DNA of 64,000 bases from Chryseobacterium indoltheticum (GTDB lineage Bacteria > Bacteroidota > Bacteroidia > Flavobacteriales > Weeksellaceae), in the NCBI RefSeq assembly GCF_003815915.1, contig NZ_CP033929.1, positions 3,658,001 through 3,722,000 on the forward strand. Direction: 5' to 3'. The notes beneath the pieces are model-generated. The model saw only the letters and a list, made by a program, of their open reading frames with translations, was not told the DNA's origin and made no database searches. This document shows, one piece after another, positions 1-64,000 of the stretch. The position numbers and the translations under genes are program-made. Numbering within the stretch: position 1 is the stretch's first letter; each line of letters opens with the position of its first letter.

Positions 1-491
1 GTATAGTCCATTCCTGTTCTTTCGAAGTTGTAAACAACTTTTACAGAACTTCCTTCAAATGGAACATTTTGCTCTAAAGAAAACTGGTCAGTCATAGAAT
101 TAACTACGTTTAGAGTATATCCAGCTGTATTTTGTTTTGCTTTTGTACCGTCTACAATTTTTTTGAAAGTGAAAACATCACCTTTAATATCTACCTTAAT
201 CGGCTGTATAAATTTAGGGCAAGATCCTCCGCCATTTAATGTATAAGAACCTGAGTAATTGTTTGGAATAAATCTCCAGTGACTTCCTACAAAGCATTGT
301 GCATCTGCTCCTTCGTCGAAAGGTTTAATTTTATAAGCCTTATCGTAGTCGATACTTACAATCTGCCAATCACCTTTCATTTTTAGAAATTCTGATCTTA
401 CGGCTTGTGCATTTTTAGCTTTATTCACTGTGGAACAAGACACTGCAAAAAGTGAGGTTCCCACTATACTTGCAAGTAATAGCTTTTTCAT
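1..491 (-). CDS. lipocalin-like lipoprotein, 3' part outside the window
   Basis: The start codon is at 489-491 and the frame stays open to base 1, so only about 163 N-terminal residues are visible. The protein starts MKKLLLASIVGTSLFAVSCS, a lipoprotein signal peptide with the lipobox ending at Cys19. The mature part has a basic linker followed by MKGDWQIVSIDY, which resembles the start of lipocalin-like domains in flavobacterial envelope lipoproteins. Later segments (GSHWRFIPNN, YTLNGGGSC) look like beta strands. It probably sits in a membrane leaflet facing the periplasm. The substrate is unknown. The family call rests on the motif pattern only. Confidence 0.7.
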   Translation of the reverse strand, partial: MKKLLLASIVGTSLFAVSCSTVNKAKNAQAVRSEFLKMKGDWQIVSIDYDKAYKIKPFDEGADAQCFVGSHWRFIPNNYSGSYTLNGGGSCPKFIQPIKVDIKGDVFTFKKIVDGTKAKQNTAGYTLNVVNSMTDQFSLEQNVPFEGSSVKVVYNFERTGMDY

Positions 492-555
492 ATTGTAGTT
501 TTATTATTTTAACATTAAAGATAATACAAAAAACCGTGCCAAATTTTATTTATTC

Positions 556-584
556 AAAAAAACAAGCCTGAAAAACTCAGGCTT
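556..584 (-). terminator. intrinsic terminator of the S8 protease gene
   Basis: The inverted repeat AAGCCTGA/TCAGGCTT (564-571 and 577-584) has a 5-base loop. On the minus strand it is followed by a run of T (complement of 556-562). It lies just past the protease stop codon. Confidence 0.8.
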
Positions 585-617
585 ATTTATAAATTATTTC
601 TTAAATGTATTTGATTA

Positions 618-2303
618 CTATTTCTTTACAGATTTCTTAACCGGTCTCGATTTTTTAACAGTTTTTGTTTTAACAGTATTCGATTTTCCGTCGTAGAAAT
701 TAGTATAAGCGTATTCTGCTGCTTTTTTCACATCGATTACACCGCCTGCCTGAGATTTTTCTCCGAATTCATTTTCTGTACTTGAATTGCTTGTTTTTAC
801 TAAAGCTTCAATAATCTGTGCAGGTTTAAGATTTGGCATATAAGCAAGCAATACCGCCGCTGCTCCTGCTGCTACAGGTGATGCCATAGACGTTCCTTGC
901 TGATAACTGTAATCGTTGGTAGGAATCGTAGAATAAATTTCTTCTCCCGGAGCAAATACATTCACCATTTTTTTATTGTAATTTGAGAAGCTGGCTCTCA
1001 ATTCGTTATTTCTGTTGGTACTTGCGCCTACCACCATTACATTATTCACAAAAGGTGCTTCGTCTGTAACATTTTTAAAGTTGGTAGGATAAGCCAGATG
1101 TTCCGCAACATCTTCATTTTCGTTTCCGGCAGCTTTCACTAACAAAACACCTTTATCCTGAGCGTATTGAAACGCATCCCAAACTACATTTTTACCTGGC
1201 GAAACTGGTTTTCCGAAGCTCATATTTAAAATTTTTGCTCCGTTGTCTACTGCATATCTTATCGCATTGGCAACATCTTTATCTCTTTCATCACCGTTGG
1301 GAACTGTTCTTACCGACATTATTTTTGCAACTCTTGATGCCACACCATATTGTACTTCTTTTCCTTGTGGCAGACCAGCAATAATTCCTGAAACGTGTGT
1401 TCCATGTTCTGCATCTGGGCCTTGGTAATGATTATTTCCATAAATTCTTTCAGAATAATCATTATAATTGTCGCCTACAATTTCTGCTCTAGGATCATAA
1501 TTAAGATCATATTGCTTTGCCATTGGACCAAAATGATCTAGCGCACCCTTCATTTCAGTTTTCATTAATGTTTCAATCTCAGCAGGTGTTTTTCCGGCGA
1601 ATGCAGGATCTTTGGCAACATTGGTAAGAACTTCCAATGCGACCGCTTCAAGCTGGGTTGATGGCTTTCTGTTTTTTATATTTTCAGCCGTTAATGGTTT
1701 ACCGTCTAAAACAGCTACCATTGAAGGAATAGCATCATTGATCATTGAATAACGCTGAAAACTCTGTCTTGCATCAATACTTTTTTTAGTAAAAAGCTCT
1801 TTAGACTTCATATACATGGCAAACTCTTCCGGCATTTTTGCCTGATTTGCTTTATTCTGAGTCGAATTATCTCCTTCAAAAACAGGTTTGTATTTTGCAA
1901 CAACTCTGGTAACTTCCATGTTATCAATGCCGATGTCACCATTTTTTCCACCGATAAAATTCCATCCATGAACGTCGTCTATGTATCCATTTCCGTCATC
2001 ATCTTTACCATTGTTTGGAACTTCATTAGGGTTTTTCCACATATTTTTCACCAAGCCAGGGTGATCTACCTGAACTCCGCTATCCAAAACACCAACAACT
2101 ACTGTTTTAGGTTTTAAACCTTTTGATTCTAAAAACTTGTATGCATTTTCTGTATTAACACCATAAACTTTTGTCGTCGCAAAATCTTTATGATACCAAG
2201 TCATTAAATCTTTATTTTCTTTTGGATCAACTGCAGGAGTCTGCTGAGCTGATGAATAAGTAAAGCCTGCTAAAAAAACAGCGGCTAACATTACCTTTTT
2301 CAT
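618..2303 (-). CDS. secreted S8 subtilisin-like serine peptidase
   Basis: A 561-residue protein with an N-terminal signal peptide (about residues 1-19, ending SSAQ). The subtilase triad is complete: Asp74 in VGVLDSGV, His300 in EHGTHVSGIIAG, Ser472 in GTSMASPVAAG. The oxyanion Asn is in AAGN, near 394. About 225 residues separate Asp and His, far more than in subtilisin. This insert begins with an Asp-rich, EF-hand-like stretch (DDDGNGYIDD, 101-110) that may bind calcium. The C-terminus is a Lys-rich tail of about 20 residues, not a recognisable type IX secretion domain. It is probably exported to the periplasm or beyond. Substrates cannot be told from sequence. The gene stands alone with its own terminator. 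Confidence 0.93.
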   Translation of the reverse strand: MKKVMLAAVFLAGFTYSSAQQTPAVDPKENKDLMTWYHKDFATTKVYGVNTENAYKFLESKGLKPKTVVVGVLDSGVQVDHPGLVKNMWKNPNEVPNNGKDDDGNGYIDDVHGWNFIGGKNGDIGIDNMEVTRVVAKYKPVFEGDNSTQNKANQAKMPEEFAMYMKSKELFTKKSIDARQSFQRYSMINDAIPSMVAVLDGKPLTAENIKNRKPSTQLEAVALEVLTNVAKDPAFAGKTPAEIETLMKTEMKGALDHFGPMAKQYDLNYDPRAEIVGDNYNDYSERIYGNNHYQGPDAEHGTHVSGIIAGLPQGKEVQYGVASRVAKIMSVRTVPNGDERDKDVANAIRYAVDNGAKILNMSFGKPVSPGKNVVWDAFQYAQDKGVLLVKAAGNENEDVAEHLAYPTNFKNVTDEAPFVNNVMVVGASTNRNNELRASFSNYNKKMVNVFAPGEEIYSTIPTNDYSYQQGTSMASPVAAGAAAVLLAYMPNLKPAQIIEALVKTSNSSTENEFGEKSQAGGVIDVKKAAEYAYTNFYDGKSNTVKTKTVKKSRPVKKSVKK

Positions 2304-2386
2304 ATGTAGAATTTATTTATTAATTTAATAATCATCCACAAAAGCAATATCTATCGGCATTTTACCAATTATACAGCTTTCTCTGA

Positions 2387-3001
2387 TTATAATTTTTTAA
2401 TATGTTTAATATAAGTCATCGATTCCGGGCCTTTGTTACAAATAAGATCCACAATCGACAAATCATTCAAAAATCCCATTTTATCTGAGAACGTCTGATA
2501 ATATTCATCCATCTCATATTCTGAAGGTGTTTTCGCAGAAAATTTTTCTCTAAAATTAACCTCTTCCGGATTTTTGATATATTCTTTATTCAAAGAGTAT
2601 GCCTTTTCTGTTTTTAAAATATCTAAAATAATCTTAATGCTTTTGATATTAAAATCTAATAGAAATTTTTCTTTGTTTTCGAAAAGCTTTATCAGCTTAT
2701 CTTCATAATATTCGAAATACGGAGAACTTTGATAGGCTGTTTTAATAGATTTCCAATGAAGCTTCTGCCAATCTTCGCGATAAGACATTTCAGTATTTTT
2801 AAATTCACGGCTTCCATTGTGATTGATCGGAATAATTAATGAAAGCTTTCCATTAGCACCATAAATATTGGTACGGTTTCTAAAGGTCTGCTTCGGAAAA
2901 GTTTCAAACTGTTCGAATACAACTTCATTTTCAGGATTCAAAAATTCTGAAAACCATGAAATTGGCGGTAAATAAAACACCGGTAATAATATATTCTGCA
3001 T
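2387..3001 (-). CDS. WbqC family protein
   Basis: A 204-residue protein without signal peptide or membrane segments. The opening (LLPVFYLPPISWF), the RNRTNIYGANG segment and the central DWQKLHWKSIKTAYQSSPYF stretch match the WbqC-like family as I know it. Some members sit in polysaccharide loci, but the biochemical role is unsettled. It lies downstream of lepB on the same strand, in an order (parA, parB, DUF5683, dapB, lepB, wbqC) that I believe is common in flavobacteria. The family is fairly certain and the function is not. Confidence 0.85.
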   Translation of the reverse strand: MQNILLPVFYLPPISWFSEFLNPENEVVFEQFETFPKQTFRNRTNIYGANGKLSLIIPINHNGSREFKNTEMSYREDWQKLHWKSIKTAYQSSPYFEYYEDKLIKLFENKEKFLLDFNIKSIKIILDILKTEKAYSLNKEYIKNPEEVNFREKFSAKTPSEYEMDEYYQTFSDKMGFLNDLSIVDLICNKGPESMTYIKHIKKL

Positions 3002-3015
3002 AACTATTATATAGA

Positions 3016-3047
3016 AAAATGAAGCATTTTTTCAAACACTTCATTTT
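3016..3047 (-). terminator. possible terminator or attenuator between lepB and the WbqC gene
   Basis: The inverted repeat AAAATGAAG/CTTCATTTT (3016-3024, 3039-3047) lies 20-50 bases past the lepB stop. The T tail on the minus strand is short, so termination may be partial. Confidence 0.45.
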
Positions 3048-3065
3048 ATTTATTTTTAATTTTAA

Positions 3066-4709
3066 TTATATCTCGTCTTCTTTTTTCTTCTTTCCGAATA
3101 ATTTCATAAGATATTCCCAGCCAAAGAAAAGAACAAGAATCATTGCTGCAATCCACCAATAAGAAGTTTTGTCGGCTTCTCCGGTATTGGTTGCTTTAAA
3201 CATTCTGTCCCAACGAACTTTAAATGGTGCCTGATACGATGATCCATTATCACTAAACGCCCCTTGCAAACTCATCCAAGTAAACATCGGTTTTCCAACG
3301 ATATTTTCTTCAGGAACAAAACCAAAGAATCTCGCATCAAGAGAAGCATCTCTGTTATCCCCCACCATCATATAATAATCCTGTTGGATTGTATATTGAT
3401 TCGTTTCTTTTCCATTGATGAATATTTTACCGTTTTTGTTTTCTAATGAATTATGCTCGTAATTTTTAATAATCCATTGATATTCAGGGAATGTCTGTTG
3501 GTTTATTGTAACCACATCTCCTTTTTTTGGAATTTTTAACGGACCATACTGATCCTGATTCCATCCACTGTTAATCGGAAATATAGAATTCGTAGTATCA
3601 ATTTTGGTTCTTGTCTCATCACGGTATGCAATAGCTGATTCACCTTTCGGCTGAATATGTTCCTGCATATCAATTACCTGAGGAAGTTTTTTAATTTCAG
3701 CAGCTGTCTTTGCAGTTAAGCCCTGAAAATAATATACAAATCCGCCTTTTTCATTTTGCCCTTCCTGAACAGGTAAAAATCCAAACGTGTTATATAAACT
3801 TGGAATATCTAACTGACTTCCTGTGTTTACAATATATCTGTGCTGAACTTCCTGATCTCCTAAAACAGTTTCAGGTTTTCCGTTGACGAAAAGTCTACCG
3901 TCTCTCATCTCAAAAGTATCTCCTGCAACAGCAACCAATCTTTTTACATAAGGATCTGCTCTGTCTAGTGAAGCATGCACAGAATCTCTCGGATAGTTGA
4001 AAACGACAATATCATTTCTCTGAGGCTTACTGAATTGGAAAATTCTTTCGTATGGTAATTTTATTCCTTCAACATATGATTTTGGATCATCTTTAGGATT
4101 TCCAGGTTCACCGGTATCCATTATTGTTCCCTGTAGGAAAGGAATGGCTACAGGACGCATTGGCAATCTGTAACCGTAGCTCCATTTATTTACAAAAAGG
4201 AAATCTCCAACCAGTAAAGTTCGTTCCATTGAACCGGTCGGAATCCCGAAAGGCTGTGTAACAAAAACGTGGATGATGGTTGCAAAAACTACCGCAAAAG
4301 TGATTGATCCCATAAAGGTATCTTTCTTTTTTGCGTTTTTTTCTTCTTCCGTTAAATACAAATCATTTTCATCCTCAAGCTCGGTTTCTTTAGAATAGTT
4401 TACCGTTGCCATATAGATAAACGGCAAAATTACCGTCAATAACTGATCTTTAAATAGGCTTTTCCCGAACTTTTTCATTAAATACAAATGAAAAACACTC
4501 ATCATAATAGGACCTACAATCGGTAAATATGATAAAATCGCCCACCATTTCGGGTGTTTCGTTTCTTTAAGTATAATGAAATAATTATAGAAAGGTATAA
4601 ATGCGAATAACGGACTATACCCCAATTTCTTAAACAGCTTCCAAGTGGAAAGTCCCATCAATACTGATAAAATGAGAACATAAACTGTATACGTTAAAAA
4701 ATAATTCAT
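3066..4709 (-). CDS. lepB: signal peptidase I with extra N-terminal membrane domain
   Basis: A 547-residue leader peptidase that cleaves Sec signal peptides at the inner membrane. Three or so hydrophobic segments in residues 1-105 form a DUF5684-like domain. The usual anchor segment follows (about 135-152). The catalytic Ser160 is in PTGSMERTLL and the catalytic Lys256 in YVKRLVAVAGD. The conserved box GDNRDASLDARFFGFV is near residue 450. Between Lys256 and that box lie about 190 residues, much longer than in E. coli LepB. A final hydrophobic segment is at about 523-537. The large size fits Bacteroidetes signal peptidases. dapB is upstream on the same strand. Confidence 0.95.
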   Translation of the reverse strand: MNYFLTYTVYVLILSVLMGLSTWKLFKKLGYSPLFAFIPFYNYFIILKETKHPKWWAILSYLPIVGPIMMSVFHLYLMKKFGKSLFKDQLLTVILPFIYMATVNYSKETELEDENDLYLTEEEKNAKKKDTFMGSITFAVVFATIIHVFVTQPFGIPTGSMERTLLVGDFLFVNKWSYGYRLPMRPVAIPFLQGTIMDTGEPGNPKDDPKSYVEGIKLPYERIFQFSKPQRNDIVVFNYPRDSVHASLDRADPYVKRLVAVAGDTFEMRDGRLFVNGKPETVLGDQEVQHRYIVNTGSQLDIPSLYNTFGFLPVQEGQNEKGGFVYYFQGLTAKTAAEIKKLPQVIDMQEHIQPKGESAIAYRDETRTKIDTTNSIFPINSGWNQDQYGPLKIPKKGDVVTINQQTFPEYQWIIKNYEHNSLENKNGKIFINGKETNQYTIQQDYYMMVGDNRDASLDARFFGFVPEENIVGKPMFTWMSLQGAFSDNGSSYQAPFKVRWDRMFKATNTGEADKTSYWWIAAMILVLFFGWEYLMKLFGKKKKEDEI

Positions 4710-4821
4710 AAATTTTTGTGCCTAATCTGTAATTATGATTAATGAGCAATGTGTAATAAGTAATAGATTCTTATACAAATTCTCTATTATTAGTTTGCAA
4801 TGTAGAAATTTTGTTACAAAT

Positions 4822-5523
4822 CTAGAGTCCTAAAACATCTTTCATTGTAAAGTTTCCTTTTTTATCTTTAATCCATTCAGCAGCAACTACCGCTCCCAAA
4901 GCAAAGCCGTTTCTGTTGTATGCTGTATGTTTTATTTCGATCTCGTCTACTTCACTTCTGTAATAAACAGAGTGAGTTCCCGGAACTTCATTTTCACGGA
5001 TGGCAAAAATACCCAATTGTTTTTCCTGAGTTTCTTCCAGCTTCCATGCATCAAATTTATCATTGTTCTTAATGATTCCTTCAGCAAGAGAAATTGCGGT
5101 TCCACTTGGGGCATCTAGTTTGTGAATATGATGAATCTCTTCCAGCTGACAAGAATATTCATCAACATTCTTCATCAAACCAGCTAATTTTTCATTTAAA
5201 GCAAAAAATAAATTCACCCCTAAACTAAAATTTGAACCATATAAAAACGCCGTTTCATTTTCAACAGCTAATTGTTCAACTTCAGATTTTCTTTCCAGCC
5301 AGCCTGTAGTTCCACAGATCACCGGAATTTTATTTTCAAGACAAGCTTTAATATTATCAAAAGCCACTTCAGGAAGTGAAAATTCAATCACGACATCCGG
5401 GTTGTTAAGATTTTCAGCAGTCGGAGTTTCTTTCAGTCGGGCAACAACTTCATGTCCTCTTTTTAAGGCAATCTCATCGATAATCTTCCCCATTCTTCCG
5501 TATCCAACTAATGCTATTTTCAT
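4822..5523 (-). CDS. dapB: 4-hydroxy-tetrahydrodipicolinate reductase
   Basis: Reduces HTPA to tetrahydrodipicolinate with NAD(P)H in the lysine/diaminopimelate pathway, so it supplies peptidoglycan precursors in the cytoplasm. The Rossmann motif GYGRMG is at 7-12, CGTTGW at 70-75, SNFSLGVN near 97-104, and the catalytic stretch HHIHKLDAPSGTA starts at 131. At 233 residues it is shorter than the E. coli enzyme (273), as is usual in Bacteroidetes. It lies between the DUF5683 gene and lepB on one strand with short gaps, probably in one transcript with parAB. Confidence 0.96.
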   Translation of the reverse strand: MKIALVGYGRMGKIIDEIALKRGHEVVARLKETPTAENLNNPDVVIEFSLPEVAFDNIKACLENKIPVICGTTGWLERKSEVEQLAVENETAFLYGSNFSLGVNLFFALNEKLAGLMKNVDEYSCQLEEIHHIHKLDAPSGTAISLAEGIIKNNDKFDAWKLEETQEKQLGIFAIRENEVPGTHSVYYRSEVDEIEIKHTAYNRNGFALGAVVAAEWIKDKKGNFTMKDVLGL

Positions 5524-5562
5524 AAAATTTTGAAACTTATTATCTTACTATTTATTATTTTC

Positions 5563-6207
5563 CTAGAATCTGAAACTTAAAGCCAAGCCTGTTTTCGGAG
5601 GATTTGTATTAAGATCATCATAGATTACCGCAGGAGCTAATGTTAAATCAGGATCTTTACGACCTTCATATAAATGGGCATCTACAACAGCATCTACAAT
5701 ATTTAAAATATAAATTAAACCTGTAATCGCAATTGCATAATCTCTCTGCCTCTTCACTCTGTCTTGCGCATTTCCTAACGCCACTTTATCAAGAGTTGGG
5801 TTTCTGTCTAAGAAGTCATTTTGAGCACCATTAAGTTTTGCAATATAATATTCACGATACTTTTTATATTGATTTTGGTTCCAGACTGCGATACCTACTC
5901 CGGTTCCTACTGCTCCCAAAACAACGGGAACTTTCCAGTATTTTTTATTGTAAACCTGTCCCAAACCCGGTAATACAGCAGAATATAGACCTGCTTTTGT
6001 GGGATTCAGTTTTTTTATTTTCAGAGATGCGGGTGCGTTTGCTTTTTCTATATCATCAACGACTTGAGCTTCAGCCTGAGCCTGAGGTTTTGCAGCAGGA
6101 ATAGTATCAGTCGCATAATGCTCTAATCTGATAGTATCTCTCGGATTGGTTTGTGAGAAAGCTAATCCTGATAAAAAAAGAAAAAAGGTGAAAACTATTT
6201 TTTTCAT
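5563..6207 (-). CDS. DUF5683 exported/membrane protein
   Basis: A 214-residue protein with a signal peptide (MKKIVFTFFLFLSGLAFSQ). A low-complexity segment (PAAKPQAQAEAQ) precedes the conserved region (AGLYSAVLPGLGQVYNKKYWKVPVVLGAVG), which contains a hydrophobic helix with Gly. A second hydrophobic helix is near 155-175. This matches the DUF5683 domain common in Bacteroidetes; its function is unknown. The start codon abuts the parB stop codon with no intervening base, so translation is probably coupled to parB. A link to the envelope or to chromosome segregation is only suggested by position. Confidence 0.85.
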   Translation of the reverse strand: MKKIVFTFFLFLSGLAFSQTNPRDTIRLEHYATDTIPAAKPQAQAEAQVVDDIEKANAPASLKIKKLNPTKAGLYSAVLPGLGQVYNKKYWKVPVVLGAVGTGVGIAVWNQNQYKKYREYYIAKLNGAQNDFLDRNPTLDKVALGNAQDRVKRQRDYAIAITGLIYILNIVDAVVDAHLYEGRKDPDLTLAPAVIYDDLNTNPPKTGLALSFRF

Positions 6208-7098
6208 TTATTTAATATGAGATAAAATATATTCCAGCTCATCTTCATTTTTAAAATCTAAAACAATCTTGCCTTTTTTGCCGGTACCTGTTGTTTTTAT
6301 CTCCACTTTCACATCAAGAATATCTGAAATTGCTTTCTGCGCTCTTTTATAATTATTAGAAAGCTCAGCTTTTGCTCTTTTAGCAGCCGGAGATTTTGGA
6401 TTTTTCAAAGCAGTCGCCGCTTGTTCAGACTGACGTACATTCAGTTTTTCTTTGATAATTAAATCAAATAAAACTTGCTGATGCTCTTCATTTTCAAGAC
6501 TGATGATTGCTCTTCCGTGACCGGCAGAAATTTCTCCGCTTCGGATTGCATTCTGAATATCCGGACTCAATCTCAACAATCTCATCGAATTGGTGATCGT
6601 ACTTCTGTCTTTTCCTATTCTTTGGCTTAAATTTTCCTGAGTAAGGCCGATTTCTTCCAAAAGTCTGTGATAGGTAAGCGCAATTTCGATAGCATCAAGA
6701 TCTTCACGCTGAATATTTTCCACAAGAGCCATTTCCAAAAGCTCCTGATCATTCACCAAACGAATATATGCCGGAATAGTCGTTAATCCTGCAATTTTAC
6801 TCGCTCTGAAACGTCTTTCCCCGGAAATAATCTCAAACTTCTCACCGTCTTTTCTTAACGTAATAGGCTGTATAACACCTAAGTTCGTAATCGACTGTGC
6901 AAGTTCGTTTAATGCTTTTTCATCAAAATAAGTTCTTGGCTGTGTCGGGTTCGGATAAATATCTTCAATGGAAACTTCCATGATATTTCCTACAAATTTA
7001 TCTGCTCCCTCATCAGTTGCTGTATTGACCGTAGCTTTGGATTCTGCACTTAGAATTGCTCCCAAACCACGTCCCATCGCTCTTTTTTTGTCCTTCAT
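6208..7098 (-). CDS. parB: chromosome partitioning protein ParB
   Basis: A centromere-binding CTPase of 296 residues. The N-terminus has the basic KKRAMGRGLGAIL segment that commonly contacts ParA. The ParB/Srx domain includes PNPTQPRTYFDE and the CTP-binding GERRFRASK. The helix-turn-helix follows (LTQENLSQRIGKDRSTITN). The C-terminus (VEIKTTGTGKKGKIVLDF) is the dimerisation region. It follows parA by about 60 bases on the same strand. I found no consensus parS in the window, so the cognate site is probably elsewhere. Confidence 0.96.
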   Translation of the reverse strand: MKDKKRAMGRGLGAILSAESKATVNTATDEGADKFVGNIMEVSIEDIYPNPTQPRTYFDEKALNELAQSITNLGVIQPITLRKDGEKFEIISGERRFRASKIAGLTTIPAYIRLVNDQELLEMALVENIQREDLDAIEIALTYHRLLEEIGLTQENLSQRIGKDRSTITNSMRLLRLSPDIQNAIRSGEISAGHGRAIISLENEEHQQVLFDLIIKEKLNVRQSEQAATALKNPKSPAAKRAKAELSNNYKRAQKAISDILDVKVEIKTTGTGKKGKIVLDFKNEDELEYILSHIK

Positions 7099-7158
7099 TT
7101 TTGTATAAATGATTATTGATTAATGATAATTGTTTAATTATTAAATACAAAAATCATT

Positions 7159-7932
7159 TTAATTTTTTACTAAATTTTCGTTTCTCAGCAACACTTCTTC
7201 TGCAAGCTGAATATACTGGATGGCGCCTTTACTTTCAGCATCATAATTAAGGATACTTTCACCGAAACTTGGCGCTTCACTCAATCTTACATTTCTGCTG
7301 ATGATGGTTTCAAAAACCATTTCCGGAAAGTGTGCATTTACCTCTTCCACTACCTGATTTGAAAGTCTTAAACGGCTGTCATACATCGTCAACAACAATC
7401 CTTCGATATCTAAATCTTTATTGTGAATTTTCTGAACGTTTTTAATCGTATTCAAAAGCTTACCAAGACCTTCCAAAGCAAAATATTCACACTGAATCGG
7501 GATAATCACAGAATCTGCAGCTGTTAATGCATTTACCGTAATCAAACCTAAACTCGGTGCGCAGTCGATGATGATATAATCATAATCGTCTCTCACTTCC
7601 TGCAATGCTTTTTTCAGCATATACTCACGGTTATCTTTGTCTACCAATTCAATTTCGGCAGCTACCAAATCGATATGAGAAGGTACGATATCAAGATTCG
7701 GAGTCGTTGTTTTCTGAATGCAATTTCTTGTTTCAACACTGTGCTCCAAAAGATTATAGGTAGAATACGGCACTTCTTCCACACCAAGACCGGATGTTGC
7801 ATTTGCCTGTGGATCTGCATCAATGATCAGTATTTTCTTTTCTAAAACTCCTAATGCTGCAGCTAAATTTACGGCAGTAGTAGTCTTTCCTACTCCACCT
7901 TTCTGATTAGCGATACCTATAATTTTTGCCAT
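7159..7932 (-). CDS. parA: chromosome partitioning ATPase ParA (Soj)
   Basis: A deviant Walker ATPase of 257 residues that works with ParB in segregating the replication origin. The deviant Walker A box KGGVGKTTT is at 10-18, Walker A' (IIDADPQANAT) near 38-48, and Walker B (YIIIDCAPSLG) near 118-128. The length is typical of chromosomal, not plasmid, ParA. It is the first gene of the parA-parB-DUF5683-dapB-lepB run. A possible -7 element (TATTTTTG on the minus strand, 7951-7958) lies about 20 bases upstream of the start, but no TTG sits at the right distance. Confidence 0.96.
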   Translation of the reverse strand: MAKIIGIANQKGGVGKTTTAVNLAAALGVLEKKILIIDADPQANATSGLGVEEVPYSTYNLLEHSVETRNCIQKTTTPNLDIVPSHIDLVAAEIELVDKDNREYMLKKALQEVRDDYDYIIIDCAPSLGLITVNALTAADSVIIPIQCEYFALEGLGKLLNTIKNVQKIHNKDLDIEGLLLTMYDSRLRLSNQVVEEVNAHFPEMVFETIISRNVRLSEAPSFGESILNYDAESKGAIQYIQLAEEVLLRNENLVKN

Positions 7933-8034
7933 TGCTCAAACTTTAAGCCTCAAAAATACACTTTTTTCTCTGCTCTTGGGGAATGACTAAAACGAAAATA
8001 GAGTTAAAATATTGTTAACAAGCATTTTAGACAT

Positions 8035-8072
8035 TAAAAAAATTATCCACAAAAATAAATCTTTGTGGATAA
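8035..8072 (-). terminator. terminator of the TonB-like gene whose arms are perfect DnaA-box sequences
   Basis: The perfect 11-base inverted repeat TTATCCACAAA/TTTGTGGATAA (8043-8053, 8062-8072) has an 8-base loop. On the minus strand it is followed by a T run (complement of 8035-8042), so it can end the transcript of the gene at 8097-8945. Each arm also contains the consensus DnaA box TTATCCACA, in opposite orientations. Confidence 0.75.
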
Positions 8073-8096
8073 CTATTGAGATTTGTGTTTAAGATA

Positions 8097-8945
8097 TTAA
8101 TTATCAAATTTCATTGAAATAGGAAACTTGAAATAACTTCTTACAGATTCTCCTTTTTTATTTTTACCCGGAATCCATTTTCCTTTTACCGCTTTAATGG
8201 TTCTGATTGCTTCAGCATTGAAAGAAGCATCTTTTCCGTTGGTTTTAATATCTGAAATGGTACCGTCTTTTTCTACAATAAAGGTAACCGTTGTATTTAC
8301 ACTTCCTTCATCTTCAAAAGCAGAAACATCAAATCTGTTCATCACCTTATTTCTGAAAGCATCAATCCCTCCTTCGAATTTTGCAGTTACACTTAGTTCA
8401 TTTGCATCTTTTACAGAATTATCCGGTCCTGGATCTACCGTCGGAACCACTTTTGGAGGAACAACTGTTCCCGGACCTGAGATTACACTTGTAGGCACAT
8501 TAATTCTTGGAGCAGGTGGTGCTACAAAATCATTTTTCACTCCTGCAATTGCATCTTTCGGAATATCTTTTACAATCTTACTCTCATCTGCATTTCTTGT
8601 TGGTGTTACCACTTGTGAATCGTATTGTCTCACACTTGGAGGTGGTGGCGTTACAGTTTGTGGTGGTAAAACTTCAGCAGGCGGATCATTCGGTTTATCC
8701 ACATTAATCATTACTGGTGGATCTGGAGTAAAGCTTGTATCAGTAACTTCTGCAGAATTAAACGCAGAAATAACGACCGGAATAATAGAAACCGCAGCCA
8801 ATAAACCAACACCTATAAAAAATGCTTTGGTTAAAATTCTGTCTGATTCTGTTCTTAATACATACGCACCATACGCTTTGTTACGGTTTTCGAAAAGGAT
8901 TTCGTTCAGTCGAAATTCCTGATTGTGTTCTAGGTGTTTCATCAC
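8097..8945 (-). CDS. TonB family energy transducer
   Basis: A 282-residue inner-membrane protein that probably couples the proton motive force to TonB-dependent receptors. The N-terminal cytoplasmic part contains NRNKAYGAYVLR, typical of Bacteroidetes TonB-like proteins. One membrane helix follows (about 43-62), then a Pro/Val-rich periplasmic linker (PPAEVLPPQTVTPPPPSV). The C-terminal TonB fold includes the stretch VTFIVEKDGTISDIKTNG. No ExbB or ExbD gene is adjacent, so the partner proteins are encoded elsewhere. A long open frame on the opposite strand mirrors its biased composition and is not a gene. Confidence 0.92.
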   Translation of the reverse strand: MMKHLEHNQEFRLNEILFENRNKAYGAYVLRTESDRILTKAFFIGVGLLAAVSIIPVVISAFNSAEVTDTSFTPDPPVMINVDKPNDPPAEVLPPQTVTPPPPSVRQYDSQVVTPTRNADESKIVKDIPKDAIAGVKNDFVAPPAPRINVPTSVISGPGTVVPPKVVPTVDPGPDNSVKDANELSVTAKFEGGIDAFRNKVMNRFDVSAFEDEGSVNTTVTFIVEKDGTISDIKTNGKDASFNAEAIRTIKAVKGKWIPGKNKKGESVRSYFKFPISMKFDN

Positions 8946-9511
8946 TATAAAATTAAATTGTTAATATATAGATTATCAGTTTTCAATATGATTGTTAATA
9001 ATCTTTGAAACAATATCAAAATTTCTGCCAAAAACTTAACAAAAACCCAACCCTATATCAAAATCAGTGTTAAACTTCAAAATTTAACTATTTTACGAAT
9101 AAGGTTTTTGAGGTTGGGTGAAGGAAGCTTGATGTTGGAGGTATTGAATTACCCTCCTTTGGAGGGGTGGCGAAAATTCGGAAGAATTTTTGACGGGATG
9201 GTTCAGAATACGAAAAAAAACTCGCTACAACTTTATTTGAAACAGAGAACCGCTTTCTTAGCCCCGATGGGAACGGCATCCTTTTTTGTTTTTTTTGGTG
9301 AAGGAAATCAGGTTCGGGAAAAACAAAAAAGATATAGTGGACAGCGGGAAATAGCTTCTTATTTAAGTTGGAGAGTTTGAGGGTTTGAGAGTGAGAGAGT
9401 TTGAGTATATAGAGATTCTTCACTGCGCTTTCGCTTCGCTCTGAATGACTGGATTTATTTATTCTTGCTCGTTTAAGATTGCTTCGTAGCTTTCGCTTCT
9501 CGCAATGATAC
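8946..9511. repeat. non-coding stretch of repeat-derived sequence
   Basis: About 570 bases without a credible gene. The part at 9411-9510, read on the minus strand, holds two related motifs. TCATTGCGAGAAGCGAAAGC ends near 9509, followed by ACGAAGCAATC. TCATTCAGAGCGAAGCGAAA lies near 9433-9452, followed by AGTGAAGAATCT. These look like dispersed intergenic repeats. The part at 9228-9365 contains GC-richer segments (CCCCGATGGGAACGGCATCC, GGACAGCGGGAAATAGCTTC) that I associate, from memory, with interspersed flavobacterial repeats. The 141-residue open frame here has repeat-derived composition and is not annotated. Confidence 0.55.
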
Positions 9512-9545
9512 AAAAAAAGAGACCATCAAATTGATAGTCTCTTTT
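9512..9545 (-). terminator. purA terminator
   Basis: The inverted repeat AAAAGAGAC/GTCTCTTTT (arms about 9515-9523 and 9537-9545) includes an inner ATC/GAT pair and ends in a T run on the minus strand. It lies 20 bases past the purA stop. A-rich and T-rich flanks could make it work in both directions. Confidence 0.8.
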
Positions 9546-9564
9546 AATTTATTTCAAATATTCC

Positions 9565-10851
9565 TTAGAATAATTCTTTTCTGATAATGTTTTGGCTTCT
9601 TTCAGGGCCTACAGAAACTAAATATACGTTGATTCCTAAATATTTTTCGATAAACTCGATGTATTTCTGAGCCGTATCAGGAAGTTCGTCGTAGCTTCTT
9701 ACTTTTGTCAAATCTTCGTTCCAACCCGGTAAATCTTGATAGATTGGTTCGTAATTGTACAATTTTTCTGTTGAAGAAGTGAAATAATCGATGATTTTTC
9801 CGTCTTCAGTTTTGTAATGCGTAACGATTTTAAGGTTTTCAATTCCTGTAAGAACGTCTAATTTCGTAATTACCAAGTTATTGATCCCATTAATCATACA
9901 AGCATGCTTCAAAGAAACAAGGTCTAACCAACCTGTTCTTCTCGGTCTTCCAGTAGTTGCTCCAAATTCACCACCGATTTGTCTGATTTTCTCACCCAAT
10001 TCGTTGTCTAATTCAGAAGGGAAAGGTCCGTTTCCTACTCTTGTACAATATGCTTTGGCAACACCAATAAGGTTTTGAAGTGATGTTGGCGGAACTCCTG
10101 CTCCTGTACAAACTCCTCCTGTTGACGGAGAAGATGAAGTTACGTATGGATATGTTCCGAAGTCGATGTCTAACATCAAAGCTTGCGCTCCTTCGAACAA
10201 TACATTTTTACCGTCTCTGATGGCTTCGTTTAATTCTAATTCAGTATCTACAATTCTGTCTTGAAGCTGCTTTCCGATCTCTAAATATTCATTGTAGATT
10301 TCTTCGACATCTAAAGTCGGCTTATCGTAATATTTTTCGAAAAGAGAGTTTTTAACTTTTAAGTTTTTCTCAATTTTGTCTCTTAAAATCTCAGGATTCA
10401 AAAGATCTACCATTCTGATACCGATTCTTGCGATCTTATCTTCATAACATGGTCCGATTCCTTTTTTCGTCGTTCCGATTTGTGTTCCTCCGTGCTCTTC
10501 TTCACGGTAAGTATCCAAAAGAATGTGGTAAGGCATGATGACATGCGCTCTTCTGCTGATAAAAATGTGATCAGTTCTCATGTTTTTGCTTTCGATCTGA
10601 TTCACCTCCTTAATGAAAGATTTAGGATTTACCACTACACCATTGGCAATGATACACTTCCCTTTGCACTGAAGAACTCCCGATGGAAGAAGGTGCAAAA
10701 CAAACTTTTCATCGCCTACATAAACCGTGTGACCAGCGTTGTCGCCCCCTTGGAAACGCACCACATAATCTGATTTTGCCGATAAAACATCTGTTATTTT
10801 TCCTTTACCTTCATCTCCATACTGAAGACCTACAACTACGTAAGTTGACAT
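9565..10851 (-). CDS. purA: adenylosuccinate synthetase
   Basis: Joins IMP and aspartate with GTP to make adenylosuccinate, the first committed step to AMP. The 428-residue length is normal for the family. Signature segments are GLQYGDEGKGKITD (the GTP/IMP loop with catalytic Asp, near 8-21), GDNAGHTVY with the catalytic His near 40, and the IMP-binding stretch TTGRPRRTGWLDL near 300. The gene stands alone, with a good promoter upstream (10877-10907) and a terminator downstream. Confidence 0.98.
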   Translation of the reverse strand: MSTYVVVGLQYGDEGKGKITDVLSAKSDYVVRFQGGDNAGHTVYVGDEKFVLHLLPSGVLQCKGKCIIANGVVVNPKSFIKEVNQIESKNMRTDHIFISRRAHVIMPYHILLDTYREEEHGGTQIGTTKKGIGPCYEDKIARIGIRMVDLLNPEILRDKIEKNLKVKNSLFEKYYDKPTLDVEEIYNEYLEIGKQLQDRIVDTELELNEAIRDGKNVLFEGAQALMLDIDFGTYPYVTSSSPSTGGVCTGAGVPPTSLQNLIGVAKAYCTRVGNGPFPSELDNELGEKIRQIGGEFGATTGRPRRTGWLDLVSLKHACMINGINNLVITKLDVLTGIENLKIVTHYKTEDGKIIDYFTSSTEKLYNYEPIYQDLPGWNEDLTKVRSYDELPDTAQKYIEFIEKYLGINVYLVSVGPERSQNIIRKELF

Positions 10852-10876
10852 ATTTTACTTTTATTTTAGATTCATG

Positions 10877-10907
10877 CAAAATTACTTTTAAAAAATTGGG
10901 TGGGCAA
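10877..10907 (-). promoter_or_regulatory. purA promoter
   Basis: Read on the minus strand: TTG (10905-10907), 20 bases, then TAATTTTG (10877-10884), which fits the Bacteroidetes consensus TTG-N19-TAnnTTTG. It lies about 25 bases upstream of the purA start. No other function is visible in the 10908-11133 spacer. Confidence 0.65.
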
Positions 10908-11133
10908 ATTTGCGGTGGATTTTATTTTTTCGTGGGGTGGAAATCATGTGGTTGGATTTAGAAATCCACCATTTAATTAGATTATATTTGAAAATAAATT
11001 CTTTAGAAACACCTTATGAAAAATCAATCACAATTACAAACTGAATTGCGAAAAGGCGAAAACTCAGGATTCATAAAAAACTTTAACCGAAAAAATTTCT
11101 TAAACAATCTTCACAAAAAACACTTAAAATAAA

Positions 11134-11721
11134 ATGCAGGAAAACTCAAAAGATGAATTTCTAAAAATAGCCGAAGAATATGTACTAAATAATGCTGGAG
11201 ATCATGTTGAAGTCAGTTACACAGAAGATTACGATGAACTTTTCGTTTTTGGTTACCAAGCAAGAGATAAAAAGGTATGTCTAATAGGTCAAGGTCCAAT
11301 ACTTCTTGTAAAAAAAGACGGAAGAATATTTGAATTTGGAAGTGCTACAGGGCATAAACATGCTATTGTTAAAGTAATCAGCAAATTAAACAAGGAAAGA
11401 TTAATTAGACTTTTTCAAGAAGATTACAATATCCAAAAAAATAATTATGATCTAATAATTAATGATATATATAAAGATGATGAAAATGAAGAACTTGATG
11501 AATTAATATCTGTTCTATTAAGAAATAAGATTTATTATCTTGTACGTGACGAAAATAATGAAGTGAAAAGTCATGATTACACAAAAGAAAAACTCGAAGA
11601 GGTTTTAAAAAAGACACCAGCGAATTTAGGTGACAACTTTATTAAAAATTTAGAAGATGTTCTTATTGATCTCATCAATACTAATATTTATTTTAGATGG
11701 ACACTTTCAGAAATTAAATAA
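11134..11721 (+). CDS. hypothetical protein, possibly Imm35/YrhB-like
   Basis: A 195-residue, acidic, soluble protein with no signal peptide. Residues 1-85 have the pattern of YrhB/Imm35 immunity-type domains: an N-terminal helix (DEFLKIAEEYVLNN), strands, then GQGPILLVKKDGRIFEFGSA followed by a helix. The remaining 110 residues are helical, and I do not recognise them. Imm35-like proteins are found as immunity partners of polymorphic toxins, but no toxin gene lies beside this one. The AT content seems higher than in the flanking genes, which may hint at acquisition. It is followed at once by an intergenic inverted repeat. The family call is tentative. Confidence 0.6.
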   Translation: MQENSKDEFLKIAEEYVLNNAGDHVEVSYTEDYDELFVFGYQARDKKVCLIGQGPILLVKKDGRIFEFGSATGHKHAIVKVISKLNKERLIRLFQEDYNIQKNNYDLIINDIYKDDENEELDELISVLLRNKIYYLVRDENNEVKSHDYTKEKLEEVLKKTPANLGDNFIKNLEDVLIDLINTNIYFRWTLSEIK

Positions 11722-11725
11722 ATAC

Positions 11726-11769
11726 CATTCCGCAGAAACCTTTCAACCGCTTAGATTCCTGCGGAATGA
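11726..11769. repeat. intergenic inverted repeat, CATTCCGCAG family
   Basis: CATTCCGCAG (11726-11735) and CTGCGGAATG (11760-11769) form a perfect 10-base inverted repeat that extends by two A/T pairs. It lies between two converging genes and may also act as a transcription stop. It shares its CATTCCG ends with the element at 16519-16589. Confidence 0.6.
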
Positions 11770-11790
11770 TGACAACATTATTGGTATTTT

Positions 11791-13380
11791 TTACTGCAAC
11801 AAAACCTCACTCATCGCCCCAATCTCATCCAAAAAAACTTCATCATGCGAAATCACCAGCAAAGTTCCATGATAATCTTTAATGGAATTCGTCAAAATTT
11901 CTACATTTTGAAGGTCTAAATTATTCGTTGGTTCATCGAGAATAATCATATCGGGAGCTTTATTGCTGATGGAAAGTCCACACAAAAGAAGTCGAAGACG
12001 TTCTCCACCACTCAAAAAATCACATTTTTTATCCCAGGTTTCCTTTCCAAATAAAAATCTTGAAAGCAAAGTTTTAACTTCAGATTCCGGCATTGCATTA
12101 TCATTGAACTGTTCGGCAAAAGCATAAACCGTTGCATTTGTATCAATCAAAGAATATTCCTGGTCAATATAAATCGTCTGAAAATCGGACTTCAAAATAG
12201 TTCCGACAGAAGGTTGTAAATCTCCTAATAATAGTTTTATCAACGTCGTTTTCCCCGAACCGTTTGAGCCTTTGATAGAAATTCGGTCTCCACTTCGGAT
12301 TTCAAGATTGAGATTCTCTTTCCAAAGATTTTCTTTGTGATATTTAAAATTAATTTCTTCCACCGAAATCAAAATTTTCCCCGAATGTAGTTCTGAATCA
12401 TTAAAATTTACTTTCATCTGATCTGCATTTCTCACCGACGAACGCAAATCCCGCAAATCCCCCGAAATATCATTGATTTTCTCGGCATGAACAGATTTTA
12501 ATTTTGAAGAATTTTTCTCCGCATTATTTCGCAACGTATTCATCATAATTCTTGCAACCCCCGATTTTTCCTGCTTTCCTTTTCCTCGCGCATCAAGTTT
12601 TTGTTTTCGCTCCAAAGTTTCACGTTCCTTTTCTTTAGCTCTTTTCAGCGCTCGTTCTTTAGAATGAATATCGTTTTGCAAAGCTTCATTTTCGATTGCT
12701 TTTTGTTCGGCATAAAAATCATAATTTCCTCCATACGTTGAAATTCCCTGATTGCTTAATTCAAAAATAGTATCAACTAAATTCAGCAAAGTTCGGTCAT
12801 GACTCACAATCACAACCGTTGAATTTGTTTTTTCAATAAAATCATACAAAAGATTTCTACCTTCCAAATCGAGATGATTTGTGGGTTCGTCGAGTAAAAT
12901 AATTTCAGGCTGATTGATTTGAATTCCGGCAAGAAAAACCTTTGTTTTTTGTCCGCCACTCAAGCTTTCTAAGGTTTGATTTAAATTTAAATCTTCAAGT
13001 TTCCAGTCTTGTAAAGCGGTTTGACAGCGTTCTTCGATGTCCCAATCGTCATTTAAAGTTTCAAAATAAATTTCATCCACTTCGCCATCGGTAATTTTTT
13101 GAAGTGCATTGAGTTTTTTATCTATTTTCAAACATTCCGCAACCGTCAAATCATTAAAATTTCCAAACATTTGCGGAACATAAAATAGATCACCCTGAAT
13201 ATTGACATTTCCTGCCAAAGGTTCAATTTCGTTGGCAATAATTTTCAGCAAGGTAGATTTCCCCATGCCGTTACTTCCGACCAAAGCCGATTTTGAGTGA
13301 GAAAGTATCGTTAAATTGATAGAATTAAAAAGCAGATTTCCCGCAGGAAACCCAAAGGATATATTGTGTAGAAAAAGCAT
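11791..13380 (-). CDS. ABC-F family ATPase
   Basis: A 529-residue soluble protein with two ABC domains and no membrane segments, as in ribosome-associated ABC-F proteins. Domain 1 has Walker A GSNGMGKST (35-43), signature LSGGQKTKV and Walker B LLDEPTNHLDL. A charged, helical interdomain linker follows (KERALKRAKEKERETLERKQ, near 240). Domain 2 has GSNGSGKTT, LSGGERLRL and ILDEPTNNLDL. These proteins act at the ribosomal E site. Some protect against antibiotics and others are housekeeping. Sequence alone does not say which this is. The leader upstream (13381-13524) can fold and may control expression. Confidence 0.92.
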   Translation of the reverse strand: MLFLHNISFGFPAGNLLFNSINLTILSHSKSALVGSNGMGKSTLLKIIANEIEPLAGNVNIQGDLFYVPQMFGNFNDLTVAECLKIDKKLNALQKITDGEVDEIYFETLNDDWDIEERCQTALQDWKLEDLNLNQTLESLSGGQKTKVFLAGIQINQPEIILLDEPTNHLDLEGRNLLYDFIEKTNSTVVIVSHDRTLLNLVDTIFELSNQGISTYGGNYDFYAEQKAIENEALQNDIHSKERALKRAKEKERETLERKQKLDARGKGKQEKSGVARIMMNTLRNNAEKNSSKLKSVHAEKINDISGDLRDLRSSVRNADQMKVNFNDSELHSGKILISVEEINFKYHKENLWKENLNLEIRSGDRISIKGSNGSGKTTLIKLLLGDLQPSVGTILKSDFQTIYIDQEYSLIDTNATVYAFAEQFNDNAMPESEVKTLLSRFLFGKETWDKKCDFLSGGERLRLLLCGLSISNKAPDMIILDEPTNNLDLQNVEILTNSIKDYHGTLLVISHDEVFLDEIGAMSEVLLQ

Positions 13381-13524
13381 AATTTCTTTCTTTTAGTAAG
13401 GTTAAACTGCAATAACATTTTCCGTTATTGTTTATTAAATCTGAAAGAAATTAAATTCTACATGTCTGATGTTTTGGGTTTTGTGTGATGCAAAGATAGT
13501 ATATTCTTCTTTGTTTTAAAACAA
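13381..13524 (-). promoter_or_regulatory. structured leader and promoter of the ABC-F gene
   Basis: Read on the minus strand: TTG (13522-13524), 23 bases, TATCTTTG (13491-13498), then a leader of about 110 bases. Within it, ATG TAG (13463-13458) is a start codon followed directly by a stop. Next come AATTTCTTTC (13452-13443) and a small hairpin AATAAC/GTTATT (13429-13424, 13416-13411). Last is GAAAGAAATT (13390-13381), perfectly complementary to the first arm and ending at the ABC-F start codon. The long stem would cover the ribosome-binding region. The rest of the gap, 13525-13728, shows nothing recognisable. Confidence 0.5.
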
Positions 13525-13728
13525 AAGAAGCAAAAATTCAAGGTTTGGAATCCTTCGCTAAAAATTAAAATTTAATCCTAAAATTCCCAAAACTCGCATG
13601 AATTTATAATTTATCATTAATTTCAAAATTGTAAGATGCTCAAACAGTGGGAATTTTTTAACGGATTAAATTTAAATTTTCTTAACGCTCATGCTTCCTA
13701 TACCATTTCAAATAACGATTCTTTAATT

Positions 13729-14637
13729 TCATGCCTCAACTCCACTCATCACCTGTCTGAAAAGTCCTTTGATGTGGTCGATTTCAGATTGATACATTGT
13801 CTTTTTTCGGCAGCCAAAGTAAAGAGTGTTTTCCAATTTTTTATCGCCTTCCCAAATCAGTTGTATTTCGCCGCTTTCAATTTCATTCTTACATAAAAAA
13901 TCAGGAACGACAGCTAATCCGGTTCCTCCTTTCAGACAACGGATAATCGAATTTAAGTTCGGAACAATATAATTGGGTCTGAAATTAGGTTTATGCCCGA
14001 AATTCATTAGCCAAAACTGAAAAAGATGTTCCATATCGCCGGTTGTACCGTACCATTTTTCATTTTTCAGCCAGCTTTCAATTTTTTGAAAATCTTTGGT
14101 TTTTAAAACTTCACCAAAACTCTCTGTATCAATATCTTTTCCACCTACCAAAATAATCTGCTCAGAAGAAAATGCTTCATGCAGAATATTGGGCGACGTT
14201 CCTTTTTTGGGAGTGATAATTAAGTCTAAAATTCCTTTATCCAGCTGATCCAGCATTTCGGGATACTCACCAAAACTGATAATTAAATTAAAATCCAGCG
14301 TCGAAACATACTGTTCCAAAGTAGTTTGAAAAGTCTCAAAACACATTCCGACACTGATGGTTGGTGTATGTTTTTCAGTAGATTTCTGAAAGTTCTTTTC
14401 AACTTCTTCAAGCTTGGTCAAAGGTTCTGAGACGGCATTAAATAAAACCTTTCCTCTCTCGGTCGGAATCATTTTTCTTCCGGTTCTGTCAAATAATTTG
14501 TACCCAACATATGCTTCCAATGAGCCTAAATGCAAACTTACTCCGGGTTGCGAAATAAACAGAGAATCTGCAGCTCCGGTTAATGTTCCGGTTTTATAGA
14601 TTGCTTTAAAAGTGCGGTACCATTCAAGATTTACCAT
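13729..14637 (-). CDS. LysR family transcriptional regulator
   Basis: A 302-residue regulator. The winged helix-turn-helix is at about residues 3-62 (TGTLTGAADSLFISQPGVSL, then LGSLEAYVGYKLFDR). The substrate-binding domain follows from about residue 90 (TISVGMCFE, DLIITPKKGTSPN, GGTGLAVVPDFLC). It is divergent from the MdaB-type oxidoreductase gene at 14841, with a 203-base spacer. This suggests that it controls that redox group, probably in answer to a quinone or electrophile. The inducer is unknown. Confidence 0.93.
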   Translation of the reverse strand: MVNLEWYRTFKAIYKTGTLTGAADSLFISQPGVSLHLGSLEAYVGYKLFDRTGRKMIPTERGKVLFNAVSEPLTKLEEVEKNFQKSTEKHTPTISVGMCFETFQTTLEQYVSTLDFNLIISFGEYPEMLDQLDKGILDLIITPKKGTSPNILHEAFSSEQIILVGGKDIDTESFGEVLKTKDFQKIESWLKNEKWYGTTGDMEHLFQFWLMNFGHKPNFRPNYIVPNLNSIIRCLKGGTGLAVVPDFLCKNEIESGEIQLIWEGDKKLENTLYFGCRKKTMYQSEIDHIKGLFRQVMSGVEA

Positions 14638-14804
14638 AATTTTTTGTTTTTCAATTACTAATTTGCTTTGGAGTTAATCATCAATTTAAATATGATAAAT
14701 TCACCAGCGGAGCAAATTGACTATTCACTATTCACTTCACGATTTATCAGAATTATAATACAAAGGTATGATTTATATTATTTTAATTATACAAAATCCC
14801 AGCA

Positions 14805-14812
14805 TAACTTTG
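14805..14812 (+). promoter_or_regulatory. possible -7 element for the oxidoreductase operon
   Basis: TAACTTTG fits TAnnTTTG and lies 29 bases before the ATG at 14841. No TTG is found 19 bases upstream, which would fit a promoter that needs an activator such as the divergent LysR protein. Confidence 0.4.
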
Positions 14813-14840
14813 CAGAGTAAAATTTGAACAATCATACAAA

Positions 14841-15455
14841 ATGAAAAAAGTATTAATCATCAACGGTGGACAAAACTTCGGACATTCAGGAGGAAAATAT
14901 AATCAGACAATTGCAGAAAACACATTGGAAGTTTTAAAAAGATTTGAAAATGTAGAAGTGCAAATCACCAACGCAAGTGATAATTACAACAAACACGAAG
15001 AAGTAGAAAAATTTGTCTGGGCAGATTATATCATTTACCACACTCCGATTTGGTGGTTTCAGTTACCGAATGGTTTGAAAAAATATATTGATGAAGTTTT
15101 CACAGCCGGTCATGCAAAAGGAATTTACATGAGCGACGGAAGAACTTCTGAAAATCCGAAAATCAACTACGGAACAGGTGGAATGTTGGGCGGCAGGAAA
15201 TATATGGTAACCACAAGCTGGAATGCTCCCGAAACAGCCTTCACGCTTCCCGGAGAATTTTTCAACGAAACAAGTGTAGACAATGGACCATTATTTGGTT
15301 TTCACAGAATGAATGCATTCGTTTCTTTAGAAAAAATGGAGAGCTTCCACTTCCATGATGTAGAGAAAAATGCAAATATCGAACGCGATATGAAATTATA
15401 CAGAGAGCATCTTACAAACGTTTTTGAAAAAGAATTAAAACCACAATTACTCTAA
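14841..15455 (+). CDS. NAD(P)H-dependent quinone reductase, MdaB/flavodoxin-like
   Basis: A 204-residue flavodoxin-fold enzyme that probably reduces quinones by two electrons with NAD(P)H, avoiding semiquinones. The N-terminal phosphate-binding region is IINGGQNFGHSGGKYNQ. The conserved YHTPIWWFQLPNGLKKYIDEVF and the downstream GGRKYMVTTSWNAP flavin-contact region match the MdaB (modulator of drug activity B) group. Its stop codon overlaps the start of the next gene (TAATG), so the two are co-translated. Divergence from a LysR gene suggests inducible expression. Confidence 0.88.
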   Translation: MKKVLIINGGQNFGHSGGKYNQTIAENTLEVLKRFENVEVQITNASDNYNKHEEVEKFVWADYIIYHTPIWWFQLPNGLKKYIDEVFTAGHAKGIYMSDGRTSENPKINYGTGGMLGGRKYMVTTSWNAPETAFTLPGEFFNETSVDNGPLFGFHRMNAFVSLEKMESFHFHDVEKNANIERDMKLYREHLTNVFEKELKPQLL

Positions 15456-15742
15456 TGAAAATCTATCTTACCGCAATAATAAAAGCAAAAGAAGAGCACA
15501 AAGCCGAAGTTTTGGAAGTTCTTCAAAATATGGTAACAGAAACCAGAAAAGAAGAAGCCAACGAATTGTACACACTTCATCAAGGAATTGAAGATAAAAA
15601 TCATTTTGTTTTCTACGAAATCTGGAAAAGCGAAGAAGGATTGAAACAGCATAACGAACAGCCTTACATAAAAGCTTTTGGAAATTTGGTTGATGAAAAG
15701 CTGCAGGAAAAACCTCAAATTTATTTAACTGAAATTATTTAA
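15455..15742 (+). CDS. putative quinol monooxygenase (ABM domain)
   Basis: A 95-residue protein with the ferredoxin-like ABM fold. The pattern is an opening strand (MKIYLTAIIKAKEEH), a long helix, then TLHQGIEDKNHFVFYEIWKSEEGLKQH, typical of YgiN-like proteins. YgiN is a quinol monooxygenase paired with MdaB in E. coli, so this small gene next to an MdaB homologue makes a plausible quinone redox pair. It overlaps the upstream gene by one base and is 2 bases from the next one, so all three form an operon. Confidence 0.85.
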   Translation: MKIYLTAIIKAKEEHKAEVLEVLQNMVTETRKEEANELYTLHQGIEDKNHFVFYEIWKSEEGLKQHNEQPYIKAFGNLVDEKLQEKPQIYLTEII

Positions 15743-15744
15743 AT

Positions 15745-16495
15745 ATGAAAAAATTAGCATTATTAATTCTTGCATTATTTACAGTAGGATTCGTACAATC
15801 ACAAACCAAAAAATCAAAAAATATGAAAAAGAAAATTTTATTTGTCGTGACCAGTCATGACAAAAAAGGTGACACCGGCGAAGAAACCGGATATTATCTG
15901 GGTGAAGTTTCGCATCCTTGGGAAGTTCTTCACAAAGCCGGTTACGAAATTGATTTTGTAAGTCCGAAAGGCGGAACTCCTCCTGTTGATGGATTTGATT
16001 TAAAAGACCCTGTCAACAAAGAGTTTTGGGAAAGTAAAGACAAAAGTAAAATCGACCAATCTTTACAGCCTTCACAAGTAAATCCAAATGATTATTCTAC
16101 CATTTTTTATGCAGGCGGTCACGGCGCAATGTGGGATTTTGCAGACAATACAGAATTATCAAAAATTGCTTCAAAAATTTATGAAAACGGAGGAATTGTA
16201 GCCGCAGTTTGTCACGGTCCGGCTGGTTTGGTGAATATTAAACTCGATAACGGAAAGTATTTGGTGGATGGTAAAAAAAATCAACGCTTTTACGAATGAA
16301 GAGGAAGCTGAAGTAAAATTAACAAACGTAGTTCCTTTTCTTTTGGAAGATAAGTTGAAGGAAAGAGGTGCGAAATTTGAAAAATCAGGGCTTTGGCAAA
16401 ATTATGTCGTAAGCGACCAAAGAGTCATTACAGGCCAAAATCCTCAGTCTGCAAAAAGTGTAGGTGAAGCTATTTTAAAGGAATTAAAAAAATAA
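15745..16495 (+). pseudogene. DJ-1/PfpI (Hsp31-like) protein, frameshifted in an A8 run
   Basis: The first frame (15745-16299, 184 residues) carries a signal peptide (MKKLALLILALFTVGFVQSQ) and the catalytic domain, with nucleophile Cys156 in AAVCHGPAG and GGHGAMWDF near 125. It ends early at KKNQRFYE. The rest of the domain (INAFTNEEEAEVKLTNVVPF to the end) lies in the +1-shifted frame to 16495. Removing one A from the A8 run at 16273-16280 joins the two exactly as in intact homologues. This could be a real mutation, a sequencing error, or transcript slippage. An internal Met27 (MKKKILFVV) marks where cytoplasmic family members normally start. Intact relatives act as glyoxalases or deglycases. 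Confidence 0.85.
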
Positions 16496-16518
16496 TACAT
16501 AGTTATTTAACCATCCTT

Positions 16519-16589
16519 TTTGTCATTCCGCAGACATCTAAACTCTTAGAATTAAATTGATTTTGCTGAGATTCCTACGGAATGACAAA
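16519..16589. repeat. intergenic inverted repeat, CATTCCG family
   Basis: TTTGTCATTCCG (16519-16530) and CGGAATGACAAA (16578-16589) are perfect 12-base terminal inverted repeats around a 47-base centre. The related element at 11726-11769 has the same CATTCCG-type ends. It may double as a transcription stop between the frameshifted gene and the aldo/keto reductase. Confidence 0.65.
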
Positions 16590-16638
16590 CGAAATAGAAA
16601 ATTTTTGCGGTTAAATAAATTTAAAAATTAGAACAAAA

Positions 16639-17622
16639 ATGCAATATAGAAAATTAGGAAACACAGATCTAGAACTTTCAGTGATTACTCACGGAGCGTT
16701 TGCTATCGGTGGAAATATGTGGGGTGGAAATGAAAAACAGGATTCTATTAACTCAATTCATGCATCTTTGGATCATGGTGTAACTTCCATTGATACTGCA
16801 CCTTTTTATGGTTTCGGATTGAGTGAAGAAATGATTGGTGAAGCTATCAAAGGAAAAGACCGTTCGAAAATTCAGTTGTTGACAAAATTCGGATTGGTTT
16901 GGGATGGAAGCAATAATGGAAAAGGTGAATTTTTCTTTGATGCAAATGATGACGGCAAAATACTTCCCGTGTATAAATTTGCTTCAAAAGAAAATGTTAT
17001 TAAGGAAGTTGAGGAAAGTTTAAAAAGATTAGGAACAGATTACATCGATCTTTTACAATTGCACTGGCCAGATTCTACATCGCCAATTAGTGAAACCATG
17101 GAAGCGATGGAACTGTTGATTCAACAAGGAAAAATCCGTGCAGCAGGTGTGAGCAATTATTCTGTTGAACAAATGGAAGAAGCCAATAAAAGACTGAAAT
17201 CAGCAAGCAATCAGGTTCCTTACAGCATGTTGAACCGTGCGATTGAAAATGATTTAGTTTCCTATTCTTTAGAAAATAATTCAGGAATTATCGTTTACAG
17301 TCCGATGGAAAGAGGTCTTCTGACAGGAAAATATTTTAAAGAAGATCAATTAAAAGAAAACGATCACAGAAACGGCTATTTTTCACAATTTGATTTAGAT
17401 AAAGTAAAAAATTTCTTAGAAAAAATAGAACCAATTGCCAAGGAAAAAGGAATTACTCTTTCTCAATTAGTTTTACGTTGGACAACTTTACAACCAGCAA
17501 TTACAGTGGTTTTAGCCGGAGCAAGAAATGCACAGCAAGCGATTGAAAATGCAAAAACAATATCTTTTGATCTATCACAGGAAGAATTGAATTTTATTAA
17601 TTCTGAACTAAAAGAAATTTAA
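16639..17622 (+). CDS. aldo/keto reductase
   Basis: A 327-residue NADPH-dependent oxidoreductase with a TIM-barrel fold. The family motifs are in order: SIDTAPFYGFGLSEEMIGEA (catalytic Asp and Tyr), LLTKFGL (catalytic Lys), DYIDLLQLHWPD (catalytic His), then GVSNYSVEQME and the C-terminal cofactor region VVLAGARNAQQAIENA. It probably reduces aldehydes or ketones, but the substrate is unknown. Its position after the quinone reductase and DJ-1 genes fits a role in detoxifying reactive carbonyls. Confidence 0.93.
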   Translation: MQYRKLGNTDLELSVITHGAFAIGGNMWGGNEKQDSINSIHASLDHGVTSIDTAPFYGFGLSEEMIGEAIKGKDRSKIQLLTKFGLVWDGSNNGKGEFFFDANDDGKILPVYKFASKENVIKEVEESLKRLGTDYIDLLQLHWPDSTSPISETMEAMELLIQQGKIRAAGVSNYSVEQMEEANKRLKSASNQVPYSMLNRAIENDLVSYSLENNSGIIVYSPMERGLLTGKYFKEDQLKENDHRNGYFSQFDLDKVKNFLEKIEPIAKEKGITLSQLVLRWTTLQPAITVVLAGARNAQQAIENAKTISFDLSQEELNFINSELKEI

Positions 17623-17689
17623 TTTCCAAGCAAACATATTGTTGATTTGGTGTGAAAATTTCATTCTAAAAATTTAAATTCAATTGATT

Positions 17690-18199
17690 ATGAAGGCATT
17701 AAAAACTATTATATTACTATTTACAGTTTTAATTACGAATACTTTTTCAGCACAACAAAAAGACAATTGTCGTTACATCAAAACGCCGACAGGTTATCTG
17801 ATGGTATTGCGACAAGGTGATGACGTAATTTCCAATATTGAAAATCTGGCGAAAACAGAAAATATTTCGTCTGCAAGCTTCACGGGAATTGGCTTTGCAT
17901 CAGAAGTAACTTTTGGATTTTATGATTTTAATGCTAAAAAATTTAATCCTAAAACATTCAGTAAAGTGGAAATGGGAAATTTGACGGGTTCAATCGCATG
18001 GAACGAAAAAGGTCCGTCAATTCACGTTCACGGTGTAGCGACTGATGATCAATTCAATGCTTTTGGCGGACACATTTTGTCTCTGCATGTCGGAACAGGT
18101 TCTATGGAAGTGTATGTAACTTTGAATGATCAAAAATTAGATCGAAAAATCGAACAGCCTTTAAATGCAAATGTTCTGCAGCTCAATTGCAAACAGTAA
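17690..18199 (+). CDS. exported PPC/DUF296 domain protein
   Basis: I take the ATG at 17690 rather than an upstream TTG two codons earlier. The protein of about 169 residues has a signal peptide (MKALKTIILLFTVLITNTFSAQ) followed by a PPC/DUF296 domain. Markers are GYLMVLRQGDDVISNIENLA, SFTGIGFASEVTFGFYD and the metal-binding-type stretch SIHVHGVATDDQFNAFGGH. Most relatives are cytoplasmic or, in plants, joined to AT-hooks, so an exported copy is unusual. It follows the aldo/keto reductase on the same strand and ends at a strong terminator. Confidence 0.8.
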   Translation: MKALKTIILLFTVLITNTFSAQQKDNCRYIKTPTGYLMVLRQGDDVISNIENLAKTENISSASFTGIGFASEVTFGFYDFNAKKFNPKTFSKVEMGNLTGSIAWNEKGPSIHVHGVATDDQFNAFGGHILSLHVGTGSMEVYVTLNDQKLDRKIEQPLNANVLQLNCKQ

Positions 18200-18217
18200 A
18201 ATTAATTCCTTCAAAGG

Positions 18218-18252
18218 AAAATCGCTTCTCAATAATTGGGAAGCGATTTTTA
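18218..18252 (+). terminator. terminator between converging genes
   Basis: The stem AAAATCGCTTC/GAAGCGATTTT has arms near 18218-18228 and 18240-18250. The A-rich and T-rich flanks allow it to work for both the PPC gene (plus) and the AhpD-like gene (minus). Confidence 0.85.
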
Positions 18253-18278
18253 TTAGTTATTTTAAATAAATCTAAAAT

Positions 18279-18722
18279 TTACTTTGCAATCGGCAAATGG
18301 GTAGAAATTGCAATTCTGTTCCAAGCATTTATGGTGACAATTGCCATAATAATTTGAGGAATCTGAGCTTCATCAAACAATTGTTTAGCTTTATAATACG
18401 TTTCTTCAGTCAGACCTTTTTGGCTGATCAAAGTAATTTCTTCCGTCATTGCCAAAAGCACTTGTTCCTCTTCTGTATAAAGTTCCAACGCTTCTCTCCA
18501 TGCGTTTAGAAGATAAATTCTTTGAGGAGTTTCACCATATTTCATTGCGTCTTTTGTATGCATATCCAGACAGAAAGCACATCCGTTGATTTGCGACGCT
18601 CTGATCTTGATCAATTCTTTCTGAATATGGTTTAAAGAAATGGTTTGAAGATATCCTTCCAATCCCATCATTGCTTTGTAAGCGGCAGCATCTGCAGTTG
18701 CCATGTTGATTCTTGCACTCAT
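18279..18722 (-). CDS. carboxymuconolactone decarboxylase family (AhpD-like) protein
   Basis: A 147-residue helical protein with the alkylhydroperoxidase AhpD core. The conserved stretch IKIRASQINGCAFCLDMHTKDA contains the redox Cys-x-x-Cys and the downstream His. It probably acts as a thiol peroxidase-type antioxidant. It lies 5 bases after the DoxX gene on the same strand, a common pairing, so the two should share a transcript. Confidence 0.9.
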   Translation of the reverse strand: MSARINMATADAAAYKAMMGLEGYLQTISLNHIQKELIKIRASQINGCAFCLDMHTKDAMKYGETPQRIYLLNAWREALELYTEEEQVLLAMTEEITLISQKGLTEETYYKAKQLFDEAQIPQIIMAIVTINAWNRIAISTHLPIAK

Positions 18723-18727
18723 AACGT

Positions 18728-19159
18728 TTATGATTTTTTAGTTAATGTATCTAATGAAAAATAAAATTCTTTTTGTGTTGCCAATAAAAAAGCCGCCGCG
18801 CTTCCTACCCAAACCGAATAATCTAAAGGTGCTTTTATTCCTAAAGCAATGGCCATTGATAAAGCGAAAACAAGCAGTAAAAATCCGGATCCGTAAGCTG
18901 CTATTTTTGTTTTAAACCCTAAAATCAACATCAATGGAAAAAGTATTTCAAAAAATGTAGCGGCATAAGCAGAAAATGTGCTTAACATTTCGGGTAGAAA
19001 AAACGTCAATTGTTGGGTATACTTTTCAAAGTTTTCCCAGTTTCCCCAAGCTGAGTTGTCACCCCACAAACCGAATCTGTCTGCCACTGCAGAAAGCATC
19101 GTCATCGAAATCGCTAACCTTAAAAATAACTGTGGAAATATGGAATCTTTGCCTGTCAT
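18728..19159 (-). CDS. DoxX family membrane protein
   Basis: A 143-residue protein with four hydrophobic segments, as in DoxX/DoxD-like membrane proteins. Markers are the opening LFLRLAISMTMLSAVADRFG, the middle helix FFEILFPLMLILGF and a C-terminal helix around LDYSVWVGSAAAFLLA. Members are often tied to redox stress or quinone chemistry, but the activity here is unknown. It is directly upstream of the AhpD-like gene and downstream of a Crp-type regulator, which may control both. Confidence 0.88.
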   Translation of the reverse strand: MTGKDSIFPQLFLRLAISMTMLSAVADRFGLWGDNSAWGNWENFEKYTQQLTFFLPEMLSTFSAYAATFFEILFPLMLILGFKTKIAAYGSGFLLLVFALSMAIALGIKAPLDYSVWVGSAAAFLLATQKEFYFSLDTLTKKS

Positions 19160-19222
19160 TGCATTTGTTTTTATGAACAGGACAAAGTTGCGAATTAGGA
19201 ATTGTAAAAATCTTAAACTGGT

Positions 19223-19795
19223 TTAAGAACGTAATTTTGCTCTTATTTCACTTAAATATTCCGGGGTAAAACCTAAAAAAGAAGCCAGTAAATATTGTGG
19301 AATTCTTTGGATAAACCAAGGATACAGAGTGCTGAAATGCACATAATATTCTTCCTTCGTCATCTCATAAATATAGCGAATTCTTTTTTCGGCAGCTGCA
19401 TAAGCGGTTTGGTAAACCATTCTAAAATAACGTTCCATCACCGGATGTTTTTGAAGCAACAGTTCCTGAGATTGGAAATCAATCGCTAAAATCGTAGAAT
19501 GCTCAACAGACTGAATATTAAAATCTGTTTTCACTTGTTTTTCAAAAGCAAAAGTATCAGAAATCCACCAGTTTTCGATGGCAAATTCTGTGGTTTGTTC
19601 CACCCCTTTTTCATTCACGAAAAATTTTCTCAGACAGCCTTTTAAAACAAAATATTTGAATTTGCAAAGATCACCTTCAAGCATCAAATTCTCTTTCTTC
19701 TTCACTTCCAAAACCTGAAAGAAAGAAAATATCGAAGTAAATTCTTCATCACTGATTGTAATAAATTTATCTAAATGTGCTTTGAAAGTTTCCAT
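19223..19795 (-). CDS. Crp/Fnr family transcriptional regulator
   Basis: A 190-residue protein with a cyclic-nucleotide-binding-like beta-barrel (KKKENLMLEGDLCKFKYFVLKG, FAIENWWISDTFAFEK) and a C-terminal winged helix-turn-helix (RIPQYLLASFLGFTPEYLSEIR). The YLLASFLGFTPEYLS recognition region is typical of the many short Bacteroidetes Crp-like proteins. There is no Cys cluster for an iron-sulfur centre. It probably regulates the adjacent doxX-ahpD-like pair, the divergent DUF1304 gene, or both. Confidence 0.9.
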   Translation of the reverse strand: METFKAHLDKFITISDEEFTSIFSFFQVLEVKKKENLMLEGDLCKFKYFVLKGCLRKFFVNEKGVEQTTEFAIENWWISDTFAFEKQVKTDFNIQSVEHSTILAIDFQSQELLLQKHPVMERYFRMVYQTAYAAAEKRIRYIYEMTKEEYYVHFSTLYPWFIQRIPQYLLASFLGFTPEYLSEIRAKLRS

Positions 19796-19812
19796 TTTTG
19801 AAATTATGTAAC

Positions 19813-19843
19813 CAAACTTAACTTTATTTTTTTAGTTTTACAA
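19813..19843 (-). promoter_or_regulatory. promoter of the Crp/Fnr gene
   Basis: On the minus strand: TTG (19841-19843), 20 bases, TAAGTTTG (19813-19820), which fits the Bacteroidetes promoter consensus. The -7 element is 17 bases before the start codon. Confidence 0.6.
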
Positions 19844-19859
19844 TAACAAACAATAAATC

Positions 19860-20225
19860 ATGGAAATCGTTGCCAAAATCTTAATCGCAGTTGTCGCATT
19901 AGAACACCTTTACATTCTTTGGATGGAAATGTTTGCATGGGAAACCAAAGGGAAAGAAGTTTTCAAAGCAGCTTTACCACCCGAAATGTTTAAACCCACA
20001 AAAGGGTTGGCCGCCAATCAGGGATTGTACAACGGGTTTTTGGCAGCAGGATTGATCTGGTCTTTTTTTATAGAAGATGAAAAATGGCAAACCAATATTG
20101 CATTATTTTTCTTGAGCTGTGTAGCGATTGCAGGAATTTACGGCGCCATTTCAGCAACAAAGAAGATTTTTTTCGTTCAGGCTTTGCCGGCAATTTTGGC
20201 GATTGTTGCTGTGCTTTTGAAATAA
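19860..20225 (+). CDS. DUF1304 family membrane protein
   Basis: A 121-residue protein with four hydrophobic segments. The N-terminal helix reads IAVVALEHLYILWMEMFAW and the middle has the conserved NQGLYNGFLAAGLIWSFF. These are hallmarks of DUF1304 membrane proteins, whose function is unknown. It is divergent from the Crp-type regulator across a 64-base spacer, so it may be a target of that regulator. No downstream partner gene is close. Confidence 0.88.
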   Translation: MEIVAKILIAVVALEHLYILWMEMFAWETKGKEVFKAALPPEMFKPTKGLAANQGLYNGFLAAGLIWSFFIEDEKWQTNIALFFLSCVAIAGIYGAISATKKIFFVQALPAILAIVAVLLK

Positions 20226-20721
20226 TTTAGTTCAAAAATACTTATTATTGAGAACACAATTTTTTCTATCATTTATTTTTAAATTCACTTTTTTAAGCAA
20301 AAAATAAAAAAAAAAAAAAAACAATCACCTATAATTCAATACATTACATCCTTAAATTTCGTTTAAATATAAAATCCGTAAATTTGCACCGTCATAAGAA
20401 ATTGATGTACAGCTTTTTTTATGCTTTTAGCATGATTATAAATTAAAGTTGTTCTGGCAAATATCTTTAATTATCGTGATGATAATTATTCTTTGATTCA
20501 ATTTAAAAAAGATTGATTTCTTTTTTTGACGTAATACATTCTTTGTCAAAATAAAACCTTTTGAAACAGTTAACATAATCACAAAGTGGATATGTTTTTG
20601 TATATATTTTGTGATTCAATGTGATTATAAAAATTTATACTAAACATTTTGCTTGTATGTACATTCATTAAAGCAGCATTGTTTCAATTTCTTATTTCAA
20701 ATACATTAACAAACTCTGAAT
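20226..20721 (+). promoter_or_regulatory. long leader upstream of the betaine transporter operon
   Basis: About 500 bases without a gene. A run of 16 A lies at 20306-20321. TAAATTTG (20379-20386) fits a -7 element, with only TTT rather than TTG at the expected upstream place, and would leave a leader of about 330 bases. In that leader are a small hairpin AATTATC/GATAATT (20469-20475, 20481-20487) and a perfect 9-base inverted repeat AATCACAAA/TTTGTGATT (20577-20585, 20608-20616). Either could be a regulator site or RNA structure for osmotic control. Confidence 0.45.
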
Positions 20722-21972
20722 ATGGATACAATTGATACTAATCGAAAAGTAAAACTTAAAGTTGAAGATCTCACGATCATTTTCGGAAAAAATAAAGAAA
20801 AGGCGCTAGAACTTCTGGATAAAGGTTTTTCTAAAAAAGAGATTCTTGAAAAAACAGGATGCACCGTTGGAATCAACAAAGCCAGCTTCGAAATCTATGA
20901 AGGTGAATTTTTTGTCATTATGGGACTTTCAGGAAGTGGAAAATCAACTTTACTGCGTTGTCTGAACAGACTGAATGAACCGACTGCAGGAAAAGTATAT
21001 ATCAATAACGATAATATTACCGATAAAAACAACAAAGATCTTCTTGAAGTAAGAAGAACGGAAATGAGTATGGTGTTTCAGAAATTCGGATTACTACCTC
21101 ATCATACTGTTTTAAGCAATGCTGCTTTCGGACTTGAAATACGGGGAGAAAGCAAAGCCATTCGTGAAGAAAAAGCGCAAAAAGCATTAGACATTGTAGG
21201 TTTAAATGGTTTCGAAAATCAATTACCTTCACAGTTATCCGGAGGTATGCAGCAAAGAGTCGGCTTAGCAAGAGCTCTAGCAAACAATCCCGAAGTTTTG
21301 TTGATGGACGAAGCTTTCTCAGCTCTCGATCCGTTGATAAAATCTGAAATGCAGGATCAGCTGCTAGAATTACAGGAAACTTTACAGAAAACTATCGTCT
21401 TTATTACTCACGATTTGGATGAAGCCATTAAAATCGGAGACCGAATTGTCATTATGAAAGACGGTGTCATCGAACAAATAGGAACTGCAGAAGACATCTT
21501 AACCAATCCGGCGAGCGATTATGTGAAAGCTTTTGTAGAAAAAGTTGACCGTAAAACGATTATTACAGCGAAATCTTTAATGTTCGATAAGCCAACTGTT
21601 GTTCGTTTCAGAAAAGATGGTCCCGAAGGTGCTCTTAGAAAAATGAGAACGACAGGTCTGGAAAATTTACCAGTTGTAGATTTTCAAAATAAATTTCTGG
21701 GTTTTGTAACGCTTAGTGATATTGTTCAAATCGCAAAGAAAAAAGAACCAACTGTTGAATCTGTGATTAATAGTAATGTTCCGTCGGTATATCCGGAAGC
21801 CACCGTCGAAGAAATGCTGCCTTTGATTTCGGGAAGCAAATCAGCAATTGCTGTGGTTGATGAAACCAATAAATTTTTAGGCCTTGTCACTCAATTGTCA
21901 CTCATTATCGAGGCTACCAAGTTTAATGAAGAAGAGATTATAGAATTAAAAGAAATCGCAAACAACCAATAA
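20722..21972 (+). CDS. proV: glycine betaine/proline betaine ABC transporter ATPase ProV
   Basis: A 416-residue ATPase energising uptake of compatible solutes. An N-terminal helical segment specific to the ProV/OpuAA family (NKEKALELLDKGFSKKEILEKTG) precedes the ABC domain. Walker A GLSGSGKST is at 68-76, signature LSGGMQQRVGLARALA near 174, and Walker B VLLMDEAFSALDP follows. Residues from about 285 form two CBS domains (LPVVDFQNKFLGFVTLSDIVQ and AIAVVDETNKFLGLVTQ), which sense ionic strength or nucleotides in relatives. It is the first gene of a three-gene operon, with proW one base downstream. Confidence 0.95.
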   Translation: MDTIDTNRKVKLKVEDLTIIFGKNKEKALELLDKGFSKKEILEKTGCTVGINKASFEIYEGEFFVIMGLSGSGKSTLLRCLNRLNEPTAGKVYINNDNITDKNNKDLLEVRRTEMSMVFQKFGLLPHHTVLSNAAFGLEIRGESKAIREEKAQKALDIVGLNGFENQLPSQLSGGMQQRVGLARALANNPEVLLMDEAFSALDPLIKSEMQDQLLELQETLQKTIVFITHDLDEAIKIGDRIVIMKDGVIEQIGTAEDILTNPASDYVKAFVEKVDRKTIITAKSLMFDKPTVVRFRKDGPEGALRKMRTTGLENLPVVDFQNKFLGFVTLSDIVQIAKKKEPTVESVINSNVPSVYPEATVEEMLPLISGSKSAIAVVDETNKFLGLVTQLSLIIEATKFNEEEIIELKEIANNQ

Positions 21973-21973
21973 G

Positions 21974-22807
21974 ATGAATAAAACTATAGATATTGGCCAA
22001 TATGTAGAAACCGCTATCAATTGGCTTACAGATAACGCAAAACCTGTATTTGATGTCATAAAAAATGTCGGTAACTCTTCAATCTTAGGAATTGAATGGG
22101 CTTTAGTCAACACGCCTTTTTACATCATCATTCTACTTTTCACATTATTAGCTTTATGGAAAGCAGGAAAAGGAACCGCAATTATGACGGCAGCCGGACT
22201 TACTTTAATATTTTTGATGGGATTCTGGAAAGAAACCATGGAAACATTAGCACTTATTTTTGTTGCAACACTTACCGCATTAATTCTGTCTGTCCCACTC
22301 GGAATATGGGCGGCAAAAAATCAATTTGCGGCAAAAATTATTCGTCCGTTATTAGATTTAATGCAGACCATGCCTGCTTTTGTTTACTTAATTCCTGCTG
22401 TATTATTTTTCAGTATCGGTAAAGTTCCTGGTGCATTTGCAACGATTATTTTTGCTATGCCACCTGCAGTACGTTTAACGACTTTGGGAATTGAATCTGT
22501 TCCTAAAGATATCGTAGAAGCAGCCCGAGCTTTCGGAGCCACCAATCGACAGATCTTATTTAAAGTAGAACTTCCTTTGGCAACCAACACTATTTTGGCA
22601 GGAATCAATCAAACTATTTTATTATCATTATCAATGGTTGTAATCGCCGGAATGATTGCGGCAGGCGGTTTGGGTGAAAAAGTTTTGGAAGGAATTAATA
22701 ATCTGGATATCGGTTTAGGATTTGAAAGCGGTTTATCTGTCGTGATTTTAGCCATTATTCTCGACCGGATTACTCAGGGATTTGTAAAGAAAAAAACAGC
22801 AAAATGA
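21974..22807 (+). CDS. proW: glycine betaine ABC transporter permease ProW
   Basis: A 277-residue inner-membrane permease with about six to seven hydrophobic segments. The conserved permease loop that docks on the ATPase is GIESVPKDIVEAARAFGATNRQILFKVELPLA. MQTMPAFVYLIPAVLFFSIGKVPG is typical of ProW/OpuAB. It starts one base after the proV stop, and its end overlaps the start of proX by four bases (ATGA), so translation of the three genes is coupled. Confidence 0.95.
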   Translation: MNKTIDIGQYVETAINWLTDNAKPVFDVIKNVGNSSILGIEWALVNTPFYIIILLFTLLALWKAGKGTAIMTAAGLTLIFLMGFWKETMETLALIFVATLTALILSVPLGIWAAKNQFAAKIIRPLLDLMQTMPAFVYLIPAVLFFSIGKVPGAFATIIFAMPPAVRLTTLGIESVPKDIVEAARAFGATNRQILFKVELPLATNTILAGINQTILLSLSMVVIAGMIAAGGLGEKVLEGINNLDIGLGFESGLSVVILAIILDRITQGFVKKKTAK

Positions 22808-23658
22808 AAAGAATAAATTATTTATTATTAATTACTTCTGTTATTATTTTTGGAATATTTATTTCTTGTAAAAACTTAAAAAATTCCAAATACATCAACA
22901 TCGGAATGGTAGATGGCTGGGCAGAAGATGTTGCAATGACACACGTTGTAAAAGCTATTTTGGATGAAAAGGGATATCATGTTGTGATTCAAAAAGCTTC
23001 CACAGATATGATTCTCGCTTCTATGAATAACGAAGACACAGACCTCTTTCTGGGAGTTTGGCTACCTTACACTCACGCAAATAAAATAGCTAAATTTCCG
23101 GAGCTGATGAACATTGGAACAAATTACGACAACGGAAAAATTGGTTTGGTAGTTCCTGATTATGTACCTATAAATTCTATTGAAGAATTGCCGAAATATG
23201 AGGAGAAATTTAAGCACAGAATCATCGGTATCGAAAAAGGAGCAGGATTAACCTCTGCAACAGACCGAGCTATCGTTGATTACAAATTGAATTATCGACA
23301 GATCAATTCTTCTACAATTGCCATGATTACCGAGCTTCAAAATGCAATAAAACGTAAGGAATGGATTGTTGCAGCAGCATGGCAACCTCACTGGATGTTT
23401 GGTAAAATGAAACTTAAATTTTTAGAAGACCCGAAAAAAACATTTGGAGAAGCAGAAAAAATCAAAACCTACAGCAGAAAAAGCTTTGGAGAAGACCATC
23501 CTGAATTGATAAAATTCTTTTCTAAGATGTATTTTGATGACCAAACCATGACCGATCTTTTGACTAAAATGGAAAACAGCAAAGACAAAGAATCTACGGC
23601 TAAGCAATGGGTGAAGGCTCATCCTACGCTTGTGAATTCCTGGCTGGATAAAAATTGA
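22804..23658 (+). CDS. proX: glycine betaine-binding lipoprotein ProX
   Basis: A 284-residue OpuAC-type substrate-binding protein. The N-terminal hydrophobic segment ends in a lipobox with Cys22 (GIFISC), so it is probably lipid-anchored on the periplasmic side. Trp-containing segments that form the aromatic cage in relatives are visible: MVDGWAEDVAMTHVV, LGVWLPYTHAN and VAAAWQPHWMF. This supports quaternary-amine binding (betaine or similar). It overlaps proW by four bases and ends before a terminator. Confidence 0.93.
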   Translation: MKRINYLLLITSVIIFGIFISCKNLKNSKYINIGMVDGWAEDVAMTHVVKAILDEKGYHVVIQKASTDMILASMNNEDTDLFLGVWLPYTHANKIAKFPELMNIGTNYDNGKIGLVVPDYVPINSIEELPKYEEKFKHRIIGIEKGAGLTSATDRAIVDYKLNYRQINSSTIAMITELQNAIKRKEWIVAAAWQPHWMFGKMKLKFLEDPKKTFGEAEKIKTYSRKSFGEDHPELIKFFSKMYFDDQTMTDLLTKMENSKDKESTAKQWVKAHPTLVNSWLDKN

Positions 23659-23683
23659 TTTTATTCTATTTTCTGTACAGATA

Positions 23684-23715
23684 TAATCTTCAGCTTTTAA
23701 GCTTGGGGATTTTTT
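23684..23715 (+). terminator. terminator after proX
   Basis: AATCTTCAGCTT and AAGCTTGGGGATT can pair through G-U pairs (about 23685-23710) and are followed by six T on the plus strand. It lies between proX and the converging thioredoxin gene. Confidence 0.6.
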
Positions 23716-23729
23716 GTTGATATAAAAGA

Positions 23730-24197
23730 TTACAAAGCTAAAATCTCCAACAATTTCTGTTTCATTTTTTCAGGTTTGAATTGCCCTTCATGATAATAAA
23801 TAAGTTCCTGGTTTTCATTTAAAATAATCCACAACGGATAAACGGGTTGAGTTTGATTTTGAGATAAAGCTAAAGCCAGCTCATGAATTCCAGAGTTCCC
23901 GTTGGGTAAATAGCTGAATTCTTTTCCCTGAAAGTTGATTTTTTCTTTTGTTTTTTCAGCTTCAAAATTGATGAAATAAAAATTATCATTCATCATTTCG
24001 ACCAATTCTTTGTCTTTATTTAAATGAAAAGATTCGATTTTGCAGACCGCACACCAATCGGTATAAATATGAATAATTGTACGTTTTACTTTTTTCTGTT
24101 GCTGAATTTCCCAATCCGAAAAAGTGCCTGTTTTTATCTGTGAAAGACAAAAACTCGGCACTAACATTAAAAATAAAAATATCGTTAGGTTTTTCAT
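23730..24197 (-). CDS. exported thioredoxin-like protein
   Basis: A 155-residue protein with a signal peptide (MKNLTIFLFLMLVPSFCLS) and a thioredoxin-fold domain. The active site is DWCAVCKIESF (Cys-Ala-Val-Cys, about residues 48-51). A C-terminal YPLWIILNENQELIYYHEG strand carries the cis-Pro region. It is probably a periplasmic disulfide reductase or isomerase. It lies on the same strand downstream of the TonB-dependent receptor gene, whose plug region has a Cys-x-x-Cys. A functional link is possible, but a repeat element separates the two genes. Confidence 0.85.
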   Translation of the reverse strand: MKNLTIFLFLMLVPSFCLSQIKTGTFSDWEIQQQKKVKRTIIHIYTDWCAVCKIESFHLNKDKELVEMMNDNFYFINFEAEKTKEKINFQGKEFSYLPNGNSGIHELALALSQNQTQPVYPLWIILNENQELIYYHEGQFKPEKMKQKLLEILAL

Positions 24198-24237
24198 TTA
24201 TCAAATTTTTAACCTTCATTATTTCAGAATTCATTTG

Positions 24238-24394
24238 ACGCAAAGATTTATTTAGGATAGCATATTATTTTAAGAGGCAAAGGCAAAGGCAAATAAATTT
24301 GCTTCGCTAAGCTTGAAAATATAGCTTAATCAAATCACTTGTTGATTCATCTTTGCTCCTTAAATATTTATATCTAAAAAATAAATCTTTGCGT
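24238..24394. repeat. MITE-like element with 16-base terminal inverted repeats
   Basis: ACGCAAAGATTTATTT (24238-24253) and its exact reverse complement (24379-24394) bound a 157-base non-coding unit. A looser match continues inward. Inside is a short direct repeat of AGGCAA (three copies). It fills the gap between the receptor and thioredoxin genes. No target-site duplication is obvious. Confidence 0.6.
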
Positions 24395-24415
24395 TAAAAC
24401 ATATACAGATCAATC

Positions 24416-26488
24416 TTACTTTAAAATATATTTCACGCCTAAAAAACCTCTGATTTTCTGCATCGGAGCATATCCATACGTGGTATCAAAAGTATAACGA
24501 TTCGGATTAGAGATTGGGTCGTCAACATTTTTATCAAACGGATCAAAAGGTCGCATCAATGGATCTTTTGGTGTGAAATTGAACAGATTTTTAATTCCAC
24601 AATACACTTCAAATCCCGATTTGAAGCTTTTCGAAACCTGAATATTGGCAAGATTATAGAACGGTGAATATTCAGATCGGTAATCGTTTGGTAAAACCGG
24701 CAATCGCATCGATCCGTAGAATTGTCCTGTAAAATCAATTGTTAAATTACTCGGAAATTTATACGTCAGGCTGTATGTTCCACTCCATTTTGGGGCATGA
24801 AGTTGTTGGGATTTTTCAGTTTCACCATCAAATTTTTGATACACATCCAAATAGGTGACCCCAAGATTTACACTTAACGGAAAATTAAAACTATAATCTA
24901 CATTCATCGAAGCACCTCTTGAAATTCCGTAACCATTAAGATTATCATAAATAATCTTCTCAGGATCCGTATCAAAATCTCCGACAATTTTATTGCTGAA
25001 ATAAGTATAAAACGCAGAAGTATCCAAATTAATCAACTTGTCACCAACAGGAATTTTCCAGACATAATTCAGATTTCCGTTAACTGATTTTTCCGGTTTT
25101 AAATTAGACTGGATTACAACATCTCGAGAGCCCGTCAACGCTGCATGATCTTCTGTAAATAAATTGACAACCCTGAAACCCGTTCCGAAATTGAAGCGCA
25201 AAGTATGATAAGGATTCGGAGAAAATTTCCATGCAAAACGAGGCGAATGCACAGCGTGATGTATTTTATCATAATCAAATCGGTATCCTAACAACAAAGT
25301 ATTTTTATGATTAATTTCCCATTGATCCTGAATAAAAGCTCCTAAAATCGGTGATTTCATCGGTTCGTTGGTCAATCCATCGCTGGATAAAGTTCCGGGC
25401 GTGTTGTCATCATAAAAAGTTCTTTTGAAAGTAACGCCTAAAATCAAATCATGATTTCCTAGTTTTTTGTCCCAATACGTTTGAGCAAAGGCTACTTTTT
25501 GAGTCGCCTCAAAAGGATTGGTTCCGTAAAAAGAGTTTTGATCGTGAAAATTGTAAGAAAACTGCGTCACAATATTTTCTTTCATCGGCCATTGATAGGC
25601 TCCAAAAGCTTCTACCCGATTTGTGTAAATACTTTCACCATACACCTCATCACTTCCACGATACGATTTATTCCACTGCATTTCTCCGCCAAAACGGTCT
25701 TCATATAAATACCTTAATGCAAAACTTGCCTGTCGGTTTTCCTTTCTTTTAAAATTCCATTTATTGAAAACTGAAATTGTGTTTTGTAATGCTGCATCAG
25801 TAAAATTGTCTCTATTTTCATCAAATCTTTTGGTTGAATTAAAATAATTTAAACTTAAAAGTGAAGCTATATTTTCAGATACATTAAATTTCGTAGACAA
25901 ATCGACATTATTTTCTGCCCAGCTTGTTGTCATCAGATCAATACTCAATTTCGGAGCTGTCAAAGCATTTTTTGTGATAATATTGATAACTCCGCCCATC
26001 GCTTCAGATCCGTAAAGTGACGAAGCCGGACCTTTTACCACTTCAATTCTGTCAATTAAACTATTTGGAATTCCACTCAAACCATACACTGTGGAAAGTG
26101 AACTTACAATTGGCATTCCATCAATCAGAATCATCGTGTAAGGCCCTTCCAAACCGTTGATGTGAATATCTCCCGTGTTACAAACCGAGCAATTCAGCTG
26201 AGGTTTTACACCATTTACCATTGCAATCGCTTCAAAAACATTTGGAGTCGGATTTTTTTGAAAAAATTTCTGACTGTAAATTTCTACAGCAACCGGACTT
26301 TTCGACCTGCTAATTGGTTTTATGGTTCCGGTAATTACAACATCTTCGATATCATTTGTTCTCATTTCTTTTTTCTCAGAAACTTTAACAGAATCGGTTT
26401 TTTGAGTTCTATTCAAACCTAAACTGTCTGTTTTCTGAGCAAAACAAAATGATGATAGTAAAACGGCAGAAAGTAATATTCGTTTCAT
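24416..26488 (-). CDS. TonB-dependent outer-membrane receptor with Cys-x-x-Cys in the plug
   Basis: A 690-residue receptor with a signal peptide (MKRILLSAVLLSSFCFAQ). The plug domain covers about 45-170 (VVITGTIKPISRSKSPVAVE, LIDRIEVVKGPASSLYGSEAMGGVINIIT). A beta barrel follows to a C-terminal strand ending GFLGVKYILK. The plug carries Cys100 and Cys103 in LNCSVCNTGDIHINGLEG, where many receptors have only polar residues. This could bind a metal or form a disulfide. No SusD partner is adjacent, so a metal, siderophore, heme or cobalamin-type ligand is likelier than a glycan. The ligand is unknown. Confidence 0.9.
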   Translation of the reverse strand: MKRILLSAVLLSSFCFAQKTDSLGLNRTQKTDSVKVSEKKEMRTNDIEDVVITGTIKPISRSKSPVAVEIYSQKFFQKNPTPNVFEAIAMVNGVKPQLNCSVCNTGDIHINGLEGPYTMILIDGMPIVSSLSTVYGLSGIPNSLIDRIEVVKGPASSLYGSEAMGGVINIITKNALTAPKLSIDLMTTSWAENNVDLSTKFNVSENIASLLSLNYFNSTKRFDENRDNFTDAALQNTISVFNKWNFKRKENRQASFALRYLYEDRFGGEMQWNKSYRGSDEVYGESIYTNRVEAFGAYQWPMKENIVTQFSYNFHDQNSFYGTNPFEATQKVAFAQTYWDKKLGNHDLILGVTFKRTFYDDNTPGTLSSDGLTNEPMKSPILGAFIQDQWEINHKNTLLLGYRFDYDKIHHAVHSPRFAWKFSPNPYHTLRFNFGTGFRVVNLFTEDHAALTGSRDVVIQSNLKPEKSVNGNLNYVWKIPVGDKLINLDTSAFYTYFSNKIVGDFDTDPEKIIYDNLNGYGISRGASMNVDYSFNFPLSVNLGVTYLDVYQKFDGETEKSQQLHAPKWSGTYSLTYKFPSNLTIDFTGQFYGSMRLPVLPNDYRSEYSPFYNLANIQVSKSFKSGFEVYCGIKNLFNFTPKDPLMRPFDPFDKNVDDPISNPNRYTFDTTYGYAPMQKIRGFLGVKYILK

Positions 26489-26505
26489 GAAATAAAATTG
26501 TTAGA

Positions 26506-26535
26506 CAAAACTAACATTTATTTTTAGAACAACAA
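26506..26535 (-). promoter_or_regulatory. promoter of the TonB-dependent receptor gene
   Basis: On the minus strand: TTG (26533-26535), exactly 19 bases, TAGTTTTG (26506-26513), a full match to the Bacteroidetes consensus. The -7 element overlaps the inverted repeat GTTAG/CTAAC (26500-26504, 26511-26515), which could be an operator. Confidence 0.7.
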
Positions 26536-26580
26536 AACTTAAATAAAATTTGTTTTTAATTTCAATTCATTAAAAAATAT

Positions 26581-26588
26581 TAAATTTG
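26581..26588 (+). promoter_or_regulatory. possible -7 element of the homogentisate dioxygenase gene
   Basis: TAAATTTG lies 22 bases before the ATG at 26611. No TTG lies 19 bases upstream, so this is a half match. Confidence 0.4.
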
Positions 26589-26610
26589 AGATTCAACATA
26601 TAAAAGTAAA

Positions 26611-27798
26611 ATGAGATACCATCAGTCGGGAAATATCCCTCAAAAAAGGCATACAGTTTTCAAATCTCCAGAAGATAAATTCTATTACGAACAGCTTTTC
26701 GGAACGGAAGGTTTTCATGGAATTTCTTCTTTGCTATATCACACTCATCGCCCCACTCAAATAAAATCGATTGGCGAACCTAAAGATGTGACTCCGAAAA
26801 TTGCCGTAGACAAAAACGTGACTCCAAGAATGTTTAAAGGAATGAATGTCACTCCCGAAGACGATTTTATGGACAGCCGAAAATTTCTTTTGGTGAACAA
26901 TGATCTCAAAATGGGATTGGCAAAACCAAGGAAATCAATGGATTATTTTTACAAAAACGCCGAATGTGATGAGCTTTTATATGTTCACAACGGAAGCGGT
27001 ATTTTGAAAACTTTTGTTGGAAATCTTGAATTTTCTTTTGGCGATTATCTGATCATTCCGAGAGGAACAATTTATCAGGTTGAATTACAGTCTGAAGACA
27101 CCGTATTTTTCGTAGTTGAAAGCCACTCACCGATTTACACTCCAAAAAGATACAGAAACGAATTCGGACAACTTTTGGAACATTCTCCATTTTGCGAAAG
27201 AGACATCATCGCGCCTACTTTTATTGAGCCCAAAGACGAAAAAGGAGAATTTTTAATTAAAGTAAAAAAAGAAAACCAGATTACCGATTTCATTTATGCA
27301 ACGCATCCATTTGATGTTGTAGGTTGGGATGGTTATTTTTATCCTTATAAATTTAATATCAAAAATTTCGAACCGATTACAGGAAGAATACACCAACCGC
27401 CGCCAGTTCACCAGACTTTTGAGGCACATAATTTTGTAGTTTGTTCGTTTTGTGCAAGAATGTATGATTATCATCCGATGGCAATTCCTGCACCTTATAA
27501 CCACTCGAATATTGATTCTGACGAAGTTTTATTCTACACAGAAGGTGATTTTATGAGCCGTAATCATATTGATTTAATGGATTTTACACTTCACCCTGGA
27601 GGAATCGTTCACGGGCCTCATCCCGGAGCAATGGAAAGAAGCATCGGTAAAAAATTCACTGAAGAATATGCTGTAATGGTAGACCCTTTCCGTCCTTTAA
27701 AAATTACCGAAGAGGCAATGAAAGTGGAAGATCCTTCTTATAAAACTTCTTGGCTGGAAAGCGAAGATCATAGTCTGGAAGATCGTTCGCAGGAATAA
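26611..27798 (+). CDS. hmgA: homogentisate 1,2-dioxygenase
   Basis: A 395-residue non-heme iron enzyme that opens the ring of homogentisate to maleylacetoacetate in tyrosine degradation. The opening (MRYHQSGNIPQKRHTVFKSP) and cupin strands such as EFSFGDYLIIPRGTIYQVE match the family. The C-terminal metal and substrate region has HQPPPVHQTFEAHNFVVCSF, PYNHSNIDSDEVLFY and HPGGIVHGPHPGAMERSIG, which hold the conserved His and Glu ligands. It is shorter than the human enzyme (445), as in related bacterial forms. It ends at a terminator, so it is probably a single-gene transcript within the tyrosine cluster. Confidence 0.95.
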   Translation: MRYHQSGNIPQKRHTVFKSPEDKFYYEQLFGTEGFHGISSLLYHTHRPTQIKSIGEPKDVTPKIAVDKNVTPRMFKGMNVTPEDDFMDSRKFLLVNNDLKMGLAKPRKSMDYFYKNAECDELLYVHNGSGILKTFVGNLEFSFGDYLIIPRGTIYQVELQSEDTVFFVVESHSPIYTPKRYRNEFGQLLEHSPFCERDIIAPTFIEPKDEKGEFLIKVKKENQITDFIYATHPFDVVGWDGYFYPYKFNIKNFEPITGRIHQPPPVHQTFEAHNFVVCSFCARMYDYHPMAIPAPYNHSNIDSDEVLFYTEGDFMSRNHIDLMDFTLHPGGIVHGPHPGAMERSIGKKFTEEYAVMVDPFRPLKITEEAMKVEDPSYKTSWLESEDHSLEDRSQE

Positions 27799-27848
27799 TA
27801 CAGCTTTTGGCAATTAGCTTTAAGCTCTAAACTTGTTAAAAAAAATTG

Positions 27849-27881
27849 AGGACTGGATTTACACATTCAGTCCTTTATTTT
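27849..27881 (+). terminator. hmgA terminator
   Basis: AGGACTG/CAGTCCT (27849-27855, 27868-27874) followed by TTTATTTTT. Confidence 0.8.
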
Positions 27882-28000
27882 TAGTAATTTCACTAAAACA
27901 TGATAAATATTTTCTCTTATTTATTTCCGGTGCTAACAATATGAAGTAACTTTAAACAATCAACGAAAACCGTAGAATTATAACTGTAAAATTTTAGAAA

Positions 28001-29275
28001 ATGTACAATTATATAAGTGCAGAAGAAGCTGTATATACTGTAAAGAGCGGAAACCGCGTGTTTTTTCACGGCAGCGCATGTACTCCGAATCATTTAATTG
28101 ACGAATTGGCAAGACAGTCTCACCGACTTGATAACGTAGAAATGGTTTCTATTACCCAACAGGGAAATGTAGAAATTGCCAAACCAGAATACAAAGACAA
28201 ATTTTTTGTGAACTCATTATTTGTTTCAACGCCGGTGCGTGATGCCGTGAATTCTGACAGAGGAGATTTTGTACCTGTATTTTTAAGTGAAATCCCAATT
28301 CTTTTCAGAAAAAATATTTTACCGCTTGATGTAGCTTTCATCACTGTATCTCCGCCAGACAAACATGGTTTCTGTACATTGGGAACCTCTGTGGATATTG
28401 CACGAGCAGCTGTAGACACCGCTCAAACTATTGTCGCTATCGTAAATCCTTTGATGCCGAGAACTCATGGTGACGGAATGATCCATATCAGTAAAATTAA
28501 TAAACTGGTTTGGCATGAGGAAGAACTTCCAACCGTTGATTACGGTGCTAAAGTAGGTCCCGATGAAATGCTGGTTGGAAAAAATGTTGCCGAACTTATT
28601 GATGACAGATCAACTCTTCAGATGGGAATCGGAACCATTCCGGATGCGGTTTTAAAATGTCTCGGAAATCACAAAGACTTGGGTGTTCACACCGAAATGT
28701 TAAGTGATGGAGTGATCGATTTGATTCAAAACGATGTCATCAATAATAAATATAAAGGCTACAACGATAACAAAACCATTACGAGTTTCTGTTTCGGAAC
28801 GAGAAAATTATATGATTACGTAGATGATAATACCGTTTTTTCATTTGATGATGTAAGTAATGTTAATTTCCCGATTAATATTATGAGAAACAAAAAAATG
28901 GTTGCTATCAATTCGGCTATCGAAATCGACTTAACCGGACAAGTTTGTGCAGATTCTATCGGAACAATGCAATACAGCGGAATTGGCGGACAAATGGATT
29001 TCATGAGAGGAGCTGCATTAAGCGAAGACGGAAAACCAATTATTGCCATTACCTCAAGAACAAAAAGAGGAGTTTCCAGAATTGTACCTTTTTTAAAACA
29101 GGGAGCCGGAGTAGTGACGACACGAGGCCATATTCATTGGGTGGTAACCGAATACGGAACGGCTTATTTATACGGTAAAAATCTTCGTCAGCGAGCACAA
29201 GAATTAATCAGCATTGCACATCCTGATGACCGGGAAATGCTGGAAAGAGCAGCTTATGAGAGGTTTAAACATTAA
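28001..29275 (+). CDS. acetyl-CoA hydrolase/transferase family protein
   Basis: A 424-residue CoA-transferase of the Cat1/4-hydroxybutyrate CoA-transferase type. Markers are the N-terminal VYTVKSGNRVFFHGSACTPNHLI, the middle LQMGIGTIPDAVLKCLGNHKDLGVHTEML, then YSGIGGQMDFMRGAALSEDGKPIIA and RGHIHWVVTEYGTAYLYGK. It moves CoA between acyl groups or hydrolyses acyl-CoA in the cytoplasm. Its place inside the tyrosine cluster suggests a part in handling the acetoacetate or related acids released by FahA. This is inference, because the substrate cannot be read from the sequence. Confidence 0.9.
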   Translation: MYNYISAEEAVYTVKSGNRVFFHGSACTPNHLIDELARQSHRLDNVEMVSITQQGNVEIAKPEYKDKFFVNSLFVSTPVRDAVNSDRGDFVPVFLSEIPILFRKNILPLDVAFITVSPPDKHGFCTLGTSVDIARAAVDTAQTIVAIVNPLMPRTHGDGMIHISKINKLVWHEEELPTVDYGAKVGPDEMLVGKNVAELIDDRSTLQMGIGTIPDAVLKCLGNHKDLGVHTEMLSDGVIDLIQNDVINNKYKGYNDNKTITSFCFGTRKLYDYVDDNTVFSFDDVSNVNFPINIMRNKKMVAINSAIEIDLTGQVCADSIGTMQYSGIGGQMDFMRGAALSEDGKPIIAITSRTKRGVSRIVPFLKQGAGVVTTRGHIHWVVTEYGTAYLYGKNLRQRAQELISIAHPDDREMLERAAYERFKH

Positions 29276-29387
29276 AAAAATAAAAAACATAGCTTTTCAA
29301 ACAAAAAAAGTTCTTACATTAGTTAAATAACCATGAAGTTTTTGGCAATCCTTTGTCAAAAACTTTTGTTGTTTAAATATTACATTA

Positions 29388-30170
29388 ATGAAGACGATTT
29401 ATAATTCTATAAAAGAAAAGGTTGCCAAGCATCCAAAAATTAAAGATTCAGTTTTAGGAACAGTAGGGGAATGGAAAAGAAGTCATTACATCATTCTGTC
29501 AGAAATCATTAAAGAAGAATTAGCTTCATCTGAAGAACTCAAAAATGATAAAATATTTGAGTTAGGAAATACAATTTCACACATCACCTTACAGCGTTTT
29601 TTCGAAAATGATTATCAAGATAAAACCCACAATGATTTGCGTTTTTTAAAAACACTTGATAAAATATGCATCTTTTTGGGGTTCAAAGATCTCAACTCAT
29701 ACATTCATGATATTAAAGAAAACAAGATACTCGAAGAAAAAGCAAGCAGCGATGTTTTTTCAACAGATATTGTTTATCAGTATTGCGAAGCCGTTTTCAA
29801 ATTATATAAAAATTTCCCCACATTAAAATTAGACTTATTCGAGGATTGGGTATTTGACAATTCTCCGTTTCTTGAAAGAGCATCAGCGTTCAGTAAAGAA
29901 CTTTGTGAAAAACAGTTTGAACTTGTCACTAAAAACAATCGTTCAAATTTTGAAATATTTGATGTGAACATTATAACAGACGATCCCGATAAAAAGATTC
30001 TTGAGACCCAGGAATTTTGGAATCTTCTCTTCAAGGTAGGAGAAACCGGAGAAGAGCACTTTGTCAACCAGCTCAACACACAAATTTATTTTATCCGCAA
30101 AATAAATAATGAGTGGAAAATATGGGATAATTATAATCCCGATGCGGGAAGGTTAAATAATAAAAAGTAA
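29388..30170 (+). CDS. hypothetical protein with a possible DNA-binding N-terminal domain
   Basis: A 260-residue soluble protein that I cannot place in a named family. Residues 55-110 (GNTISHITLQRFFENDYQ, then DLRFLKTLDKICIFLGFKDLNSYI) resemble a motif frequent in Bacteroidetes regulators, where a Ser/Thr-Leu-x-Arg helix is followed by a TLDxLxxFLGF segment. The C-terminal part (about 125-255, ending YFIRKINNEWKIWDNYNP) has the strand pattern of an NTF2-like domain. A ligand-sensing regulator is a guess. It lies between the CoA-transferase and hppD genes and ends in its own terminator. Confidence 0.7.
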   Translation: MKTIYNSIKEKVAKHPKIKDSVLGTVGEWKRSHYIILSEIIKEELASSEELKNDKIFELGNTISHITLQRFFENDYQDKTHNDLRFLKTLDKICIFLGFKDLNSYIHDIKENKILEEKASSDVFSTDIVYQYCEAVFKLYKNFPTLKLDLFEDWVFDNSPFLERASAFSKELCEKQFELVTKNNRSNFEIFDVNIITDDPDKKILETQEFWNLLFKVGETGEEHFVNQLNTQIYFIRKINNEWKIWDNYNPDAGRLNNKK

Positions 30171-30198
30171 AAGCCGTAAATAATTACGGCTTTCTTTG
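30170..30198 (+). terminator. terminator overlapping a stop codon
   Basis: AAAGCCGTAA/TTACGGCTTT (30170-30179, 30184-30193) with a 4-base loop. It starts in the stop codon of the preceding gene. The T tail is interrupted (TTTCTTTG). Confidence 0.75.
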
Positions 30199-30399
30199 TT
30201 TGAAATAATTTTGTTTTCAACATCCTGTATCTTTAACAAATATAAAGTAAATGACAAAATAACAATAAACTTAAACATACTTAAACAAACTTTAATATTC
30301 CTTACGAATAAGACAATCGATTGCATAACAATTTTGTTTTTAATTATTTACAGGAATTTTGTAATTTGCAACCGTTAAATAAAAGTAAAAATAGAAAAT

Positions 30400-31530
30400 A
30401 TGTCAACACTAACATTTGCCGAAAAAATTGCTCAAGCTGAGAATTTTTTACCAATTAATGGTACAGATTACATTGAATTTTATGTAGGTAACGCTAAGCA
30501 GGCTGCACATTATTATAAAACCGCATTCGGTTTTCAGTCAGTTGCTTATGCAGGTCCTGAAACAGGTGTAAGAGATCGTGCATCTTACGTTCTACAGCAG
30601 GGGAAAATCAGATTGATTCTTACAACAGGTCTTAAGTCTGACTCTCCAATCAATGAGCATGTAAAAAGACACGGTGATGGTGTTAAAATTTTGGCACTTT
30701 GGGTAGATGATGCCTATTCTGCTTTCGAAGAAACAACAAAAAGAGGTGGAAAACCATATTTAGAGCCAGTAACTTTAACTGATGAGCACGGTGAAGTAAG
30801 AATGTCAGGAATTTACACGTACGGAGAAACTGTTCACATGTTTATCGAAAGAAAAAATTATACAGGTCCTTTCATGCCTGGTTACGAAAAATGGGAAAGC
30901 GCTTACCAACCGGAAGAAGCTGGTCTATTATACGTTGACCACTGTGTAGGAAACGTAGATTGGGACAGAATGATTCCTACCGTTGAATGGTACGAAAAAG
31001 TAATGGGATTTGTAAACATCCTTTCTTTTGACGATAAGCAAATCAACACAGAATATTCTGCTTTGATGTCTAAAGTAATGTCGAACGGTAACGGTTTCGC
31101 AAAATTCCCGATCAATGAGCCTGCAGAAGGTAAAAAGAAATCTCAGGTTGAAGAATATCTAGATTTCTACGAAGGTGAAGGTGTACAGCACATCGCTGTG
31201 GCAACAAAAGATATCATTCATACAGTAACTGAGCTTAAAAAGCGTGGTGTAGAATTTCTTTCAGCTCCGCCGGAAGCTTATTACGAATTGGTTCCTGAAA
31301 GAGTTGGGCACATTGACGAAGATCTTAAAAAACTTCAGTCTTTAGGTATACTTATTGATCATGATGAGGAAGGATATCTGCTTCAGATCTTCACAAAACC
31401 TGTAGAAGACCGTCCTACTCTATTCTTCGAAATCATTGAAAGACACGGTGCACAAAGTTTTGGTGCAGGTAACTTCAAAGCATTGTTCGAAGCATTAGAA
31501 AGAGAGCAGGAAAAAAGAGGAAATCTTTAA
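30400..31530 (+). CDS. hppD: 4-hydroxyphenylpyruvate dioxygenase
   Basis: A 376-residue Fe(II) enzyme that turns 4-hydroxyphenylpyruvate into homogentisate, the substrate of the hmgA product in this window. It has two vicinal-oxygen-chelate domains. The first begins YIEFYVGNAKQAAHYYKTAFGF. The second holds the iron ligands in LLYVDHCVGNV (His), GVQHIAVATKDI (His) and PTLFFEIIERHG (Glu). The C-terminal SFGAGNFKALFEALEREQ is typical. A TAATTTGC stretch just upstream (from 30362) resembles a promoter but does not match the spacing well. A strong terminator follows. Confidence 0.97.
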   Translation: MSTLTFAEKIAQAENFLPINGTDYIEFYVGNAKQAAHYYKTAFGFQSVAYAGPETGVRDRASYVLQQGKIRLILTTGLKSDSPINEHVKRHGDGVKILALWVDDAYSAFEETTKRGGKPYLEPVTLTDEHGEVRMSGIYTYGETVHMFIERKNYTGPFMPGYEKWESAYQPEEAGLLYVDHCVGNVDWDRMIPTVEWYEKVMGFVNILSFDDKQINTEYSALMSKVMSNGNGFAKFPINEPAEGKKKSQVEEYLDFYEGEGVQHIAVATKDIIHTVTELKKRGVEFLSAPPEAYYELVPERVGHIDEDLKKLQSLGILIDHDEEGYLLQIFTKPVEDRPTLFFEIIERHGAQSFGAGNFKALFEALEREQEKRGNL

Positions 31531-31549
31531 TATAAAATAATAAATACAG

Positions 31550-31586
31550 AGTTTTGTCAGGATGCAGATCTTGACAAAACTTTTTT
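31550..31586 (+). terminator. hppD terminator
   Basis: AGTTTTGTCA/TGACAAAACT (31550-31559, 31572-31581) followed by TTTTT. Confidence 0.85.
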
Positions 31587-31601
31587 ATAAAACACAGTAT
31601 T

Positions 31602-32081
31602 ATGAGAAAACTTTTGATAGGAATCTTTTTTTTGGGAGCCACTTTTGGCTTTAAAGCCCAATATGGAACATTAAACGGAATTCTTACCCGTCTTGAAGAG
31701 AGAAAAGGTATTAATCAAAATCTGGAATCTGTCAATATAGATAATAAGAAGTTTGTTCTCATTAAAGATCTGGCAGATCATACAGAAAGAAATTTCATTG
31801 TTATAAAAGGCCAGCAAGCTACTTATGTTGAAATATTTGACGATAAAGCTACCGGAGAAAGTACTTCTAATGTATTTTCCGGTGATATTATAAGAAGCCG
31901 AAAAAACATCATTTCGCTGAGAGCAGATTTGCTCGAAGGCAAAAAAGTTCCGATTCCGGTTACCAAAACCCTGTTACTTACCAGACAGGATGGTATTTTG
32001 TACCTTATCGACGTCAACAACAAAGACAGATGGATCGATGAAGAATCTTTTTCTAACCCAAAGATTAAAGCTAAAAAGTAA
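31602..32081 (+). CDS. exported protein of unknown function
   Basis: A 159-residue protein with a signal peptide (MRKLLIGIFFLGATFGFKAQ, cut after Ala-Gln). The mature part opens with TLNGILTRLEERKGI and continues with strands (KKFVLIKDLADHTERNFIVIKG, ATYVEIFDDKATGES). I do not recognise a family. It lies between hppD and fahA on the same strand, only 45 bases before fahA, so it may be co-transcribed with it, but no role in tyrosine breakdown is evident. Confidence 0.75.
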   Translation: MRKLLIGIFFLGATFGFKAQYGTLNGILTRLEERKGINQNLESVNIDNKKFVLIKDLADHTERNFIVIKGQQATYVEIFDDKATGESTSNVFSGDIIRSRKNIISLRADLLEGKKVPIPVTKTLLLTRQDGILYLIDVNNKDRWIDEESFSNPKIKAKK

Positions 32082-32125
32082 AATCATTATTGATTTATTC
32101 TAATCTAAATTAAATTACAAAAATT

Positions 32126-33373
32126 ATGAAATCATTTGTAGAATATTCATCAAATTCAGACTTTTCAATCCACAATATTCCTTTTGGAGTAGCTGTTTTC
32201 AATAAAGAATTCATTGGATGCTGTACAAGAATCGGAGACCAGGTCGTAGATCTGGCAACCCTATATGATTTAGCGTATTTTGAAGAAATCGAAGGTCTTG
32301 ATGACAATATTTTTGAAGCTTACACTTTAAACGAATTTATCGAACTTGGGAAACCAGTTACCAACGCCGTACGTCTTAAAATACAGGAGTTATTACTTGA
32401 AGGTTCTATTTTATCTAAGGATGAAAAAACGATAGAAGCAGCATTCTACGATCTGGATCAGGTAAAAATGATGATGCCTGTTCACATTCCAAATTACACC
32501 GATTTTTACAGCAGCATTGAGCATGCTACCAATGTCGGAAAAATGTTCAGAGATCCGGCAAACGCATTACTTCCAAACTGGAAACATTTGCCTGTCGGTT
32601 ATCACGGAAGAGCTTCATCAATCGTTGTTTCGGGAACTGATATCAATCGTCCGAAAGGTCAGATGAAACCTGCAGATGCAGACAAACCGGTTTTCGGACC
32701 ATGCAAACAATTAGATTTTGAGCTTGAAATAGCATTCATCGTCAACAAAAACACCGAAATGGGCGAAAGCATTTCTACAAAAGAAGCTGAAGACGCAATT
32801 TTCGGGATGGTTGTTTTCAACGACTGGTCGGCAAGAGACATCCAATCTTGGGAATATGTTCCGTTGGGACCGTTTTTGGCAAAAAATTTCGGCTCATCAG
32901 TTTCTCCTTGGGTAGTTACTCTGGAAGCTTTAGAACCATTCAAAACAACTTCTCCAACACAAGATCCTGAAGTTTTAGATTATTTAAAATTTGAAGGGGA
33001 TAAAAATTACGATATCAATTTAGAAGTTTATTTACAGCCTGAAAATGGTGAAGCTAACTTAATTTCTGAAAGCAACTACAAACACATGTACTGGAACATG
33101 ACTCAGCAACTGGCTCATCACACGGTAAATGGCTGTAACGTAGAAGTTGGTGATATGTACGCAAGCGGAACGATTTCAGGAAGTGATCCAAAATCTTTCG
33201 GCTCTATGCTGGAATTAACTTGGAGAGGGCAAAACCCGATTACGTTAAGCAATGGTGAGGAAAGAAAATTCATCGATGACAATGATACTGTAACGATGAA
33301 AGCTTGGGCTGAAAAAGATGGAATGAGAGTTGGTTTCGGTGAGGTTTCTGGAAAAATTATTCCGACTAAATAA
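32126..33373 (+). CDS. fahA: fumarylacetoacetase
   Basis: A 415-residue hydrolase that splits fumarylacetoacetate into fumarate and acetoacetate, the last step of tyrosine breakdown. The N-terminal domain (FSIHNIPFGVAVFNKEFIGC) is followed by the catalytic fold. Markers are YTDFYSSIEHATNVGKMFRD (metal-binding Asp and catalytic His), PVGYHGRASSIVVSGTDI, LDFELEIAFIVNKN (metal-binding Glu residues), FNDWSARDIQSWEYVPLGPF and SGTISGSDPKSFGSMLEL. The length fits eukaryote-type FAH. No maleylacetoacetate isomerase gene lies in the cluster. Confidence 0.96.
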   Translation: MKSFVEYSSNSDFSIHNIPFGVAVFNKEFIGCCTRIGDQVVDLATLYDLAYFEEIEGLDDNIFEAYTLNEFIELGKPVTNAVRLKIQELLLEGSILSKDEKTIEAAFYDLDQVKMMMPVHIPNYTDFYSSIEHATNVGKMFRDPANALLPNWKHLPVGYHGRASSIVVSGTDINRPKGQMKPADADKPVFGPCKQLDFELEIAFIVNKNTEMGESISTKEAEDAIFGMVVFNDWSARDIQSWEYVPLGPFLAKNFGSSVSPWVVTLEALEPFKTTSPTQDPEVLDYLKFEGDKNYDINLEVYLQPENGEANLISESNYKHMYWNMTQQLAHHTVNGCNVEVGDMYASGTISGSDPKSFGSMLELTWRGQNPITLSNGEERKFIDDNDTVTMKAWAEKDGMRVGFGEVSGKIIPTK

Positions 33374-33397
33374 TTATATTTTTAAATAAGAATATTT

Positions 33398-33489
33398 AGA
33401 TGCTTCGACAGGCTCAGCATAACACCGCTAAAACATTCTGCAAAACAGTTAGTATTAGAAATGTCATGCTGAGCGAATTCGAAGCATCT
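33398..33489. repeat. intergenic inverted repeat, TGCTGAGC family
   Basis: AGATGCTTCGA plus GCTCAGCAT (33398-33420) are repeated inverted as ATGCTGAGC plus TCGAAGCATCT (33466-33489), leaving 45 bases between. The wording resembles the TCATTCAGAGCGAAGCGAA-type motifs at 9411-9510. An open frame on the minus strand here arises from the repeat and is not a gene. Confidence 0.65.
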
Positions 33490-33541
33490 TTTTTTAACAT
33501 AATTTGAATACTTAAGCCTAATTAAGTGTAAAATAATAAAA

Positions 33542-34369
33542 ATGAAAACAGTAATCCCATCCGAAATAACTCCTGTACAATTACAAACAATAATGCAGAC
33601 TGCTGTTTCACCGAGGCCGATTGCGTTGGCTTCTACGGTTGATAAAAATGGTGAAAGCAATTTGTCGCCGTTTAGTTTCTTTAATATGTTCAGTACCGTT
33701 CCTCCGATTTTGATTTTTTCACCATCGAGAAGAGTGCGAGACAATACCACAAAACATACTTTAGAAAATGTTTTAGAAACTTCTGAAGTAGTTATTGGAA
33801 CCGTAAACTTTCCGATCGTACAGCAGATTTCATTAGCTTCAACAGAATATGGTGACGGAGTTAACGAATTTATTAAATCTGGTTTGACGATGAAAGATGC
33901 TGATCTGGTTAAACCAAAATTAATAGAAGAATGTCCTGTTAATTTTGAATGTAAAGTTTTAGAAGTAAAATCTTTAGGAGATCAAGGTGGCGCTGGTAAT
34001 TTGGTTATTTGTGAAGTACAGAAAATTCATATTAGAGAAGAATATCTGAATGAAGAAGGAAATCTGGATCAGAAAAAACTGGATATGGTTGCACGCCTTG
34101 GAGGAAACTGGTATTCTAGAAACAATGAAAATAATCTTTTTGAAGTCCCAAAACCATTAGTAACTAAAGGAATTGGTTTTGATCTTCTTCCTGATTCTAT
34201 AAAATACAGCAAAATTTTTACAGGAAACGATTTGGGAATGTTGGCCAATGTGGAAGTTTTACCTTCTGAAAACTGTCATGATGATGAAAAAATTCATCTT
34301 GAAGCTCAGAAATTTTTACTTGAAAGTAAAATTGAAGAAGCCTGGAAAATTTTGATTAAATCAATTTAG
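33542..34369 (+). CDS. flavin reductase family protein (FMN-binding split barrel)
   Basis: A 275-residue flavoprotein with the split-barrel flavin reductase domain. Markers are TAVSPRPIALASTVDKNGESNLSPFSFF (FMN phosphate contacts), PPILIFSPSRRVRDNTTKHT and VIGTVNFPIVQQISLASTEY. It probably binds FMN and reduces it with NAD(P)H, or acts as an oxygenase partner. The C-terminus (from about 200) extends beyond the core domain. It follows fahA after a repeat and ends at a terminator. A role in aromatic breakdown is possible but not shown. Confidence 0.88.
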   Translation: MKTVIPSEITPVQLQTIMQTAVSPRPIALASTVDKNGESNLSPFSFFNMFSTVPPILIFSPSRRVRDNTTKHTLENVLETSEVVIGTVNFPIVQQISLASTEYGDGVNEFIKSGLTMKDADLVKPKLIEECPVNFECKVLEVKSLGDQGGAGNLVICEVQKIHIREEYLNEEGNLDQKKLDMVARLGGNWYSRNNENNLFEVPKPLVTKGIGFDLLPDSIKYSKIFTGNDLGMLANVEVLPSENCHDDEKIHLEAQKFLLESKIEEAWKILIKSI

Positions 34370-34378
34370 ATTCAAATT

Positions 34379-34408
34379 AAAAGGAGTGAAAATTTTCACT
34401 CCTTTTTT
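34379..34408 (+). terminator. terminator between converging genes
   Basis: AAAAGGAGTGAAA/TTTCACTCCTTTT with arms near 34379-34391 and 34394-34406, followed by T. The A-rich side also allows termination of the minus-strand hydrolase gene. Confidence 0.85.
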
Positions 34409-35255
34409 AGTCAATTACAATTTTAGTATTAACAAATTCAATACATTTTTCTACAACTTCTTTCAGATCTTTTGGTAAATCATCTTCTTCCCAAGGTTCT
34501 TTTGCTCCAAAAGTATGATTTGCATTTTCGATTAAATATAATTCAGAAGTTGGATTTAAAATATGAAGATGTTCAGCATTTTTTACACTTACGCTTTCAT
34601 CAGAAGTCCCATGAATAATTAAAACGTGTGCTTTTGCCATTTCCATTGACCGCTCTACATCGAAGCGGTGCTCATCATTTTTAAAATCTTCAAAAAATTG
34701 GTAATAATGCGGCATTTGTTGTTTCGTTCTCCCATTTTCTACATAATACACACCAGTTTCTTTCCACTCTTCAAATTTTTCTTTTGTAGGAAATCTTTCT
34801 AAAGTATCTACACTTGCCAAAGTAACCAACCCGTTAATTCTTTCATCTTCACAGGTTTTAATAATAGAAATTCCACCGCCGCGGCTATGCCCGATTAAAA
34901 CTATTTTCTGATTGTCTATTTTTGAATCTTTAGCAAAATGATCTATCACAAAATTTAAATCTGAAAGTTCTTTCGAATAATTATTGTTTCCGAATGCTTC
35001 CAGATCTGCAAAATTTTCAGGATTGTCAACAGTAGTTCCATTATGGGAAAAATTAAATTTAACAAAGAAAAAACCAGCTTCTGCAAAATTTTCTGCCATC
35101 AAATTCCACGCTCCCCAATCTTTATACCCTTTATAGCCGTGCACAAAAATCACTAAAGGCAATTTCTTATCGGTTTCAGCATAAAAAGCATCGGCTAAAA
35201 ACGTTTTGGTTTCCGGATTTGAGAGAATGATATTTTTACTTTTTGTGATTTTCAT
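34407..35255 (-). CDS. alpha/beta hydrolase
   Basis: I choose the ATG at 35253-35255 (MKITKSKNIILS), because the 13 residues of the longer frame look untranslated and an AGG-type sequence lies just upstream of this ATG. The resulting protein of about 282 residues has the alpha/beta hydrolase order: oxyanion HGYKGYKDWGAWN, nucleophile elbow LIGHSRGGG (Ser), acid Asp in IIHGTSDESV and His in ENANHTFG. It lacks a signal peptide, so it is a cytoplasmic esterase or acyl hydrolase of unknown substrate. Confidence 0.88.
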   Translation of the reverse strand: MKITKSKNIILSNPETKTFLADAFYAETDKKLPLVIFVHGYKGYKDWGAWNLMAENFAEAGFFFVKFNFSHNGTTVDNPENFADLEAFGNNNYSKELSDLNFVIDHFAKDSKIDNQKIVLIGHSRGGGISIIKTCEDERINGLVTLASVDTLERFPTKEKFEEWKETGVYYVENGRTKQQMPHYYQFFEDFKNDEHRFDVERSMEMAKAHVLIIHGTSDESVSVKNAEHLHILNPTSELYLIENANHTFGAKEPWEEDDLPKDLKEVVEKCIEFVNTKIVID

Positions 35256-35306
35256 ATTTTTAAACCTAAAAATAATACAAATACTATTAAACACAAAGGA
35301 AAACCT

Positions 35307-35314
35307 TAATTTTG
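35307..35314 (+). promoter_or_regulatory. -7 element very close to the start of the HipA-like gene
   Basis: TAATTTTG fits TAnnTTTG. The ATG at 35319 begins 4 bases after it, so a transcript from here would be leaderless or nearly so. No TTG is seen 19 bases upstream. Confidence 0.45.
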
Positions 35315-35318
35315 CATC

Positions 35319-36092
35319 ATGTTGGATTTAAGAACAGTTACCGTACAGCGCTATATTCTTCCGCTTCGCGAAGGCGGCTCACTTCCTGCTTTAGCAGAAG
35401 CCGATGATGATTTTAAATATGTTTTAAAATTTCGCGGAGCCGGTCATGGTGTAAAAATGTTGATTTCAGAACTTTTAGGAGGAAAAATCACAGAAGCTTT
35501 AGGTTTACCTATTCCAGAGCTTGTTTTCGCCAATCTCGATGTCGATTTTGGACGAACAGAAGCTGATGAAGAAATTCAGGATTTATTGAAATTCTCTGAA
35601 GGTCTCAATCTAGGACTTCATTATCTTTCAGAGTCGATTGCATTTGACCCGAGTATTAAAGTCGATCCATTTTTGGCTTCAAAAATTGTCTGGCTCGATG
35701 CGTTTATTACGAATATCGACCGTACTTTCAGGAATACCAACCTTTTGATGTGGCATAAAGAATTGTGGGTGATTGATAATGGTGCTTCATTTTACTTTCA
35801 CCATTCTTGGCAGAATTTTGACACTGCGGCAAAAACTCCTTTTAAGTATGTGAAAGATCACGTTTTGCTTCCTCAGGCAACCATGTTGGATGAAGCCGAT
35901 AAATTTGCTCATGAGGTGTTGAATGATGAGGTTTTCAGAGCAATTATCAATCTAATACCGCAAGATTGGCTGCATTGGGATGACGCCGAAGAGAGCCCGG
36001 ATGAAATACGAGAAGTCTATTTCAACTTTATGAAAACCCGATTAGAAAATTCTGAAATCTTTGTAAACGAAGCAAAAAATGCAAGAGGATAA
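35319..36092 (+). CDS. HipA-like kinase domain protein
   Basis: A 257-residue protein resembling the stand-alone HipA-like kinase family, much shorter than HipA itself (about 440). The N-terminal segment FKYVLKFRGAGHGVKMLISELLGGKITEALGLP holds the Lys-containing strand and helix. The catalytic region DAFITNIDRTFRNTNLLMWHKELWVIDNGASF provides the Asp, Asn and second Asp expected for a kinase. There is no adjacent HipB-like antitoxin. It overlaps the DUF3037 gene by 14 bases, an arrangement I recall in many genomes. The target is unknown. Confidence 0.82.
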   Translation: MLDLRTVTVQRYILPLREGGSLPALAEADDDFKYVLKFRGAGHGVKMLISELLGGKITEALGLPIPELVFANLDVDFGRTEADEEIQDLLKFSEGLNLGLHYLSESIAFDPSIKVDPFLASKIVWLDAFITNIDRTFRNTNLLMWHKELWVIDNGASFYFHHSWQNFDTAAKTPFKYVKDHVLLPQATMLDEADKFAHEVLNDEVFRAIINLIPQDWLHWDDAEESPDEIREVYFNFMKTRLENSEIFVNEAKNARG

Positions 36093-36462
36093 AATATACG
36101 AATACGCCATAATACGTTTGGTACCAAAGGTTGAAAGAGAAGAATTTTTCAATATTGGCCTGGTTATGTTTTCGAAGAGAGAAAAATTTATCCGAATGGC
36201 ATTTTATTTGTGTCCAGATAAATTCAAACTGATGCATAGCAAATTGGATTATGAAGATGTCTATCAGAATCTTGAAGCTTTCAAAAAAATAGCAGACGGA
36301 ACAAAAGATGGCGGTCCCATTGCATCATTAGAAATCCCTGAACGTTTCCGGTGGCTCACTGCGGTAAGAAGTTTGGTGGTACAGACTTCAAGACCTCATC
36401 CCGGAAAATCAAAAGATCTGGACAAAACTTTTGAAAAACTATTTGAGGAATTGGTGAAATAA
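36079..36462 (+). CDS. DUF3037 family protein
   Basis: A 127-residue soluble protein. The opening YEYAIIRLVPKVEREEFFNIGLVMFSKREKFI and the end RSLVVQTSRPHPGKSKDLDKTFEKLFEELV match the DUF3037 family; its function is unknown. Its start lies 14 bases inside the HipA-like gene, so the two are translated together and probably work together, perhaps as kinase and modulator or substrate. That role is inference. Confidence 0.85.
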   Translation: MQEDKIYEYAIIRLVPKVEREEFFNIGLVMFSKREKFIRMAFYLCPDKFKLMHSKLDYEDVYQNLEAFKKIADGTKDGGPIASLEIPERFRWLTAVRSLVVQTSRPHPGKSKDLDKTFEKLFEELVK

Positions 36463-36482
36463 CAAACCATTTACAATAGAAT

Positions 36483-37505
36483 ATGAACTTTTACACTTTA
36501 CATAAACATACAGATAGGTTTTTTACAAACCTATTTTTTGTGCTTATAATTACCATCTCTACATTTGGGTTTTCACAGAAACAGAAAAGCCAAGTCCTTT
36601 TTCAGGCAGCCAATGTTTCAGAAAATATTGCGTATAAAACTGACGAAAGTGGTAAAAAAATACAGCTCGATATTTACCGCCCAAAAAATACGGATGATAA
36701 AAAAATTCCCGTTGTGGTTTATGTTCATGGCGGAGCTTGGGTGGAAGGTGACAAAATAATTACTGCAGATAATTATGTTGAAAATACCATTTTGAAACTT
36801 TTAGAAAAAAACTATACTGTCATCAGCATCAATTACCGTTTGGTTTCCGAGAATCTGCACTTCCCGGCGCCCATTCAGGATACCAAGGATGCGATAAGAT
36901 GGATTCGTAAAAACGCAGATCAATATCACCTTGATGAAAACAACATCGGAATGTGGGGCGTTTCTGCAGGGGCTCACTTATCACTTTTGAGCGCCTACAC
37001 GCAGGATAATGAGTTTTTGGGAGATCCTGAGCTTTCAGAATATTCGGCGAAAGTAAATTATGTAGTTGATAATTTCGGACCGACTGATATGAACACACTG
37101 CTTCATACAAGAGCTCCCAAACCAATGCTTTTTATTGTAGGTTTAATTTCGCAAAAAATCATCGACATAAGAACCAATCTTGCGCATGGACTTACCGGAT
37201 ATGATATTAAAACAAACAGACAAAAAGTGATTGAGGTCTGCAAAACTATATCTCCGCTTAATTATACTCAAAATACAGTTCCTACACTGATGCTTCACGG
37301 GAATAAAGATAAAGTAGCACCATTAAGACATTCGAAGAGACTCAACAGAATGCTGAAAAAAGCAGGAACCGAACATTCATTAATCGTTGTGAAAAAAGGC
37401 AACCATGGCTTTAAAAATACAGATAAAACCTATCAGGACGAGCTTAACGATGAAATGATTAAGTTCATTCTTTCACATGAAAAAACAACAGTTGTTCATC
37501 ATTAA
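36483..37505 (+). CDS. alpha/beta hydrolase (esterase/lipase-like), probably exported
   Basis: A 340-residue protein with an N-terminal hydrophobic segment (FFTNLFFVLIITISTFGFSQ) that may be a signal peptide or anchor. The catalytic domain has the HGGAW oxyanion motif, the nucleophile elbow GVSAGAHLS (Ser), Asp in LHGNKDKVAP and His in KKGNHGFKN. This fits carboxylesterases of the hormone-sensitive lipase or BD-FAE type. It is 20 bases downstream of the DUF3037 gene, so it could share its transcript. Confidence 0.87.
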   Translation: MNFYTLHKHTDRFFTNLFFVLIITISTFGFSQKQKSQVLFQAANVSENIAYKTDESGKKIQLDIYRPKNTDDKKIPVVVYVHGGAWVEGDKIITADNYVENTILKLLEKNYTVISINYRLVSENLHFPAPIQDTKDAIRWIRKNADQYHLDENNIGMWGVSAGAHLSLLSAYTQDNEFLGDPELSEYSAKVNYVVDNFGPTDMNTLLHTRAPKPMLFIVGLISQKIIDIRTNLAHGLTGYDIKTNRQKVIEVCKTISPLNYTQNTVPTLMLHGNKDKVAPLRHSKRLNRMLKKAGTEHSLIVVKKGNHGFKNTDKTYQDELNDEMIKFILSHEKTTVVHH

Positions 37506-37731
37506 TTACATTATTAAATTATATACTTTTTCAAATTGAAGCAATAATCTAAACAATTATTAATCAATTATTTAAATTCAAATCCACTTTCTAAAACAGT
37601 ACAAATTTGCTAGATTGATATACATATCGTTCTATTTTATATGAAAAACAGGTAACTTGGCCAAATGCTTAAATTACTAATAGTAAAAAAGCAATAACCT
37701 TAATTATTTAATCATATAAAATTGAAATAAT

Positions 37732-39573
37732 ATGGAATTTCTAAATGGAATCAATGCACTGACTTTAGTATTTACCTCACTGCTCATTTTTGCGATTGCC
37801 TACCGTTTTTACGGAATCTATTTAGCCAATAAAGTACTCCGTCTGAATGACAAAAATACTACTCCCGCTGTAGAATTTGCAGACGGAAAAGACTATGTAG
37901 CCACCAACAAAAATGTTCTTTTTGGGCATCACTTTGCAGCAATTGCAGCAGCAGGACCATTGGTAGGACCTGTTTTGGCTGCTCAATTCGGTTATCTTCC
38001 CGGTGCCATCTGGATCTTAATTGGCTGTGTATTGGGAGGCGGCGTTCACGATATGGTCGTACTTTTTGCCTCTGTAAGACACAAAGGACAAAGTTTAGCA
38101 ACTATCGCATCCAAAGAAATTGGTAAAACAACCGGAACTGTTGCAGGTTTTGCGATTTTATTCATCTTAATTTTAACGTTGGCAGGACTTTCATTAGCCT
38201 GTATCAATGCGATGCATGAAGCTTCGTGGTCATTGTTTACCGTGGTTATCACAATGCCGATTGCTATTATCATGGGATTGATCATGCGATACAGAAAAAA
38301 CTCTGTGACTTTTGCAAGTATTCTGGGCGGTATTCTTTTGATCGCCGGAATTATTGGCGGACATAATTTAATGCAAAATGAAACGATAAATAATATGTTC
38401 TCATGGGATATTACAACGATTTCTATTGCAATTCCTCTGTATGGATTTTTAGCTTCTGTGCTTCCGGTCTGGCTGCTTTTGGTACCAAGAGATTATCTAT
38501 CAACTTACTTAAAAATAGGAACAATTATCATGTTGGCCATTGGGGTTATAGTCATTCACCCAACCATTCAAATGCCGGCCTTAACAGAATTTGTGAACGG
38601 CGGTGGCCCCGTAATCGGCGGTCCGGTTTTACCTTTTATTTTTATTGTCATTGCGTGTGGGGCGATTTCAGGTTTCCATGCAGTAATTGCGACAGGAACG
38701 ACTCCGAAAATGCTGAACCGAGAAAAGGAAATTCTATTTGTAGGTTACGGAGCAATGCTTGTAGAGGGATTTGTTGCATTAATGGCATTAATCGCTGCTT
38801 GTACTTTGATGCCCGGAGATTATTTTGCCATCAACACACCAAAAGATACCTATGACGCTTTCTTAGCAACACATCCTAGTTTACACGGTGTTGATATTGA
38901 TTATTTTTCAGAAAGAATAGGAATTGATCTGCACGGAAGAACCGGAGGAGCCGTTTCTCTAGCAGTCGGAATGGCTCATATTTTCAATAAAATCCCTTAC
39001 ATGGATCAGCTGATGGCGTATTGGTATAATTTCGCAATTATGTTTGAAGCCGTATTTATTTTGACCGCTATTGATGCAGGCACAAGAGTCGGAAGATTTT
39101 TCTTACAGGAAATGCTGGGATCTGTAATACCTAAATTTAATGATAAAAACTGGACTCCCGGAATTATCATCAGCAGTTTGCTTTTCACTTTTGCGTGGGG
39201 ATATTTAGTGTTTACCGGAAACGTAAGCAGCATCTGGCCACTCTTCGGAATCAGTAATCAGTTGCTCGCAGCCTGCGGATTGATTGTCTGTACAACGATG
39301 CTTATTAGATTAAATCGAGGAAAATATGCACTTTGCTCGGCGATCCCAGGAGTTTTTATGGCGATTATCACATTTTGGGCAGGATATATTCAGGTAATGG
39401 ATATTTACATTCCCAAACAGCAATATTTATTGGCAACGTTAGCAGTCGTGGCAATGGTACTGATGCTTGTGGTTTTTGTTGGTGCATTTAGAAAATGGTA
39501 CCAGCTGCTTCAAGTTAAAACTTCACATACCGATTTCTATGGCGAGACGGTGAAAGAATTAGTCGAGAGATAA
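37732..39573 (+). CDS. cstA: carbon starvation protein A (peptide/pyruvate transporter family)
   Basis: A 613-residue inner-membrane protein with roughly sixteen hydrophobic segments. Family hallmarks are the N-terminal YRFYGIYLANKVL, FGHHFAAIAAAGPLVGPVLAAQFGYLPGA, GGGVHDMVVLFASVRHKGQSL and the C-terminal WPLFGISNQLLAACGL. E. coli CstA and BtsT take up peptides or pyruvate under carbon limitation, and this is probably similar. A 226-base AT-rich gap precedes the gene, with no clear promoter match. A strong terminator follows. Confidence 0.94.
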   Translation: MEFLNGINALTLVFTSLLIFAIAYRFYGIYLANKVLRLNDKNTTPAVEFADGKDYVATNKNVLFGHHFAAIAAAGPLVGPVLAAQFGYLPGAIWILIGCVLGGGVHDMVVLFASVRHKGQSLATIASKEIGKTTGTVAGFAILFILILTLAGLSLACINAMHEASWSLFTVVITMPIAIIMGLIMRYRKNSVTFASILGGILLIAGIIGGHNLMQNETINNMFSWDITTISIAIPLYGFLASVLPVWLLLVPRDYLSTYLKIGTIIMLAIGVIVIHPTIQMPALTEFVNGGGPVIGGPVLPFIFIVIACGAISGFHAVIATGTTPKMLNREKEILFVGYGAMLVEGFVALMALIAACTLMPGDYFAINTPKDTYDAFLATHPSLHGVDIDYFSERIGIDLHGRTGGAVSLAVGMAHIFNKIPYMDQLMAYWYNFAIMFEAVFILTAIDAGTRVGRFFLQEMLGSVIPKFNDKNWTPGIIISSLLFTFAWGYLVFTGNVSSIWPLFGISNQLLAACGLIVCTTMLIRLNRGKYALCSAIPGVFMAIITFWAGYIQVMDIYIPKQQYLLATLAVVAMVLMLVVFVGAFRKWYQLLQVKTSHTDFYGETVKELVER

Positions 39574-39583
39574 TTTTTAGATT

Positions 39584-39626
39584 ATAAAAGAGACGCAATT
39601 TGATTTTGCGTCTCTTTTATTTTTTG
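39584..39626 (+). terminator. cstA terminator, probably bidirectional
   Basis: ATAAAAGAGACGCAA/TTGCGTCTCTTTTAT (39584-39598, 39606-39620) followed by T. The minus-strand lipoprotein gene ends inside it. Confidence 0.9.
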
Positions 39627-40000
39627 ATTTTTACGAAAATTTTTGAACAACCTTCATCGCAAATAAAACTTCCTTTCAAATCTATTTCATCTAAAATTAA
39701 TCTTTCCTTTTCAAATCTGTAAGAATATAAAACAGTATCATTTATCACAGGGTCAATTAATTCCAAAATATTTTTATGGCTGATTTTATATATCCCAGAA
39801 AATATTTTACCATTTAAACTTTGGGTATACATACTATCTTTACTAAATGAAATAAGGTATTCAAAATCATCATTTTTAACAAATTTTGCCCCATTATCTG
39901 TTGTAGATTCGCTTAATTCCCACACACCAATTACTGTATACCTTTCCTTATTTTCACATGAAATATTCAGAAAAAATAAGATAGCCAGAAACATTCTCAT
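39617..40000 (-). CDS. small lipoprotein, possibly lipocalin-like
   Basis: A 127-residue protein with a short lipoprotein signal (MRMFLAILFFLNISCE, Cys near 15). The mature part (YTVIGVWELSESTTDNGAKF, LISFSKDSMYTQSLNGKIFSGIYKI) has the strand rhythm of lipocalin-like domains that begin with a Gly-x-Trp motif. Its start overlaps the stop of the upstream hydrolase gene by one base, so it is co-translated with it. Function unknown. Confidence 0.75.
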   Translation of the reverse strand: MRMFLAILFFLNISCENKERYTVIGVWELSESTTDNGAKFVKNDDFEYLISFSKDSMYTQSLNGKIFSGIYKISHKNILELIDPVINDTVLYSYRFEKERLILDEIDLKGSFICDEGCSKIFVKIKK

Positions 40001-40824
40001 TACTGTACATTCTTAAGTTTCTCAATCCTGTTAATTTCATTTAAAAGCAATGGAAAAGCAGGATGAGCCATTCCGCCATGATCGAAGCCATCAAGTTCGT
40101 ACAGTGTGGTTTCTTTATGCCCTTTCAGTTTCATCATTCGCCACATGTAAGCATTTTCTTCGTATCTCCCTAATAGTTCTTTTTCACGATCACCAGTTAT
40201 TAAAAGCAATGGCGGTGCGTCTGTGCGGATGAAGTGGAGCGGTGCCATATCATCAATTCGTGCATCAAGTTCATCAATTCCTTTTTCTTTTCTGGTGGTA
40301 AAATGACTGATCATCTGTCCACTGAAAGGAATAATTCCGGCCAATTGATTGGCGTCTATTTTATATTTATGTAAATAAGATTTATCTAAACCTACCATCG
40401 AAGCGAGATAACCACCCGCCGAATGTCCGGAGATGAAAATTAAATCCTCACTTCCGCCAGATTTTTTGATATTATTAAAAACCCAGGCTGTTGCCGCCGC
40501 TGCGTCTTCGATATATTTTGGAGCATTTACTTTAGGTGACAGTCTGTAGTTGACAGCGATGATCGCAATTCCTTTATTTTTTAGTTCTTCGGGAATATGT
40601 TTTTCTCCACCCGTTATTCCGCCACCATGAAACCAAATGACTGTTGAAAAATTCTTTATATTTTTTGGAACATACACATCCAAAACACATCTTTCGTTAA
40701 TATAAACATCAGATTTATTTGTTTTCTCATCGTAATAATGAACATTGGAAATGGTTTGATATTCCTGAGAAAATATTGATATTGAAGTGATTGTTATGAA
40801 TAAAAATATAAGAAGTTTTTTCAT
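40000..40824 (-). CDS. exported alpha/beta hydrolase
   Basis: A 274-residue protein with a signal peptide (MKKLLIFLFITITSISIFSQ). The catalytic markers are FHGGGITGG, the nucleophile elbow FISGHSAGGYLASM (Ser), Asp in LLITGDREKE and His in GFDHGGMAH. It resembles BD-FAE/esterase-type hydrolases. The substrate is unknown. It is the first gene of a two-gene unit with the small lipoprotein. Confidence 0.87.
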   Translation of the reverse strand: MKKLLIFLFITITSISIFSQEYQTISNVHYYDEKTNKSDVYINERCVLDVYVPKNIKNFSTVIWFHGGGITGGEKHIPEELKNKGIAIIAVNYRLSPKVNAPKYIEDAAAATAWVFNNIKKSGGSEDLIFISGHSAGGYLASMVGLDKSYLHKYKIDANQLAGIIPFSGQMISHFTTRKEKGIDELDARIDDMAPLHFIRTDAPPLLLITGDREKELLGRYEENAYMWRMMKLKGHKETTLYELDGFDHGGMAHPAFPLLLNEINRIEKLKNVQ

Positions 40825-40855
40825 TTTAAATTTTTAGGAATTTAAAGATAACAAT

Positions 40856-40890
40856 TTATAAAAAAACAGACCTTCTAAGAAAGTCTGTTT
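40856..40890 (-). terminator. helicase gene terminator
   Basis: AAACAGAC/GTCTGTTT (40864-40871, 40883-40890) with a T run on the minus strand (complement of 40860-40866). It lies 25 bases past the helicase stop. Confidence 0.8.
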
Positions 40891-40915
40891 AATAATTTAT
40901 AATGAAATTTCGTTT

Positions 40916-43246
40916 TTAAATCTTAGTCAGCTTAGCATATTTCAAGATCAAATTCTTTTCTCCTTCGTGTAAGAAAACAACTTTTGCTTTGATATTCTGA
41001 GGATCAGTTCCATCCAGGAATTTTACTTCACCTATTCCGAAACGGTCGTGTCTCACTTTGTCACCCACTTCAATATCCTGCGAAGAAGCTCCGCTTGGAT
41101 TGATAATTTTTGCAGTACTTACCGGTTTCAATTTTCTCGGCTCAGCAATCGGCTTATCATTTTCAGTCTTAGATATTGTTTTCTTTTCAACTTTTTTAAA
41201 GCTTCTCATTTCTGAAGGATGCTCATCAAAAATATTTGAAGTGATGCCTGCATTGTTGATGAATCTCTTTTCGATCGCAGGATTCAAAAATTCAATATAT
41301 TCTTCATCTACTTCACTCAAAAACCTTGACGGCTCGGCATCGGTAATTTTTCCCCATTGAAAACGGGAAACGGCATATGAGAAAAATGCCTGTTTTTCAG
41401 CTCTTGTCAAGGCAACGTAAAATAAACGTCTTTCTTCTTCCAAATCTTCACGGGTTGCCGAACTCATAAAACTTGGGAATAGATTTTCCTCTAATCCAAC
41501 CAAATGGACTACCGGAAATTCAAGACCTTTTGAAAGGTGAATCGTCATCAGCGAAACCATATCTTCATCGTCATCTTTTCGCTGGGTATCGGCAGAAAGT
41601 GCAATGTTTTCAAGGAAATTTGGTAAGCTTGGATCTCCGTCTTCAATTTGTTGTTGCTCTTCAATGAAACCCTGCATAGAGTTCATCAATTCCTGAACGT
41701 TCTCTACACGTGAAATTCCTTCAGGAGTTTGATCATCTTTTAAAAACTTAATCAAACCGCTTCGTTTTGCCACTTCCATTGCAACGCTGTATGCGGTTTC
41801 AGTTTTAAGCAAAACCTGAAATGCTTTGATCATTGACCAGAAATCGCTCAGTTTTGTTAAAACGCCATTGTTGAATTTCAATTGTGGCGCATATATTCCC
41901 AGATTGTCTAAAACTTTAGACACCGGAAGATTTTGCGAATCCGCAAAAACAATTAATTTATTTTGAGTCGTCTCACCAATTCCTCTTGTCGGATAGTTGA
42001 TTACTCTCATTAAAGCTTCAGAATCATTTTCATTGACTAAAAGACGGAGGTAACCGATCAAATCTTTCACCTCTTTCCTTTGGTAGAAAGACAAACCTCC
42101 ATATACTTTATACGGAATATTTTTTCGTCTCAAAGAGTCTTCAAAAGCTCGTGTCTGAGAGTTTGTACGGTATAAAATTGCAAAATCGCTGAATTTTTTC
42201 TGTTCTCGATTGCTCAGTTCCCAAATATTTCCGGCGACGAAATTGGCTTCATCTGCATCAGAAAGCGAGCGGTAAACCTTGATTTTTTCACCGACTTCAT
42301 TTTCACTGAAGACATTTTTCTTAAACTGCTGCAAATTTTTAGCAATCACCACATTCGCCGCATTGACGATATTTTGTGTCGAACGGTAATTTTGCTCCAA
42401 AGAAACCGTCACGGCATCCGGATAATCTTTTTTGAAATTTAAAATATTATAAATATTGGCACCACGGAAAGAGTAAATTGACTGCGCATCATCTCCAACC
42501 ACACAAATATTCTCAAACTTTGATGCTAAAGCTTTTACAATCAAATACTGAGAATGATTCGTATCCTGGTACTCATCCACAAGAATATATCTGAATCTAT
42601 CCTGATATTTTGCTAAAACCTCCGGAAACCTTGTTAAAAGTTCATTGGTTTTCAATAATAAATCATCAAAGTCCATTGAGCCATTTTTGAAACAGGCTTC
42701 TACGTATTTTTCATAAATCTTCCCGATAAATTTCATGTTGGCTTTTTCGTCAGCCTCCATTAATTCAGGATTGTTGTAATATGCTTTTACGGTAATCAGG
42801 TTATTTTTGTAATTGGAAATTCTCGCCTGAACTTTTTTAGGTTTGTATAAATCGGCATCAATATTCATGTCTTTCAACACTTTTCTGATGACATTCAAAG
42901 CATCCTGCTGATCGTAAATCGTAAAATTGGACGGATAACCCAAATAATGCGCCTCACTTCGTAGAATTCTTGCAAAAACTGAGTGAAAAGTTCCCATCCA
43001 AAGGCTTCGTGCATTGCTTTGCCCAACCACTTTGGCGATACGTTCCTTCATTTCCTTTGCCGCTTTATTGGTAAAGGTTAATGCCAGAATATTGAAAGGA
43101 TCCACGCCATTGGTAATCAAATGCGCAATACGCATTGTAAGTACACGCGTTTTTCCGGAACCGGCTCCTGCAAGCACCATCAAAGGTCCTTGTAAAGTGG
43201 TAACAGCTTCATATTGTGATTCGTTGAGTCCTTTCAGATAATCCAT
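40916..43246 (-). CDS. UvrD/PcrA-type DNA helicase
   Basis: A 776-residue superfamily 1A 3'-5' helicase for repair and for clearing replication conflicts. Motif I is VLAGAGSGKTRV (near 27), motif II ILVDEYQDTNHSQY, motif III VGDDAQSIYSFRGA, motif IV QNYRSTQNIV, motif V TIHLSKGLEFPVVHL and motif VI FYVALTRAEKQAF. The C-terminal segment VGDKVRHDRFGIGEVKFLDG is the Tudor-like fold known to bind RNA polymerase in PcrA/UvrD. I leave the symbol open between pcrA and uvrD. A consensus promoter lies upstream. Confidence 0.95.
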   Translation of the reverse strand: MDYLKGLNESQYEAVTTLQGPLMVLAGAGSGKTRVLTMRIAHLITNGVDPFNILALTFTNKAAKEMKERIAKVVGQSNARSLWMGTFHSVFARILRSEAHYLGYPSNFTIYDQQDALNVIRKVLKDMNIDADLYKPKKVQARISNYKNNLITVKAYYNNPELMEADEKANMKFIGKIYEKYVEACFKNGSMDFDDLLLKTNELLTRFPEVLAKYQDRFRYILVDEYQDTNHSQYLIVKALASKFENICVVGDDAQSIYSFRGANIYNILNFKKDYPDAVTVSLEQNYRSTQNIVNAANVVIAKNLQQFKKNVFSENEVGEKIKVYRSLSDADEANFVAGNIWELSNREQKKFSDFAILYRTNSQTRAFEDSLRRKNIPYKVYGGLSFYQRKEVKDLIGYLRLLVNENDSEALMRVINYPTRGIGETTQNKLIVFADSQNLPVSKVLDNLGIYAPQLKFNNGVLTKLSDFWSMIKAFQVLLKTETAYSVAMEVAKRSGLIKFLKDDQTPEGISRVENVQELMNSMQGFIEEQQQIEDGDPSLPNFLENIALSADTQRKDDDEDMVSLMTIHLSKGLEFPVVHLVGLEENLFPSFMSSATREDLEEERRLFYVALTRAEKQAFFSYAVSRFQWGKITDAEPSRFLSEVDEEYIEFLNPAIEKRFINNAGITSNIFDEHPSEMRSFKKVEKKTISKTENDKPIAEPRKLKPVSTAKIINPSGASSQDIEVGDKVRHDRFGIGEVKFLDGTDPQNIKAKVVFLHEGEKNLILKYAKLTKI

Positions 43247-43268
43247 ACTGCAAAAAAATTTGGGAACA

Positions 43269-43298
43269 CAAAATTAGTGTATTATAAGGAGAATTCAA
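43269..43298 (-). promoter_or_regulatory. promoter of the helicase gene
   Basis: On the minus strand: TTG (43296-43298), 19 bases, TAATTTTG (43269-43276). The match is complete. The -7 element is 22 bases before the start codon. Confidence 0.7.
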
Positions 43299-43470
43299 AT
43301 TTGAATTTTGCTGTGGTATTTTACTGCTTCATAATGAAATTTGAGAATAATTAAAATTTTAAAACCTTTTTATTCCCAATTTAACTCCTGTAAAATTCTT
43401 AAAAAAATATTAAAAAACTTGTAACAATTAATTTAAATTTGACACTAATTGACAAAACAATTTCTATTTT

Positions 43471-44784
43471 ATGAAAAAACGACTTCTTAGTGTTGCAGCA
43501 GCTGCCTTTTTTGGAGCAATGCTGAATGCACAACAAATCAAGTTTGAAGAGTATGATTTACCAAATGGTTTACACGTAATCTTACATCAGGATAATTCTG
43601 CACCGGTGGTAACAACAGGTGTAATGTATCATGTGGGAGCAAAAGATGAAGTAGTTGGAAGAACAGGTTTTGCCCATTTTTTTGAGCACCTTTTATTTGA
43701 AGGTACACCAAATATCAAAAGAGGAGAATGGTTTAAAATAGTTTCTTCAAATGGTGGACAAAATAACGCAAACACAACGAACGACAGAACATATTACTAC
43801 GAAACTTTCCCTTCAAACAATGAGCAATTAGGTCTTTGGATGGAGTCTGAAAGACTTCGTCATGCAGAGATCAACCAGATAGGTGTAGATACCCAGAGAG
43901 AAGTTGTAAAAGAAGAAAAGAGAATGAGAATGGATAACCAGCCTTATGGAAATCTTTTCACAAACGTACAGAAAAATCTTTTCACCAAACATCCATATAC
44001 ATGGTCTACAATTGGATCTATGGATGATTTGAATTCTGCAAAATTGGATGAATTCAAGGCGTTTTACAAAAAATATTACGTTCCAAACAACGCAACTTTA
44101 GTTGTAGCTGGTGATATCAAGCCTGAGCAGACCAAAAAATGGATTAAAGAATATTACGGAGCTATTCCTAAAGGAACCGTATATCCTAAAAACTTCCCGA
44201 AAGATGAGCCTATCACAAAAGAAAAAGAAGTAACGGCATACGACCCAAACATCCAGCTTCCTGCTTATGTTTTTGCATATAGAACGCCGGGTAACAAAGA
44301 AAAAGATGCTTATGTTTTAGATATGCTTTCATCTTATTTAAGCAACGGTAAGTCTTCAGTTTTATACAAAAAATTGGTAGATCAGGAGAAAAAAGCACTT
44401 CAGGTAGCAGCTTTCAACCAAGGTCTTGAAGATTACGGTATTTTCGCATTCTTTGCAATCCCGATGGGAGCAACTACGAAGCAGACTTTACAGTCAGACA
44501 TTGATGCCGAAATCAAAAAACTTCAGACTACTTTAATTTCTGATGAAGATTATCAAAAACTTCAGAATCAGTATGAAAATCAGTTTGTAAATGCTAACTC
44601 AAGCATTCAGGGGATTGCAGCTTCTTTAGCTACAAACCACGTATTGATGGGAGATACTAACCTGATTAATAAAGAAATCGACATTTACAAATCGATTACT
44701 AAGCAGGACTTACAGAATGCGGCTAAAAAGTATTTGAATTCTAACCAAAGAGTTGTCCTTAATTACTTACCTGAGAAAAAGTAA
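43471..44784 (+). CDS. M16 zinc peptidase, catalytic partner
   Basis: A 437-residue exported peptidase with a signal peptide ending near AQQ (about 22). The inverted zinc motif His-Phe-Phe-Glu-His is intact at 69-73 in GFAHFFEHLLFEGT. The distal Glu lies in the region QREVVKEEKRMR. YAYRTPGNKEKDAY-type C-terminal segments are present. It probably degrades peptides in the periplasm together with the next gene, which lacks the zinc motif. The pair matches the two-subunit M16B arrangement. Confidence 0.93.
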   Translation: MKKRLLSVAAAAFFGAMLNAQQIKFEEYDLPNGLHVILHQDNSAPVVTTGVMYHVGAKDEVVGRTGFAHFFEHLLFEGTPNIKRGEWFKIVSSNGGQNNANTTNDRTYYYETFPSNNEQLGLWMESERLRHAEINQIGVDTQREVVKEEKRMRMDNQPYGNLFTNVQKNLFTKHPYTWSTIGSMDDLNSAKLDEFKAFYKKYYVPNNATLVVAGDIKPEQTKKWIKEYYGAIPKGTVYPKNFPKDEPITKEKEVTAYDPNIQLPAYVFAYRTPGNKEKDAYVLDMLSSYLSNGKSSVLYKKLVDQEKKALQVAAFNQGLEDYGIFAFFAIPMGATTKQTLQSDIDAEIKKLQTTLISDEDYQKLQNQYENQFVNANSSIQGIAASLATNHVLMGDTNLINKEIDIYKSITKQDLQNAAKKYLNSNQRVVLNYLPEKK

Positions 44785-44838
44785 TCATATAAAAACCTCG
44801 TGTTTTAAAATATGATTATACAATTTAAATTTTTTACA

Positions 44839-46884
44839 ATGAAAAAACAATTTACCTATATAGCCGTAGCATTTTTATTTTCAGGAATGCTTTCTGCACA
44901 AAAAATTGATATCAATGCAATGCCAAAGCCGGGACCAACTCCTGCAATCAACATTGCGAAACCAAAAACTTTTCAGCTTAAAAACGGAATGACCGTAATG
45001 GTGGTTGAAAACAACAAATTGCCAAGAGTAAATGTAAGTCTTTCTATGGACAGACAACCTTACTTCGAAGGTGATGTAGCTGGAGTAAGCGAGATCATGG
45101 CAGATCAGCTTGGTAACGGAACAACTACTTTAAGCAAAGATGCATTCAATAAAAAAATTGATTTCTTAGGAGCTAACTTAAACTTCTCTTCTGCAGGAGC
45201 TTCTTCAAACTCTCTTTCAAAATACTTCCCTGAAGTTTTAGGTTTAATGGCTGATGCAATCATCAATCCTAAATTTTCTGCTGACGAAATTCAAAAGTCT
45301 AAAGACAGAGCTGTTGAAGGTCTGAAATCTTCAGAAAAAAGCGCAGATGCAATCGCTTCAAGAGTTTCAAACGCATTAGCGTACGGAAAAAACACTTCAA
45401 GAGGTGAATTTGAAACTGAAGAATCGATCAAAAAAATTCAGTTAGCTGACGTTCAGAATGTTTATAAAAAATATTACGCTCCAGACAATGCATATCTTGT
45501 AATTGTAGGGGATGTAAAATATGATCAGGTGAAACCAATGGTTGAAAAAGCTTTCAGCAACTGGAAAAAAGCCAATACAAAATTCGCTGCATTAGAACCA
45601 GCTTCTAATGTTGCAAAAACCGAGATCAATGTAGTAGACGTTCCTTCTGCAGTACAATCTGTAGTGTCTGTAGGAAACCTAAACACATTGAAAATGAAAG
45701 ATCCTAGTTACTTCCCTGCAACAATCGCCAACTATATTCTTGGTGGTGGTGGAGAAGCCAGACTTTTCATGAATCTTCGTGAGAAAAACGGATTTACATA
45801 CGGAGCTTATTCCGATATGAGCGCAAGCAAATACTCACCTTCTTTCTCTGCAGAAGCAAGTGTAAGAAATGAGGTAACTGATAAAGCTGTAAAAGAGTTT
45901 TTAAATGAAATTAATGCAATCTCTACGGTAAAAGCTGACGAACTTGAAAATGCTAAAGCTAAATTGAAAGGAAGCTTTATTATGGCATTAGAGCAACCTG
46001 CAACCATTGCAAGATTTGCTGTAAACCAAAAAGTTCAGGATCTTCCGGATGATTTCTACACCAATTATTTAAAGTCTATTGATAAAGTAACATCAGCTGA
46101 TGTTTCTAATGCAGTAAAAACAACTATTTTACCCAACCAAAGCAGAATTTTCATTGCTGGTAAAGCATCTGATATTTCTGAAGGATTAGAAAAATTAGGT
46201 TACCCTGTAAAATATTATGATGCGTATGCAAATCCTGTTGCTAAACCGACAGCACAAAAAGTTGACCCAAGTGTAACTGTAGCTTCTGTTGTTGATAAGT
46301 ACATTAATGCAATTGGTGGAAAAGCTAATTTGTCGAAAGTGAATTCTTACACAATGACTGGTTCAATGTCTATGCAAGGACAAAACATCGATATAAAAAC
46401 AACAAAAGCTCAAGGAGGAAAAGAAATACAAATCGTTTCTATGGGGGCAATGACTCTTCAGAAACAGGTTTTTGATGGTAAAACAGGATACTCGGAGCAA
46501 GGTGGACAAAAAGTTCAGATGACTAAGGAACAAATTGCTGATAACCTGAAAACCACAGAGCTTTTCGAAGAATTAGGTTTTTCTAAATCTGGAGATTACA
46601 AGTTGACAGGAATTGAAAAAATCAACGGTGAAGATTCTTATGCAATCAAATCTGGTGATAAGGCATATTATTATAGCGTAAAAACTGGTCTTAAAACTGG
46701 TGAAACTGAAACTGTATCAACGCAGGGACAAACATTTACAGTTCCTACAACTTTTGCAGATTACAAGGACGTTGCTGGTGTGAAAATGCCTTATACGATT
46801 ACAGTTAATCAAATGGGTGCGGAAATGGTGATGAAAGTAAAATCATACGAAGTAAACCAGGCTAAAGATTCTGACTTCAAATAA
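44839..46884 (+). CDS. M16 peptidase-like non-catalytic partner with C-terminal extension
   Basis: I choose the ATG at 44839 (MKKQFTYIAVAFLFSGMLSAQ), which gives a clean signal peptide; the frame opens nine codons earlier. The protein of 681 residues has an M16 fold. The zinc motif place reads GVSEIMADQLGNGT with no His-x-x-Glu-His. The C-terminal Arg/Tyr region (GGEARLFMNLREKNGFTYGAY) that binds substrate in partner subunits is intact. From about residue 470 an extra domain of about 210 residues follows (VDKYINAIGGKANLSKV, SYTMTGSMSMQGQ), resembling LolA-like outer-membrane sorting proteins. Confidence 0.9.
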   Translation: MKKQFTYIAVAFLFSGMLSAQKIDINAMPKPGPTPAINIAKPKTFQLKNGMTVMVVENNKLPRVNVSLSMDRQPYFEGDVAGVSEIMADQLGNGTTTLSKDAFNKKIDFLGANLNFSSAGASSNSLSKYFPEVLGLMADAIINPKFSADEIQKSKDRAVEGLKSSEKSADAIASRVSNALAYGKNTSRGEFETEESIKKIQLADVQNVYKKYYAPDNAYLVIVGDVKYDQVKPMVEKAFSNWKKANTKFAALEPASNVAKTEINVVDVPSAVQSVVSVGNLNTLKMKDPSYFPATIANYILGGGGEARLFMNLREKNGFTYGAYSDMSASKYSPSFSAEASVRNEVTDKAVKEFLNEINAISTVKADELENAKAKLKGSFIMALEQPATIARFAVNQKVQDLPDDFYTNYLKSIDKVTSADVSNAVKTTILPNQSRIFIAGKASDISEGLEKLGYPVKYYDAYANPVAKPTAQKVDPSVTVASVVDKYINAIGGKANLSKVNSYTMTGSMSMQGQNIDIKTTKAQGGKEIQIVSMGAMTLQKQVFDGKTGYSEQGGQKVQMTKEQIADNLKTTELFEELGFSKSGDYKLTGIEKINGEDSYAIKSGDKAYYYSVKTGLKTGETETVSTQGQTFTVPTTFADYKDVAGVKMPYTITVNQMGAEMVMKVKSYEVNQAKDSDFK

Positions 46885-46902
46885 GAATTAATATATTTTA
46901 AT

Positions 46903-46935
46903 AAAAACGGTAGCAATCGCTGCCGTTTTTATTTT
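46903..46935 (+). terminator. M16 pair terminator
   Basis: AAAAACGGTAGC/GCTGCCGTTTTT (46903-46914, 46919-46930; one G-T pair) followed by ATTTT. Confidence 0.9.
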
Positions 46936-46950
46936 AGCTTAAATCTTATT

Positions 46951-46980
46951 TTGCAGTTCGGTAAAAAAACATTAAATTTG
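46951..46980 (+). promoter_or_regulatory. secG promoter
   Basis: TTG (46951-46953), 19 bases, TAAATTTG (46973-46980). It is a complete match to the Bacteroidetes consensus, 25 bases before the secG ATG. Confidence 0.75.
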
Positions 46981-47005
46981 CCCATTCAAAAAGATATTAA
47001 AATTA

Positions 47006-47353
47006 ATGGATACTATATTTACACTATTAATGATTCTTATTATGATTGCCAGCGTTTTATTGGTAATCGTTGTTATGGCTCAAAACCCAAAAGGTGGCGG
47101 TCTTTCTAGTACATTCGGAGGTGCATCTCCTGCACAGTTTGGAGTACAGAGAACGAATGACTTTATGGAAAAGTCAACCTGGACTTTAGGAGCGGTAATC
47201 ATCGTTCTTATTTTGATAAGCGTTGTTGTTACAGGGAAACCTAAACAAGCAGCACCGACTATTCCACAAGCTCCAACTAAATCTGAAGCTCCTGTAGAGA
47301 AAGCTCCGGCTTCTCAATCTACGGCTCCGGTAAGTGTTCCGGCAAATAAATAA
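47006..47353 (+). CDS. secG: preprotein translocase subunit SecG
   Basis: A 115-residue inner-membrane protein assisting SecYE. It has two hydrophobic helices (about 5-25 and 52-70) around the conserved loop AQNPKGGGLSSTFGGASPAQFGVQRTNDF. The C-terminus is a Pro/Ala-rich tail of about 40 residues (QAAPTIPQAPTKSEAPVEKA), common in Bacteroidetes SecG. It is a single gene with its own promoter and terminator. Confidence 0.95.
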   Translation: MDTIFTLLMILIMIASVLLVIVVMAQNPKGGGLSSTFGGASPAQFGVQRTNDFMEKSTWTLGAVIIVLILISVVVTGKPKQAAPTIPQAPTKSEAPVEKAPASQSTAPVSVPANK

Positions 47354-47372
47354 GAAGTACTTTATTTAAGAT

Positions 47373-47408
47373 AAAAAAAGCAACTCAATTCATTGAGTTG
47401 CTTTTTTA
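47373..47408 (+). terminator. bidirectional terminator between secG and the glycosyltransferase
   Basis: AAAAAAGCAACTCAAT/ATTGAGTTGCTTTTTT (47374-47389, 47392-47407) is a perfect stem with A and T flanks that suit both converging genes. Confidence 0.9.
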
Positions 47409-48245
47409 TTTGAGTTTTATTTTTTCTATTTTGTGCCTTAGCCTTAGACCGGCTTTCATAAATGAATATTGCAGAGGTTTATTCACTTTATAATATTTAT
47501 CAATAAAAATCTGCATCGCTCCGTAAAATCGCTCAAGATACAACTCATCTTTCACCGTACTTTCACCTTTATGATGAAGGATAGATGCTTTTCCGTAATA
47601 ATAGTTTTTATAATTGTTATTCAATAAAGTATAGCACAGATCAATATCTTCACCGTACATAAAATATCTTTCGTCAAGACCACCAACTTTCTCGTAAACC
47701 TCTTTTTTTACCAGGAAAAATGCTCCGGTGATAACTTCTACTTCTGCAACACCATATTCATCTACATCATTTCGATAATATGATTTTGAATTTTTCTTTT
47801 TGAAATTGGTAAATAATTTTTCGAAAGAATTGATCATATCAGGAACCGAACGTTTACTTTCCGGAAGGAAATTTCCGTTTGCATCATGCATTCTCACGCC
47901 CAGACATCCGAAATTGGTTTTAGAATCAGCAAAATTTAAAATTTCGTTTAAATAAAAACCTTCCAGTTCTGTATCCGGATTTAAAATCAACAGATATTCT
48001 CCTGCTGCCGTTTCTATTGCTCTGTTATTAGCTTTGGAAAAACCTTCGTTCTTTTCAGAAGCAATAAAATGTACTTCCGGAAATTCGGGAATCAGGTCAC
48101 CCCAAGAACTATCAGTAGACTTATTATCAATCACAATAACCTCGTAATCGATTCCTTCACAATATTTTTGAATAGAAAGAAGGCAGTTTCTCAGAAGCTG
48201 AGTCACATTATAATTAACGATAATGATTGAAAGTTTCTTATTCAT
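47406..48245 (-). CDS. family 2 glycosyltransferase
   Basis: A 279-residue GT-A fold enzyme. It opens with LSIIIVNYNVTQLLRNCLLSI, then VIVIDNKSTDSS and LLILNPDTELEGF (the Asp-x-Asp-like site), followed by GVRMHDANGNFLPESKRSVP and GLDERYFMYGEDIDLCYTLL. This is the rhamnosyl-type GT2 group. The sugar and acceptor are unknown. It starts 2 bases after the recR stop on the same strand, so the two share a transcript. Confidence 0.92.
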   Translation of the reverse strand: MNKKLSIIIVNYNVTQLLRNCLLSIQKYCEGIDYEVIVIDNKSTDSSWGDLIPEFPEVHFIASEKNEGFSKANNRAIETAAGEYLLILNPDTELEGFYLNEILNFADSKTNFGCLGVRMHDANGNFLPESKRSVPDMINSFEKLFTNFKKKNSKSYYRNDVDEYGVAEVEVITGAFFLVKKEVYEKVGGLDERYFMYGEDIDLCYTLLNNNYKNYYYGKASILHHKGESTVKDELYLERFYGAMQIFIDKYYKVNKPLQYSFMKAGLRLRHKIEKIKLK

Positions 48246-48247
48246 TT

Positions 48248-48859
48248 TTAATCCTTTTCGTTATATGGAAGCCTGTTGGTGATCGACCTACCCAAAGATA
48301 TTTCATCTGCGTACTCCAATTCATCACCTACGGAAATCCCTCTTGCAATACTTGAAAACTGAACCCCCGAGTTCTTGAATTTTTTGTAAATATAATACGC
48401 TGTAGTATCGCCTTCCATTGTTGCGCTTAAAGCAAAGATAAATTCTTTTGCCAAACCTTGCTGCAACTTCTTTTCAATACTAGGAATATTTAATTGGTGA
48501 GGACCAACCCCTTCCATCGGAGAAATCTTTCCGCCCAAAATAAGGTATTTCCCTCTGTATTTTCCGGTATTTTCGATAGCAATCACGTCACGTACATCTT
48601 CCACAATACAAATCAGCTCATTACTGCGTTTATCATTACTGCAAATTTCACAAATCTCAAAATCTGAAAAATTGTGGCATTCTTTGCAATATTTAATTTC
48701 ATTGACCAGATTGATAATTGAAGTCCCCAAACTTGTCGCTCTGGAATTGGGCTGTTTTAGTAAATGAAGCGCAAGACGCAAAGCAGTTTTCTTCCCAATA
48801 CCCGGAAGCCCGGAAATCTCTTCAACTGCTTTTGCCAATACTTTACTTGGGTAATCCAT
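48248..48859 (-). CDS. recR: recombination protein RecR
   Basis: I choose the ATG at 48857-48859 ([20 protein letters not shown]), which gives the normal length of about 203 residues; the longer frame adds 14 unlikely residues. The helix-hairpin-helix is [18 protein letters not shown]. The zinc finger is [16 protein letters not shown]. The Toprim domain follows ([30 protein letters not shown]). It acts with RecF/RecO in loading RecA at gaps. A TATTTTTG -7-like element lies only 4 bases upstream of the chosen start. Confidence 0.95.
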
Positions 48860-49037
48860 AGCACAAAAATAAGAATTATAGTTGTAAAATGTAATAGTCA
48901 AAATTCAATTAGGCCGATAAGTTTACAGGTTAAAATTGAAGTGATAGTTTCACCTTGCAGAATTAGTCACTTATCAACCATAAATCTGAAAAAACCACTA
49001 TCTTTGATCATCAAAATATTAAACAGAAATAAACTAA

Positions 49038-49640
49038 ATGGTACTTAACAATCTCAACTATCCGCTGGATTTTAAATTTAAAATCACAACGCTTGCCAGC
49101 GATTTCAACATTACAGACAGACAAGGAAATTATGTAGCTTACGTTCGTCAGAAGATGTTTAAACTAAAAGAAGATGTTATCGTTTTCAATGACGAAAGCA
49201 AAACCAAAGAACTTTTCAGAATTCAGGCGAACCAATGGATTGATTTTAATGCATCTTATTCTATTAAAGATACGATCGGAAAAAATTTCGGGAGATTGGC
49301 AAGAAAAGGAATGCGTTCTATCTGGAAATCTTCTTACAATGTTTTAGACGAGGCTGATCAGCAAAAATTTACCATCACGGAAGATAATGCTTGGGTAAAA
49401 TTTTTCGACGGAATGGTTGGTGAAATCCCAATCATCGGAATGTTTACCGGATATTTCCTTAACCCGTCTTACACCGTAAAAGGAATCGACGGAAAAGAAT
49501 ATTTTAAGCTAAAAAAAATGCCTTCGATGTTTGGAAGAAGATTTCAGCTTGACAGACTGATTGATATTGATGATGAAGACGAAAGTTTAGTCGTTTTATC
49601 TCTATTAATGATGGTTTTACTTGAAAGAGCAAGAGGATAA
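49038..49640 (+). CDS. LURP-one/tubby-like domain protein
   Basis: A 200-residue protein with a beta-rich pattern. FKITTLASDFNITDRQGNYVAYVRQKMFKLKEDVIVFNDES and the later YTVKGIDGKEYFKLKKMPSMFGRRFQL resemble LURP-one-related or scramblase-like (tubby C-terminal) folds. GIGMFTG-type hydrophobic residues near 130-145 may touch a membrane. The function is unknown. TATCTTTG at 48999-49006 may serve as a -7 element. It diverges from recR. Confidence 0.75.
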   Translation: MVLNNLNYPLDFKFKITTLASDFNITDRQGNYVAYVRQKMFKLKEDVIVFNDESKTKELFRIQANQWIDFNASYSIKDTIGKNFGRLARKGMRSIWKSSYNVLDEADQQKFTITEDNAWVKFFDGMVGEIPIIGMFTGYFLNPSYTVKGIDGKEYFKLKKMPSMFGRRFQLDRLIDIDDEDESLVVLSLLMMVLLERARG

Positions 49641-49735
49641 TACCAAGATTGCAATTAACTATTGATGATGGCTTACATTTTGAAGCAGTTATTCATTAAA
49701 TTAGTTACAATCTTTATAGACAAAAACTTAAACAC

Positions 49736-50227
49736 ATGAAATATTTTATCATTCTCTTTTCAGCATTAATTTTAGTTGCCTGTAAAAAGGAAAAAGAAGC
49801 CGTTACAGATTCAAAACCTTCAGACTCTTTGAATGTGGTTCAGGATTCTACTAAAACAGATTCTGCACCTGAGAAAGTTTTAGTTGATGTATTTCCTTTC
49901 CCGAAAGAAATCAAAGAATGCTCTTGCTATTTTGCAAAAAACAAAGCAGATTTTGAAAACGAACAGTACATTTACGCCGATGATGCAGGAAAAACAGCTT
50001 ACATGAAGCTCGACGGAAAAAGAATCGCCATGAATTTGATTTCTTCAAGCGATATGGAAACTGGCGAAGAGCTGACCAAGGAAATTGAAAATGAGAATTA
50101 TAAAATCTCTGTGAAAGGAAAAAAAATAAAACAAGAAGAAGCTTTAATTTTTGAAGGTACTTTAACCATTGAAAAACCGGACGGAAGCATTACCAAAACA
50201 CCTATTTATGGTGAATGCGGATGCTAA
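49736..50227 (+). CDS. lipoprotein of unknown function
   Basis: A 163-residue protein with a lipoprotein signal (MKYFIILFSALILVACKKEK, Cys16) and a Ser/Asp/Lys-rich linker. The mature domain starts near VLVDVFPFPKEIKECSCYFA and ends NKTPIYGECGC-like with paired Cys, which could form disulfides with the CSC near residue 62. I do not recognise the family. It is expressed with its own terminator at 50252. Confidence 0.78.
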   Translation: MKYFIILFSALILVACKKEKEAVTDSKPSDSLNVVQDSTKTDSAPEKVLVDVFPFPKEIKECSCYFAKNKADFENEQYIYADDAGKTAYMKLDGKRIAMNLISSSDMETGEELTKEIENENYKISVKGKKIKQEEALIFEGTLTIEKPDGSITKTPIYGECGC

Positions 50228-50251
50228 CCCTCTTTTTGCTTCTAAAAATAC

Positions 50252-50279
50252 TGCTCCTGAATTTCGGGAGCATTTTTTA
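50252..50279 (+). terminator. terminator after the lipoprotein gene
   Basis: TGCTCC/GGAGCA (50252-50257, 50267-50272) followed by TTTTTTATT. Confidence 0.75.
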
Positions 50280-50343
50280 TTTCATATGTATTTATTTATG
50301 TTTTTATTTATCATATGCAATCGCCGAGTTTTAGTTGGTATTT

Positions 50344-50376
50344 TTGTTTCTAAATCATAGCGATTTCGTAATTTTG
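50344..50376 (+). promoter_or_regulatory. pepD promoter candidate
   Basis: TTG (50344-50346), 22 bases, TAATTTTG (50369-50376), 17 bases before the ATG. The spacing is longer than the usual 19. Confidence 0.5.
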
Positions 50377-50392
50377 ATAAAAATAAATTTTT

Positions 50393-51838
50393 ATGGAACT
50401 ATCCAATATAGAACCGCAAATTATCTGGAAGAATTTTTCCAAATTAAATGCAGTTCCGAGACCGTCGAAAAAAGAAGAAAAAGTAATCGCTTTCATCAAA
50501 GAATTTGGTGAAAATTTAGGACTGGAAACCACTGTAGATGAAGTAGGAAATGTGATTATTAAAAAACCGGCTACTCCGGGAATGGAAAACCGTAAATCAA
50601 TCGTTATGCAGTCGCATTTGGATATGGTTTGCCAGAAAAACAACGACGTGAATTTTGATTTTGAAACTCAAGGGATTCAGATGGAAGTCGACGGAGACTG
50701 GGTAAAAGCAAAAGGTACAACTTTAGGTGCAGATAACGGTTTAGGCGTTGCAACCATTATGTCGGTTCTTGAAAGTTCAGACATTCCACATCCGGATTTG
50801 GAGGCTCTTTTCACTATTGATGAAGAAACCGGAATGACCGGAGCTTTAGGTTTAAAACCCGGACAATTGACCGGACAAATCCTTTTAAATTTAGACACAG
50901 AAGAAGATGACGAAATCGACATCGGATGTGCAGGTGGAATTGATGTTACGGTAACCCAAAACTATCCAACAGAAGCTTCTAACGGACAAATCGTGAGAAT
51001 CGAAGTAAAAGGTTTGCAAGGCGGTCACTCAGGAATGGATATTCATAAAGGTTTTGGAAATGCCAATATCATCATGGGAAGAATTCTTTACAAAGCTTTG
51101 GAAAATCAAAACGTTCAATTGATCTCTATTGACGGTGGAAGTTTGAGAAATGCAATACCAAGAGAATCTGTAGCTTTAATTTCTGTGCGAAATGCTGGTG
51201 AATTTATTGAAAACGTAACCAACGGAATCAAAAAAGAAATTTTAGAAGAATTTGCATCTGTTGAAGCTCATCTTCAAATTAATATTGAAAACTCTACAAG
51301 TTCTGATAAAGCACTTTCTGTGGATGATTCAAAGAAGATTATTTTAGTCTTAAAATCTCTTCACAACGGCGTTTACAGAATGAGCTCGGATGTACAGGAT
51401 TTGGTAGAGTCGTCAAACAACATTGCAAGAGTAGAATTAAAAGAAGGTGGTTTGAAAATATTGAATCTTTCAAGATCATCGGTAGATTCGTCTAAAGATT
51501 CTGTTGCAGAACAATTAAAATCGGTATCAGAATTAGCCGGAATGAACGTTGAATTCAGCGGTTCTTATCCGGGATGGAAACCAAAACCAGGTTCTGAAAT
51601 TGTACAAGTTTTAGAAAAAATATACACCGAAAAATTTGCAGAAAAACCACACGTTGTTGCTTGTCATGCAGGTTTGGAATGCGGAATTATCGGTGCAAAT
51701 TATCCTGAAATGGAAATGGTAAGTTACGGACCAACCATTAGAGGAGCTCACTCTCCGGATGAGAAGGCAAATATCTCTTCAACCCAGAAATTCTGGAGTT
51801 TCACGAAAGATATTTTAGCAAACATTCCGTTAAAATAA
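50393..51838 (+). CDS. pepD: aminoacyl-histidine dipeptidase (M20, PepD-type)
   Basis: A 481-residue cytoplasmic zinc dipeptidase that cleaves Xaa-His dipeptides such as carnosine. Metal and catalytic residues are in VMQSHLDMVCQKN (His, Asp), GTTLGADNGLGVA (bridging Asp), FTIDEETGMTGALG (Glu-Glu) and NLDTEEDDEIDIGCAGG. The lid domain covers roughly 190-390. The C-terminal region has VACHAGLECGI and GPTIRGAHSPDEKANI with the last His ligand. The length is typical of PepD. Confidence 0.95.
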   Translation: MELSNIEPQIIWKNFSKLNAVPRPSKKEEKVIAFIKEFGENLGLETTVDEVGNVIIKKPATPGMENRKSIVMQSHLDMVCQKNNDVNFDFETQGIQMEVDGDWVKAKGTTLGADNGLGVATIMSVLESSDIPHPDLEALFTIDEETGMTGALGLKPGQLTGQILLNLDTEEDDEIDIGCAGGIDVTVTQNYPTEASNGQIVRIEVKGLQGGHSGMDIHKGFGNANIIMGRILYKALENQNVQLISIDGGSLRNAIPRESVALISVRNAGEFIENVTNGIKKEILEEFASVEAHLQINIENSTSSDKALSVDDSKKIILVLKSLHNGVYRMSSDVQDLVESSNNIARVELKEGGLKILNLSRSSVDSSKDSVAEQLKSVSELAGMNVEFSGSYPGWKPKPGSEIVQVLEKIYTEKFAEKPHVVACHAGLECGIIGANYPEMEMVSYGPTIRGAHSPDEKANISSTQKFWSFTKDILANIPLK

Positions 51839-51857
51839 GAATGTGATTTTTATATTG

Positions 51858-51895
51858 AAAATATCCAAAGTCGATTGATTTTGGATATTTTTTTG
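51858..51895 (+). terminator. pepD terminator
   Basis: AATATCCAAA/TTTGGATATT (about 51860-51869 and 51880-51889) followed by TTTTTT. Confidence 0.8.
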
Positions 51896-51907
51896 TTTTT
51901 AATACTC

Positions 51908-51977
51908 TAGGTTTTGGCTGAAGCCGAAGGAAGAATCATATTTTGTAGGTGGGGTAAAGCCTACCTCTATTGAATGA
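51908..51977 (+). repeat. REP element copy 1 (two hairpins)
   Basis: TTTTGGCTGAAGCCGAAGG forms the first imperfect hairpin and GTAGGTGGGGTAAAGCCTAC the second, followed by CTATTGAATGA. It has the same order as copy 3 at 52543-52612 and the reverse order of copy 2 at 52016-52083. Confidence 0.8.
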
Positions 51978-52015
51978 CAAAAATACGTTCAAATCAAAAA
52001 TTCACAATATGATGT

Positions 52016-52083
52016 TATTCAATAGGAACGGGCTTTAGCCCGTTTGTGATAAAAAAACATTCCTTTGGCTTTAGCCAAAACTT
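52016..52083 (-). repeat. REP element copy 2, inverted
   Basis: Read on the minus strand: AGTTTTGGCTAAAGCCAAAG, then ACGGGCTAAAGCCCGT, then CCTATTGAATA. It lies 36 bases before the transposase start and faces copy 3 across the gene. Confidence 0.85.
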
Positions 52084-52119
52084 AAAAAATTAATTTCTAA
52101 TTTTGAGAAAACAACACAA

Positions 52120-52545
52120 ATGTCTTATCTCAAAATTTATATCCATATTGTCTTTTCAACAAAAAATAGAATTCCATACTTTAGCACATTAGAAAAGCGT
52201 ATTAAAGTTTGGAGACATATTAAAGAAAACGCAACAGAAAAAGGAATTTTCATGGATATAGTCAATGGATATTCTGATCATTGTCATTGCTTAATTTCTT
52301 TAAGCTCAAATCAAAACATTGAAAATATTGTTCAGTTAATAAAAGGTGAGTCTTCTTATTGGATTAATAAAAATTGTTTGACGAAAGAAAAATTTGCATG
52401 GCAAGAAGAATATTTTGCGGTTTCTGTTTCAGAATCAATGGTTGAACAAGTTCGAAATTATATTAAAAACCAACATATTCATCATCAGAAGAAAACCTTT
52501 GAAGAAGAATATCAAGAGTTTAGAGAAAAATATAATTTTATGTAG
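52120..52545 (+). CDS. REP-associated tyrosine transposase (IS200/Y1 family)
   Basis: A 141-residue Y1 transposase. The HUH motif is His54-Cys-His56 in YSDHCHCLISL, and the likely nucleophile is Tyr114 in VRNYIKNQHIHHQ. The start reads YIHIVFSTKNRIPYF, typical of this family, and WQEEYFAVSVSES precedes the Tyr helix. Two REP elements flank the gene as inverted copies. Its stop codon TAG (52543-52545) is the first triplet of REP copy 3. This fits domesticated RAYT proteins that move or maintain REP elements. It appears intact. Confidence 0.92.
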   Translation: MSYLKIYIHIVFSTKNRIPYFSTLEKRIKVWRHIKENATEKGIFMDIVNGYSDHCHCLISLSSNQNIENIVQLIKGESSYWINKNCLTKEKFAWQEEYFAVSVSESMVEQVRNYIKNQHIHHQKKTFEEEYQEFREKYNFM

Positions 52546-52612
52546 GTTTTGGCTAAAGCCAATGGAAAATTTAATTTTATAGGTGGGCTGAAGCCCACCC
52601 CTATTGAATGAT
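52543..52612 (+). repeat. REP element copy 3
   Basis: TAGGTTTTGGCTAAAGCCAA, a spacer of about 18 bases, GGTGGGCTGAAGCCCACC (perfect hairpin arms GGTGGGCT/AGCCCACC) and CCTATTGAATGAT. The first three bases are the transposase stop codon. Confidence 0.85.
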
Positions 52613-52662
52613 AAAATGAAAATTTGTGTTAGAGTTTATCTCAAAAATGATAAAACATTATT

Positions 52663-53127
52663 ATGAAAATCACAACCACCCATCAACTTAATCTAGTACA
52701 AAAAGAACAGGTTTTACAATTGTGGAATAATGAATATCCGGAAAAACTTGCTTATAAAAATATGGGCGGTTTCGAAAGTTATCTTGAAAAGCTCAATGAA
52801 GTCAAGCATTTTCTTTTAGCAAATAATGATGAAAAAATTCAAGGCTGGGCAATTACTTTTAAAAGAGAAAATGAAACATGGTTTGCAATTATTCTTTCAG
52901 AAAATCTTCATGGTAAAGGTTGGGGAACAAAAGTTCTGAATGAGCTTAAACAAAATAAAAAAGAGATGAACGGCTGGGTTATCGACCATAGCGATGACAA
53001 AAAACGAAACGGTAGTTTTTACAAATCACCACTCGAATTCTATTTAAAAAACGGATTTGAAGTTTTATCAGACACAAGACTAGAATTGGAAATCATGTCT
53101 GCCGTAAAAATAAAATGGAAAAAATAA
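52663..53127 (+). CDS. GNAT family N-acetyltransferase
   Basis: A 154-residue protein with the GNAT pattern. A central beta strand (WFAIILSE) runs into the acetyl-CoA loop LHGKGWGTKVLNELK (motif A, about 85-101). The C-terminal YLKNGFEVLSDTRLELE segment forms the last strands. The substrate is unknown. It sits 17 bases before the LOG-family gene on the same strand, so the two may be co-transcribed. Confidence 0.82.
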   Translation: MKITTTHQLNLVQKEQVLQLWNNEYPEKLAYKNMGGFESYLEKLNEVKHFLLANNDEKIQGWAITFKRENETWFAIILSENLHGKGWGTKVLNELKQNKKEMNGWVIDHSDDKKRNGSFYKSPLEFYLKNGFEVLSDTRLELEIMSAVKIKWKK

Positions 53128-53143
53128 TTGAAAAATTAAAATA

Positions 53144-53725
53144 ATGAAAAGCATCACAGTATTCTGCGGATCAAGTTTTGGTTCTGATGAAATATATAAA
53201 GAACAGGCAATTTTGCTAGGACAGACTTTGGCAAAACAAAATATTCAACTCATTTATGGCGGTGCCAATGTCGGATTGATGGGTGCAGTCGCTGACGGAG
53301 TTTTACAGGAGGGCGGAAAAGCAATAGGAGTTCTACCCCACTTTTTGCAATCTAAAGAAATCGCTCATCAAGACCTTACCGAACTTATTTTGGTAGAAAC
53401 CATGCACGAAAGAAAAACCAAAATGAATGATCTTTGTGACGGCGTGATTGTACTTCCCGGCGGTTATGGTACTTTAGAAGAGTTTTTTGAAATGATAACC
53501 TGGGCGCAACTCGGACTTCATAAAAAACCGATTGCCATTCTGAACATCAATGGTTTTTATGATGATTTGATCAAGCTGGTACAGAATATGGTTGATAAAG
53601 GATTCTTAAAACAAATCAATCAGGAAATGCTTCTGGTGAGTGATTCTATTGATGAATTATTGGAGAAAATGAAAAATTACCGGGCTCCGTCTGTCGGAAA
53701 ATGGATTTCAAAGGAGGAAGTTTAG
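53144..53725 (+). CDS. LOG family protein (TIGR00730)
   Basis: A 193-residue Rossmann-fold protein. The signature PGGYGTLEE is at 105-113, preceded by the conserved MHERKTKM near 87-94. In plants and some bacteria these are cytokinin riboside 5'-monophosphate phosphoribohydrolases. Bacterial copies may hydrolyse AMP or other nucleotide N-glycosidic bonds. It is a typical single-domain member. It follows the GNAT gene closely. Confidence 0.92.
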   Translation: MKSITVFCGSSFGSDEIYKEQAILLGQTLAKQNIQLIYGGANVGLMGAVADGVLQEGGKAIGVLPHFLQSKEIAHQDLTELILVETMHERKTKMNDLCDGVIVLPGGYGTLEEFFEMITWAQLGLHKKPIAILNINGFYDDLIKLVQNMVDKGFLKQINQEMLLVSDSIDELLEKMKNYRAPSVGKWISKEEV

Positions 53726-53802
53726 AAAAAACCTAGGCTTTAAAAGTAACTAATAAATGATTATAATTAAAAGTTTGTAAATTTAAATAATGGCTAATTA
53801 TT

Positions 53803-54795
53803 ATGATAAACGAGGATTTAAATAAAATACTAATTCAATATGAGGAAAAATCTCACTTGTATTCTTCCTTTAGTTTCAAAGTCGAAAAAATTTTAAGGAA
53901 ATTATGTAAAAATTATTCAATCCATCAAATCATAAGCCGGATAAAAACCAAAGAAAGCCTTGCTCAAAAAGTCATTAAAAAGAATAAATATGAAAAGCTG
54001 GAGGATATTACAGATATTTTGGCATTGCGAATTATTACTTATTTTGAAGACGATATTTCAAAAATAGAGGAAATCCTAAATAAAGAATTTAAAATCGATT
54101 GGGAAAACTCAATTGATAAAAGAAATATTGAGATTGATAAATTCGGGTACAGAAGCGTTCATTATATTTTACAACTAAATGATCATAAAGCACAAACAGC
54201 AGGATATGAGGAGTATAAAGATATTAAATTTGAAATTCAGATAAGGAGTATACTTCAACATTCGTGGGCAGAGATAGAACATGATCTGGGCTATAAATCT
54301 TTTACTCAGATTCCTCAAAAAGCAAAGCGAACATTCTACAGAGTAGCCGCATTACTTGAACAAGCGGATATTGAATTTACGAAGCTAAAAAAAGAAATTC
54401 AGGACTTTGAAAATACGGTCAGTAAAAATTTAAAAAGCAAAGAGAAATCCATAGAAATTAATGAATCTACGATTATTGCGTTCGTGAAAAAGAATCAGCT
54501 TTTACGTGAAATTGAAAATGAGATCAAGAAAGCTCTAAAGCTTACCGAAAATCCTAAGTTTGATTCTACCTATATTTCATCAAACAATTTCTCGTCACAG
54601 CTTAAAGATTTACAGATATTTGATTTAACCCAACTGGAAGAAAATCTGGTCAAGCACAAGGAAGAAATTACTGCAAGACAAGTAGACTATTTAAAATCTT
54701 TAAATGAAAATGTGACTAATAGTAAAATAAAGATTTCCTTGATACAAGGTGCGCCGATACTTTGGTTAATTAATTATTTGGAAAGCAAAACATAA
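53803..54795 (+). CDS. RelA/SpoT-type nucleotide synthetase with a C-terminal extension
   Basis: A 330-residue protein with a synthetase domain and no HD hydrolase domain. Core motifs are DITDILALRIITYF (68-81), KFGYRSVHYIL (113-123) and FEIQIRSILQHSWAEIEHDLGYKS (143-166). Residues 175-330 are a helical extension (KRTFYRVAALLEQADIEF, then coil-like segments) that ends in a short hydrophobic stretch (APILWLINYL). It may make (p)ppGpp or a related alarmone, or act as a toxic SAS of the kind used in phage defence. No antitoxin gene is adjacent. A strong terminator follows. Confidence 0.85.
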   Translation: MINEDLNKILIQYEEKSHLYSSFSFKVEKILRKLCKNYSIHQIISRIKTKESLAQKVIKKNKYEKLEDITDILALRIITYFEDDISKIEEILNKEFKIDWENSIDKRNIEIDKFGYRSVHYILQLNDHKAQTAGYEEYKDIKFEIQIRSILQHSWAEIEHDLGYKSFTQIPQKAKRTFYRVAALLEQADIEFTKLKKEIQDFENTVSKNLKSKEKSIEINESTIIAFVKKNQLLREIENEIKKALKLTENPKFDSTYISSNNFSSQLKDLQIFDLTQLEENLVKHKEEITARQVDYLKSLNENVTNSKIKISLIQGAPILWLINYLESKT

Positions 54796-54805
54796 AGTTT
54801 ATCAA

Positions 54806-54843
54806 CAAAAAACTCCCGAAGAAAACCTTCGGGAGTTTTTTTA
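54806..54843 (+). terminator. bidirectional terminator
   Basis: AAAACTCCCGAAG/CTTCGGGAGTTTT (about 54809-54821 and 54828-54840) followed by T, between the synthetase gene and the converging ferredoxin gene. Confidence 0.9.
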
Positions 54844-54859
54844 TTATGTATAAAATGTT

Positions 54860-55189
54860 CTAAGGATACGGAGCAATCTCCACTTCAAGACCTTCCATCT
54901 CCATCGCCATGTGTAGCTGGCAACCCAATCTGCTGTTTTCTTTCACATGGAAAGCTTCACCAAGCATTGCATCTTCTTCATCGCCCATTGGCTCTAGTCC
55001 GGGATCGCTTATCACATAAACCTGACATGAAGCACACATCGCCATACCGCCACAAACTCCGATGGTACCTTCTTCTGCCAATTCATACGAACGGATAATT
55101 TCCATCAAATTCATCGACATATCCGTTGGAGCAACCACTTCGTGAGTAACACCTTCTCTATCGGTGATTTTTATATTTATATCGCTCAT
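54860..55189 (-). CDS. 2Fe-2S ferredoxin (adrenodoxin type)
   Basis: A 109-residue electron carrier. The cluster ligands are Cys46, Cys52, Cys55 and Cys90 in GVCGGMAMCASC and RLGCQL, the spacing of adrenodoxin or Isc-type ferredoxins. The acidic DPGLEPMGDEEDAML stretch is the usual partner-docking region. It follows the ferredoxin-NADP reductase gene on the same strand by 90 bases, so the two probably form a redox pair. The actual acceptor is not encoded nearby. Confidence 0.93.
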   Translation of the reverse strand: MSDINIKITDREGVTHEVVAPTDMSMNLMEIIRSYELAEEGTIGVCGGMAMCASCQVYVISDPGLEPMGDEEDAMLGEAFHVKENSRLGCQLHMAMEMEGLEVEIAPYP

Positions 55190-55206
55190 TATTATAAATG
55201 TTGTTA

Positions 55207-55261
55207 GTTGATGGTTGTTGGTTGTTGGTTTTCAGAAATGCATTAACTAACAACCATCAAC
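55207..55261. repeat. inverted repeat between the reductase and ferredoxin genes
   Basis: GTTGATGGTTGTTGGTT (55207-55223) and AACTAACAACCATCAAC (55245-55261) pair with one mismatch around a 21-base loop. It could be an RNA hairpin in the ferredoxin leader, an attenuator, or a remnant repeat. Confidence 0.55.
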
Positions 55262-55279
55262 CAAAACCTAAAAACCAAA

Positions 55280-56335
55280 TTAATCTATTTTCTTTACAAC
55301 TGCTTTCTCAGCTTCCTTACGGCTTCCGTCAAAACCATCTACTCCACTTACTGTCGTATATTTTAAAACGAATTTTTTACCAGGATTTAATCTGTTATAA
55401 ACACTCTGACACATCAAAGTAGCTTCGTGGAAACCACAAAGAATCAGCTTTAATTTCCCCGGATATGTATTGATATCACCAATTGCATAAATTCCGCTGA
55501 TATTAGTCTGATAGTCTAAAGCATTGTTTACCACAATTGCATTTTTCTCAATATTCAATCCCCAATTTCCAATTTCACCCAATTTTGGAGTCAAACCGAA
55601 TAATGGAATGAAATAATCTGTTTCTATATCATAAGGATCTTGCCCGTCAACTGCTACAGTAATCGCTTCTACTTTTCCGTCACCTTTAATCGCAGTAACT
55701 TCAGCAGGAGTAATCAATTTAATTTTACCCTGATTTTTCAGTTCCTGAACTTTCTCTACAGAATCCAGAGCGCCACGGAATTCATTTCTTCTGTGAATCA
55801 AAGTCACTTCACTTGCCACATTAGATAAGAAAACACTCCAGTCTAAAGCAGAATCTCCACCTCCGGCGATAACCACTTTTTTATTTCTGAAATGCTCAGG
55901 CTCTTTTACAAAATATTCCAAGCCTTTTTCTTCGTAGTCTGCAATGTTCTCCATCGTAGGCTTTCTCGGCTCGAAAGTTCCCAAACCTCCTGCAATTGCA
56001 ATAGCCTTACATCTGTGAACGGTGCCTTTATTAGTAATTACTTCAAACCACTCGTCATCTACTTTTGTGTAAGAAACAGCGGTTTCTCCCAAAGTGAATC
56101 CCGGCTGAAACTGTTTGATCTGTTCAATTAAATTATCGACCAACTCACCTGCATTTACAGACGGATAACCCGGAATATCAAAAATCGGCTTTTTAGGATA
56201 TAATTCTGCTAACTGACCTCCCGGTTGAGGAAGTGCGTCGATGATGTGACATTTCATTTTAAGCAAACCAGCCTCAAACACAGCAAATAGTCCCGTTGGT
56301 CCTGCTCCGATAATCAATATATCTGTAGTGATCAT
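55280..56335 (-). CDS. ferredoxin-NADP reductase, thioredoxin-reductase-like type
   Basis: A 351-residue flavoprotein with two Rossmann folds: FAD-binding ILIIGAGPTGLFAVFEAG (7-24) and NAD(P)-binding KKVVIAGGGDSALDW (about 153-167). It lacks the Cys-x-x-Cys of thioredoxin reductases, which places it in the TrxR-like FNR group. The C-terminal IYAIGDINTYPGKLKLILCGFHEA is the FAD/Asp region. It passes electrons from NADPH to the ferredoxin encoded next. The upstream TAAATTTG (minus strand, 56367-56374) may be a -7 element. Confidence 0.92.
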   Translation of the reverse strand: MITTDILIIGAGPTGLFAVFEAGLLKMKCHIIDALPQPGGQLAELYPKKPIFDIPGYPSVNAGELVDNLIEQIKQFQPGFTLGETAVSYTKVDDEWFEVITNKGTVHRCKAIAIAGGLGTFEPRKPTMENIADYEEKGLEYFVKEPEHFRNKKVVIAGGGDSALDWSVFLSNVASEVTLIHRRNEFRGALDSVEKVQELKNQGKIKLITPAEVTAIKGDGKVEAITVAVDGQDPYDIETDYFIPLFGLTPKLGEIGNWGLNIEKNAIVVNNALDYQTNISGIYAIGDINTYPGKLKLILCGFHEATLMCQSVYNRLNPGKKFVLKYTTVSGVDGFDGSRKEAEKAVVKKID

Positions 56336-56489
56336 AATATGATGATAATTTAATAATTTGTAGCTGCAAATTTACTAATTTTAATGCGAAGCATATTTAA
56401 TTATGCTCAAATAAAAAACTGAGATTTATCAAAAAGACGCAATAAGCTGATAATGAAAAAATTGGCAGTGTTTTTGCAAAATTTAAATT

Positions 56490-57260
56490 ATGAAGAAGTT
56501 ACTTACCATTACAGCAATATTTGCTTTCTTTTTGGGCTATTCACAACTTAACAATGTGGCAGACGGCGAATCGATCACCTTAAGAATACACTATGGGTTT
56601 TTAAACGCCGGATCGGCCAATCTCACGACCAAAAAAGTTAATTATAAAGGCGCCCCACACTTATACGTAAAAGGAACCGGGCAAACAACAGGTGCTGTAA
56701 AAGCTTTTTTTAAAGTTGAAGATTTATATGAAAGCTATATCAATATCGCTACAGAATTGCCTAGTTTTTATGTAAGAAATGTGAAAGAAGGTAGCTACAG
56801 ACAACACTTGCAAACTGTTTTTAACCACGACAGTCACACATTGGTTTTAACTGATAAAAAAACGCCTGCCAATGGTTCAAAAACCATAAAATCTGTAAAA
56901 GGTGTGCAAGATATGCTCTCATGTTTTTACTATCTCAGAAGCAAAACTCCTGCTGAACTAAAAGTAGGAACTATTATTAATATGAATGTGTGGATTGATG
57001 ACGAAATGTTTCCTTTCCAGCTTAAAGTGACCGGAACTGAAAATTTAAAGACAAAATACGGAACCATCAGTGCTTTAAAGATCATTCCTTCGGTAAAGAG
57101 CGGAAGAGTTTTTAAAGAAAAAGAAGGTGTTACAATGTGGGTAAGTAATGATTACAACCATATTCCGTTGCTGCTAAAAGCTGAATTGGCAGTTGGTTCT
57201 TTAAAGGCAAGTATTGATGATTATAAAAATGTGAAATTTCCGTTGAAGTTTACAAAATAG
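56490..57260 (+). CDS. DUF3108 family exported protein
   Basis: A 256-residue protein with a signal peptide (MKKLLTITAIFAFFLGYSQ). It has DUF3108 markers: ITLRIHYGFLNAGSANLTT, YVKGTGQTTGAVKAFFKVEDLYES, and SCFYYLRSKTPAELKVGTIINMNVWIDDE. Members are periplasmic beta-rich proteins of unknown function. It is a single gene whose 3' end runs straight into the repeat array. Confidence 0.88.
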   Translation: MKKLLTITAIFAFFLGYSQLNNVADGESITLRIHYGFLNAGSANLTTKKVNYKGAPHLYVKGTGQTTGAVKAFFKVEDLYESYINIATELPSFYVRNVKEGSYRQHLQTVFNHDSHTLVLTDKKTPANGSKTIKSVKGVQDMLSCFYYLRSKTPAELKVGTIINMNVWIDDEMFPFQLKVTGTENLKTKYGTISALKIIPSVKSGRVFKEKEGVTMWVSNDYNHIPLLLKAELAVGSLKASIDDYKNVKFPLKFTK

Positions 57261-57840
57261 AAAAAGTCTCCGGAACTTTTCCGGAGACTTATCAACCTAA
57301 ATTAACAAACTTGTAGAATACTATTCAAAGTATTTATGAAAAACTCCACCCTTTCACTTATTATAAAGTTTTAACTTTATAAGTAACCTAAGGGGCATTT
57401 ATTATTTGAATAAATTATTTAAAATTGATTTAAGGCACCTGTTACAGAGCCTTTCAGCTCTGTAAAGATGACACTTAGGTTAATCAATTGTGTTTTTATA
57501 AGTTGTAATGAACTCGGCATACTTTTTTTCTCATCATTCGTGTTTTCAACCAATTTCAAAATTTTAAATTTATTTTAATAAATATTTTTAAAATCTCAAC
57601 TTATTTAGATAACAAATAAAAAACGTTCTAAAGAACTTTTTCGTTCGTTTCTATAATGTAAAAATAGGAAGATATGACAGTAATTACACTATAGACATTG
57701 TAGATGTATTTCGATCCACATGTAGATATTTATCTACAAAAAACTATTGAGTAAATCTTTATTTTACTGAAAGCAGATTGTAAATTCTGATTTTTAATAC
57801 ATAATGTTGAAAACTAAAAATTGGAGCTCTGCTAAATAAA
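57261..57840 (-). repeat. non-coding array, unit A
   Basis: First of three diverged copies. On the minus strand it ends in a good terminator hairpin AAGTCTCCGG/CCGGAGACTT (57264-57273, 57281-57290) plus T run. Other conserved boxes, given on the plus strand, are CCTAAATTAACA (57296-57307), TCTATAATGTAAAAATAGGA (57650-57669), ATTGTAGATGTATT (57697-57710), a palindrome TGTAGATATTTATCTACA (57721-57738) and GAGCTCTGC (57824-57832). A further hairpin ACAGAGC/GCTCTGT sits at 57444-57463. No convincing gene is present. Confidence 0.75.
57697..57738 (-). promoter_or_regulatory. repeated regulator-like site, unit A
   Basis: TGTAGAT half-sites at 57699 and 57721 start exactly 22 bases apart. The second belongs to a palindrome with arms TGTAGATA/TATCTACA. 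The same layout recurs in units B and C. Confidence 0.5.
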
Positions 57841-58320
57841 CAAAAAGCCTCCGAAAAACTCCGAAGACCTTACATCCTAAATTTACATATTTTTGAAATC
57901 ATTTTCTAGGACTATTATAAAAAAACTTTATCGTTTCCATTATCACAATTTTTTTTTAACTCTGCAATAAACATTTAGAAGATTATATTTCTCTTAAAAT
58001 CAATCTGTATTTTTAGTATAAAAAAAATTAATTTTAATGTTTAGTCGCTAATTATTTTTCATCCTTCACCCTTTTAAACTAAGTTTAAAACTTAATTAAT
58101 TATTATTTAAATAATCTGAAAATTCTGAGTTTATTTTGGATTAGCGACTTAAAAATTCTTCCATTCATCTTTATAATGTAAAAATAAGAAAATATTGAGT
58201 TTTATTCAGCCAATTTATTGTAGATGTATTTCGATGTTCTTATAGATATTTATCGACAACATAATTAAGTTGCATTCACATCTCTTACGTCGAGCTCTGC
58301 AAAAAAACAACTATTTAAAT
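57841..58320 (-). repeat. non-coding array, unit B
   Basis: Second copy. A CCTCCGAAAAACTCCGAAG stretch (57849-57867) takes the place of the hairpin but pairs poorly, so it is a decayed or altered terminator. Boxes, given on the plus strand, are CCTAAATTTACA (57876-57887), TTTGAAATCATTTTCTAGGA (57892-57911), TTTATAATGTAAAAATAAGA (58170-58189), ATTGTAGATGTATT (58217-58230), TATAGATATTTATCGACA (58241-58258) and GAGCTCTGC (58292-58300). Confidence 0.75.
58217..58258 (-). promoter_or_regulatory. repeated regulator-like site, unit B
   Basis: TGTAGAT at 58219 and TATAGAT at 58241 start 22 bases apart, with a looser palindrome than in unit A. Confidence 0.45.
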
Positions 58321-58700
58321 GCAAAAACCTCCGAAAAAATCCGAAGGTTCCATAACCTAAATTAACATGCTTTTTGAAATCATTTTCTAGGATTATTATA
58401 AAACTTTCTTTTCCGGTATATAGGACAAAGCCTTTCAGTTCCGTGATTATATTTACTGTTTTATTATTTCTTTTTGATTAAAGGCATCTTTCGTAGAGCT
58501 TTTCAGCTGTAATGATGACAATTATTTATTTAGTATTTTCAAAACCTGAACTTATTTTAGATTTACAAATTAAAAATCATTCCTAAAGAGATAATTTTTC
58601 CCGTATTTCTATAGTGTAAAAATAGGGAGATACAGGGGAATCTCCACAATATGTATTGTAGATGTATTATGACATGATTGTCGATATTTATCTATAAAAT
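58321..58700 (-). repeat. non-coding array, unit C
   Basis: Third and shortest copy, next to the response regulator gene. The terminator-like stretch ACCTCCGAAAAAATCCGAAG (58327-58346) has a T run on the minus strand but an imperfect stem. Boxes, given on the plus strand, are CCTAAATTAACA (58356-58367), TTTTGAAATCATTTTCTAGG (58372-58391), TCTATAGTGTAAAAATAGGG (58608-58627), ATTGTAGATGTATT (58655-58668) and TGTCGATATTTATCTATA (58679-58696). The remaining 20 bases before the regulator stop show nothing. Confidence 0.75.
58655..58696 (-). promoter_or_regulatory. repeated regulator-like site, unit C
   Basis: TGTAGAT at 58657 and TGTCGAT at 58679 start 22 bases apart, as in units A and B. Confidence 0.45.
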
Positions 58701-58720
58701 TAATAGTAAAAGGATAAAAA

Positions 58721-59365
58721 CTAATGTTGATTTTTGATCAGTTCAGCCAAATCAACAATGTTCTCGATATGTAGTTTATCAAAAATCCTTTTTTTAATCG
58801 TGCTTATCGTGTTTTGTTTTACGTTCAGATTATTTGCAATTTCGAGATTACCATATCCTTTTGCGTACATTTCCGCGATTTCCAGCTCCCTTTCCGTAAG
58901 CTTTTGCAAAGGATTAATGATGCTTCGGTTGTGTAAAGAATCAATCAGTAAATTCTGTGTAATTGAGGAAATATATTTTCCGGTTTCATGAATTTTAAGA
59001 ATTGCTTCTTTTATCTCTTTTTCTTCACTCATTTTACTGAGGAAGCCGTTTGCTCCGGCATTAATATATTTTATAGACTGTATATTTTCATCAACTCCGG
59101 AAAAAACCAGAATTTTAATTTCTGGTTTCAGCGCTTTGATTTCAGCAATTATATTTAAGCTGTTTCCGTCCGGGAAAATAGCGTCTATTACTACAATTTC
59201 TATTTGCTGCACCCCTACCGTTTCTAAAACTTTCTTTAGAGTGGATGCGTGAAAAATTTCGCCTTCAAAACCAATTTCTTCGATAAGAAATTCTATACCT
59301 TGCCTTATGAGACTATGATCATCGGCAAGTAAAAAATTAATGGTTTTAGTTTCTAAATTATTCAT
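58721..59365 (-). CDS. LuxR/NarL-type response regulator
   Basis: A 214-residue regulator. The receiver domain has the acidic pair Asp15-Asp16, the phosphorylation site Asp61 in VVIDAIFPDG, Ser near 95 (VFSGVDE) and Lys in FLSKMSEE. The NarL/FixJ helix-turn-helix is at the C-terminus (LTERELEIAEMYAKGYGNLE, then IANNLNVKQNTISTIKKRIF). Its start overlaps the kinase stop by four bases (ATGA), so the two are co-translated and form a cognate pair. The repeat array lies directly downstream. Confidence 0.94.
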   Translation of the reverse strand: MNNLETKTINFLLADDHSLIRQGIEFLIEEIGFEGEIFHASTLKKVLETVGVQQIEIVVIDAIFPDGNSLNIIAEIKALKPEIKILVFSGVDENIQSIKYINAGANGFLSKMSEEKEIKEAILKIHETGKYISSITQNLLIDSLHNRSIINPLQKLTERELEIAEMYAKGYGNLEIANNLNVKQNTISTIKKRIFDKLHIENIVDLAELIKNQH

Positions 59366-61131
59366 TTATTGATATTCAAATTAATAGTAAAACGTACTGT
59401 TGTACCGACATTTTGTTCGCTGTCTACCGAGATATTTCCAGAATACAATTCTACAATCTCCTTACATAAGCTTAAACCTAAACCTGCGCCCAAATTTTCA
59501 ACCCCTTCAGATAAAACTCCCTGATAATAAGGCTCGAATATTTTTTCGAGATCAGATTTAGAAATACCAACCCCTGTGTCACTTATTGTAGTCATCAGAG
59601 AAACATAGCTTTCATCAACAGATTCAGCTTTGGTTACGACCTTAATCTCTCCGTTCTCAGTAAATTTATTTGCATTGGCAAGTATATTCATAAAGATCTG
59701 ATTAATCTTCGTATTATCAGAATACACTTCAATTTCCGGATCAATATTTTCTTCAACAATAAATTTATTATTTCTTGTTTCAATGTATGGTTCTATTGAG
59801 TTTAAAATAGAGGTCACTTCGTTTTTAAGATTAAAAACTACAGGAACAAGATGGTTTTCTACATGTTGATTTTTGGTATATTCTAAAATCTGATTTGCCT
59901 GCATCAATAAAGTTTTGTTGGTAAAACTAATTGACTTTAAATATTCTTTAATACTATCGTCATTGGTTTTTTTATCAATCTTTCTGATAAAAATGCCGAT
60001 AATCTTCAGAGGCGAGCGCAATTCGTGGCTCAGCATTCCTAGAATTCTGTTTTTAAAATTAAGGTTTTCTTTAATTTGCTTATTGGCTGCTTTCAGCTGA
60101 TTCTCGTATACAAATGCAATTCTTGTCAGATACATAATTAATATGGAAACGATAAACATCAAAGCCATTGCCCCCAAAATCAGATTTGTTCTAATCTTAT
60201 TATTTTCAGAATTTAGGAGAGCATATTGCTTTTCAAGATCAGCTTTAGAATCTTTAATCGCAAAATCATAGATATTCATTACGCCATTACTATACACCAG
60301 AAGATTATTAAAAATGGTATAAAACTTATTGGCGTCATTTTGTTTTCCAGCAACCTGCACCTGCATTTTTTTTATTTCACCAGAATAGTGATTTTGAACA
60401 AGGCTCATAATACTGTCCATATCTGCTTTTATGGCAGCGGCTTCAGGTATTTTACCTTTATTTACAGTAATGATCGTACTTTCTTTACGCACTCTTTGCT
60501 TTCCTGTGATGGCGTCTCCCAAACGACCAAAAAGTCCTTTTTTCTTAATAGTATCTGTAATCGTTTTTGTTTCTACTTGAAAATCATATTTATCCAGATT
60601 GTAATTGCCATCATATTTTTTAATAGAAGGTATAGAAGTTGGAGCCCTAAAATTTGATTTTGTAGAATACTGATAAGTAGAATCAATCAACGTCTTTAGG
60701 TTTTTACTTCCTAGAGAATCATTTTTTTTAAATTTTAATATATTTTTTAGCCTCGGATATTTAGACTCATATCGATTGATGTTATCTAAATTTTTACCAA
60801 GTTTATCTAAGGACACAAAATAGGAATTCAAATATTTTTCGTCAGCCTTAGTTAAATATTGCTGAAGAAAATCCTGAGCATTCAAAAGCTCTTTTCGAGA
60901 ATCATCTGTTAAGTTTTCCAGAGAAAGCACTTCCTTCAGTTGATTTTCTATAAATGCTAAATTTTTTCTATTGATAAATTCGTTATAAAAAAAAGCTGCA
61001 ATAATAAGCTGTATTAATAGAATACAAAAGATAAGAGAGTAGTGAACAATTTTTCTGAATCTAAAATTCAATGATTTTGGACGGTCTTCTTTTGATTTCA
61101 TATACATGTATTTAAAGCTTTTTACAATCAT
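59362..61131 (-). CDS. membrane sensor histidine kinase
   Basis: A 589-residue kinase. Two membrane helices (about 31-49 and 316-335) enclose an extracytoplasmic sensor region of about 265 residues, rich in Lys and helix-forming, which I cannot assign to a named domain. After a coiled segment comes the phospho-acceptor His369 in GMLSHELRSPLK. The ATPase domain has N (MNILANANKFTENGEI), G1 (ISDTGVGISKSDLEKIF) and G2 (GAGLGLSLCKEIVEL) boxes. The start is uncertain: Met11 (MKSKEDRPKS) is an alternative. It is the first gene of the two-gene operon. Its signal is unknown. Confidence 0.93.
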   Translation of the reverse strand: MIVKSFKYMYMKSKEDRPKSLNFRFRKIVHYSLIFCILLIQLIIAAFFYNEFINRKNLAFIENQLKEVLSLENLTDDSRKELLNAQDFLQQYLTKADEKYLNSYFVSLDKLGKNLDNINRYESKYPRLKNILKFKKNDSLGSKNLKTLIDSTYQYSTKSNFRAPTSIPSIKKYDGNYNLDKYDFQVETKTITDTIKKKGLFGRLGDAITGKQRVRKESTIITVNKGKIPEAAAIKADMDSIMSLVQNHYSGEIKKMQVQVAGKQNDANKFYTIFNNLLVYSNGVMNIYDFAIKDSKADLEKQYALLNSENNKIRTNLILGAMALMFIVSILIMYLTRIAFVYENQLKAANKQIKENLNFKNRILGMLSHELRSPLKIIGIFIRKIDKKTNDDSIKEYLKSISFTNKTLLMQANQILEYTKNQHVENHLVPVVFNLKNEVTSILNSIEPYIETRNNKFIVEENIDPEIEVYSDNTKINQIFMNILANANKFTENGEIKVVTKAESVDESYVSLMTTISDTGVGISKSDLEKIFEPYYQGVLSEGVENLGAGLGLSLCKEIVELYSGNISVDSEQNVGTTVRFTINLNINK

Positions 61132-61297
61132 TCCAGATTAAAAGTCTGATTCACAGGCTGTAAAAAACATTCTGGCACACTATCACTTATTTAGATTAAA
61201 ATATTTATTGAAACAACTATATTTTATTCTCTAAATTTCATCAAAAGACTGTATGTTTTTTTAAAAAACTTCGTCTTTAAGTGATTTTATAAAGTTA

Positions 61298-61328
61298 ATA
61301 AAAAATCCTGCGAAAATTCACAGGATTT
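61298..61328 (-). terminator. pheS terminator
   Basis: AAATCCTG/CAGGATTT (61303-61310, 61321-61328) with a T run on the minus strand. It lies 22 bases past the pheS stop. The rest of 61132-61349, upstream of the kinase, shows no TGTAGAT-type site. Confidence 0.8.
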
Positions 61329-61349
61329 AAATTTATTTAATATTTTAAA

Positions 61350-62360
61350 TTATAATGTTTTAAACTGTTCTAAAGTTCTGATATCGTTTTCAAAAAACAT
61401 TCTAATGTCGCTCATTTGATAAAGAAGCATTACAATTCTTTCAATTCCCATTCCGAATGCATAACCTGAATATTTCTCAGAGTCGATATTTACATTGTTC
61501 AAAACAGCTGGATCTACCATTCCGCAGCCCATAATTTCCAACCAACCTGTTCCTTTTGTAATTCTATAGTCGGTTTCAGAATTTAATCCCCAATACACAT
61601 CAATCTCTGCACTTGGCTCAGTAAAAGGGAAATATGAAGGTCTCATTCTGATTTTAGATTTACCAAAAAGCTCAGTTGTAAAAAACTGAATCGTTTGCTT
61701 TAAATCTGCAAAACTTACTTTTTCATCAATATATAAACCTTCGATCTGATGGAAAATACAATGCGAACGCGAAGAAACAGCTTCATTTCTGAAAACCCTT
61801 CCCGGAGACAAAATTCTGATAGGCGGTTCGTTTTCTTCCATATAACGAATTTGTACCGAAGAAGTATGCGTTCTCAATAAAATATCAGGATTCTGCTCGA
61901 TAAAGAAAGTATCTTGCATATCTCTTGCCGGGTGGTATTCCGGAAGATTAAGCGCAGTAAAATTGTGCCAGTCATCTTCAATTTCCGGCCCGTCTGCAAC
62001 GGCAAAACCAATGGATTTAAAGATCTCAATAATTCTGTTTTTTACTAAATTAATGGGATGTCTCGATCCCAAATCTAAAGGAAAAGCAGGTTTTGTAAGA
62101 TCTTCTTTTTCCAGGATAATAGAAGAAGCAGAAGCATTTTTTAGATCTTCCAGCTTTACATTTACCGCTTGCTTCAGAGTATTGATTTTCTGTCCGAACT
62201 CTTTCTTCTGGTCGTTTGGAACTTCTTTAAATTTTTCAAAAAAATCATTCAGAACTCCTTTTTTCCCATTATACTTGATTCGGAAGTTTTCTATTTCCTC
62301 TTTACTTGTCGTATTGAAGCCATTGACCTCAACAAGCAATTCTTCTATCTTTTCAATCAT
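61350..62360 (-). CDS. pheS: phenylalanine-tRNA ligase alpha subunit
   Basis: A 336-residue class II synthetase subunit that charges tRNA-Phe with the beta subunit. The N-terminal coiled coil (about 1-85) is followed by the catalytic core with [13 protein letters not shown], motif 2 [20 protein letters not shown] and motif 3 [22 protein letters not shown] near the C-terminus. pheT is not adjacent, as is usual in Bacteroidetes. The gene is separated from the kinase operon by a terminator. Confidence 0.97.
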
Positions 62361-62433
62361 TGTTTTACCCTTTCAAAAAAATGTATTTGCAAAAATACGA
62401 TTTTCAGTTTAAAAAACCTTTTCAATTTATCAT

Positions 62434-62462
62434 AAAAAAATCTGTCTCGTGAGAAACAGATT
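62434..62462 (-). terminator. terminator of the YceI operon
   Basis: AATCTGT/ACAGATT arms (about 62439-62445 and 62456-62462) with an inner CTC/GAG pair and a T run on the minus strand. Confidence 0.75.
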
Positions 62463-62490
62463 ATATATTTTTTATTAAAGTTGATTTCAT

Positions 62491-62751
62491 TTAATCTAAA
62501 ACTGTTGCAGCAACACTTATCAAAATTGTTAAAACATTAATTCCAAAAACGAGATTATACTCTTTCTTTTTTCTAAATACATTGATCAAACTGAAGAAAA
62601 ATGCAAAAATCACAAACATCATAGATGAAATGGTAAACATTTCTGCAAAAATCTGAATAATCTGATTGCTATAAGAAATATAATAAAGAACCTGAAGACT
62701 TAATAAAAAGATCAGACAAGCGATACTGATTATTAAAATTGCCTTACCCAT
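62491..62751 (-). CDS. small membrane protein of unknown function
   Basis: An 86-residue protein with three hydrophobic segments (AILIISIACLIFLLSLQVLY, FTISSMMFVIFAFFFSLI and FGINVLTILISVAATV). I do not recognise a family. It starts 14 bases after the YceI stop on the same strand and precedes the terminator, so the two form an operon. Confidence 0.75.
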   Translation of the reverse strand: MGKAILIISIACLIFLLSLQVLYYISYSNQIIQIFAEMFTISSMMFVIFAFFFSLINVFRKKKEYNLVFGINVLTILISVAATVLD

Positions 62752-62765
62752 CTTTGTTACTTAAC

Positions 62766-63416
62766 TTATTTTTTTTCTAAAGCCTTTACCTTAATCTGCA
62801 GCGTTACTTCATTTTTAATTACCCCATTTGCAGCAGGAGATTGAAATTTCACTCCAAATTCTTCTCTCATAATATCTTTAGGTTCAGTTGCAATACTCAC
62901 TTCTCCCCCGTTTACAGCAACATTCGCCTTAAACTGAACAGGTTTTGTAATACCTTTCACCGTTAAATTCCCGTCTAATACGGTATTATAATCACCTTCT
63001 GCGGAAGGGCTTACTTTTGTAATTTCATAAGATGCTGTCGGAAATTTTTCAACTTCAAAAAAGTCAGCACTTTTCAAATGACCATTAAGTTTTTTTAATT
63101 TTTCCGCATCATTTTTTAAATCTTCAGAACTTAGAGACGCCATATCAGCCACAAATTTTCCGCTTTCGAGCTTCCCGTCTTTTATCGTTACATCACCGCT
63201 TTCAAATTTGATGGTTCCGAAATGACTCGTATTTTCAGATTTAAAAACTTTATACCCTTTCCATTCTACATTACTGTTTAAAGTATCCAAAACAAATCGG
63301 CTTCCGTCTTTCGTTGTTGTAACCTCATTGGTATCACTTGTTACCGGTTTTTCTTTAGAACAAGAAACAACAGTTAATAAAGCCGGAATAGCGAGAGAAA
63401 ATAATATTCTTTTCAT
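62766..63416 (-). CDS. YceI family lipoprotein
   Basis: A 216-residue protein with a lipoprotein signal (MKRILFSLAIPALLTVVSCS, Cys19). The YceI lipocalin-like barrel runs from about 42: FVLDTLNSNVEWKGYKVFKSENTSHFGTIKF, HLKSADFFEVEKFPTASYEI and DGNLTVKGITKPVQF. Family members bind isoprenoid-type lipids or are induced by stress. It is the first gene of the two-gene unit. The function here is unknown. Confidence 0.92.
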   Translation of the reverse strand: MKRILFSLAIPALLTVVSCSKEKPVTSDTNEVTTTKDGSRFVLDTLNSNVEWKGYKVFKSENTSHFGTIKFESGDVTIKDGKLESGKFVADMASLSSEDLKNDAEKLKKLNGHLKSADFFEVEKFPTASYEITKVSPSAEGDYNTVLDGNLTVKGITKPVQFKANVAVNGGEVSIATEPKDIMREEFGVKFQSPAANGVIKNEVTLQIKVKALEKK

Positions 63417-63489
63417 TTTGATATAATTTATGCATGGCTAAATTACTAAAAATATGCCAGTCTTCCTCAAAAACCCTTATTTTTGCAGT

Positions 63490-64000
63490 ATGCTATTAGA
63501 GATAAACAATCTATATTTTTCTCATTCTCAGGAAAAACCGCTTTTTCAAAACTTTAATCTGAAACTGGATGAAGGTAAAATCATCGCATTGGCAGGTGAA
63601 AGCGGTTGTGGAAAATCTACGTTACTAAGTCTTATCTACGGGTTACACGACTGGAATCAGGGGGAAATTGTTTTTGAAGGCAGAAAACTGATGGGTCCTA
63701 AAGGAAATCTCGTTCCGGGTGAAGCTGAAATGAAGTTTGTAGCACAAAACTTTGATTTGATGCCTTATGCAACGGTTGCAGATAACGTGGGTAAATTTAT
63801 TTCCAATATCAATTTAGCCAAGAAAAAAGAGAAAGTTTTAGAACTTTTGGATGTTGTTGGTTTGGTTGAATTTGCGAATGTTTTACCAAAAAATTTAAGT
63901 GGCGGGCAACAGCAAAGAGTCGCCATTGCGAGAGCACTTTCTGTACTTCCAAAGTTACTTTTACTTGACGAACCGTTTAGTAATCTTGATTTTGCAAGAA
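63490..64000 (+). CDS. ABC transporter ATP-binding protein, 3' part outside the window
   Basis: The first 170 residues of an ATPase that runs off the window. It reads MLLEINNLYFSHSQEKPLFQ. Walker A is GESGCGKST (about 37-45), the Q-loop VAQNFDLMPYATV, the signature LSGGQQQRVAIARAL and the Walker B LLLLDEPFSNLD. The resemblance is to importer ATPases for ions or small solutes. TATTTTTG (63478-63485) precedes the ATG by only 4 bases. Its transport partner is not visible. Confidence 0.9.
   Translation, partial: MLLEINNLYFSHSQEKPLFQNFNLKLDEGKIIALAGESGCGKSTLLSLIYGLHDWNQGEIVFEGRKLMGPKGNLVPGEAEMKFVAQNFDLMPYATVADNVGKFISNINLAKKKEKVLELLDVVGLVEFANVLPKNLSGGQQQRVAIARALSVLPKLLLLDEPFSNLDFAR

Follow-up and report, generated by a model that had tools for sequence, protein, structure and literature searches.

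Candidate sponge small-RNA genes behind a two-component response regulator in Chryseobacterium indoltheticum

GacS/GacA with RsmX/Y/Z (BarA/UvrY with CsrB/C) couples a LuxR-type response regulator to several small RNAs with repeated unpaired motifs. The GacA site is TGTAAG-N6-CTTACA, according to the accessible part of PMC4950607. In Vibrio, the gene for QrrT, a LysR regulator, lies directly upstream of the gene for QrrX, a sponge RNA pairing with a multicopy small-RNA family; the pair was found through Hfq and has one predicted pairing region (accessible part of PMC9732341). LisRK of Listeria controls the cluster lhrC1-4 and the distant copy lhrC5, whose RNAs pair directly with mRNAs via CU-rich sites, and the accessible part of PMC12101431 describes no sponge role. 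In Bacteroides, likewise a member of the Bacteroidota, the RbpB/FopS/GibS system includes an RRM protein and small-RNA paralogues with pairing sites close to start codons; the accessible part of PMC11697453 describes neither a sponge nor a response regulator.

Here, a locus of Chryseobacterium indoltheticum (genome of 4.25 Mb on a single contig; G000) is compared with these systems. The window is the whole 64,000-nt stretch of this genome that was analysed. As at GacA-controlled genes, the upstream site is an 18-bp palindrome, here the predicted operator TGTAGA-N6-TCTACA, which differs in sequence from the site in the accessible part of PMC4950607. Unlike in Gac/Rsm, the presumed RNAs lie directly behind the regulator gene, the operators are paired 22 bp apart, the repeated motif matches an RNA seed, and CsrA (PF02599) was found in 0 of 12 genomes (control matches in 3 of 14 named genomes). 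As with QrrX, the sequence is complementary to a second small RNA at its seed, this partner being itself a putative RNA. Unlike QrrX, the units are multi-site and multi-copy, and Hfq was not found in any of 12 genomes. The arrangement read from the sequence, tandem copies plus one distant copy, is LhrC-like. FopS, as described in the accessible part of PMC11697453, resembles the seed RNAs reported below rather than the units. No description of these RNAs in Chryseobacterium or its family was found in open-access PMC text. We propose, with a probability of roughly 60%, that the response regulator turns on sponge RNAs with multiple sites, which titrate small RNAs directed against start codons.

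Layout of the locus

On the minus strand, a histidine kinase gene is followed by a LuxR-type response regulator gene and three tandem units, the last ending at 57261. A convergent DUF3108 gene also ends at 57261, the far edge of the array. Solved-structure relatives of the regulator, the proposed activator of the units, are VraR, DevR, NarL and EvgA. The parts of each unit are a pair of 18-bp operators with 22 bp from one to the next, a -7 box whose offset from the operator start is 72, a body, a 3' box and a terminator. The features are as follows, with bits giving minus-strand scores of a 40-nt operator-pair matrix.

59362..61131, minus: histidine kinase gene, upstream of the regulator gene; 589 aa, HisKA and HATPase_c (Pfam)
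58721..59365, minus: response regulator gene; 214 aa, Response_reg and GerE/LuxR-type DNA-binding domain (Pfam)
58657..58696, minus: operator pair of unit 3, closest to the regulator gene; 28 bits
58617..58624, minus: -7 box of unit 3, TATTTTTA, offset 72
58321..58610, minus: presumed transcript of unit 3 (putative start), terminator 58321-58351
58356..58369, minus: 3' box of unit 3, CATGTTAATTTAGG on the minus strand
58219..58258, minus: operator pair of unit 2; 45 bits
58179..58186, minus: -7 box of unit 2, TATTTTTA, offset 72
57841..58172, minus: presumed transcript of unit 2 (putative start), terminator 57841-57871
58059..58071, minus: eroded motif of unit 2, GGGTGAAGGATGA, corresponding in alignment to ACACACATGATGA in relative G018; pairing predicted at -13.5 kcal/mol
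57876..57889, minus: 3' box of unit 2
57699..57738, minus: operator pair of unit 1, most distant from the regulator gene, with the perfect palindrome TGTAGATAAATATCTACA; 47 bits
57659..57666, minus: -7 box of unit 1, TATTTTTA, offset 72
57261..57652, minus: presumed transcript of unit 1 (putative start), terminator 57261-57291
57531..57543, minus: candidate sponge motif of unit 1, ACACGAATGATGA, one A>G with G-U pairing kept; predicted -28.6 kcal/mol with the seed
57481..57493, minus: second, weaker motif of unit 1, ACACAATTGATTA; predicted -14.6 kcal/mol
57296..57309, minus: 3' box of unit 1

A direct-repeat search returned a 105-nt block three times (57637-57741, 58157-58261 and 58595-58699; the second and third copies 70-71% identical to the first) and a 52-nt terminator block three times (57263-57314, 57843-57894 and 58323-58374). 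Whole units are 61, 63 and 64% identical in pairwise comparison. The three diverged copies of the original prediction are therefore real, as is the terminator or terminator-like stretch that it saw at the minus-strand end of each unit. Its boxes recur in the stated order: the palindrome is the first operator (58679-58696, 58241-58258 and 57721-57738), ATTGTAGATGTATT is the second, 22 bp on, and T.TATA.TGTAAAAATA is the -7 promoter box, at offset 72 in all three units. The constant spacing that it described applies to these three boxes, which are the upstream ones in minus-strand reading. The CCTAAATT..ACA box does recur in each unit, and its position had to be revised to the 3' end, just before the terminator. 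The array lies between the DUF3108 and regulator genes as predicted; its boundary was moved to 58696, 24 nt from the regulator stop codon.

The window -7 boxes differ from TAnnTTTG. The three window units have a 3' box resembling ATGTTAATTTAGG in common with four units from two near relatives, and CCTAG..AATGATTTCAAA precedes the 3' box in several units. The longest ATG frames in the window bodies are 33, 21 and 12 codons, none shared, in line with the earlier reading that no coding frame is common to the copies. The fold of full-length unit 2 is of ordinary stability (z -0.51). Neither the window units nor 18 unit loci matched any Rfam 15 covariance model at gathering scores. The sole window match at gathering score is a Flavo-1 RNA (RF01705) at 9256-9355 on the plus strand (73.3 bits). 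Elsewhere in the window, a 141-aa frame (52120-52545, plus strand) presumably resembles an IS200/REP-associated transposase.

Linkage of the units to the response regulator

Relatives of the regulator were sought in 59 genomes, 53 of which gave some match at E 0.001. A first set of 34 best-match loci was read alongside the window. A second set comprised 80 named loci, the best 80 of 136, mostly from Chryseobacterium, with Epilithonimonas, Kaistella, Elizabethkingia and a few unclassified genomes; the closest regulators among these best 80 are those of Chryseobacterium sp. BGARF1 and YIM B08800 (89% identity). Locus L088 and model R1 were left out.

A unit lies behind the regulator gene in all 81 loci, the 80 named relatives and the window. 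It was located by matrix in 79 and by eye in two, L195, where the operator overlaps the regulator stop, and L204, with 20-bp spacing. The first operator lies within 230 nt of the regulator gene in 80/81 (78 by matrix plus L195 and L204); at the exception, L176, the unit is 3.5 kb away. Among the 79 matrix loci, 66 have one unit, 8 have two, 3 have three, and one locus each has four and five. Frames beyond the units vary in length and strand between loci, so the linkage is to the regulator.

The operator matrix gave 142 forward matches above 18 bits in 115 downstream regions (two locus sets with overlapping genomes); reversed controls of these regions gave nothing above 12 bits and one place above 10. 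The near-palindromic form of the operators also gave matches on the opposite strand, 74 places above 18 bits, and in the window plus-strand matches at 57699 and 58219. Since the matrix was trained on the regions it scored, a matrix-free pattern for the operator pair served as a check. The pattern was found in 101 of 118 genus genomes, against one control match; it is strict, so the other 17 are not taken as lacking units. In other genera of the family it was found in 11 of 84 genomes, again with one control match. Eight of these 11 were read: a regulator homologue (54-69% identity) stands beside the operator pair in all eight, and the motif described below occurs within one mismatch in seven, L245 being the exception.

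The -7 box stands at offset 71-72 in 99 of 100 units, against 3 of 298 arbitrary slots, and a terminator-like stretch was called for 98. At least 9 of the 100 bodies are probably shortened by early terminator calls, and two have no call. The operators, the -7 box and their spacing are thus conserved in related genomes, a point that the original prediction had left to be checked. It offered tandem small-RNA genes or a regulator-held repeat array; operators, promoter box, terminator and a body lacking any frame common to the copies in each unit, with operators tracking the regulator in 81/81 loci, favour both at once, the units being probable small-RNA genes. Bodies are hardly alike by BLAST beyond the nearest relatives. 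A search with unit 3 matched 27 of 60 genomes; clear unit matches occurred in G001, G018, G082, G064 and G080, and many others covered just a 26-nt terminator stretch.

Two further places in the window genome were rejected as units. One (G000:C1:4045675, L031) has the perfect palindrome TGTAGATGTTTATCTACA alone, with no evident second operator and a downstream 127-aa frame that looks HU-like by eye. At the other (G000:C1:194908) the palindrome lies within apparent coding sequence.

A repeated body motif and its complementary elements

The top de novo 8-mers of the 100 bodies assemble to AAAACACAAATGATGAAA. Its 13-nt core occurs exactly 47 times in 29 bodies, 100 times in 57 bodies within one mismatch, and 163 times in 75 bodies within two. 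Corresponding counts are 0, 0 and 3 in reversed bodies, 0, 0 and 1 antisense, and on average 0, 0 and 2.15 in 20 shuffles; the motif is strand-specific in the bodies. No core copy was found in 43 bodies within one mismatch or 25 within two, a set that includes the probably shortened ones.

Folding places the motif mostly in unpaired sequence (0.65 unpaired against 0.45 elsewhere; higher in 49/55 units). Flanking stems scoring at least 10 occur at 16 of the 163 motif copies, against 0-2 with shuffled flanks. In one sub-clade, a 12-bp stem carries the motif in its loop; 8 of its 12 pairs have changed on both sides, in an alignment of 13 of 16 rows that were all chosen for having the stem. Its covariation score was reached by 0 of 500 shuffles; the number of further pair types was not beyond chance (98/500). 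The motif includes ATGATGA, and copies also occur at start codons of some frames. Six window-genome genes that start with it (within one mismatch) have no common Pfam function. At L071, L121 and L128 the motif stands at a similar-looking gene junction with a different hairpin beside it, in an arrangement opposite to that of the seed RNAs.

The 13-nt core is complementary to the seed of an element of about 55 nt, U7-CAUCAUUUGUGU-U5-terminator, that is present in multiple copies. This element, which the original prediction did not include, appears to be a partner RNA family. All 60 genus genomes searched contain the exact core, each in 3 to 19 copies, against three control matches in total. The seed-RNA layout, read on the opposite strand, is T-run, TCATCATTTGTGT, T-run, hairpin and T-run. 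Loci were chosen by eye. Of 51 exact sites in five genomes, 44 were read, leaving 5 unit sites and 2 others; 30 of the 44 and 6 of 8 exact sites of the window genome have the layout, 36 in all. Set A2 comprises 33 of these 36, three near-identical loci having been dropped. The window-genome copies are as follows.

G000:C1:2450595, 2765134, 3034881, 3726315, 3951587 and 1711145 (respectively L069, L070, L072, L073, L075 and L068), antisense: candidate seed-RNA copies (T-run, CATCATTTGTGT, T-run, terminator)

A longer 21-nt core, TTTTTTCATCATTTGTGTTTT, occurs within one mismatch in 28 of 29 family genomes (1 to 10 matches each); some of these matches, for instance in G000 and G242, are sponge sites read in reverse. 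It was found in 0 of 167 genomes of the order outside the family, with three control matches in all. The sequence T[AT]nnTTTG lies at -70 to -8 of 19 of the 36 seed-RNA loci, against 4.25 expected; since just 19 have it, some loci may be 3'-UTR pieces or silent. Copies L069, L070, L072, L073 and L075 have no Rfam match, and at E up to 0.1 the 20 seed-RNA and unit loci searched gave just three tRNAs and a sub-threshold Phe_leader in L144. One seed-RNA locus (L075, L122, L131, L137, L150 and L158) has a 5' extension, CGCCTTGAATGAGGGAACAAGTCAAGG, that is nearly identical in six genomes and may fold into a hairpin.

The one-mismatch motif copies carry 53 substitutions, non-independent by descent, of which 36 keep G-U pairing with the seed (33 A>G and 3 C>T) and 17 break pairing. 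A predicted pairing site of -13 kcal/mol or better is present in 90 of 94 bodies against 24 of 94 shuffled, and two or more in 79 against 9. Of 60 genomes, 24 contain the motif variant ACACAAGTGATGA (three control matches), several of them at the regulator-linked unit and others at further sites, so that sponge-seed covariation could not be demonstrated with it.

In the window, unit 1 has the two predicted sites listed above. The best site of unit 2 (-16.3 kcal/mol, reached by 0 of 60 shuffles) lies elsewhere in the unit than its eroded motif. Unit 3 has no pairing site beyond shuffles (41/60 as good), and the stretch in which relatives have the motif is missing from it. A fourth, unlinked unit (G000:C1:4186152, L032) has the operators, a TAAATTTA box at offset 71 by eye, and at least six predicted sites of -20 to -26 kcal/mol. 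Genome G008 also has an unlinked unit with the motif. With unit 1 strong, unit 2 weak, unit 3 siteless and the unlinked unit site-rich, the linked array appears partly degenerate as a sponge in this genome, and the sponge load probably resides largely in the unlinked fourth unit.

Proposed circuit and competing explanations

In the proposed circuit, a signal would lead the kinase to phosphorylate the regulator, which would bind both operators of the 22-bp-spaced pair, upstream of a -7 box of the Bacteroidota type. Each unit would be a stand-alone small-RNA gene whose promoter is turned on by the adjacent regulator. The repeated, mostly unpaired AAAACACAAAUGAUGAAA sites of the resulting sponge RNAs would pair with the U7-CAUCAUUUGUGU-U5 seed and capture seed RNAs encoded elsewhere in the genome. 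The seed RNAs appear suited to cover start-codon regions rich in A, and sponging may thus free the translation of genes whose starts are A-rich and read AUG AUG; the kinase signal would then relieve repression of these targets. Operators, promoter box, linkage to the regulator, motif and complementarity come from the comparison, and the causal steps built on them are inferred. The fuller analogy, a Gac/Rsm-like system whose main output is sponge RNAs against family-wide anti-start-codon small RNAs, with CsrA replaced by an RNA family, is put forward tentatively, at somewhat less than even odds.

The regulator-controlled RNAs may instead titrate an RNA-binding protein in the manner of CsrB, the ACACAAAUGAUGA repeats being protein sites and the seed complementarity secondary. 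Repeats in loops and single strands do resemble CsrB/RsmZ architecture, and RbpB, an RRM protein of Bacteroides, binds paralogous small RNAs (accessible part of PMC11697453). A single RRM_1 protein was found in 9 of the 12 genomes, the window's included, and neither CsrA nor Hfq in any of them; an RRM protein may thus serve as a helper or be a rival target. Against protein titration stand the failure to find CsrA and Hfq in these 12, the A>G-dominated drift (33/53), which pairing with a U-rich seed tolerates, and the occurrence of the exact complement as a multicopy element of its own. In the comparison with the Gac/Rsm RNAs, whose defining traits are CsrA and GGA repeats, GGA proved depleted here (165 in 89 bodies, last 40 nt excluded, against a mean of 248.8 and a minimum of 233 in 20 shuffles), as is AnGGA (59 against 101.8), and GGAGG words among the enriched body 8-mers look like terminator stems. 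Protein titration is considered unlikely.

A somewhat weaker explanation is that the units are tandem small RNAs under the regulator that act directly on mRNAs or are diverging in function, the motif being a relic in this lineage. The weak or missing sites of window units 2 and 3 fit a relic, as does the different 3' box shared with two near relatives. Strong predicted sites persist, however, in unit 1 and in the unlinked unit of the same genome, and core copies within two mismatches occur in 75 of 100 bodies across all loci, which makes a relic improbable.

It is very improbable that the array is regulator-binding DNA without transcripts, serving regulator titration or autoregulation: conservation is highest in the operators, which are repeated as many as five times, but the fixed -7 box, the terminator-like stretches and the strand-specific body motif argue against it. 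The least probable explanation is that the repeated ATG ATG A sites encode small peptides or leader peptides, since the window units have no common frame, although the motif contains ATGATGA and the longest ATG frames average 23.5 codons per body (maximum 154) against 18.3 in mononucleotide shuffles.

For the sponge reading, the comparison supplies a complete, testable circuit of sensor, regulator, predicted operators, candidate sponge RNAs and, as their conserved partners, a set of RNAs sharing a 21-nt core. That core is a simple handle for target finding in the bacterial family, which includes soil, plant, fish and hospital bacteria. Such a circuit would bear on how small RNAs of Bacteroidota work without the usual helpers.
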